This document shows, piece by piece, positions 1-32,180 of a stretch of DNA of 32,180 nt. Below the pieces are notes generated by a model. That model made no database searches. It had not been told where the DNA came from and was given only the letters and a program-made list of their open reading frames with translations. Location: assembly GCA_018222825.1 (NCBI GenBank), contig JAAEZO010000015.1, positions 1 to 32,180 on the forward strand. The letters are read 5' to 3'. The first letter of the stretch is position 1. Each line of letters begins with the position of its first letter. Both the position numbers and the translations under genes were made by a program. Source of the DNA: Gammaproteobacteria bacterium (GTDB taxonomy: Bacteria > Pseudomonadota > Gammaproteobacteria > Enterobacterales > Aeromonadaceae).

Positions 1-56
1 GTGAGGTGTGAGGTGTGAGGTGTGAGGTGTGAGGTGTGAGGTGTGAGGTGTGAGGT
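1..56. repeat. Tandem heptamer array (GTGAGGT)x8
   Basis: Eight uninterrupted, identical copies of the 7-mer GTGAGGT run from the first base of the window to base 56, so the true array may extend further left. The unit length is not a multiple of three and every copy contains TGA, so all three forward frames are closed and the array is non-coding on this strand. It lies downstream of the porin gene, beyond the shared terminator. Perfect short arrays like this are prone to slipped-strand copy-number change. Confidence 0.97.
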
Positions 57-90
57 GCTAGTAAAATCGTTTCAGGATTTTTAAAACATT

Positions 91-118
91 AAAAAAGCCG
101 GCTTGCGCCGGCTTTTTT
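91..118. terminator. Bidirectional intrinsic terminator downstream of porin
   Basis: A perfect GCCGGC/GCCGGC stem with a 4-nt loop is flanked by six A on the left and six T on the right, so it can act as a Rho-independent terminator in both directions. On the minus strand it sits about 28 bases past the porin stop codon and is its obvious terminator. Confidence 0.93.
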
Positions 119-145
119 GTACTTCTTTATTTAACCTAGGCTAAT

Positions 146-1147
146 TTAGAAGTTATATTGAATACCAACGCCGTACAGGTCGTCTTGGTCGCCAATATCG
201 TTGATTAAGTATTCAGCATACAGCTTAGCCTTCGGTGTCAGGCTGTACTGAGCACCCAGAGTAATAGCATCAACCGTATCTACAGTGCTAGTAGAGCCAG
301 CGGCGTCGTACTCTTCATTGGAGTACTGAGCCAGTACAGTCCAAGCGTCAACTGTGTATTGCGCGTGCAGTTCATAGCCGTCGGTTTCATTTTTGCCACC
401 GATTGCATCTTTCTCCTGCGCGGTGTAGATAGCGGCAACATACAAACCATCAAGGGTATAGTTCACACCGGCAATCCAGTTATCCTGATCCGCACCGTTA
501 CCAAAGGCGATTTGCTCGTAAGCGGCACCGAAGCCCAGGCCCATCGGCAGGGTATAACCGGCAGAAACGGACCAACGGTCTTCTTCAGCCAAATTGCCGT
601 CTTGCTTGTCGGCATCGTTAAAAGAGTAACCTGCACGCAGATCAAGACCATTGGCGGCATAAGATACACGCGCCATGTCGTCAACCTTGTCAGTTGTTCC
701 CAGCGTATCACCGTATGCTGCGATACCACCGAATACGTTAAGCACGTCAGTGTAATCCAACAGCTGAGCATATGGGCTATTTACGCGGCCAAAAGTCAGG
801 TCTGTGGTGTCCATGAAACGGAAACCAGCCCAGGCGTAACGGGCATCGATATCGTCTGTCTGTGTATCATTCTCACCTTCAGCTGTTACTTGCCACTCCA
901 GCTTACCGATCAGATCCACGTCGTTGTTCAGCATGTACTTGACGTTAACACCCAGACGGGCCTCACCAACACCACCGAAATTTTCGGCTTTGTCGGTCTT
1001 TACTGTTTGATATTTTTGAGCACCCGCTTCGAACTGAACGCGGCCGTAGATATCAACCTGGGCGCCTTCGTCGGAGTATACAGTCACGGCGCTAGCAGAA
1101 GTTGCGAACAGCGCAGGAATAGTCAGTGCAAGAATCGTTTTTTTCAT
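146..1147 (-). CDS. Outer-membrane porin (Gram-negative general porin family)
   Basis: The product is a 333-aa secreted beta-barrel porin that would form a diffusion channel for small hydrophilic solutes in the outer membrane. It starts with a classic signal peptide (MKKTILALTIPALFATSASA), is followed by VDIYGRVQFEAGAQ, a typical first strand, and ends in YNF; a terminal phenylalanine is the usual BAM-recognition residue of porins. The acidic, glycine-rich barrel has many alternating aromatic strands and the length fits OmpC/OmpU-like porins. I chose the ATG at 1147 because the signal peptide begins there. A GTG 10 codons upstream (1177) has a better AAGGA ribosome site and would give a longer n-region, so the start is not fully settled. 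It is transcribed alone, divergently from dinG, and ends at a strong terminator. Ion or sugar selectivity cannot be read from sequence. Confidence 0.93.
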   Translation of the reverse strand: MKKTILALTIPALFATSASAVTVYSDEGAQVDIYGRVQFEAGAQKYQTVKTDKAENFGGVGEARLGVNVKYMLNNDVDLIGKLEWQVTAEGENDTQTDDIDARYAWAGFRFMDTTDLTFGRVNSPYAQLLDYTDVLNVFGGIAAYGDTLGTTDKVDDMARVSYAANGLDLRAGYSFNDADKQDGNLAEEDRWSVSAGYTLPMGLGFGAAYEQIAFGNGADQDNWIAGVNYTLDGLYVAAIYTAQEKDAIGGKNETDGYELHAQYTVDAWTVLAQYSNEEYDAAGSTSTVDTVDAITLGAQYSLTPKAKLYAEYLINDIGDQDDLYGVGIQYNF

Positions 1148-1278
1148 GATTTTTATATGCCTACTGTTATTAAACACTAAGTCCTTGTTTTTCCCTGTGT
1201 TAGCAACGTATCACGTTACTATGTGAGGCAGACTATCACCGCATTTTTGAGCTTGCAACAAAATCGCGGGAACTTTTT

Positions 1279-1313
1279 GTGACAGTTGTACTCGTCTGCC
1301 ATGCAACTGTGAC
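1279..1313. repeat. Imperfect inverted repeat between porin and dinG
   Basis: GTGACAGTTG at 1279-1288 and CAACTGTGAC at 1304-1313 form a 10-bp inverted repeat with 9 of 10 positions matching and a 15-nt spacer. It lies in the divergent promoter region, upstream of the extended -10 of dinG and about 130 bases upstream of the porin start. It could be a two-site operator for a regulator of the porin. The regulator is unknown. Confidence 0.5.
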
Positions 1314-1347
1314 TCAAGGCTCTTTTCTCTGCTTCACTGCTTGCAAC

Positions 1348-1358
1348 TGGTATAAAAT
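1348..1358 (+). promoter_or_regulatory. Candidate extended -10 promoter for dinG
   Basis: TGG followed directly by TATAAAAT matches the extended -10 pattern TGnTATAAT. The -35 region 17 bases upstream is poor, which extended -10 promoters tolerate. Transcription would start near 1363, giving a leader of about 40 nt to the ATG at 1405. No CTGT-N8-ACAG LexA box is visible here, unlike E. coli dinG, which is SOS-controlled. Confidence 0.45.
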
Positions 1359-1404
1359 CGACTGGCGGTTATAATTGCGGCGCCAATTCATCCAGCTCCC
1401 GCCT

Positions 1405-3522
1405 ATGTCACAGCCCAAGTTACAAGCTCAACCGATCGCTACGCCACCGACCAAACCAGCCGGTGATTACCAAACGCTGGTACGCGATAATTACCGCCGC
1501 CTAAGCCAGGCGCTGCCTGGTTTTATTCCCCGCCGGGAACAAAACTACCTGGTGGCTGAAATCGGCAAGGTATTGCTCGGCCGCTACGACCGGGCTCGGC
1601 GCATTCTGGTGGCCGAGGCCGGCACAGGCATCGGCAAGTCGCTGGCCTATCTGCAGGCCGGCATTCCATGGGCGCGAATGAATCAGAAAAAACTGGTGAT
1701 TTCTACCGCTACTCTGGCGCTGCAAGAGCAGTTGATAGACAAGGATCTGCCGCTGTTTCTGCCCCACTGCCAACCCGCGTTTCGTTTCGTACTGGCCAAG
1801 GGCCGGGCACGCTATTGCTGCACCCGACGGCTGGAAGCTCTGGCCCAGGGCGAGGCCCAAATCGGCATGTTTGAAACGGCGCAGGCACTGAGCCCGAGTC
1901 AACAACAACAACTGGCCGAGCTGTGGCAAGCCTTTATGGCGGGCAACTGGCCCGGCGACCGAGACAGCTGGCCGCAACCCATCGATAATGCCCTGTGGCA
2001 GCAACTGCTGGCAGAGCGGCATAGCTGTCAGCCGGCCCTTGGCCACCAACGGTGCCCCTTTCATCTGGCCCGGGCCGAGCTGGATCAGGCCGATGTGATT
2101 GTGGTCAACCATGCCCTGCTGCTGGCCGATCTGAGCATGGGCGGCGGCATAGTGCTGCCCGAGCCCGAGCAGTGCCTTTACATACTGGATGAAGCCCATC
2201 ATATCGCTCCGGTGGCCCGCGAGCAGGGTTCGGCACGGCTGGCCCTGCGCCAGAGCCGGCGCCAGCTTGAACAGTTCAACAAATGGCAGGGCGGCCTGAA
2301 CGAATTGCTGGGAGCAGACGGTCAATCGGCGCTGGGTCGTCTGCAACAGAGTCTGGCCCAGCTGATACCGGCGCTGAACGGCGTGTACCGCCAGTTGTCC
2401 GGTGCCCTGCAGCGCAAAGATCTTGAGCCCGATAACCAAGGCTGCCTGCGTTTCCCTCCCGGTGACTTGCCGGTCGGGCTGGATGAATTACTCGGGGTAT
2501 TGAAAGACGACGTTCAGGGATTTTGTCGCGCTCTCGGCCCCCTGCACAGTCAGCTGAGCGAACAGCTTAAACTCAAACCGAGCCAGGCCGCCACCATAGA
2601 GGCGGCACTGGCAACCCTGAGCCAGCAGCAGTCGCATGGCGAGCAGTTGCGCGACGGCGCCGAGCTGTTGCTGCGTGCCACCGGCCCCAAACAGACGCCT
2701 CCGGCCCGCTGGCTGGAGCTCGTTCAGCACGACAAGCAGGAACTGCTGTTGTGTGCCACGCCGCTGGCCGTGGGCCATTTGCTGGAGCAATGGTGCTGGT
2801 CGCGGGCCGCCGCCGTGGTGATGGTGTCGGCCACCCTCACCGCCCTCAACGACTTCGGCTATTTTCGGCGCGCCGTGGGACTGAGAGCCGATGACGGCAG
2901 CCACTATCTGCGGCTGAATTCGCCCTTCGATTACCAGAGTGCGCGGCTGATCATACCGCCACTGAGTTGCGAGCCGACCGATCCCGACTTCGACGCCCTG
3001 CTGGTGGAGCAAATCCCCCTGTGGCTGAAGGAGCAGGGCGCCAGCCTGGTGCTGTTCTCTTCTTACCGCCAGATGAACCAGGCTGCCGAGGCGCTGCGAA
3101 CCAGGGGGCTGTCGCTGCTGGTACAGGGCGAGGCCAGCCGTCAGGCCCTGTTGCAACTGCACAAGATGAAATGCGACGGCAAGCAGCCCAGCGTGCTGTT
3201 TGGTACCGGCAGCTTTGCCGAAGGGCTGGATTTACCCGGCCACTACCTGACCAATCTCATCATAACCAAGCTGCCCTTTGCAGTGCCCACCTCGCCGGTA
3301 GAAGAAGCCATGGCCGAGTGGATCAGCCTGTGTGGCGGTAATCCGTTCATGCAACTGGCCATGCCCGAAGCCTCGCGCAAACTGATCCAGGCCTGTGGTC
3401 GCCTGCTGCGCACCGAAACCGACAGCGGCCGTATCGTGCTGCTGGACAAACGACTGCTCAGCCGGCGTTATGGCCCGGCCCTGCTCGATGCGCTGCCCCC
3501 CTTTACCCGCGAGCTGGGTTAA
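1405..3522 (+). CDS. dinG: DinG-like ATP-dependent DNA helicase (XPD-type superfamily 2)
   Basis: The 705-aa product is a 5'-3' superfamily-2 helicase of the XPD/DinG family, which unwinds forked DNA, D-loops and R-loops. Length (E. coli DinG is 716 aa) and the opening 'YRRLSQALPGFIPRREQ' favour DinG over the shorter paralogue YoaA. Visible motifs are Walker A EAGTGIGKS (about 71-79), DEAH box (262-265) and motif VI QACGRLLR near the C-terminus. The Fe-S region is unusual: RYCC (C138, C139), C208 and C217 are present, but the third ligand of the usual SCxxxxCxxxxxCP motif is absent (here SCQPALGHQRCPF). C139 or C138 and H214 are possible substitutes. The ORF could begin at a TTG 10 codons upstream; I prefer the ATG although no strong ribosome site precedes it. 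It is monocistronic: yccT downstream has its own promoter. Confidence 0.9.
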   Translation: MSQPKLQAQPIATPPTKPAGDYQTLVRDNYRRLSQALPGFIPRREQNYLVAEIGKVLLGRYDRARRILVAEAGTGIGKSLAYLQAGIPWARMNQKKLVISTATLALQEQLIDKDLPLFLPHCQPAFRFVLAKGRARYCCTRRLEALAQGEAQIGMFETAQALSPSQQQQLAELWQAFMAGNWPGDRDSWPQPIDNALWQQLLAERHSCQPALGHQRCPFHLARAELDQADVIVVNHALLLADLSMGGGIVLPEPEQCLYILDEAHHIAPVAREQGSARLALRQSRRQLEQFNKWQGGLNELLGADGQSALGRLQQSLAQLIPALNGVYRQLSGALQRKDLEPDNQGCLRFPPGDLPVGLDELLGVLKDDVQGFCRALGPLHSQLSEQLKLKPSQAATIEAALATLSQQQSHGEQLRDGAELLLRATGPKQTPPARWLELVQHDKQELLLCATPLAVGHLLEQWCWSRAAAVVMVSATLTALNDFGYFRRAVGLRADDGSHYLRLNSPFDYQSARLIIPPLSCEPTDPDFDALLVEQIPLWLKEQGASLVLFSSYRQMNQAAEALRTRGLSLLVQGEASRQALLQLHKMKCDGKQPSVLFGTGSFAEGLDLPGHYLTNLIITKLPFAVPTSPVEEAMAEWISLCGGNPFMQLAMPEASRKLIQACGRLLRTETDSGRIVLLDKRLLSRRYGPALLDALPPFTRELG

Positions 3523-3569
3523 GGGCATATTGGCGTGCGCTTATCGGTTATTGCGCTGCCAAGCGTAAA

Positions 3570-3598
3570 TTGTCACAATCCTGCGGTTAACTTAAAGT
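3570..3598 (+). promoter_or_regulatory. Candidate sigma-70 promoter for yccT-like gene
   Basis: TTGTCA (5 of 6 to the -35 consensus) is separated by exactly 17 bases from TAAAGT (4 of 6 to the -10). Transcription from about 3605 would give a leader of about 85 nt before the ATG at 3691. It follows the dinG stop, after an imperfect stem (TTGGC/GCCAA, 3530-3562) that lacks a T-run. Confidence 0.5.
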
Positions 3599-3690
3599 AG
3601 GTTCAATTACTTAGCAGCTCATTCCGTGCAGAAAACGTGTATGAAAACTGTACATCAGGGATGGGAATACACATGGCTCAGGAGCCCCAG

Positions 3691-4323
3691 ATGAAAACAC
3701 GCTTTACCCTTGCCGCCCTCGCCCTTGCCGGCCTGTCGTTCGGTGCCAGCGCCGCCACCTTCGAGGCAGAGCAGCCCTACCAGATCCATCTGGTCAATGG
3801 CAACAAAACCGCCAACAGCATTACCAAGTCCGTTCACAAGGTAGATCTTGCTGAAGGCAAACAACAGGTTGCAGTTTCTTATACCAAAGACTTTTCAAAT
3901 CGCTCCGATCTGCGCGTACTCAATGGCGATCCTGTCATCATAACTCTTGATGTGCCTGCCGATGCCGAGCTCGTCCTCGACTATAAAGCGCCGATTAACT
4001 ATCAATTGGCACGCCAGTTTTTACGCGAGCAAGCGTCCGAGCTCTCCGTTGTAGACAAGAAAAGCGGTAATACCGTACCGTCCGAGCTCACCCTGATCCC
4101 GATGCCCGCTGGCCTGGATACCGCAGGCGGCATTCAGGAATATCTGGCAGAGCAAAACATGGCCTTTAGCGGCCGTACCGACGCAGCTGTAGCCGCCGCC
4201 CAGGCCAAGTTTGGCGATGCGGTAGTGGACGCCGACGCCCTGGGAATGCTCCAGCATTGGTGGAACGCCGCTGACAAAGACACCCAGCGCGCCTTCCAGA
4301 TCTGGGCCATTCAGCAGCAGTAA
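3691..4323 (+). CDS. YccT/DUF2057 family secreted protein
   Basis: The 210-aa product has a clear Sec signal peptide (MKTRFTLAALALAGLSFGASA) and a mature domain matching the DUF2057 (YccT) family. The C-terminal 'LQHWWNAADKDTQRAFQIWA' resembles the [20 protein letters not shown] segment of E. coli YccT as I remember it. YccT has been reported in enterobacteria as a periplasmic modulator of curli assembly (CsgI). No csg genes are visible here, so that role should not be transferred. The start at 3691 is chosen because the signal peptide begins there and CAGGAG lies 6-7 bases upstream; the 228-aa track ORF includes 18 spurious N-terminal codons. It is a single-gene unit with its own promoter and terminator. 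Confidence 0.87.
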   Translation: MKTRFTLAALALAGLSFGASAATFEAEQPYQIHLVNGNKTANSITKSVHKVDLAEGKQQVAVSYTKDFSNRSDLRVLNGDPVIITLDVPADAELVLDYKAPINYQLARQFLREQASELSVVDKKSGNTVPSELTLIPMPAGLDTAGGIQEYLAEQNMAFSGRTDAAVAAAQAKFGDAVVDADALGMLQHWWNAADKDTQRAFQIWAIQQQ

Positions 4324-4345
4324 TACCTGCCGTGCAGTACCCAAT

Positions 4346-4375
4346 AAAAATGCCGGGCACTGCCCGGCATTTTTG
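4346..4375. terminator. Intrinsic terminator after yccT-like gene
   Basis: ATGCCGGGCA and TGCCCGGCAT form a near-perfect GC-rich hairpin with A-run before and TTTTT after it. It lies 23 bases past the yccT stop. The symmetric A/T flanks make it potentially bidirectional. Confidence 0.92.
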
Positions 4376-4442
4376 TGTTTTCGCTACCTTGTCATTGCTG
4401 TGCAGTCAAAAATCTATAGACCCGATGCGATAACAACACAGT

Positions 4443-4503
4443 ACCCTGGACCCCAGCCTTCGCTGGTCAGCGCCAATTCGTCATTCCTGCGCAGGCAGGA
4501 ATC
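4443..4503. repeat. dRS3-like palindromic repeat pair
   Basis: CGTCATTCCTGC-GCAG-GCAGGAATCC (core ATTCCTGC 4483-4490, GCAGGAAT 4495-4502) is an 8-bp perfect palindrome of the ATTCC-N-GGAAT type that is dispersed in many proteobacteria and resembles neisserial dRS3. About 20 bases to the left, CTGGACCCCAGCCTTCGCTGG looks like a second, decayed and oppositely oriented half. The element abuts the 3' end of the DUF924 gene. It contains no ORF of its own. Confidence 0.7.
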
Positions 4504-4529
4504 CATGAAGCCGGACCCAAGCGTCAGAT

Positions 4530-5066
4530 TCAAAACCCCGACCCCGGCTGTTGCAGAAATGTCTGTTCTTCTGCCGTCGATGCCCGCCCCAGTATGGCGT
4601 TGCGATGAGGATAACGCCCGAAACGGGCGATAATCTCACGATGACGCAGCTCGAAGGCCAGGTTATCGGCGATGCCGTTTTTTTCGAACAGCGCCAGAGC
4701 AACATCGTGTACCTTGAGCGACTCGCTGTGCATCATCGGCATATACAAAAATACCCGTTGCTGGGCCGTTAACCCCCGCTCCGCCCCTGCAGTTATCGCC
4801 TCCTGAGCCAGCACCAGCGCCATGCCATCGGCGGCAAAGGCCTCGGGCCGGTCACGATACATATTGCGGGAAAACTGATCGAGTACGATGATCTCGGCTA
4901 ACCTCCCCTCTGCTCGAGTACGCCACTCAAACAGCTCTCCCAGGCAGGCCCGCCGGTGCAGGTCGCTAAAACGCCGGCGAATATCCTCATCCAGCGCTTT
5001 GCTCTTTTGCCACCACTGGGCCGGTGTCAGCTCTTCAAACCAGAATGTGAGTACCGATTGATACAT
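4530..5066 (-). CDS. DUF924 family protein
   Basis: The 178-aa soluble protein belongs to the DUF924 family (COG3803), a helical TPR-like fold of unknown biochemical function. The family signature is visible as VLDQFSRNMYRDRPEAFAAD around residues 60-80, and 'MPMMHSES' is also typical. The ATG at 5066 is chosen because AAGGAG lies 7-8 bases upstream; the ORF-track start seven codons earlier has no such site. The gene sits between the yjiH terminator (upstream, same strand) and the palindromic repeat, so it is likely transcribed alone. The final codons (QQPGSGF) run to the edge of the repeat region and may have been altered by it. Function unknown. Confidence 0.88.
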   Translation of the reverse strand: MYQSVLTFWFEELTPAQWWQKSKALDEDIRRRFSDLHRRACLGELFEWRTRAEGRLAEIIVLDQFSRNMYRDRPEAFAADGMALVLAQEAITAGAERGLTAQQRVFLYMPMMHSESLKVHDVALALFEKNGIADNLAFELRHREIIARFGRYPHRNAILGRASTAEEQTFLQQPGSGF

Positions 5067-5136
5067 GTTGGCTCCTTGACCTTGCACCTTTCGCTCACAA
5101 CCTTAGCAGAGCAAACTGGCGCCATGTCTGCAAATA

Positions 5137-5163
5137 CAAAAAAGCCCCGACTCAGCGGGGCTT
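5137..5163 (-). terminator. Intrinsic terminator of yjiH
   Basis: AAGCCCCG and CGGGGCTT pair around a 6-nt loop. Read on the minus strand the hairpin is followed by TTTTTTGTATTTG. It lies 23 bases beyond the yjiH stop codon and separates yjiH from the DUF924 gene. Confidence 0.9.
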
Positions 5164-5185
5164 GTTCAGACGGAAAGCGCAGTAA

Positions 5186-6553
5186 TCAGAATACCAGATG
5201 CGCGATCAGCGCGATCACCGGCAGGGTCACCAGGGTACGCAGCAGGAAGATGACGAACAGTTCCAGCACGTTCACCGGGATCTTGCTACCCAGCAACAGG
5301 GCGCCGACTTCCGACATATAGATAAGCTGGGTCACCGACAGGGCGGCAATCACGAAGCGGGTCAGGTCACTCTCGATGGACGTCGCCAGAATGGCCGGAA
5401 TGAACATGTCGGCAAAACCGACCACCATGGTCTCGGAGGCGGCAGCGGCTTCCGGGATCTGCAGCAGCTCCAGCAGCGGTACGAAAGGCATGCCCAGCCA
5501 GCTGAACAACGGCGTATTTTCGGCAATCACCAGCGCCAGAGTACCAAAAGCCATGACCACCGGCAGTACCCCAAACAGCATATCCAGCGCATTGTGAATG
5601 CCGGTACGTGCCACCTGACCCAGGCTCTCGACCTTATCGGCGCGGGCCAGTGCCAGGTGATAGCCATGACTGAGGCGAGAATAACCGACAGGTGTGGCCT
5701 CGTCATTGGCCGGGCGCGCTGCGCCGTTGATGAAAGTGTCTTTCTTCCAGCACAAGGGCGGCAGACGCGGTACTACGATGGCTGCCACTATGCCGGCCAC
5801 ACATACCGCCAAATAGAAGGGAATGAACATGTGTTCCAGCTTCACCTGGGCCAACACCACCAGGCTGAAGGTGATGGAAACCGCCGAGAAGGTGGTGCCG
5901 ATCACCGCCGCTTCACGCTGGGTGTAATGATGGCCTTCATACTGTTTGCTGGTCAGCAGAATACCCACGCTGCCATCGCCCAGCCAGGAGGCCATGCAGT
6001 CTACCGCCGAGCGGCCGGGCAAACGAAACACCGGACGCATGATGCCGGTCAGAAGAGTACCGACAAATTCCAGCAGGCCAAAGTTCAGCAACAACGGCAG
6101 CAGCAAACCGGCAAAAATAAACACCGCAAACAGCACCGGCATCAAGTCGTTCAGCACCAGGCCGCCGGTGTCGCCGCCATAAAGAATGTCAGAACCGGTC
6201 TGGGTATACACCATCACCACGAACACGGCGCCGACCAGTCGGCTGACCAACCACACCGGGCTCACATTGAACAGGGTATTCAAAAAAGAGCTGCGGGTGA
6301 CCCACGCCGGTTTGAACAGGGTGACGAACAAGGACACCAGCGCCGACAGGCTGACAATGGCGGTAACGATACTGGTCAGCGATCCAGCCAGCAGCGCCTG
6401 CAGGCTTTTGGCCAGCACCGCTATCATGATGGTCAAGTCGCCGTTATAGCTGACCGGGGTCATGAACAGCAGAATACCCAGCAACGAGGGTAATAAAAAC
6501 ATCAGCAGATTGCGTTTACCGACCGCGGCCTGCCCCTTCAAGGTCTTTTCCAT
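5186..6553 (-). CDS. yjiH: YjiH family integral membrane protein (Gate/nucleoside-recognition domain)
   Basis: The 455-aa product is an inner-membrane protein with roughly ten hydrophobic segments. It carries two Gate-type (nucleoside recognition) regions, one near residues 125-180 and one in the last 120 residues around 'ETMVVGFADMFIPAILA' and 'YMSEVGALLLGSKIPVNVLE'. Full-length YjiH relatives of this size are common; the transported substrate is not established. The ATG at 6553 is preceded by AAGGAAGGAG at good spacing, so the 33 extra codons in the ORF track (MVLFLFVVLD...) are leader sequence. It is a single-gene unit with a long AT-rich leader, a candidate promoter overlapping an FNR-like site, a small terminator-like hairpin in the leader, and a strong terminator. 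Confidence 0.85.
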   Translation of the reverse strand: MEKTLKGQAAVGKRNLLMFLLPSLLGILLFMTPVSYNGDLTIMIAVLAKSLQALLAGSLTSIVTAIVSLSALVSLFVTLFKPAWVTRSSFLNTLFNVSPVWLVSRLVGAVFVVMVYTQTGSDILYGGDTGGLVLNDLMPVLFAVFIFAGLLLPLLLNFGLLEFVGTLLTGIMRPVFRLPGRSAVDCMASWLGDGSVGILLTSKQYEGHHYTQREAAVIGTTFSAVSITFSLVVLAQVKLEHMFIPFYLAVCVAGIVAAIVVPRLPPLCWKKDTFINGAARPANDEATPVGYSRLSHGYHLALARADKVESLGQVARTGIHNALDMLFGVLPVVMAFGTLALVIAENTPLFSWLGMPFVPLLELLQIPEAAAASETMVVGFADMFIPAILATSIESDLTRFVIAALSVTQLIYMSEVGALLLGSKIPVNVLELFVIFLLRTLVTLPVIALIAHLVF

Positions 6554-6589
6554 GGTGACTCCTTCCTTATCGGGTTCATACCCAACTCG

Positions 6590-6624
6590 GCTAAAAAAAA
6601 GTAAAAACCGCTGTTTTATGCGGT
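6590..6624 (-). promoter_or_regulatory. Possible attenuator hairpin in yjiH leader
   Basis: On the minus strand ACCGC and GCGGT pair around an 8-nt loop and are followed by TTTTTACTTTTTTTTT. That is the layout of an intrinsic terminator, placed about 40-70 bases before the yjiH start codon. The stem is only five base pairs, so it may be weak. I see no leader peptide or known riboswitch fold. Confidence 0.4.
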
Positions 6625-6803
6625 CCAGCACAACAAAAAGGAATAAAACCAAGCCACAAGTGAATAAACTGTCAATGATGGATGGTCTTGCTGAATACTT
6701 ATTTTACAGCCAAATATATTTAATCAAAAGAAAAAATCAAAACATACCTCCAACCATAAAGGTTATGTTAGATTTTTGTTCCGTATTGTTAAAATCAGGC
6801 GGG

Positions 6804-6832
6804 AGTATAGGGACTTTTGATGATCATGAAAA
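6804..6832 (-). promoter_or_regulatory. Candidate yjiH promoter overlapping an FNR-like site
   Basis: On the minus strand TTTTCA (4 of 6) and TATACT (5 of 6) are separated by 17 bases. TTGATGATCATGAA at 6817-6830 matches the FNR pattern TTGAT-N4-ATCAA at 9 of 10 positions and overlaps the -35 and spacer. With transcription starting near 6797 the site centre is near -26, a position that would normally repress. Regulation by FNR is inference. Confidence 0.4.
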
Positions 6833-6855
6833 CCGACCCAGCGCACAAAAACAAA

Positions 6856-6876
6856 AAAGGCTGCCGCAGCAGCCTC
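6856..6876 (-). terminator. Intrinsic terminator of tpm
   Basis: AGGCTGC and GCAGCCT pair around CGCA. Read on the minus strand the hairpin is followed by TTTTTTGTTTTTG. It begins about 18 bases after the tpm stop. Confidence 0.92.
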
Positions 6877-6893
6877 AAAAACACATGAAAAAT

Positions 6894-7547
6894 TCACTTT
6901 CTACGCAGTACAAAACACAGTTCATCAAAAAATTGCCGCTCACCGGATGCCACGCCAGGATTACTCTGCCCTTCGGCGATACGGCCCAGCGGCTCAACGG
7001 TGAAATGGGGTTCAAATAACCGCCGAACTTCCGCCTCCGGTACCGCAAAGGGCGGAGATTGTTGCTGGGTCGGCGCATAATCCACGGTGATTAACAGCAG
7101 TGTCGCGCCCGGATTGAGCAAACGCGCCAGCAAATCCGCGTAGGCGACACGCATCTGCTCGGGCAGGGCAATCAGCGCCGCCCTGTCATAGGCGGCATCA
7201 AAACGGCGTGGCAGGCTGTCGGCCAGAAAGAAGTCGCCTTCATACAAGCGTATTCGGTCGGCATGCCAACACCGGTAGTGGCCAGATTGCTCCAAGCCGG
7301 GTGCCAGCCCGGCCTCGGTGAAAAAATTCTGCACCGCCAGCGGCGATAACTCAAACCCCGCCACCATATGTCCCTGTTCCGCCAGCCAGTGCATGTCCCG
7401 ACTTTTGCCGCACAGCGGCACCAGCACCTCGGTTTGCTTCGACAGCGATAGCCGGGGCCAGAACCGGCTTAACTGGGCGTTAACCTGCTGGCGATGAAAT
7501 CCGATGCGCGAAGACTGCCAGCGCTGATGCCAGAACTCTGCCTCCAT
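6894..7547 (-). CDS. tpm: Thiopurine S-methyltransferase family protein
   Basis: The 217-aa product matches bacterial thiopurine/chalcogen S-methyltransferases in length (about 218 aa) and sequence. Visible parts are the N-terminal MEAEFWHQRWQSSRIGFH, the SAM-binding stretch 'VLVPLCGKSRDMHWLAEQGH' with 'GFELSPLAVQNFF', and 'YDRAALIALPEQMRVAYADL'. Bacterial members use SAM to methylate thiols and oxidised selenium or tellurium species and are linked to tellurite/selenite tolerance. The start at 7547 is fixed by AGGAGG six bases upstream and by family alignment; the 276-aa track ORF has 59 false N-terminal residues. A 53-bp gap separates it from the upstream DUF4250 gene on the same strand, so the two may be cotranscribed. 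Confidence 0.93.
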   Translation of the reverse strand: MEAEFWHQRWQSSRIGFHRQQVNAQLSRFWPRLSLSKQTEVLVPLCGKSRDMHWLAEQGHMVAGFELSPLAVQNFFTEAGLAPGLEQSGHYRCWHADRIRLYEGDFFLADSLPRRFDAAYDRAALIALPEQMRVAYADLLARLLNPGATLLLITVDYAPTQQQSPPFAVPEAEVRRLFEPHFTVEPLGRIAEGQSNPGVASGERQFFDELCFVLRRK

Positions 7548-7600
7548 ATCGCCTCCTATTGTAAATAAACCGGCACTATCGCAGTTTGATGACCTGTCTA

Positions 7601-7798
7601 TCAAGCTCCCGGCTTGAACTGATTGCTGACCGGATCGTAGCGGTAACCAATTTGCGCCATCCGTGCCATCAATCGACCGCTGTCCAGCTCGTAACGCGAC
7701 AGCAAGGCGGTGAGGCTGTCGCACTCCAGCCGCAGCTTCTCATTCAGAATGCTCAGCACCATGTGAGTATCCATTCGTTCCAGTAGCGCCTTGTCCAT
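7601..7798 (-). CDS. DUF4250 domain small protein
   Basis: The 65-aa protein fits the DUF4250 family: an N-terminal 'MDTHMVLSILNEKLRLE', a central acidic helix and a C-terminal 'IGYRYDPVSNQF'. The family is short, soluble and of unknown function. The start at 7798 has AGGAG seven bases upstream. It precedes tpm on the same strand and is divergent from the LexA-controlled sulA-like gene, whose operator region lies 90-160 bases upstream of its start. Whether LexA also affects this gene is open. Confidence 0.82.
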   Translation of the reverse strand: MDKALLERMDTHMVLSILNEKLRLECDSLTALLSRYELDSGRLMARMAQIGYRYDPVSNQFKPGA

Positions 7799-7873
7799 CT
7801 TGTTCTCCTGACTGGTTTTTTACCCGGTTTCACGGAATCAACGAATACTATAGTCGGGTCGGGAAAGACTGCA

Positions 7874-7919
7874 CCGGTCAATTAAATACTGTTTATTTAA
7901 ACAGTATTTAATTGACCGG
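7874..7919. repeat. Perfect 46-nt palindrome with a LexA box at its centre
   Basis: CCGGTCAATTAAATACTGTTT (7874-7894) is mirrored exactly by 7899-7919 around a 4-nt ATTT loop, giving 21 perfectly complementary base pairs. The central 20 bases are a LexA box. Each arm also carries TTGACC reading outward, so the palindrome presents -35-like hexamers in both directions. Confidence 0.95.
7887..7906. promoter_or_regulatory. LexA (SOS) box 1
   Basis: TACTGTTTATTTAAACAGTA contains the CTGT-N8-ACAG core of the gammaproteobacterial SOS box and matches the E. coli consensus at 17 of 20 positions. It lies 48 bp (centre to centre) upstream of box 2, about 70 bases before the sulA-like start and about 90 bases before the divergent DUF4250 start. 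Confidence 0.9.
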
Positions 7920-7934
7920 CATACCGGCTAGCAT

Positions 7935-7954
7935 TACTGTATATAAAAACAGTA
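7935..7954. promoter_or_regulatory. LexA (SOS) box 2 overlapping the sulA promoter
   Basis: TACTGTATATAAAAACAGTA matches the consensus TACTGTATATATATACAGTA at 18 of 20 positions. It is 21 bases before the ATG at 7976. A possible -35 (TTGACC, 7912-7917) with 17-bp spacing puts the -10 inside this box, so bound LexA would block RNA polymerase directly. Confidence 0.94.
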
Positions 7955-7975
7955 ACCGAACAACAAGGATCCTGC

Positions 7976-8542
7976 ATGGCCACCCTCTTGTTATCGCGCG
8001 AACAGTTATATCGTGGGCAGTTTTTTTCATCCCCGACTCAGGAACAATCTGAGCAGAAACAAACAGACAATGCCACCATGCGTATTGCGCACTGGAGTCG
8101 TGCACAGCAGGCGCGGCTGCTGGCCAGCCTGGCCGTCATCAGCCGGCAAAACCGGGGATGGATACTGATTGCCAATGCACCGGCGCCGTTATCACGACAG
8201 GCGCTGGTTGATGCCGGCGTCAATCCGGCACGGGTAATAGAGGTAAGAAAGGCATCCGGGCTTCTGCTGCAACAGGCCATGGCCTGCACCGGCATTGCGG
8301 CCCTGGTGTGCTGGCAGCCAAAAGGTGGGACCTTGCCCTCACAGGGTCACCGGGGCCAAAGCGTTTTTATCATCACGCCGACCGGCAGGCTCCCCACTCT
8401 GGTACCGACACGATGTGCCGCCGGCACTGTCATGATGGATGCTTCGCCCAACCAGCCCGGCATCACCCGATACCGGAAACTCGTGACCGGGGACATAGGG
8501 TGCCGAGGGATAACTCGAGGATACTGCGGGTCGATTCGGTGA
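7976..8542 (+). CDS. sulA: SulA-like SOS cell-division inhibitor
   Basis: SulA binds FtsZ and blocks septation during the SOS response until degraded by Lon. This 188-aa product shows the SulA core at about residues 35-115: 'HWSRAQQARLLASLAVISRQ', 'GWILIANAPAPLSRQALVDA' and 'ARVIEVRKASGLLLQQAM', in the same order as the E. coli LLPLLQQLGQQSRW...LSREWVQASGLP...VMQISQLSP region. Two LexA boxes directly upstream and AAGGAT before the ATG support the call. Sequence identity is low, so the operator context matters. The last 50 or so residues (CRGITRGYCGSIR end) do not resemble SulA, use rarer codons, and make the protein longer than E. coli SulA (169 aa); the original stop may have been lost. Confidence 0.78.
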   Translation: MATLLLSREQLYRGQFFSSPTQEQSEQKQTDNATMRIAHWSRAQQARLLASLAVISRQNRGWILIANAPAPLSRQALVDAGVNPARVIEVRKASGLLLQQAMACTGIAALVCWQPKGGTLPSQGHRGQSVFIITPTGRLPTLVPTRCAAGTVMMDASPNQPGITRYRKLVTGDIGCRGITRGYCGSIR

Positions 8543-8625
8543 TACCGAGGCAAGGCCGCCTTCCGTGGCGGCTTGAAGAAGAGGCTATATAAAGAAAAGG
8601 TACACAGTGAGTGCCTTGAGCAGAC

Positions 8626-9027
8626 TCAGTGCCCGCCTTCGTCCTTGTCATAAGGAAATTTAACGTGACCGTAGCGGATCACCAGTATCGCCACCGCCAG
8701 TACCAGAGCGGCGCCGGCCACGGTGATCAGGCGTAAACTGTCCATGCCCTTCATATCCAGAATCATATAACGGGCCAGGGCCACGATGGCGATATAAAGC
8801 GGGATACGAATCGGCAACTTGCCGGAACGCAGGTAAATGCCCACCATCGCCAGCACTTCCAGATAGATGAACATCAGCAGCAAGTCGGCCAGGGTGACCG
8901 TTTTTGCACGCCACATGTGGCCGATTTCGAGGCCGACCGCCACCACGGTGGACGCCGCCACTATGATAAGGCCAATATGCTGCAACACGTCCAATACCTT
9001 GCTGCCCAGCATGCGATTGTTACTCAT
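8626..9027 (-). CDS. psiE: PsiE family phosphate-starvation-inducible membrane protein
   Basis: The 133-aa product has four hydrophobic segments (about residues 13-32, 44-64, 76-90 and 100-116) and the PsiE pattern, including 'LADLLLMFIYLEVLAMVGIY' and a short charged C-terminal tail 'FPYDKDEGGH'. PsiE was named for induction in phosphate starvation in E. coli, where it is also CRP-controlled; its biochemical role is unknown. The start at 9027 has AAGGGA upstream. It lies tail-to-tail with the sulA-like gene and head-to-head with sulP. I do not see a clear Pho box upstream. Confidence 0.9.
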   Translation of the reverse strand: MSNNRMLGSKVLDVLQHIGLIIVAASTVVAVGLEIGHMWRAKTVTLADLLLMFIYLEVLAMVGIYLRSGKLPIRIPLYIAIVALARYMILDMKGMDSLRLITVAGAALVLAVAILVIRYGHVKFPYDKDEGGH

Positions 9028-9426
9028 AGACTTCCCTTATAGATGATGTGAACGGGATAAGGTGCTGTTATGGCCGCTATCCTGATGGTGTTTGCTCCCC
9101 GGTGCATACCGCCAGCCCACCCGGAAAAGGGATGACCGCATGGCTCCCAGCCGCCGGATCCGGCCTTGTTACCACCGAAGCGGCCCCCTATAATAACCGC
9201 GATTTCGCTCACATAACTTATAAGAAATTAACCTTGTATGAACTTTTTGAATAAAGCGAACACGCCGCCCTAGTCCACATACTGCATCCATTGCGCTTAG
9301 CCGCGCCTTGTCTCGCCGCTGTGCGAGCGTTTTGCCTTGTTCATACATCCGTTATATCCGTACCATTGCGCCCGCCTCGATGCCACGCCGGTACGACCCC
9401 GTCCTACAACCCTGGAACAATTAATA
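9028..9426. other. Divergent psiE-sulP intergenic region (399 bp)
   Basis: No credible gene is present; the short ORFs here lack ribosome sites and recognisable products. It contains a good plus-strand promoter (9166-9194) followed by a leader of about 225 nt before sulP. Nothing else stands out. Confidence 0.6.
9166..9194 (+). promoter_or_regulatory. Candidate sigma-70 promoter for sulP-usp operon
   Basis: TTGTTA (4 of 6) and a perfect TATAAT are separated by 17 bases. Transcription would start near 9201, leaving an unusually long leader of about 225 nt before the sulP ATG at 9427. Confidence 0.55.
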
Positions 9427-10911
9427 ATGCTACCGAATATCAAGCAAACCTGGTTCTTCAACATAAGGGGAGACGTGCTCGCCGGCCTGGTGGTTGCCCT
9501 GGCGCTGATCCCGGAAGCCATCGCCTTTTCCATTATCGCCGGTGTCGATCCTAAAATCGGCCTTTACGCCTCCTTCAGCATGGCGGTGGTTATCGCCTTC
9601 GCCGGTGGCCGTCCGGGCATGATTTCTGCCGCTACCGGTGCCATGGCGTTGCTGATGGTTACTCTGGTCAAAGAGCACGGTCTGCAATATCTGCTGGCCG
9701 CCACCCTGCTGTGTGGTGTGCTGCAGATCCTCGCCGGCTATTTACGCCTGGGCGAGCTGATGCGCTTTGTCTCCCGCTCGGTGGTCACCGGCTTTGTCAA
9801 CGCGCTGGCCATTCTGATCTTTCTGGCCCAGCTGCCCGAACTGACCAACGTCACCTGGCATGTCTATGCCATGACCGCCGCCGGCCTGGGCATCATCTAT
9901 CTGCTGCCGCTGGTACCGGTGGTGGGCAAGCTGCTGCCTTCTCCGCTGGTGTGCATCGTCAGCCTGACTCTGATCGCCATTGCCTTCGGTATCGATGTGC
10001 GCACCGTGGGTGACATGGGCGAGCTGCCCGACAGCCTGCCGGTGTTTCTGTGGCCCGAGGTTCCGCTCAATTTCGAGACCCTCGCCATTATCTTCCCCTA
10101 CTCCCTGTCGCTGGCCATAGTGGGTCTGCTGGAGTCGATGATGACCGCCACCATAGTGGACGATCTGACCGACACCAAGAGCGACAAAAACCGGGAATGC
10201 AAGGGTCAGGGTCTGGCCAACATTGCCACCGGCGCCCTGGGCGGCATGGCCGGTTGTGCCATGATTGGCCAGTCGGTGATCAACGTTAAATCCGGCGGTC
10301 GCGGCCGACTCTCTACCCTGGTAGCGGGCGTGGTCCTGCTGATCATGGTGGTGTTCCTCGGCCCCTGGGTATCGCAAATCCCGATGGCGGCTCTGGTGGC
10401 GGTGATGGTGATGGTGTCTATCGGTACCTTCAGCTGGAGCTCCATCATCAACCTGAAGGCGCACCCGGCCAGCTCAAGCGTGGTAATGGTAGCCACCGTT
10501 GCTACCGTGGTCTACAGCCATAACCTGGCTTATGGGGTACTGGTGGGTGTGCTGCTCAGCGCCCTGTTTTTTGCCAACAAGGTCGGTCAAATTCTGTATG
10601 TAGGCTCCGAAAAGGCCGACGATGGCACTCGTGTATACAAGGTGGTGGGTCAGGTATTCTTTACCTCTGCCGAGCAGTTTGTCGCCGCCTTCGACTTCAA
10701 GGAAGTGGTCGAGCGGGTACGCATCGATCTGAGCCGGGCCCATTTCTGGGACATTACCGCCATCAGCGCCCTGGACAAGGTGATACTGACCTTCCGTCGG
10801 GACGGTACCGAAGTGGACGTGATCGGTCTGAACGAGGCCAGCGCCACCCTGGTGGATCGCTTTGCCGAGCATAAGGATCCCAAGGCTGTTGAAAAGCTGA
10901 TGGGCCACTAA
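9427..10911 (+). CDS. SulP family inorganic anion transporter (SLC26-like, C-terminal STAS)
   Basis: The 494-aa inner-membrane protein has the SulP opening '[20 protein letters not shown]' and '[30 protein letters not shown]', the standard TM1-TM3 signature, followed by about ten further hydrophobic segments. A C-terminal STAS domain occupies roughly residues 395-490 ('[20 protein letters not shown]'). SulP proteins move sulfate, bicarbonate, chloride or dicarboxylates; the sequence alone does not fix the substrate, and no carbonic anhydrase fusion or neighbour is present. The start at 9427 is preceded by GGAA; the track ORF adds 30 non-conserved residues. Only 13 bases separate it from the first usp gene, so the two form an operon. 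Confidence 0.93.
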
Positions 10912-10924
10912 GAGAGGAATGAAT

Positions 10925-11779
10925 ATGACGACCAATGTAATGGCCTGTATCGACGGTTCCAGCCACGCCAACGCCGTATGCGATTGCGCCAGCTGGGCCA
11001 GTGTTCGCCTCCAGGCTCCGCTGACCTTTATTCATGTGCAGGACAAGCATGTCGCCCAGGTAAAAAGCGACCTCAGTGGCAGCATCGGCCTGGGTAGCCA
11101 GGAACACCTGCTGGCCGAGCTGGCCGAGCTGGATGCCCAGCGCAGCAAGCTGGCCACCAAGCAGGGTTCACTGATGCTGGAAGCGGCCCGCACCCGCGCC
11201 TCCCAGGCCGGAGTGGATGCCCCGGCTACCCTGCAGCGCCACGGCGAGCTGATCGAAACCCTGCTGGAATTCGAGGCCGATACCCGGTTGCTGGTGCTGG
11301 GGCGCCACGGAGAAACTTCCAGCTCCCCTTATGCGCACCTTGGCAGCCATGTCGAGCAGGTAATTCGCGCCCTGCACCGCCCCATACTGGTGACTCAGGG
11401 CGACTTCAAGGCACCGAAAAAGGTGATGCTGGCGTTTGATGGCAGTGCCACCACTCGCAAGGGAGTGGAAATGCTGGCCCAGAGCCCGCTGTTCAAAGGA
11501 CTTGAGCTGCACATCGTACTGGTGGGTGCCGATACCGACGATCACCGGGAGCAGCTCAAGTGGGCCTGTGATGTGCTGAACCAGTCCGGCATCGATGCTC
11601 ACACCCATATTGCAGCCGGCGATGTCGACAAGGTACTGCCGGCCTATCAGCAGCAGCAGGGTATCGACATGATGGTGATGGGCGCCTACGGCCATTCCCG
11701 TATTCGCCAACTGCTGGTGGGCAGCACCACCACCGCCATGATCAGCAATGCTCAAGTACCGCTACTGATCCTGCGTTAA
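10925..11779 (+). CDS. Tandem-domain universal stress protein (first copy)
   Basis: The 284-aa cytosolic protein has two UspA domains (about 1-145 and 150-284). Both keep an ATP-binding type G-x2-G-x9/10-G-(S/T) loop: GRHG...GSH in the first half and GAYGHSRIRQLLVGST in the second. Usp proteins of this type bind ATP and support survival under stress; the direct target is unknown. The second of two close ATGs is chosen because AGAGGA is six bases before it and because it aligns with the start of the downstream paralogue; the first ATG would overlap the ribosome site. It follows sulP by 13 bases, suggesting a role tied to that transporter. Confidence 0.92.
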   Translation: MTTNVMACIDGSSHANAVCDCASWASVRLQAPLTFIHVQDKHVAQVKSDLSGSIGLGSQEHLLAELAELDAQRSKLATKQGSLMLEAARTRASQAGVDAPATLQRHGELIETLLEFEADTRLLVLGRHGETSSSPYAHLGSHVEQVIRALHRPILVTQGDFKAPKKVMLAFDGSATTRKGVEMLAQSPLFKGLELHIVLVGADTDDHREQLKWACDVLNQSGIDAHTHIAAGDVDKVLPAYQQQQGIDMMVMGAYGHSRIRQLLVGSTTTAMISNAQVPLLILR

Positions 11780-11799
11780 TCCGTACTTTATTTATGTAC

Positions 11800-11825
11800 A
11801 GCACAGGGCCGCCCGGCCCTGTGCT
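11800..11825. other. 11-bp perfect hairpin after first usp gene
   Basis: AGCACAGGGCC and GGCCCTGTGCT pair perfectly around GCCC, 20 bases after the usp stop. There is no T-run after it, so it is not a standard intrinsic terminator. It could be a Rho-dependent end point, a 3' stabilising hairpin, or a processing site that separates expression of the two usp genes. Confidence 0.7.
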
Positions 11826-11990
11826 GACATGGCAGTCATTAAAGTCTGTTCAACGGCCTCCCCGGCCGCTATCAACCTTGTGCTGCATCAAGTCACAACA
11901 ACAATAAAGTATGATAGAGTGACTGCGAATCGGAGCCCCCTCGATTCTTTTTCTATTTAGCGTCAACCAATTACCATCAGGATCAAGGTC

Positions 11991-12845
11991 ATGAACACAA
12001 ATGTATTAGCCTGTATCGACGGCTCCGAGCACACTGCAACCGTTTGCGATTATGCCGCCTGGGCCAGCTGTCAGCTTGGCGCTCACCTGGTGCTATTGCA
12101 TGTGCTGCATAAACCCGAGCCGACCATGCTGCTCAACCTGAGTGCCGCCGCCAGCCTGCACGCGCAGGACGATATTACCGCCGAACTGGCCGCCCTGGAC
12201 AAAAAGCGGATTGAACTCGCCAAGGAGCAAAGCCGCCAGGTACTGGAACAAGCCAGCGCCCACGTGACCCAGTCCGGTTTTCCCAAGCCGCGCACCATTC
12301 AGCGCGAGGGTCGTCTGGCACAGGTACTGGATCAGTACGAAGACTACAGTCAGCTGTTGGTACTGGGCCGTCAGGGCACCAATGCCGACGACACTCCCAG
12401 CCGCCTCGGCAGCCATGTAGAACAGGTGATCCGCACCACCGACAAGCCTCTGCTGCTGACCACCGGCGAGTTCAAAAAGCCCGCTAAAATCATGCTGGCG
12501 TTTGACGGCAGCGACACCACCCGCAAGGGGCTGGACATGCTGGCAAGCTCGCCGCTGTTCCGTGGCCTGGAGTGTCATATCGTGATGGTGGCCGGCCCCA
12601 ACCCGCACAACCTGGAGTTGCTGGAAGTGGCGCGGCTGCAGCTGGAAACCGCCGGTTTGAAGGCGACCTCGGCCCTGTTGCAGGGTGAAGTGAAAAAGAA
12701 CCTGCTGGCCTATCAGGAAAAACAGAATATCGATCTGATGGTGATGGGTGCCTACGGTCATTCCCGTATGCGCCAGTGGCTGCTGGGCAGCATCACCGAT
12801 CTGATGCTGATGGAATCCCCGCAGCCCCTGCTTATCCTGCGCTAA
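11991..12845 (+). CDS. Tandem-domain universal stress protein (second copy)
   Basis: This 284-aa protein is a paralogue of the usp gene just upstream and has exactly the same length. Shared segments include 'ACIDGS', 'RLGSHVEQVIR', 'KIMLAFDGSDTTRKGLDMLA' and 'DLMVMGAYGHSRMRQWLLGS'. Both Usp halves keep the glycine-rich nucleotide loop. AGGA lies about 8 bases before the ATG. A 211-bp gap with a hairpin and a TATGAT -10-like hexamer (11910-11915) separates it from the first copy, so it may have its own promoter. It ends at a strong bidirectional terminator shared with convergent ybiT. Confidence 0.92.
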   Translation: MNTNVLACIDGSEHTATVCDYAAWASCQLGAHLVLLHVLHKPEPTMLLNLSAAASLHAQDDITAELAALDKKRIELAKEQSRQVLEQASAHVTQSGFPKPRTIQREGRLAQVLDQYEDYSQLLVLGRQGTNADDTPSRLGSHVEQVIRTTDKPLLLTTGEFKKPAKIMLAFDGSDTTRKGLDMLASSPLFRGLECHIVMVAGPNPHNLELLEVARLQLETAGLKATSALLQGEVKKNLLAYQEKQNIDLMVMGAYGHSRMRQWLLGSITDLMLMESPQPLLILR

Positions 12846-12859
12846 TCGCGACTCTTCGG

Positions 12860-12903
12860 CACTAAAAAAACCACCGGGGCATGGCCCCGGTGGTTTTTAG
12901 TGT
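12860..12903. terminator. Bidirectional terminator between usp and ybiT
   Basis: CACTAAAAA...CCACCGGGGC and GCCCCGGTGGTTTTTAGTG form a long, almost perfect hairpin with A/T-rich outer stem. It serves the converging usp (+) and ybiT (-) genes. Confidence 0.95.
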
Positions 12904-12952
12904 CTGACTCAAACGGGCGGGAACCTGGTTCCCGCCCGGTCAAACAGAACGC

Positions 12953-14545
12953 TTACGCCACACCTTTTTCGCGCAGGTATTCTTCATAGTTGCCGCTGAA
13001 GTTACGCATACCGCTTTCGCTCAGCTCGATAATGCGAGTCGCCAGCGATGACACGAACTCCCGATCGTGAGACACGAAAATCAGGGTGCCCTGGTACAGC
13101 TCCAGCGCCATATTCAGTGACTCGATGGATTCCATGTCCAGGTGGTTGGTGGGTTCATCCATCACCAGGATATTGGGCTTTTGCAGCATCAGCTTGCCGA
13201 ACAGCATACGGCCCTGCTCGCCACCGGACAGCACACCCACCTTTTTCTTGATGTCGTCCTGGCTGAACAGCAAACGACCGAGAATGCCACGGATGGTCTG
13301 CTCGTCGTCACCAATCTGCTGCCACTGGCTCATCCAGTCGAATACCGTGATGTCCATGTCGAAATCTTCGGCATGATCCTGGGCGTAGTAACCGATAGTC
13401 GCGTTTTCCGACCATTTGTAATGGCCGCTGGTGGGCGCCAGCTCACCGACCAGGGTCTTGACCAGGGTCGATTTACCGATGCCGTTGGCACCGAGAATGG
13501 CGATGCGCTCACCCACTTCCACCAGCATGTTCAGGTTCTTGAACAAGGGCTCTTCGCCATAACCCTGAGACATCTTCTCCATTTCCAGCACGTTACGATA
13601 GAGCTTCTTGTCTTGCTCGAAACGCAGGAAGGGGTTCTGACGACTGGAGGCCTTGACTTCTTCCAGCTTGATCTTGTCCATCTGCTTGGCACGAGAGGTC
13701 GCCTGACGGGCCTTGGAGGCGTTGGCACTGAAGCGAGCCACAAACGACTGAAGATCGGCAATCTGGGCCTTCTTCTTGGCGTTGTCGGACATCAGACGCT
13801 CGCGGGCCTGGGTAGAGGCCAGCATGTAGTCGTCGTAGTTGCCCGGATACACCCGCAGCTCGCCGTAATCCAGATCCGCCATGTGGGTACAGACACTGTT
13901 CAGGAAGTGACGATCGTGCGAGATGATAATCATGGTGCTGTTACGCTCGTTGAGCGCGCCTTCCAGCCAGCGAATGGTGTCGATGTCCAGGTTGTTGGTC
14001 GGTTCGTCGAGCAGCAACACTTCCGGATCGGCAAACAGCGCCTGGGCCAGCAGCACCCGCAGTTTCCAGCCCGGCGCCACTTCGCTCATGGGGCCAAAAT
14101 GCTGCTCCACCGCAATGCCCACGCCCAGCAAGAGTTCGCCGGCACGAGACTCGGCGGTGTAGCCGTCGTATTCCGCGACCTTGCCTTCCAGCTCGGCGGC
14201 GCGCATGTAATCGTCGTCGCTGGCTTCCAGGTTGGCGTAAATGGCGTCACGCTCCTGAATGGCGGCCCACAGCTCGGTATGACCCATCATCACCACGTCC
14301 AGCACGCGTACATCTTCGTAGGCGAACTGATCCTGACGCAGCTTGCCCAGCCGCTCGTTGGCGTCCAGGCTGATGTTGCCGGCGCTGGGTTCCAGATCCC
14401 CACCCATGATTTTCATGAAGGTAGACTTGCCACAGCCGTTGGCGCCGATAAGGCCATAACGGTTGCCGTCGCCGAACTTGACGGAGATATTTTCAAACAG
14501 CGGCTTGGCGCCGAATTGCATGGTGATGTTATTGGTGGAAATCAA
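12953..14545 (-). CDS. ybiT: ABC-F family ATPase YbiT
   Basis: The 530-aa product has the same length as E. coli YbiT and very high similarity throughout. ABC-F proteins bind the ribosomal E site and modulate translation rather than transport. It has two ATPase domains: Walker [10 protein letters not shown] (about 35-43) and GANGIGKST (about 350), Walker [12 protein letters not shown] and [11 protein letters not shown], a degenerate first signature (VAPGWKLRV, typical of YbiT) and a normal second one (LSGGEQGRM), with the linker containing '[18 protein letters not shown]'. The only start that keeps the conserved N-terminus is a TTG (M-I-S-T-N), with an in-frame stop just upstream and no strong ribosome site. 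Expression is probably weak or tuned. Confidence 0.96.
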
Positions 14546-14642
14546 GAAGCAGACTCACAGTTAACGAAACGAAGAAAGGCGCTATCGCCGAAGGTCGCCA
14601 AGGATACCGACAGTCAGGCTAAAGTTCAAAGAATGCGCAATA

Positions 14643-14671
14643 TTTATACTCACAAGGGTGCCGAATGGCTA
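14643..14671 (-). promoter_or_regulatory. Candidate ybiT promoter
   Basis: On the minus strand TAGCCA (4 of 6) and TATAAA (5 of 6) are 17 bases apart. Transcription would begin near 14636, giving a leader of about 90 nt ahead of the TTG start. Confidence 0.4.
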
Positions 14672-14677
14672 GTTTTT

Positions 14678-14701
14678 CTGCGGTATCCGGCGATACCGCA
14701 G
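14678..14701. repeat. 10-bp perfect inverted repeat upstream of ybiT promoter
   Basis: CTGCGGTATC and GATACCGCAG flank CGGC. It ends 7 bases upstream of the candidate ybiT -35. With no T-run on either side it looks more like an operator or cruciform-forming site than a terminator. Confidence 0.6.
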
Positions 14702-14849
14702 GATCGAGGAGAATAAAGGAAGCGAGTTCTTTGGTCGGGATCGAGATGCTCATCGAATGGGTTGACCGCTTGATGAGCCGGGTCTGACTGCATAAATAGG
14801 AATAAGCCGCGTTTTTTTATATCATATCGGCTCATTTCAAGGTCACCCT

Positions 14850-15665
<816 letters not shown>

Positions 15666-15689
15666 CAGGTACCGTTTTGATATAAACCA

Positions 15690-16550
15690 TTACCTCGCCA
15701 CCAGCACATCGCAGGGCAACGTGCTCAAGAAGCTGGTGGCGACACTGCCAATCAACAGCCGGCCAATGCCCTGTCGTCCGTGCGTACCCAACACCAGTAA
15801 ATGCGGGCCATGCTGCTCCACCGCATTCGTCAGGCAATCCTGTACGCCGCCGGTCATGATATCGGGCCGGATCCGGCTCTGATCTTCCTCGGCCAGAAAA
15901 TGCGCCATCTCGGTTTTGATTTCCTTGCGAATACGCTCCTGCTGCAGTCCGATCATGTCATCCAGATCCTGCTGGTCGTGGTGCACGAAGCCGGAAAAAG
16001 GGGGAGCGAATACATGCACCAGCCGAATCTTCGCCTGCGGTGCCAGCCACAAGGCCGCCTGCAACGCATGGTGTGAACTGCGAGAAAAATCGGTTGCCGC
16101 CAGCACATGCTCATAGCGCTCGGTAGCGTCGGTACTGACCATCAGCAAGGGAATGTCGCAGTGGCGCAACAGTCGTTCTGCGGTGGTGCCCACAAAGAGA
16201 TCCCGTAGCGGCTCGATATGATGCCGCCCCACAATCAGCAAATCGGCCTTCAGCTCCTCGACCTTTTTACCCAGGGTCTGATAAGGCTTGCCCAGCAACA
16301 CATGACAGCCTCCGCGCGCCTTGACCTCGTCGGGGACCAGCTCAAAAAAGCCCTCAAGGGCCAATTCTGCAGCCTGTTTCAGTCGGTGGCGTACCGAGAT
16401 TTCCACCATGGGTTCATAGAGAGTGAGCGTATCGTCCACCACATGCACCAGATGCAGGCTGGCCTTGAGGCGAACGGCAAGTTCGACCGCCCTCTTGACC
16501 ACCAGCAGGGACTCCTGTTCCAGATCGATAGCAGCAAGCAGCGTTTTCAT
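15690..16550 (-). CDS. Tandem-domain universal stress protein (UspE-like)
   Basis: This is the third Usp of the window, 286 aa, with two UspA domains split near residue 145. It is not a close copy of the sulP-linked pair. The first half has a glycine loop 'GRHHIEPLRDLFVGTTAERL' and the second 'GTHGRQGIGRLLIGSVA', both consistent with ATP binding. The N-terminus 'MKTLLAAIDLEQESLLVVKRAVELA' is a standard Usp strand-helix. AAGGA lies about 8 bases before the ATG at 16550. It is transcribed alone, divergent from ybjN. E. coli UspE is 316 aa, so the gene symbol is not assigned. Confidence 0.92.
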   Translation of the reverse strand: MKTLLAAIDLEQESLLVVKRAVELAVRLKASLHLVHVVDDTLTLYEPMVEISVRHRLKQAAELALEGFFELVPDEVKARGGCHVLLGKPYQTLGKKVEELKADLLIVGRHHIEPLRDLFVGTTAERLLRHCDIPLLMVSTDATERYEHVLAATDFSRSSHHALQAALWLAPQAKIRLVHVFAPPFSGFVHHDQQDLDDMIGLQQERIRKEIKTEMAHFLAEEDQSRIRPDIMTGGVQDCLTNAVEQHGPHLLVLGTHGRQGIGRLLIGSVATSFLSTLPCDVLVAR

Positions 16551-16662
16551 CTCGACTTTCCTTGTAGCAGTAACGAAGGGAGGACCGGAGCCATCCCATC
16601 ATGGACATATAATGAGCATTCCCGCTTTTACCTGCAAAATCAAATGAAAGCAGCGCTTTAAT

Positions 16663-16697
16663 AGCCGGACCACCCGCGGTGACCGGCTTTTGATTTT
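16663..16697 (+). terminator. Orphan terminator-like hairpin upstream of ybjN
   Basis: AGCCGG and CCGGCT (with an inner CACC/GGTG pairing) form a GC-rich hairpin followed by TTTTGATTTT on the plus strand. No plus-strand gene lies immediately upstream; the divergent usp starts at 16550. A perfect TATAAT at 16608-16613 precedes it, though without a clear -35. It could end a small RNA or be part of the ybjN leader. Confidence 0.4.
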
Positions 16698-16757
16698 CCT
16701 CATCCGGCCTTTGGTTTACACTAGCGGCCCTTCAAGCCCCATTTTTCAGGAATCTCA

Positions 16758-17207
16758 GTGTTAACAGCAGAAATCGCCATGCGCTGGCTAACCGCCGGTT
16801 ACATCGACCACTACATCTGTGAAAACTGTCACGGCATCCACCTTTCCGAGTTGCAGGGGCAGGACGGTGTACTGGAAAGCCGCCTGTTCGTGGAACATGA
16901 AGACGCCATTCTCACCACCGAAATAGAGGTGCGCCCCACCGCCCTGTTGTCACTGGTGGCCGATCTGGGCCGACTGAACATGAACTACCCCAGCCTCAAG
17001 GTGTTTGTCGATATCGTTGACGACAACCTGCCCCGCCTGATCGTGGCCGACTACCTGCACACCCAGGCCGGCATGGATCAGCCGCAGTTTCTGTGGATAG
17101 TGCAGCAAACCATGATGGCAACCCAGCAGCTGCTGCTCGAAATCGGTGAACTCGGCTTTTTGATGCAGGACGACGAACCGCAGAAAACCCCCTCGGCTGT
17201 GCATTAA
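16758..17207 (+). CDS. ybjN: YbjN family protein
   Basis: The 149-aa cytosolic protein matches YbjN. It has the N-terminal CxxC-containing 'YICENCHGIHLSELQGQDGV', 'EVRPTALLSLVADLGRLN', 'KVFVDIVDDNLPRLIVADYL' and 'FLWIVQQTMMATQQLLLEI', all in the same order as the 158-aa E. coli protein. YbjN resembles a secretion-chaperone fold and overexpression in E. coli affects motility and stress responses, but no direct activity is proven. Translation starts at GTG 16758, with AGGA 7 bases upstream. The two cysteines of CENC are conserved, suggesting metal binding or redox function, which is inference. Confidence 0.92.
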   Translation: MLTAEIAMRWLTAGYIDHYICENCHGIHLSELQGQDGVLESRLFVEHEDAILTTEIEVRPTALLSLVADLGRLNMNYPSLKVFVDIVDDNLPRLIVADYLHTQAGMDQPQFLWIVQQTMMATQQLLLEIGELGFLMQDDEPQKTPSAVH

Positions 17208-17260
17208 GCCCGCAACTTGTTCAGGGTTCAGCCAGTCACACGTTTTTTTACGAAAAAGCC

Positions 17261-17297
17261 TTGAACAAGCACCGGCAAGTCGTTAGATTACGCCCCG
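17261..17297 (+). promoter_or_regulatory. tRNA-Ser promoter with GC-rich discriminator
   Basis: TTGAAC and TAGATT are spaced by 17 bases and followed by CGCCCCG at the discriminator. A GC-rich discriminator is the hallmark of stable-RNA promoters under stringent (ppGpp/DksA) control. The tRNA begins about 50 bases downstream. Confidence 0.7.
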
Positions 17298-17347
17298 TTC
17301 CCAAGCGGGGCCGGTCAGGCAAGACCGTAACCAAATGCTGACAATCT

Positions 17348-17435
17348 GGTGAGGTGTCCGAGTGGCTTAAGGAGCACGCCTGGAAAGCGTGTATACGGCA
17401 ACGTATCGAGAGTTCGAATCTCTCCCTCACCGCCA
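17348..17435 (+). tRNA. tRNA-Ser (anticodon GGA)
   Basis: The 88-nt gene folds as a class II tRNA. The acceptor stem is GGTGAGG/CCTCACC, the anticodon loop CTGGAAA sits in a CACGC/GCGTG stem, the variable arm is long (TATACG...CGTATC), and the T arm is GAGAG-TTCGAAT-CTCTC. The CCA end is encoded (17433-17435). GGA reads UCC and UCU serine codons. Confidence 0.97.
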
Positions 17436-17440
17436 CATTA

Positions 17441-17471
17441 AAACCCCGAGCAGCAATGCTCGGGGTTTTTT
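17441..17471 (+). terminator. Intrinsic terminator of tRNA-Ser
   Basis: AAACCCCGAGCA and TGCTCGGGGTTT pair perfectly around GCAA, followed by a run of T. It begins 6 bases after the tRNA CCA. Confidence 0.96.
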
Positions 17472-17622
17472 CATGCCCGAAAGCAAATGTCTTCGCCCCC
17501 TTTGGGCAATCGAATGACAAGCTCGTCCTCGAACAGTACTCTCGTTCTTCACATGCAGTTTTTCTTTCTGGCTACCCGAGTCGTAATGGGTGTACATAGG
17601 CGCTCCTGATGGAGGGTTCGAC

Positions 17623-18261
17623 GTGAATGCAGTTGTACGGCTTGAACATGATTTTACCGCGATAGTGGATGCCATTGCCGGCCCCGGTATCGGTATTTTT
17701 CCCGACTTTATCGATGCCGATATGGTCGCCGCCCTGCGCCACGATCTGGCAACCCTCCCCCCCTGGGAATTGACCCCCGCCGCTATCGGACGGGCGCGGC
17801 TGCAACAGACCAATGAGCAAATCCGCACTGACAAGACTCGCTGGCTGGAAGGTGACACCCCGATACAGCGCGGCTACCAGGCACAGATGGCCGACCTGCA
17901 GCTGCAACTGAACCGCCAGCTGTTCATGGGGCTGAAAGACTACGAATGTCACTATGCGCTTTATCAGACCGGCGACTTTTACAAAAAGCACCTGGATGCC
18001 TTTCGAGGCCGGGGCAACCGCCGGTTGACCACTGTGCTGTATCTCAACGACGACTGGCAAGCGGGTGATGGCGGCGAGTTACTGGTTTATGCCGCACGCG
18101 GAAAAACCGTCACCCACCGGGTATTACCCCAAGCCGGCACCCTGGTGTGCTTTCTGTCGGAAGACTTTCCGCACGAGGTGTTGCCGGCCAGGCGGGACAG
18201 GCTGAGCATTGCCGGCTGGTTTCGTATCGACGATCCGGTCGCCCCGGCCATTCAGCTGTAG
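17623..18261 (+). CDS. 2-oxoglutarate/Fe(II)-dependent prolyl-hydroxylase-like oxygenase
   Basis: The 212-aa product is a soluble double-stranded beta-helix oxygenase of the SM-20/EGLN-like type. Metal ligands are visible as HLD (in 'FYKKHLDAFRG', about residue 131) and the distal His in 'DFPHEVLPA'; the Arg of 'RDRLSIAGWF' would bind 2-oxoglutarate. It also has the usual 'RRLTTVLYLNDDW' and 'GGELLVY' strands. Pseudomonas relatives of this size (PPHD) hydroxylate a proline in EF-Tu; the same target here is plausible but unproven. GTG 17623 is chosen because GGAGGG lies six bases upstream, which the earlier GTG (17590) lacks. It lies alone between the tRNA terminator and the asnB promoter. Confidence 0.88.
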   Translation: MNAVVRLEHDFTAIVDAIAGPGIGIFPDFIDADMVAALRHDLATLPPWELTPAAIGRARLQQTNEQIRTDKTRWLEGDTPIQRGYQAQMADLQLQLNRQLFMGLKDYECHYALYQTGDFYKKHLDAFRGRGNRRLTTVLYLNDDWQAGDGGELLVYAARGKTVTHRVLPQAGTLVCFLSEDFPHEVLPARRDRLSIAGWFRIDDPVAPAIQL

Positions 18262-18279
18262 TCGACACCATTATATAAT
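18251..18279 (+). promoter_or_regulatory. Candidate asnB promoter
   Basis: A perfect TATAAT at 18274-18279 lies 17 bases after TTCAGC (weak -35) that is inside the end of the oxygenase gene. The start site would fall near 18286, inside the adjoining palindrome. The leader would be about 165 nt. Confidence 0.5.
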
Positions 18280-18310
18280 CATCAAAATATTGCGCGATAT
18301 TTTAATGATT
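18277..18310. repeat. AT-rich palindrome overlapping the asnB start site
   Basis: AATCATCAAAATAT (18277-18290) and ATATTTTAATGATT (18297-18310) are inverted with 13 of 14 matches around TGCGCG. It overlaps the -10 and predicted start site, the position of a repressor operator. The regulator is unknown; AsnC/Lrp-type control is one guess. Confidence 0.65.
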
Positions 18311-18314
18311 TAAA

Positions 18315-18362
18315 AAATAAAGCCCCTTTAAATATCGATCAGCATTCAAGATGGCTTTATTT
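18315..18362 (+). other. Leader stem (10 bp) upstream of asnB
   Basis: AAATAAAGCC at 18315-18324 and GGCTTTATTT at 18353-18362 are perfectly complementary with a 28-nt loop. In the asnB transcript this would form a large stem-loop about 90 bases before the start codon. In the other view it could end transcription of the upstream oxygenase gene. Confidence 0.5.
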
Positions 18363-18451
18363 ATCACATTTCAATATTTTTACTTTTCATCCGAGTGTCA
18401 CTCTGCCAACCTGAGTTCATTCTCTTGGAGCAAGACATTAAGGACGATCAC

Positions 18452-20116
18452 ATGTGTTCTATCTTCGGTATTCTCGAACTCAAATCCGACGCCGCCGCCC
18501 TGCGCGGCCGGGCGCTGGAACTGTCCAAACTGTTGCGTCACCGCGGCCCGGACTGGTCTGGCGTGTACAGCAGCGACAACGCTATTCTGGTACATGAGCG
18601 ACTGGCCATCGTCGGCCTCGACAGCGGCGCCCAGCCGCTGCTGAACCCGGCCAAGACCCACGCCTTGGCGGTAAACGGCGAGATCTACAACCACAAGGAG
18701 CTGGAAGCCGCGCTGACCAGTGACTTCGAGTTTCAGACCCAGTCCGACTGCGAAATCATCCTGGCGCTGTACAAGGAAAAGGGGCCCGAGTTTCTCGACG
18801 ATCTCAACGGCATTTTCGCCTTCGTACTCTACGATGAGGAGCAGGACACCTACCTGATTGGTCGAGATCACATGGGCATTATTCCGCTCTACACCGGTCA
18901 CGACGAACAGGGCAACTTCTATGTGGCCTCCGAGATGAAGGCGCTCACGCCGGTGTGCAAGAGCATCAAGGAGTTTCCCCCCGGCCACCTGCTGTACAGC
19001 AAGGAAGGTCAGCTGCGCCGCTATTATCAACGCGACTGGGAACAGTATGCGGCGGTCAAGGACAATAGCTCCAGCGTGAGCGAGCTGCGCGAGGCACTGA
19101 TGGCGGCGGTCAAACGCCAGCTGATGTGCGACGTGCCCTATGGTGTGCTGCTGTCCGGTGGCCTGGACTCGTCGGTGATCTCCGCCATCGCCAAGATTTA
19201 TGCGGATCGCCGGGTAGAAGACGGCGACAACAGCGAGGCCTGGTGGCCCCGGCTGCACTCCTTTGCCGTCGGCCTGGAAGGCGCACCGGATCTGATTGCC
19301 GCCCGCAAGGTAGCCGATCACCTGGGTACCGTGCATCACGAGCTGCACTACACAGTACAGGAAGGGCTCGACGCCCTGCGCGAGGTGATCTATCACCTGG
19401 AAACCTACGACGTCACCACCATTCGCGCCTCGACCCCCATGTATCTGATGGCGCGGCGCATCAAGGCCATGGGCATCAAGATGGTGCTGTCCGGCGAAGG
19501 CTCGGACGAGCTGTTCGGCGGCTACCTGTATTTTCACAAGGCGCCGAATGCCAGGGAATTCCACGAAGAAACCGTGCGCAAGCTACAGGCGCTGCACCAG
19601 TTCGACTGCCTGCGTGCCAACAAGTCGATGGCCGCCTGGGGGGTGGAAGCCCGGGTGCCCTTCCTCGACAAGGAATTCATGGACGTGGCCATGCGCCTGA
19701 ACCCGGCCGACAAGATGTGCGGCAACGGCAAGATGGAAAAACACATACTGCGCGAAGCCTTCAGCGACCTGCTGCCCGATGAAGTGGTCTGGCGTCAGAA
19801 AGAACAGTTCTCAGATGGTGTCGGCTACTCCTGGATAGACAGCCTGAAAGAAATGGTGGACACAGAGGTGACCGATCAGATGATGGCGGCGGCGGCATTC
19901 CGGTTTCCGCTCAACACCCCCACCAACAAGGAAGCCTATTATTACCGGGCCATCTTTGAAGGCCACTTCCCGCAGGAGTCCGCCGCCCACTGCGTGCCCT
20001 GCGGTCCGTCGGTGGCCTGCTCCACCCCCACCGCGCTGGAGTGGGACGAGCAATGGAAAAACATGGCCGATCCGTCCGGCCGGGCGATAAAAGGCGTTCA
20101 TACCCAGTCTTACTGA
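18452..20116 (+). CDS. asnB: Asparagine synthase B (glutamine-hydrolysing)
   Basis: AsnB makes asparagine from aspartate, ATP and glutamine. The 554-aa product is the same length as E. coli AsnB. Met is followed by Cys2 (MCSIFGILELK), the amidotransferase nucleophile, so the start at 18452 is certain; AAGGA lies 8 bases upstream. The glutaminase domain covers about 1-205 ('LLRHRGPDWSG', 'LAVNGEIYNHKELE'). The synthetase domain has the PPi loop 'LLSGGLDSSVISAIAK' (about 234) and 'LSGEGSDELFGGYLYFH' (about 347). The C-terminus 'MADPSGRAIKGVHTQSY' is typical. It is a single-gene unit with a structured leader and its own terminator. Confidence 0.98.
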   Translation: MCSIFGILELKSDAAALRGRALELSKLLRHRGPDWSGVYSSDNAILVHERLAIVGLDSGAQPLLNPAKTHALAVNGEIYNHKELEAALTSDFEFQTQSDCEIILALYKEKGPEFLDDLNGIFAFVLYDEEQDTYLIGRDHMGIIPLYTGHDEQGNFYVASEMKALTPVCKSIKEFPPGHLLYSKEGQLRRYYQRDWEQYAAVKDNSSSVSELREALMAAVKRQLMCDVPYGVLLSGGLDSSVISAIAKIYADRRVEDGDNSEAWWPRLHSFAVGLEGAPDLIAARKVADHLGTVHHELHYTVQEGLDALREVIYHLETYDVTTIRASTPMYLMARRIKAMGIKMVLSGEGSDELFGGYLYFHKAPNAREFHEETVRKLQALHQFDCLRANKSMAAWGVEARVPFLDKEFMDVAMRLNPADKMCGNGKMEKHILREAFSDLLPDEVVWRQKEQFSDGVGYSWIDSLKEMVDTEVTDQMMAAAAFRFPLNTPTNKEAYYYRAIFEGHFPQESAAHCVPCGPSVACSTPTALEWDEQWKNMADPSGRAIKGVHTQSY

Positions 20117-20133
20117 GCCACATCAGCTCACCA

Positions 20134-20174
20134 CAGCGGACGGCGCCTGTCAGGGCGCCACCCGCTGTTTTTTT
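20134..20174 (+). terminator. Intrinsic terminator of asnB
   Basis: CAGCGGaCGGCGCC and GGCGCCaCCCGCTG form a long GC hairpin followed by a run of seven T. It starts 18 bases after the asnB stop. Confidence 0.95.
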
Positions 20175-20283
20175 GAGTACAAAACACAGATTCATTCATA
20201 TCCTTATCATTGTTCATCGCGCAGTTCTGTTACTGCCCCCGACTATGCTAATGTAACCGCAAACCTGTTCAGACCGAGTTAGC

Positions 20284-22836
20284 GTGATCCCCTTCGATTC
20301 CAGCACCCCAGACCTGCCCGTTGAACGCCTGATGCACAGTGGCCTGCTTAGCTGCAGCCCGGATACCCCGGTACATGAAGCCGCAGAGCGCATGGCCAGC
20401 CGCCGATGCAGTTCCGTGCTGATCATGGATCACGGTGTGGCCGTGGGGATCTGGACCGAACATGACAGCCTGCGACTCGACTTCAACGCCCCGGACTCGC
20501 TGCGCATTCCCATCAAGGATGTCATGAGCAGCCCGGTAAGCAGCCTGTACCTGAACACCCCCGTGTCGGAGGTAGCCCGACGCTTTCACGAAGAGCAACG
20601 GCGACATTTTCTGGTGGTGGACGATAACGACCAGCCACAGGGTATCGTGTCCCAGACCGACATCGCGCTGAAACAGGGCATGGAACTGTACCTCAGCCTG
20701 CGCCAGGTGCACGAGGCGATGGACAGCCAGCCGCTGGTGCTGCCGGGCACCATCACCCTAGGTCAGACCGCGCCGCTGATGCTGGCACAAAAGCAGGATG
20801 CCGCCGTGGTCGACTGTGGTGGCGGAGAATTCGGCATTATTACCGAGCGTGACATGGTGCGTTTTGCCGCTCGCCACCCGGGCGACACGCCGCTGAGCAA
20901 GCTCGCCAGCCGCCCGCTGTTGAGCATAGCCCCCGATGACTCGCTGCTGCGGGCCAGAGACATGCTGATCGACCATCGGCTGCGCCACCTGGCGGTACAA
21001 AACAAGCACAATCCATCACACGTCGTCGGCCTGCTCGGCTTTCGTCATATTCTGGAAGGCGCCGAGCAGGATTATCGGCTGGAGTTGAAGCAGGCACTGA
21101 GCCAGCGCGATCAGGCCCTGAGCCGCTCCAGCCTCAACCTGCAACTGGCCGAACGGGTGATAGACGCATCGCTCGAAGGCGTGGTGATCACCGATGCCCG
21201 GGGCAACATCGAGTTCGTTAATCCGGCCTTTATCCATACCACCGGTTACACACTGGAAGAAGTACTGGGTAAAACGCCTGCCGTCTTGTCTTCCGGCCGT
21301 CACGATGCGGCCTTCTACGACGTGATGTGGAAAACACTGCAACAGAAAGGCTACTGGCGCGGCGAGATCTGGAATCGGCGCAAGAGCGGCCAGCTTTATC
21401 TCGAATTGCTGACCATCACCGCCATTCATGATGCCGACGGCAACACCAGTAATTACGCGGCCCTGTTCAGCGACATCACCCATATTCGGGAAAACGAAGA
21501 TCAGATCCGCCAGCTCGCCTATTACGATGCCCTGACCAAGCTGCCCAACCGTCGTTTGCTCGAAGACCGGCTGGAACTGGCCATCCGCCATGCCAATCGT
21601 CACAAACAACGGCTGGCGGTGCTGTTTCTCGACCTCGATCACTTCAAACGAGTCAACGACAGCCTGGGGCATGCCGCCGGCGACGAGCTGCTGCTCGATG
21701 TGTCACGACGCATGAACGCCCGACTGAGGGAAGACGACACCCTGGCCCGGCTGGGTGGGGATGAGTTTATTGTCCTGCTGCCGGACCTGAGTGAACCGGA
21801 TGAAGTGACTCGCATCGCCCGCCGCCTGATCGACGCCATTGCCGAGCCGTTTCGAATCAAGAATCAGACCTTTCGTATCGGCTGCAGCCTGGGGATCAGC
21901 CTCTACCCGGACGATGCCGCCAATGCCGAGCAGCTGTTGCACCATGCCGATTCCGCCATGTACCGGGCCAAGCAGGAAGGTCGCAACACCTTTCGACTGT
22001 ACAGCAACCACATGGACATTCGCGAACATCGCTGGCTGGAGATGGAAACGGCGCTGCGTAATGCCATCGACAACGGCGAAGGACTGAGCCTGCACTATCA
22101 ACCCCTGGTCGATCGGGACAGCCGACGGCTTTGCAGCCTGGAAGCGCTGGCCCGCTGGCATCACCCGGAGTTTGGCCAGGTCTCTCCCGGCGACTTTATC
22201 CCCCTGGCCGAGCGCTCCGGGCTGATACTGCCGTTGAGCCGCAACCTGATGCGACAGGTTGCCGCCCAGTTGCGTGCCTGGCTCGATGCGGGGTTAACGC
22301 CGGTGCCGGTGGCCGTCAATCTGTCGGCCCAGCAGTTCTGGCAACAGGATCTGATTGAACAAATCCGGGCCCTCTATGATGAATATCAACTGCCACCGGG
22401 TCTGATCAGCTTTGAGCTGACCGAAAGCATGCTGCTCGACAAACAGCAACAGGCGGTACGGGTGTTACATCAGCTGCGTCAACTGGGTTGTCGGGTGGCG
22501 ATGGACGACTTCGGCACCGGCTATTCTTCCCTCAGCTATTTGCACCAGCTGCCGATCACCACCCTCAAGATTGACAGATCCTTTATTCAGCAACTGGGTG
22601 AAAACCAGGGCAGCGAAACCATACTCGCCGCCATTACCGGCATGGCCCAGGGGCTGAAGCTGAGGGTGGTGGCCGAAGGAGTGGAAACCGAGGCCCAGCT
22701 GAACACCCTGCGCCAGTATCACGTCAACCTTATCCAGGGCTACCTGACCGGCCGGCCGGTACCGGCCGAACAGATCACCGAACACTATCTGGCCGTGGTG
22801 CGCGAATCATGCACTCATACCGCCTTGTATGAATGA
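20284..22836 (+). CDS. CBS-PAS-GGDEF-EAL cyclic-di-GMP signalling protein
   Basis: The 850-aa protein has no transmembrane segment and should be cytosolic. It begins with four CBS repeats (about 10-65, 75-130, 140-195, 204-260), a fold that often binds adenine nucleotides. A helical linker, a PAS domain (about 285-395), a GGDEF domain and an EAL domain (about 600-835) follow. The cyclase is intact: 'LARLGGDEFIVLLPD' at about 488, with the inhibitory I-site RxxD (REDD) five residues before GGDEF. The phosphodiesterase also looks intact: EAL in 'SLEALARW', 'VNLSAQQ', 'FELTES', 'MDDFGTGYSS', 'LKIDRSFI' and 'AEGVET'. Start is a GTG with a weak ribosome site, the first available after an in-frame stop. 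It may be cotranscribed with the ABC1 gene 50 bp downstream. Confidence 0.95.
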   Translation: MIPFDSSTPDLPVERLMHSGLLSCSPDTPVHEAAERMASRRCSSVLIMDHGVAVGIWTEHDSLRLDFNAPDSLRIPIKDVMSSPVSSLYLNTPVSEVARRFHEEQRRHFLVVDDNDQPQGIVSQTDIALKQGMELYLSLRQVHEAMDSQPLVLPGTITLGQTAPLMLAQKQDAAVVDCGGGEFGIITERDMVRFAARHPGDTPLSKLASRPLLSIAPDDSLLRARDMLIDHRLRHLAVQNKHNPSHVVGLLGFRHILEGAEQDYRLELKQALSQRDQALSRSSLNLQLAERVIDASLEGVVITDARGNIEFVNPAFIHTTGYTLEEVLGKTPAVLSSGRHDAAFYDVMWKTLQQKGYWRGEIWNRRKSGQLYLELLTITAIHDADGNTSNYAALFSDITHIRENEDQIRQLAYYDALTKLPNRRLLEDRLELAIRHANRHKQRLAVLFLDLDHFKRVNDSLGHAAGDELLLDVSRRMNARLREDDTLARLGGDEFIVLLPDLSEPDEVTRIARRLIDAIAEPFRIKNQTFRIGCSLGISLYPDDAANAEQLLHHADSAMYRAKQEGRNTFRLYSNHMDIREHRWLEMETALRNAIDNGEGLSLHYQPLVDRDSRRLCSLEALARWHHPEFGQVSPGDFIPLAERSGLILPLSRNLMRQVAAQLRAWLDAGLTPVPVAVNLSAQQFWQQDLIEQIRALYDEYQLPPGLISFELTESMLLDKQQQAVRVLHQLRQLGCRVAMDDFGTGYSSLSYLHQLPITTLKIDRSFIQQLGENQGSETILAAITGMAQGLKLRVVAEGVETEAQLNTLRQYHVNLIQGYLTGRPVPAEQITEHYLAVVRESCTHTALYE

Positions 22837-22886
22837 AGAAGGGAGTTATCGAGGTCTGTTAGCCAAACCACCACACAGGAAGGCCG

Positions 22887-24215
22887 ATGACCACCGACAA
22901 CAAGAAAGGATCCGCAGTAAAGCAGCACCGATTTTCGCGCATGGCCAGTCTGGCTTCGCTTGCCACTCGGGTGGCCGGGGGCATGCTGACCGAAGGTGCA
23001 CGCCAGCTGGCGCAGGGTAACCGCCCCCGAGCGAAAGACCTGCTGTTGACGCCGGATAATGCCCGGCGCATTGCCGGACAACTGGCGCAATTGCGCGGGG
23101 CGGCGATGAAAGTCGGTCAGTTGCTGTCGATGGATGCCGGCGATTTACTGCCGCCGGAGCTTTCCGCCATACTGGCCCGCCTGCGTTCCGATGCCAGCCC
23201 CATGCCGCCACGCCAGCTGGTGCAGGTGCTGGAGCAGGAATTGGGCCCGGACTGGCAACAACATTTCGCGCAATTCGGCTTTAACGCCATGGCCGCCGCC
23301 TCCATCGGTCAGGTACATCAGGCCCACGCCGATGATGGCCGCCCGCTGGCGGTAAAAATCCAGTATCCGGGCATCAATGCCAGCATCGACAGCGATGTGG
23401 ACAACGTGGTGACCCTGCTCAATATCAGCGGCCTGATCCCCGCCTCGGTGGATTATCGCGAACTGCTGATCGAAGCCAAGCGCCAGCTGCACGCCGAAGC
23501 CGACTATGAGCTGGAAGCCCGCCAGCTCGGCACCTTTGCCAGTCTGCTGGCAGACGATAACGACTTTGCCTTGCCGCAGGTCGACGCGACGCTCAGCACC
23601 CCGCGACTGCTGACCATGAGCTACATGGAAGGCTGCCCCATCGAGCAACTGGAAACACATCCGCAGGAGGTGCGCGACCGCGCCGTCGGCCTGTTGTTCG
23701 CACTCCTGTTTCGGGAACTGTTTGAATTTCGTCTGGTACAGACCGATCCCAATTTTGCCAACTATCTCTATCAGCCGAACGGCGGCCGCCTGGTGCTGCT
23801 CGACTTCGGCGCCACCCGCGCCTACCCCGCCACCATCAGCGAAGGCTACCGCCAGCTGTTTGCCGCCGCCTTGCAGCAAGACACCGCCGGTATCGAGCAG
23901 GCGTTGACCCAAATCGGCTTTTTCAGCCGGGATATTATTCCTGCCCAGCGCCAGGCGGTGGTGAACATGGTGCAACTGGCCTGCGAGCCGGTGCGCAACG
24001 ATGCATACTACAACTTTGGCGACAGCGATCTGGCCGGCCGCCTGCGAGACGCCGGCACCCGGCTCAGCATGGAGCAGGACTACTGGCACGCGCCACCGGC
24101 AGACGCACTGTTTCTGCATCGCAAGATTGGCGGCCTCTACCTGCTCGCCACCCGGCTCAAGGCCAACATCAACCTGCACCAGCTGTTGCAGCCCCACCTG
24201 GAGTCTCGTACCTAG
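22887..24215 (+). CDS. ABC1/UbiB-like atypical kinase (AarF family)
   Basis: The 442-aa protein is an ABC1-type protein kinase-like ATPase related to UbiB and COQ8. Motifs seen: 'LRGAAMKVGQLLSMD' with KxGQ (K75-Q78), the alanine-rich loop 'AAASIGQVHQA', the VAIK-like 'LAVKIQYPGI', the catalytic 'QTDPNFANYL' and the DFG in 'LLDFGATRAY'. These replace the normal glycine loop and are diagnostic. UbiB itself is about 546 aa with C-terminal membrane helices, which this lacks, so it is a UbiB-like paralogue rather than ubiB. AGGAAGG precedes the ATG. The role is probably in lipid or quinone metabolism, an inference from the family. Confidence 0.93.
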   Translation: MTTDNKKGSAVKQHRFSRMASLASLATRVAGGMLTEGARQLAQGNRPRAKDLLLTPDNARRIAGQLAQLRGAAMKVGQLLSMDAGDLLPPELSAILARLRSDASPMPPRQLVQVLEQELGPDWQQHFAQFGFNAMAAASIGQVHQAHADDGRPLAVKIQYPGINASIDSDVDNVVTLLNISGLIPASVDYRELLIEAKRQLHAEADYELEARQLGTFASLLADDNDFALPQVDATLSTPRLLTMSYMEGCPIEQLETHPQEVRDRAVGLLFALLFRELFEFRLVQTDPNFANYLYQPNGGRLVLLDFGATRAYPATISEGYRQLFAAALQQDTAGIEQALTQIGFFSRDIIPAQRQAVVNMVQLACEPVRNDAYYNFGDSDLAGRLRDAGTRLSMEQDYWHAPPADALFLHRKIGGLYLLATRLKANINLHQLLQPHLESRT

Positions 24216-24247
24216 CGGCGGCATCGTTGAACCGGCGGCGCCTTCGG

Positions 24248-24952
24248 TCAGATTTCCACCATTCGGCCGATATACTGGATGGGCCCGGTAGGCAGACCCG
24301 TCGGTGAGCCTCCGGCCTGTTCCAGGGTCAGCTCGAACAACTGATTCGGAGCCAGGGGCGGCAAGGTATCAAGCGGCACCCGCAGGCGTTGGCCCGGCTC
24401 CACCAGGCCGAGGGAAACAGGTCTGGTCCAGTCATCGCCCTTGGTCCAGAGCTCCAGCACCTGGTCCGCCGGCACTTCCACCGCAGCCAGGGGGATCAAC
24501 TGAATTTCACTGGGGTCGCGGGCCTGAACCAGCCAGCCCGGCGCCCTGTTTTCCGGTGCTGCCAGCACGACGATGTAGCGGGGCTCTGGCAAGGGACGAT
24601 ACACGACGACCGCGGCAAGCAACAAACTCATGGCCAGACTGGTGGCAGTCAGCCCCCGCCACAGCCCCAGCCGCTGCCACCAGCGGGCTGGCTCGGCTAC
24701 CGCCCTGGCCCGGGAAAGGGCATCCAGGCTGCGCTCGACCCGGGGCCACAGCCGGGGGGAAGGTGTTTGTGCCTCCGCCAGCCCGGTCAGTGGATGCAGT
24801 CGCTCTTCCCACTGTGCCACCGCCGCCTGCAACGGTTCATCGTGCTCCAGCCGCTGCTCCAGTCGTCGCCGTTGTTCGGCAGTCAAGGTGCCCAGCACAT
24901 ATTCCCCGGCCAGGGCATACCGTTCAGAATCGCCCCGCTCTCCCTCGTTCAT
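24248..24952 (-). CDS. RskA-type anti-sigma factor
   Basis: The 234-aa product has the anti-sigma-K architecture. A short cytosolic helical domain 'RYALAGEYVLGTLTAEQRRR' lies at the N-terminus, one transmembrane segment ('TATSLAMSLLLAAVVVY') sits near residue 105-122, and the rest is a periplasmic RskA domain ending 'PTGPIQYIGRMVEI'. It would hold the neighbouring sigma factor at the membrane until released, probably by proteolysis. The ATG overlaps the sigma stop codon in an ATGA arrangement and AGGGAG lies 8 bases upstream, so translation is likely coupled. A GTG three codons earlier is possible. No zinc-binding HxxxCxxC motif is visible, consistent with the RskA type. Confidence 0.9.
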   Translation of the reverse strand: MNEGERGDSERYALAGEYVLGTLTAEQRRRLEQRLEHDEPLQAAVAQWEERLHPLTGLAEAQTPSPRLWPRVERSLDALSRARAVAEPARWWQRLGLWRGLTATSLAMSLLLAAVVVYRPLPEPRYIVVLAAPENRAPGWLVQARDPSEIQLIPLAAVEVPADQVLELWTKGDDWTRPVSLGLVEPGQRLRVPLDTLPPLAPNQLFELTLEQAGGSPTGLPTGPIQYIGRMVEI

Positions 24953-25515
24953 GCCATGCACTCCCTCAGCACTATCAGACTGCGCCGTATCCAGGCTTTG
25001 ACCGTGCCCAGCGGCGCGTCCATCCGGTTGGCAATTTCATGATGAGTACAACCGTCTACATAAGCATGCAGAAGGCAATTTCGCCGTTCAGGCTCCAGCT
25101 GATCCAGGCAATGTTCAACCCGTTTGCCGTGATCATGCCAAGATTCCCCATCCCGGTTCTGCTGCCAGTGTTCGTATGACTGCCGGGTATCCAGAGCCGC
25201 AGCGCCGTGCTGATCCAGACCAAGTTCCCGCCCCCGGTTGCGCACCGTATTCAGGGCCAGATGCCGGGCCACACTGTAAATCCAGCCCCGGGCCGAGCCC
25301 CGGGCCGGGTCGAAGCTGTCGGCACGCAGCCAGATGTTGATCAGCGCATCGTGCACTATGTCTTCCGCCAGTGCGTGATCGCGCACGATGCGCAGCACCA
25401 CTCCCAGCAATCGCCCTCCCTCCTGTTCATACAGGGCCTGAAGGCCTTGGCGATCCTGACGGGCACAGGCCGCTAACGCGGCCTGGTAATCAAAATCCTG
25501 ATTGGGTTTTGTCAT
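24949..25515 (-). CDS. ECF sigma factor (SigK/RskA-associated type)
   Basis: The 188-aa product is an extracytoplasmic-function sigma factor. Region 2 is at about 15-85 ('LRIVRDHALAEDIVHDALIN' and 'ARGWIYSVARHLALNTVRNR') and region 4 at about 125-185 ('LEPERRNCLLHAYVDGCTHH' then 'APLGTVKAWIRRSL'). It lacks a C-terminal extension. The 4-base overlap with an RskA-type anti-sigma gene defines a standard pair. The ATG at 25515 has a weak ribosome site; an in-frame TTG at 25545 has a better AAGGG and would add ten residues. The same-strand DUF3455 gene lies 93 bp upstream and is a likely cotranscribed or target gene. Confidence 0.93.
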   Translation of the reverse strand: MTKPNQDFDYQAALAACARQDRQGLQALYEQEGGRLLGVVLRIVRDHALAEDIVHDALINIWLRADSFDPARGSARGWIYSVARHLALNTVRNRGRELGLDQHGAAALDTRQSYEHWQQNRDGESWHDHGKRVEHCLDQLEPERRNCLLHAYVDGCTHHEIANRMDAPLGTVKAWIRRSLIVLRECMA

Positions 25516-25569
25516 CGGTGCAGCACCATCCGCATTGGTCTTCAAACGAAGCCCTTCTTGTAATGTCGA

Positions 25570-25594
25570 GTGTAGACCACTACACCACGGATGG
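25570..25594 (-). promoter_or_regulatory. CATCCGT element and small hairpin before sigma gene
   Basis: On the minus strand CCATCCGT (from 25594) lies in the gap between DUF3455 and the sigma gene. The heptamer CATCCGT recurs upstream of DUF3455. A 6-bp inverted repeat GTGTAG-ACCA-CTACAC (25570-25585) follows directly. CCATCC resembles the -35 reported for SigK-type factors, as I recall it; a matching -10 is not clear. Confidence 0.35.
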
Positions 25595-25608
25595 CGCTGC
25601 GCGCTTCT

Positions 25609-26139
25609 TCAGCCGGCTTTCCAGAAAATATAATCGGCCTGGTATTTGACGATTTGACGTTCGCCCTTGTTGGCCTCGCTGCAGGCCATAGAGGGCGCCA
25701 CCCCACCCTGGGTATCCAGCCGCTGGATATAAGTGACACCGGTCATAGCCCCCTCTCCCATCGCCGGGTTGGCCTGTACCAGCTGAAAGGGAATATTACC
25801 TTCGCCCCCCGAAGCCACGGCCAGCTGAGTGCCGGTTACCTTAGATCCATCCATCGCCTCCCAAGTGGCCGGCGGCCCGAAATAACGACCCACCTGCTTG
25901 CCGCTGCTATCGTTCAGCGCCGCATCCGGCCCGGCAAATGCCCAAGCCAGCTCCCCAGGAGCATCGGGTTTGTCGCGGCATTCGTAGGTAATTTTCCCGA
26001 CTCCCACCGTTTCCAGCGCGACCTTGTGGCCTGCCGGCACCTGCATGCTTTCGGGCACCATGGCGTGGGCAAGGGAAGACAGGCCCAGCAGCAGGGTCGT
26101 GGCCAGTACCGGGGGCATTTTGAGCTGAATATTGTGCAT
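25609..26139 (-). CDS. DUF3455 family secreted protein
   Basis: The 176-aa product has a signal peptide (after MHNIQLKMPP, a hydrophobic VLATTLLLGLSSLAHA) and a mature domain of the DUF3455 family: 'VGKITYECRD', 'WAFAGPDAALND', 'VGRYFGPPATWEAMDGSKVT' and a C-terminal 'YQADYIFWKAG'. Members are secreted or periplasmic and of unknown function. They are often found beside ECF sigma/anti-sigma pairs, as here, which suggests a role in the envelope stress that the sigma senses. The start at 26139 has AAGGAG seven bases upstream; the track ORF adds 73 spurious residues. It is the first gene of a three-gene minus-strand set. Confidence 0.88.
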   Translation of the reverse strand: MHNIQLKMPPVLATTLLLGLSSLAHAMVPESMQVPAGHKVALETVGVGKITYECRDKPDAPGELAWAFAGPDAALNDSSGKQVGRYFGPPATWEAMDGSKVTGTQLAVASGGEGNIPFQLVQANPAMGEGAMTGVTYIQRLDTQGGVAPSMACSEANKGERQIVKYQADYIFWKAG

Positions 26140-26218
26140 GTCATATCTCCTTGTGACGAACGCTAGTATCAAGAGCGGCAACAGATGCCACCCTTGTACT
26201 ACCCGCCAGAGGGATAAA

Positions 26219-26226
26219 CGGATGCA
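26219..26226 (-). promoter_or_regulatory. CATCCGT element upstream of DUF3455 gene
   Basis: On the minus strand TGCATCCGT lies about 80 bases before the DUF3455 start codon. It shares CATCCGT with the site before the sigma gene. It is a candidate -35 of an ECF-dependent, autoregulated promoter; GGTAGTAC about 16 bases further on is a possible but unproven -10. Confidence 0.35.
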
Positions 26227-26284
26227 GCAATAAACAGATTTTTTCACATTTCTTGAAATACAGGGATCATGGCCCTTTGTCGGC

Positions 26285-28300
26285 TCACTCTTCCTGCAAC
26301 TCGGCCAGCAGGCCGCTGCGCCGCTCGACCCGGCGACCGATGGCCTGCTCAAACACACCGGCGCGAGGCTCCAGCAGGGTAAACCAGTGCCGGGCCCGGG
26401 TAATGGCGGTATACAGCAGCTCCTTGGTCAACACCGGGTTCAGCGCATCCGGCAGGATCAACGCGGTGTGTGCAAATTCCGAACCCTGGGACTTGTGCAC
26501 TGTCATGGCGAACACCGTCTCCACCTCCGACAACCGGCTGGGCAGCACAAAGCGCAGCCCGCCACCGCCATCGTTGCGGGCAAACACCACTCGCAAGACC
26601 CGGCGGCCATCTTCTTCCGGCAGGCGCAGCGCAATACCGATATCGCCGTTCATCAGCCCCAGGCCATAGTCGTTGCGGGTCACCAGCACCGGGCGACCTT
26701 CGTACCAGCCTTCTTCCGCTTCCAGCAGGCCCCGCCGATGCAGCAAGCCGGCAATTCGCTGATTGAGGCCTTCCACTCCCCAGGGCCCCTTGCGCACGGT
26801 GCAGAGCAGACGAAACTCGTCAAAGGCGGTCAGCACCTGCCCCGCCCAGTTCGTCCAGGCAGGGTCGTCATGAGCGGCGTCGGCCGCCGGTCGGCCGGCA
26901 CTCAGCAACTCGAGGTAATGGCCGTACCCCACCGCCTGCCCGCGACCACCGTGCAACAGCCGGTTCAGCGCCGCATCCTGTTCGCCCTTGAGGCTCACAG
27001 TAGCCACATCGTCCCGGCCAAACTGCTGGCGAGCCAGGCCGGCCAACTGCTGGTTGACCGCCCCCGCCAGACGACCAATGCCGGAGCCACCGGCGAAACG
27101 ACGGGAATAACGCAGCATCAGAATGCGCTGCGCCAACGGATACCCGCCGGGCTCGCCCGCCTGCAAAGCCGGGTGCTCGAGTCGTTCACCGCTGACCCGC
27201 TCCAGCCAGGCCACCCGCTCGGGCTGATAATGCCCCTGATCCGCATCCCGGCACAGATCGCCCAGCAAGGCCCCCGCTTCTACCGAGGCCAGCTGATCCT
27301 TGTCGCCCAGCAACAGCAACCGGGCATGGGGTGGCAGCGCCGACAACAGGCAGGCCATCATTTCGAGATCGATCATCGAGGCCTCGTCCACCACCAGCAC
27401 GTCCAATGCCAGCGGGTTGCCGGCATGATGGCGAAAGTGCCGGCTGTTGGGCAGGCTACCCAGCAGCCGGTGCAGGGTGCTCACCTCGGTGGGAATGCGC
27501 TCGCGCACCGCCTTGTCGACCGGCAGCGAGGCTACCTGGGCGCCAATCGACTCGGTAAGCCGGGCCGCCGCCTTGCCGGTGGGCGCGGCCAGCCGAATGC
27601 GCAGCGGCTTGTCGGCGGTGCCCTGCAGCAGGGCCAGCAGCCGCACGACGGTGGTGGTTTTACCGGTGCCGGGACCGCCGGTGATCAGGGTAAAACCGCT
27701 GCTGGCCGCCAGCGCACAGGCCAGTTTCTGCCAGTCGGTCTGGCGTTCGCCATCCAGCACCAGCGGCTCCGGGAACAGCCGGTTCAGCCACTCGGGCAGA
27801 CTGTCGGGCACCGGTCTGTCGTCCCTGATGCGCACCGCCAATGCCCGGGCCACGCTTTGCTCATAGTTCCAGTAGCGCCGCAGATACAGTCGCTCGGCGT
27901 GCAATACCAGCGGGCGATCGGACTCGCCGTGCGCGCCCGCCACCAGCGGGCTTCGCGCCAGGGCCTGTAGCCAGTCGGCAAGCTCCAGACCGGCCAGCAT
28001 ACGCGACGGCAGCAGCATATCGGCCAGGCTTTCTTCCCCTTCCGGCGGCAGCGACAGGGCAAAGTCCGGCTCGGCAAGCGTGGCCGCCAGATCCAGACAC
28101 ACATGACCATGCCCCAGCTGATGGCTGGCCAGCGCCGCCGCCAGCAGCACCGATGCGTCGGCGCTGGCGTCCAGATCCACAAAAAAACCGGCCAGCGCCC
28201 GGTCGAGCGGGCGTAACCAGCCCAGACCGACCCATTGATCAAGCAATTCAAGCAGGCTGTTCTGACTGGTAAGCGGTGCCGTGATGACCGTGGCCGTCAT
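26285..28300 (-). CDS. recD: Exodeoxyribonuclease V alpha subunit RecD
   Basis: RecD is the 5'-3' helicase motor of RecBCD, the double-strand-break repair and foreign-DNA-degrading enzyme. The 671-aa product is somewhat longer than E. coli RecD (608 aa). The RecC-contacting N-terminal part is followed by Walker A 'ITGGPGTGKTTTVVRL' (about 206), 'LAAPTGKAAARLTESIG', motif II 'LVVDEASMIDLEMM' (about 300), 'LLLLGDKDQLASVEAGALLG', and C-terminal 'FAMTVHKSQGSEF' and 'LLYTAITRARHW'. Its ATG overlaps the recB stop by four bases (ATGA), so translation is coupled and the start is secure. It is the last gene of recC-recB-recD; no clear terminator is seen before the DUF3455 promoter region. Confidence 0.97.
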   Translation of the reverse strand: MTATVITAPLTSQNSLLELLDQWVGLGWLRPLDRALAGFFVDLDASADASVLLAAALASHQLGHGHVCLDLAATLAEPDFALSLPPEGEESLADMLLPSRMLAGLELADWLQALARSPLVAGAHGESDRPLVLHAERLYLRRYWNYEQSVARALAVRIRDDRPVPDSLPEWLNRLFPEPLVLDGERQTDWQKLACALAASSGFTLITGGPGTGKTTTVVRLLALLQGTADKPLRIRLAAPTGKAAARLTESIGAQVASLPVDKAVRERIPTEVSTLHRLLGSLPNSRHFRHHAGNPLALDVLVVDEASMIDLEMMACLLSALPPHARLLLLGDKDQLASVEAGALLGDLCRDADQGHYQPERVAWLERVSGERLEHPALQAGEPGGYPLAQRILMLRYSRRFAGGSGIGRLAGAVNQQLAGLARQQFGRDDVATVSLKGEQDAALNRLLHGGRGQAVGYGHYLELLSAGRPAADAAHDDPAWTNWAGQVLTAFDEFRLLCTVRKGPWGVEGLNQRIAGLLHRRGLLEAEEGWYEGRPVLVTRNDYGLGLMNGDIGIALRLPEEDGRRVLRVVFARNDGGGGLRFVLPSRLSEVETVFAMTVHKSQGSEFAHTALILPDALNPVLTKELLYTAITRARHWFTLLEPRAGVFEQAIGRRVERRSGLLAELQEE

Positions 28301-31300
28301 GGATGGATCTCCTCATGTTGTTCGGTGCTGAGCTGTTCGTTTCTGAACAGGGCGTCCAGGCTTTCAATCAACTCTCTGGGCGGCTTGTCGAACCAGGCAG
28401 CACCGGGCCGGCGCACAAACAGATAAAGCGCACCGCCCAGGTGGGTATCGTAGTCGTAGTCGGGCAGGCGCAGCATCAGCTGGCGATGCAGCGCCAGCAG
28501 GTAGAGCACATATTGCAGATCGTACCGGTGCTTGAGCACCTGGCCCTGCATGGCCGCCAGGGTGTAATCGGCGTCTTCCTGACCCAGCCAGTTCGACTTG
28601 TAGTCCACCACGTAATAACGCCCCTCATGCTCGAACACCAAATCGATAAAGCCCTTGAGCATGCCGTTCAGGGTGTCGGGCGCCAGCGCATTTCTGGGCT
28701 GGCCCGGCAGTATGTGGTGCTGCACCAGTGCATCCAGGCGCTGCACATTCACCCGGCTGACCTCCAGCCAGAACTCCATCTCGGTCTGATATTGGGCAAG
28801 CTCGCCCAACACCGGCCCCTGCTCGAACAGCGGTGTGACCAGCAGCCCCTGCAGCCAGTCGATGAGCGGCTCTGTCCATTCGGGCATGCCCCGTAGCTGG
28901 CAACGGCGGGCCAGCTGGTTTTTCAGCTCGTCGGGTTCGCCGACAAGCTCCTGGTCCAGCGCCAGCTCCAGCAGGCCGTGCAAAAAGGTCCCCGCCGCCG
29001 GCCCGCGGGCAAAGCGGTGCAGGCTCGGCGTATCGCCCGGGCGCAACGGCATAAAGGGCAGCTCCAGCTCGTCGTCACCGGCCTTGCCCGCCTCGGGTCG
29101 TTCGGGCGAGGCATCGTCAAAACGCTGGCCCGCCGTTTCCTGGGTGCGCAGCGCACTGTAGGAGGCAATCCACCAATGCTCGGCAGCCGTTCGAGTCGGC
29201 GTGGCCCACACCGGATCGGTCAGGGTCTCATCGGTCGGACTCCACTGCTGTTCATCCGGCTCGGGAGCCGGACACAGGGCGGTGTCCGGCGCCACCAGCG
29301 GTGTGAGCCAGTCGGCCAGACTGCCGGCCAGTTCGGCACCGCCACCCAGTACATACCCCATGGCCGAGTCATGCAGCCGCGAGGCCTTGGCATTACCGAC
29401 CTTGATGTCGCTCAGCCCCAGCCAGCAGGCGTGACGAGCGCGGGTCATAGCCACATACAGCAAACGCAAGTCTTCGCCCAGCCGTTCCCGCTCGGCCAGT
29501 TCCAGCTCGTCTTCGGACGGATTCAGCACCAGCCGGCGGCCCTGCGCATCCTGCACTCGAACCGCCCCCTTGCCGACCCCGCGAAAAGAGCAAATGAACG
29601 GCAGAAACACCAGCGGATATTCCAGCCCCTTCGACTTGTGAATGGTGACCACCCGCACCAGGGCGGCGTCACTTTCCAGGCGCAGCACCTGCTCGTCGGC
29701 GGCCTCGGCCTGCCCCTCCAGGCACTCGGCCAGATGGCGGATCAACGCCTGCTCGCCATCCAGCCCGGCGGCGGCCTGCTGCATCAACTCGGCCAGATGC
29801 AGAATATTGGTCAGGCAGCGCTCGCCGTCGGCGCGGTCGGCCAGCCGCGCCGGTAGCCTGAAGTCGTGCAGCAGTCGGTGCACCATGGGCAGCAGCCCCT
29901 GGCGCTGCCAGCAGCGACGATATTCCCGAAACTGCATCACCCGCCGTTCCCAGTGACGTTCGTCCTGATTGAGCCGCTCAAGCTCTGCCAGGGGCTGTCC
30001 CAGGGTGGCGGTGGCCAGCGCCGCCCTGAGTTTGCCGTCCTGCTCCGGCTCGGCGCAGGCGCGCAGCCACAGCAACACATCGTTCGCCTCGGCGCTGGCA
30101 AAAATGGAGTCCTTGTCGGACAGATAGACGCTGCGCACCCCTTTTGCCGCCAGCGCATGGCGAATGGCCTGCGCCTCCTTGAAGCTGCGCACCAGTACCG
30201 CTATATCACTGGGCTGCACCGGGGCCAGCTCACCGTCTTTGGCAAAGCCGGCCTTGCCCTGCCTGCCCTGATTCAGCAAATGAGTGATATGACCGGCACA
30301 GCTCAACGCCATTTGCTGCACATAGGGCGTGGCAGCAAGCGGCAGGCCTTTTTCGTTGTCCAGCTGCCAGAGGGTCAATGCCGGCTGCGTCTCACCGTCG
30401 CATTGCCATTGCTCCTCCCGCCCCCTGGCGGCCACCGACACAAAAGGCAGCGGGTTGTGCTGGTCGTCACGAAACAGAAAGGCGCCCTCGGGGTACTGCT
30501 CGGCCCGCTCGAACACTCGGTTGACCGCCGCCACCATGGCGGTGGAAGAACGAAAGTTGGTGTCCAGGGTATAGTGCCGACCGTCGGTGGCCTCCCTCGC
30601 CGCCAGATAGGTGTGAATATCGGCACCGCGAAAGGCGTAAATCGCCTGCTTGGGATCACCAATCATGAACAGGCCGCTGTCGGGGCTGTTGTCCGCCACC
30701 CGGTAGATGGCGTCGAAGATGCCATATTGCAGCGGATCGGTATCCTGAAATTCATCGATCATCGCCACCGGAAACTGACGCCGAATAACCTCGGCCAGAT
30801 GAGCACCGTTTTCTCCCTGCAGCGCCTCGTCCAGCCGGGTAAGCATGTCGTCAAAGCCCATTTCGGCCCGGCGGCGTTTTTCCGCCTCAAACTGGCACCG
30901 TACCCAGGCGGCGGCATGGCGCAGCGCCGGCTCGGCCGGATCGGGCAAGGCCGCCAGCTGTTGCTCCAGCTCCGCCATGGCCACCAGCGCCGCATGCACC
31001 GGTGGCTCGCCTTTTTTCCAGGCCTCGGCCATGCCCGCGGGCGTGAGCCGAACAAAACCGGTGCCCAGCTCCAGCTCGGCGTCCAGCGACCCCGCCCAGG
31101 CCCTGAGCTTGGCCAGCCACGGTTGGTAGAAACGCGCCTGCAACTTGCGCCCGTCCACTACCTTGTCGGCCACCGCCTTGTCGAGCAGCAGCTCCAGCTC
31201 GTCGGCCCAGCGCGACCAGGGCGCCTTGAGCTTCGCCAGCGCCAGCTCCCGCTCGCACAGCGCCTGCTGGAGCAAGTCGGCCAGCTCTCCGCTGGCTTCG

Positions 31301-31917
31301 CCCTGCTCGCCCAATAACGGGCGCAGTTTCTTGAGCAGCACGCCCGGGGTTTGCCACTGATCAATCACCCAGTCGAGCGGCGCCTCGCTCAGCGGATAAC
31401 ACTGGCGACGCCAGTAATCGCGCGCCACCTCGGCCAGCAGCTCGCTGTGATCGGTTTCCAGGGTCTGGGTAAACAAGCTGCCGCTGTCGAAGGCGTGCTC
31501 GCGCAACATGCGCTGGCACCAGCCATGAATGGTGGACACCGCCGCTTCGTCCATCCACTGGGCGGCAATATCGAGCCGATGAGCACAGGCCGGCCATTGC
31601 TCGGGAGTAAAGTCGGCCTTGAGCACATCGAGCAGTGCATCGCCCTGTGCCTCACCGCGAAACACCGCCGCCGCCTGCACCAGCCGAACACGAATGCGGT
31701 CGCGCAGCTCACGGGTGGCCGCATCGGTAAAGGTCACCACTAGGATCTCGGGCGGCAGCAGCTCACGCACAAAGCCCAGCTCGTCGCCGTGGCCGAGCAC
31801 CAGCCGCAGATAGAGGGCCGAAATGGTAAAGGTTTTACCGGTACCGGCACTGGCTTCAATCAGGCGGCTGCCGTGCAGCGGAAAGGCCAGCGCCAGCGGG
31901 CGCGCCGATGGGCTCAT
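28297..31917 (-). CDS. recB: Exodeoxyribonuclease V beta subunit RecB
   Basis: RecB provides the 3'-5' helicase and the only nuclease of RecBCD. The 1206-aa product is close to E. coli RecB (1180 aa). Walker A is 'EASAGTGKTFTISALYLRL' (about 21), motif II 'MIDEFQDTDPLQY' and 'GDPKQAIYAFRGADIHTYL' lie in the middle, motif V/VI are 'VRVVTIHKSKGLEYPLVFLP' and 'LRLLYVAMTRARHACWLG'. The nuclease domain shows 'GTFLHGLLELAL', 'LKGFIDLVFEHEGRYYVVDYKSNWL' with the catalytic Asp and the DYK triad (about 1105). The start at 31917 has AGGAGG eight bases upstream and overlaps recC's stop (ATGA); the 22 extra track residues are recC sequence. Confidence 0.98.
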   Translation of the reverse strand: MSPSARPLALAFPLHGSRLIEASAGTGKTFTISALYLRLVLGHGDELGFVRELLPPEILVVTFTDAATRELRDRIRVRLVQAAAVFRGEAQGDALLDVLKADFTPEQWPACAHRLDIAAQWMDEAAVSTIHGWCQRMLREHAFDSGSLFTQTLETDHSELLAEVARDYWRRQCYPLSEAPLDWVIDQWQTPGVLLKKLRPLLGEQGEASGELADLLQQALCERELALAKLKAPWSRWADELELLLDKAVADKVVDGRKLQARFYQPWLAKLRAWAGSLDAELELGTGFVRLTPAGMAEAWKKGEPPVHAALVAMAELEQQLAALPDPAEPALRHAAAWVRCQFEAEKRRRAEMGFDDMLTRLDEALQGENGAHLAEVIRRQFPVAMIDEFQDTDPLQYGIFDAIYRVADNSPDSGLFMIGDPKQAIYAFRGADIHTYLAAREATDGRHYTLDTNFRSSTAMVAAVNRVFERAEQYPEGAFLFRDDQHNPLPFVSVAARGREEQWQCDGETQPALTLWQLDNEKGLPLAATPYVQQMALSCAGHITHLLNQGRQGKAGFAKDGELAPVQPSDIAVLVRSFKEAQAIRHALAAKGVRSVYLSDKDSIFASAEANDVLLWLRACAEPEQDGKLRAALATATLGQPLAELERLNQDERHWERRVMQFREYRRCWQRQGLLPMVHRLLHDFRLPARLADRADGERCLTNILHLAELMQQAAAGLDGEQALIRHLAECLEGQAEAADEQVLRLESDAALVRVVTIHKSKGLEYPLVFLPFICSFRGVGKGAVRVQDAQGRRLVLNPSEDELELAERERLGEDLRLLYVAMTRARHACWLGLSDIKVGNAKASRLHDSAMGYVLGGGAELAGSLADWLTPLVAPDTALCPAPEPDEQQWSPTDETLTDPVWATPTRTAAEHWWIASYSALRTQETAGQRFDDASPERPEAGKAGDDELELPFMPLRPGDTPSLHRFARGPAAGTFLHGLLELALDQELVGEPDELKNQLARRCQLRGMPEWTEPLIDWLQGLLVTPLFEQGPVLGELAQYQTEMEFWLEVSRVNVQRLDALVQHHILPGQPRNALAPDTLNGMLKGFIDLVFEHEGRYYVVDYKSNWLGQEDADYTLAAMQGQVLKHRYDLQYVLYLLALHRQLMLRLPDYDYDTHLGGALYLFVRRPGAAWFDKPPRELIESLDALFRNEQLSTEQHEEIHP

Positions 31918-32180
31918 GGGTGATCCTCCTGTTTGAGCCGTTGCGGGCCCAGATCTTTCAGTGGGGCATAGAGTTGTTTGCACCAGTCAAAAAAGGTGTC
32001 GTCGGCCACCAGGGCGTCAAATTCCGGAAACTGGCGCGCCAGGGCGCCGCTTTCGCTGCGTTCACCGGCGTAATTGAAGTCGTCGCCATCGTAGCCGCGC
32101 CTGGCGGCGATCAGGGCCTTTTGCTCGTCTTCCTGCTCCAGCCAGGCCATGGCGGTTTTAAGCGCCACCGGCAGCGGGGC
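31914..32180 (-). CDS. recC: Exodeoxyribonuclease V gamma subunit RecC (C-terminal fragment)
   Basis: Only the last 88 or so codons lie in the window; the gene continues beyond base 32180. The visible residues 'ALKTAMAWLEQEDEQKALIA' and 'RQFPEFDALVADDTFFDWCK' with 'LYAPLKDLGP' fit a RecC C-terminus, but the identification rests mainly on position: it directly precedes and overlaps recB by four bases in the order recC-recB-recD. In E. coli ptrA lies between recC and recB; here it is absent, so the three subunits are tightly coupled. RecC recognises Chi sites and has no motor activity of its own. Confidence 0.85.
   Translation of the reverse strand, partial: APLPVALKTAMAWLEQEDEQKALIAARRGYDGDDFNYAGERSESGALARQFPEFDALVADDTFFDWCKQLYAPLKDLGPQRLKQEDHP

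Follow-up and report, generated by a model that had tools for sequence, protein, structure and literature searches.

The window, a stretch of 32,180 nucleotides beginning at position 1 of its contig, comes from a draft genome that belongs to the Zobellella group and contains three genes encoded in one direction on the minus strand. The first-pass annotation had placed a DUF3455 gene, an ECF sigma factor gene and an RskA-type anti-sigma gene here in one direction without naming the strand, and profile matches agreed with it at about the coordinates it gave. The first gene (25609 to 26139, minus strand) encodes a secreted DUF3455 protein of 176 aa, which matches PF11937 over all of its positions 1 to 157 of 157 (E = 5.3e-32, 111.8 bits, cut-off 25). 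It is preceded by the Shine-Dalgarno sequence AAGGAG at 26147 to 26152 (minus strand), and the signal peptide of its product ends at about AHA/MVP. Cys 54 and Cys 153 are invariant in an alignment of 47 sequences. According to an AF2 model (mean pLDDT 88), the protein is predicted with good confidence to fold as an all-beta barrel. Searched by fold, this model matched only weakly, to barrels of the cyclase/DUF3237 type; the best E was 6e-3 and TM among the closest reached 0.39, so that no function is claimed. No relatives of DUF3455 or of the anti-sigma factor were found by sequence search of solved structures.

The second gene (24949 to 25515, minus strand) encodes a SigK-like ECF sigma factor of 188 aa, counted from the ATG at 25515. 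A longer frame starting with TTG at 25545 is also open, and comparison with relatives indicates that the ATG is most likely the start. The protein matches the Pfam families Sigma70_r2 and r4_2, scores above the cut-off for PRK12537 and, when scanned as 198 aa against Pfam, shows regions 2 and 4 only, without region 1 or 3, as in ECF sigma factors. Its stop codon overlaps the start codon of the third gene (ATGA), suggesting translational coupling. This third gene (24248 to 24952, minus strand) encodes an RskA-type membrane anti-sigma factor (RskA_C, E = 7.4e-22, 78.5 bits, cut-off 29.4). The three genes are flanked upstream by recD, in the same direction, and downstream by an ABC1-family kinase gene that ends head-on. 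At the other end of the window, where the contig begins, GTGAGGT is repeated eight times in tandem within positions 1 to 57, a repeat that is perhaps the cause of the assembly break.

The conservation of this arrangement was examined in 84 non-duplicate DUF3455 loci, which come from Zobellella, Pseudomonas and Burkholderiales. In 63 of them DUF3455 is followed directly by sigma and anti-sigma, with identical order and strand in every case, and the same trio is found in more distant relatives of the order, whose DUF3455 proteins are 43-46% identical. DUF3455, sigma and anti-sigma thus form a real, conserved three-gene ECF module, apparently a unit for sensing stress. Within the 23 genomes of the Zobellella group, DUF3455 is present in only seven. 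In the closest relative, G054 (96% identity for recD and 93% for ABC1), the interval from recD to ABC1 contains none of the three, which indicates that the module was gained or lost as a unit; about 400 bp of unrelated sequence follow the recD stop codon in their place. Other states of the locus were also seen. A genome of the same order (G222) carries what appears to be a decaying module, in which a DUF3455 fragment with an internal stop almost adjoins a sigma fragment and no anti-sigma gene was found, and two Pseudomonas loci (L033 and L056) have, after about position 4900, a second and more divergent sigma/anti-sigma pair directly behind the first.

Alignment of the regions upstream of DUF3455 revealed a bipartite element, TGCATCC-N17-GTA, usually with GTAGTAC as its second half. 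In the window, its -35-like half TGCATCC occupies 26220 to 26226 and its -10-like half GTAGTAC, the GTA of which follows 17 nt after TGCATCC, occupies 26196 to 26202, both on the minus strand. The spacing is invariant in the 64 of 84 loci that have the element. These include 62 of the 63 loci with an adjacent sigma gene and 2 of the 21 without one (Fisher p = 1.2e-15, an optimistic value because the loci are phylogenetically related). The single sigma-bearing exception has GCGCATCC at the right spacing. The element was also present at all four order-level loci found later by a Pfam search, and at the same place in 7/7 genomes of the genus that carry DUF3455. The first-pass annotation had proposed a genome-wide search for its heptamer with a -10 at fixed distance; in the window's own genome, a search for the bipartite element gave one perfect match, at DUF3455, besides sites with one mismatch. 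Similarly, 13 of 16 Pseudomonas, Burkholderiales and Zobellella genomes contain the exact string at DUF3455 with at most two other matches. In two pattern searches, off-register controls with other spacings gave mostly scattered matches, and most of the extra exact sites examined in other genomes lie inside long open frames or have no clear gene start behind them. The exception is in Polaromonas CG_9.7, where TGCATCC-N17-GTAGT also occurs at about position 1501 of locus L156, on the minus strand, before a gene for a secreted DUF4394 protein, possibly a second type of target. With roughly one such element in each genome, DUF3455 is predicted to be the main target or the only one, and the SigK-like sigma factor most likely switches it on. 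Of the two roles suggested earlier for DUF3455, effector and sensor, the promoter data fit that of an effector, and DUF3455 is a predicted direct output of the module.

Directly after the GTAGT box, where the transcript of DUF3455 is predicted to begin, lies a stem-loop of varied sequence (26170 to 26196, minus strand). Its mean folding z is -2.74 over 64 loci versus -0.04 in an upstream control stretch. Among 29 diverse sequences, covariation supports its five core pairs, and compensatory change was counted in 11 cells, a value reached in none of 500 shuffles. This leader may protect the 5' end of the transcript.

The region between DUF3455 and the sigma gene is organised differently. It contains an inverted repeat predicted to form a hairpin with a 13-bp stem, the arms of which are 55 nt apart. 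The left arm, GCAGCGCCATCCG, spans 25588 to 25600 and the right arm, CGGATGGTGCTGC, spans 25520 to 25532, both on the minus strand. The right arm covers GGATGG, the only Shine-Dalgarno candidate of the sigma gene, located 10 nt before its ATG and a modest candidate in itself. In seven genomes of the Zobellella group, 7 of the 13 pairs have changed on both sides, and the covariation score is 0.451 versus 0.292 in shuffles (0/500 as high), while slid registers do not exceed 0.223; this sample comprises seven genomes of one genus, and the stem is weaker in one of them, G045. The 3' half of the hairpin region includes a conserved TTCGTTTG(A/G)CTAC, and no Rfam family matches the region.

A de novo search of 58 intergenic regions upstream of sigma genes yielded the motif T-G/C-g-n-CTANNNT (12.07 bits versus at most 7.1 in shuffles), and its CTANNNT part recurs before the sigma gene throughout the set. 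In the window it corresponds to TACACT at 25569 to 25574 (minus strand), within the hairpin loop (TGGTCTACACT), a candidate -10 for a separate promoter of the sigma gene. With a C just before TANNNT and no clear -35, the CTANNNT element resembles the -10 of sigmaS-type promoters, a sigmaS/sigma70-like -10, and control by RpoS is a guess; the missing -35 also means that the element is possibly no promoter at all. Scanning for sigma-70 promoters gave no good candidate at the DUF3455 or the sigma site. In modelled transcripts, the probability that the sigma Shine-Dalgarno is unpaired was 0.00-0.10 in the long, read-through form versus 0.20-0.60 in the short form starting in the loop, with the same direction in 7/7 genomes, a comparison that is partly circular because loss of one arm must open the other.

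Several explanations of this region were weighed. The first-pass annotation had read the heptamer CATCCGT, found before DUF3455 (26218 to 26224) and before the sigma gene (25587 to 25593), as the mark of a shared ECF promoter through which the sigma factor directly autoregulates its own gene. Both copies exist, and an identical 7-mer before both genes would be expected from such a promoter. However, the word is not enriched in the window, where it occurs five times against 4.37 expected, and at least five copies were found in 46 of 100 shuffles. The copy before DUF3455 falls for the most part within the TGCATCC of the conserved promoter-like element, whereas the copy before the sigma gene, minus its last base, belongs to the left arm of the hairpin. 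Against the weight matrix of the element the latter scores -47.8, while true instances score at least 18.6 (median 37.5), and the matrix found nothing in any of the 63 DUF3455-sigma gaps. Moreover, elsewhere in the Zobellella group the corresponding stretch of the left arm reads CATCCA, CGTCCG, CGCCCG or CGCTCG, and the right arm has changed to match, so that the heptamer varies while the pairing is kept. Direct autoregulation of the sigma gene from the same type of ECF promoter as that of DUF3455 is therefore hardly credible, and the role assigned to the heptamer holds on the DUF3455 side only.

An inverted repeat that flanks a promoter-like element could also be a DNA operator, bound by a dimeric regulator of the enclosed sigma promoter. 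The arms are far apart for this, at the distance given above, and since they vary yet stay complementary, an RNA is expected rather than a sequence-specific operator, which makes this reading very unlikely. If the hairpin acts as RNA, it might be a regulated switch on sigma translation, such as a thermometer or a ligand- or protein-binding leader, instead of a fixed shield against read-through. The masking of the Shine-Dalgarno by a covarying stem and the conserved motif in its 3' half agree with a switch, but the lack of an Rfam match and the high stability that the model gives the long stem (MFE of the transcript -50 to -65 kcal/mol), a poor fit for a thermometer, make it unlikely. It is also conceivable, though we think it rather improbable, that the three genes form one operon transcribed from the ECF promoter alone, with indirect positive feedback, and that the hairpin only tunes read-through as a partial terminator, a processing site or a stabiliser of the mRNA. 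The shared strand and the short gap favour this, as does the frequency of hairpins in the DUF3455-sigma gaps (44/63, or 70%, versus 45% in shuffles). So do three order relatives (L161, L163 and L164), which have an intrinsic-terminator-like hairpin with a T-tract between the two genes, the sigma start lying about 30 nt further on. However, the Zobellella hairpin is not followed by a T-tract, its right arm sits on the Shine-Dalgarno, and a separate conserved CTANNNT element lies upstream of the sigma gene. In the Pseudomonas gaps, GC-rich hairpins often follow this element. As the barriers differ between genera, insulation of sigma from DUF3455 may be a common theme executed in different ways, and not one conserved device.

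The reading that we consider probable is an ECF module of the SigK/RskA type that serves one main output, and in which sigma and anti-sigma depend on a separate weak promoter and the hairpin masks read-through. RskA would retain the sigma factor at the membrane until an envelope or redox signal releases it. The freed sigma factor would then recognise the TGCATCC-N17-GTA element, which lies about 85 bp ahead of DUF3455, and drive strong expression of this gene from a transcript that would open with the possibly protective stem-loop. The sigma and anti-sigma genes would have a weak promoter of the CTANNNT type to themselves, inside the hairpin loop; its transcript would lack the left arm and leave the sigma Shine-Dalgarno accessible, whereas read-through from the DUF3455 promoter would carry both arms and be masked. 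Such masking would render DUF3455 inducible without runaway sigma synthesis. As the sigma gene has no ECF motif of its own, any autoregulation would proceed via read-through from the DUF3455 promoter, which the hairpin appears placed to limit. In IS10-type protection of transposase genes, inverted repeats mask the translation of read-through mRNA. The likeness, an open Shine-Dalgarno after a start inside and a masked one after a start outside, is an analogy of mechanism only, as no transposon is present at the DUF3455/sigma locus. We propose, more tentatively, that the sigma promoter is nested in the hairpin so that translation is confined to transcripts that begin in the loop, an IS10-like read-through filter in a chromosomal stress regulon.

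Among 13 solved relatives of the sigma factor, M. tuberculosis SigK (4NQW) was the best, over the length of the protein (E = 4.5e-22; next, 7.7e-13). The two disulfide cysteines of SigK, Cys133 and Cys183, align with Cys146, present in 63/63 sigma relatives, and Cys196, present in 62/62. The SigK-RskA system of M. tuberculosis belongs to groups ECF18/ECF19 and controls the secreted proteins MPT70/MPT83 (PMC7509140). The module described here shares with it these cysteines, an RskA_C anti-sigma factor and a secreted output, but differs in that the output is DUF3455, with about one predicted promoter per genome, and in having additional conserved cysteines (Cys 27 and Cys 157) and an intergenic RNA hairpin. 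By inspection, YALAGEYVLGTL near the N-terminus of the anti-sigma factor agrees with the helix 1 motif HTLAGAYALDAL of the AS19-1 anti-sigma group (PMC7406223). The module also resembles, by description, the Pseudomonas ECF18 systems and P. putida RpoT, in which a proteobacterial ECF18-type sigma factor has an adjacent anti-sigma factor; the neighbours given for ecf18 of P. syringae B728a are nhaA and a serine acetyltransferase gene, with no mention of DUF3455 (PMC3597554). DUF3455 together with a sigma factor was not found in titles or abstracts of the literature searched. As leads only, DUF3455 genes were up 20-fold in Delftia on soybean roots, in a report that contains no mention of an ECF or an anti-sigma factor (PMC7725335), and P. 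putida PP_3007, numbered next to the RpoT gene PP_3006, was up under nitrogen limitation (PMC7801951).

The locus illustrates how a short word that is repeated may belong to a promoter in one copy and to an RNA stem in the other. For a SigK-like sigma factor widespread in Pseudomonas and Burkholderiales, it provides a concrete predicted promoter, TGCATCC-N17-GTAGT, and a predicted regulon of little more than one gene, from which a reporter for the signal could be built, and a function of DUF3455 becomes testable. If the nested promoter is real, it would uncouple the strongest target of the sigma factor from the sigma factor's own feedback.
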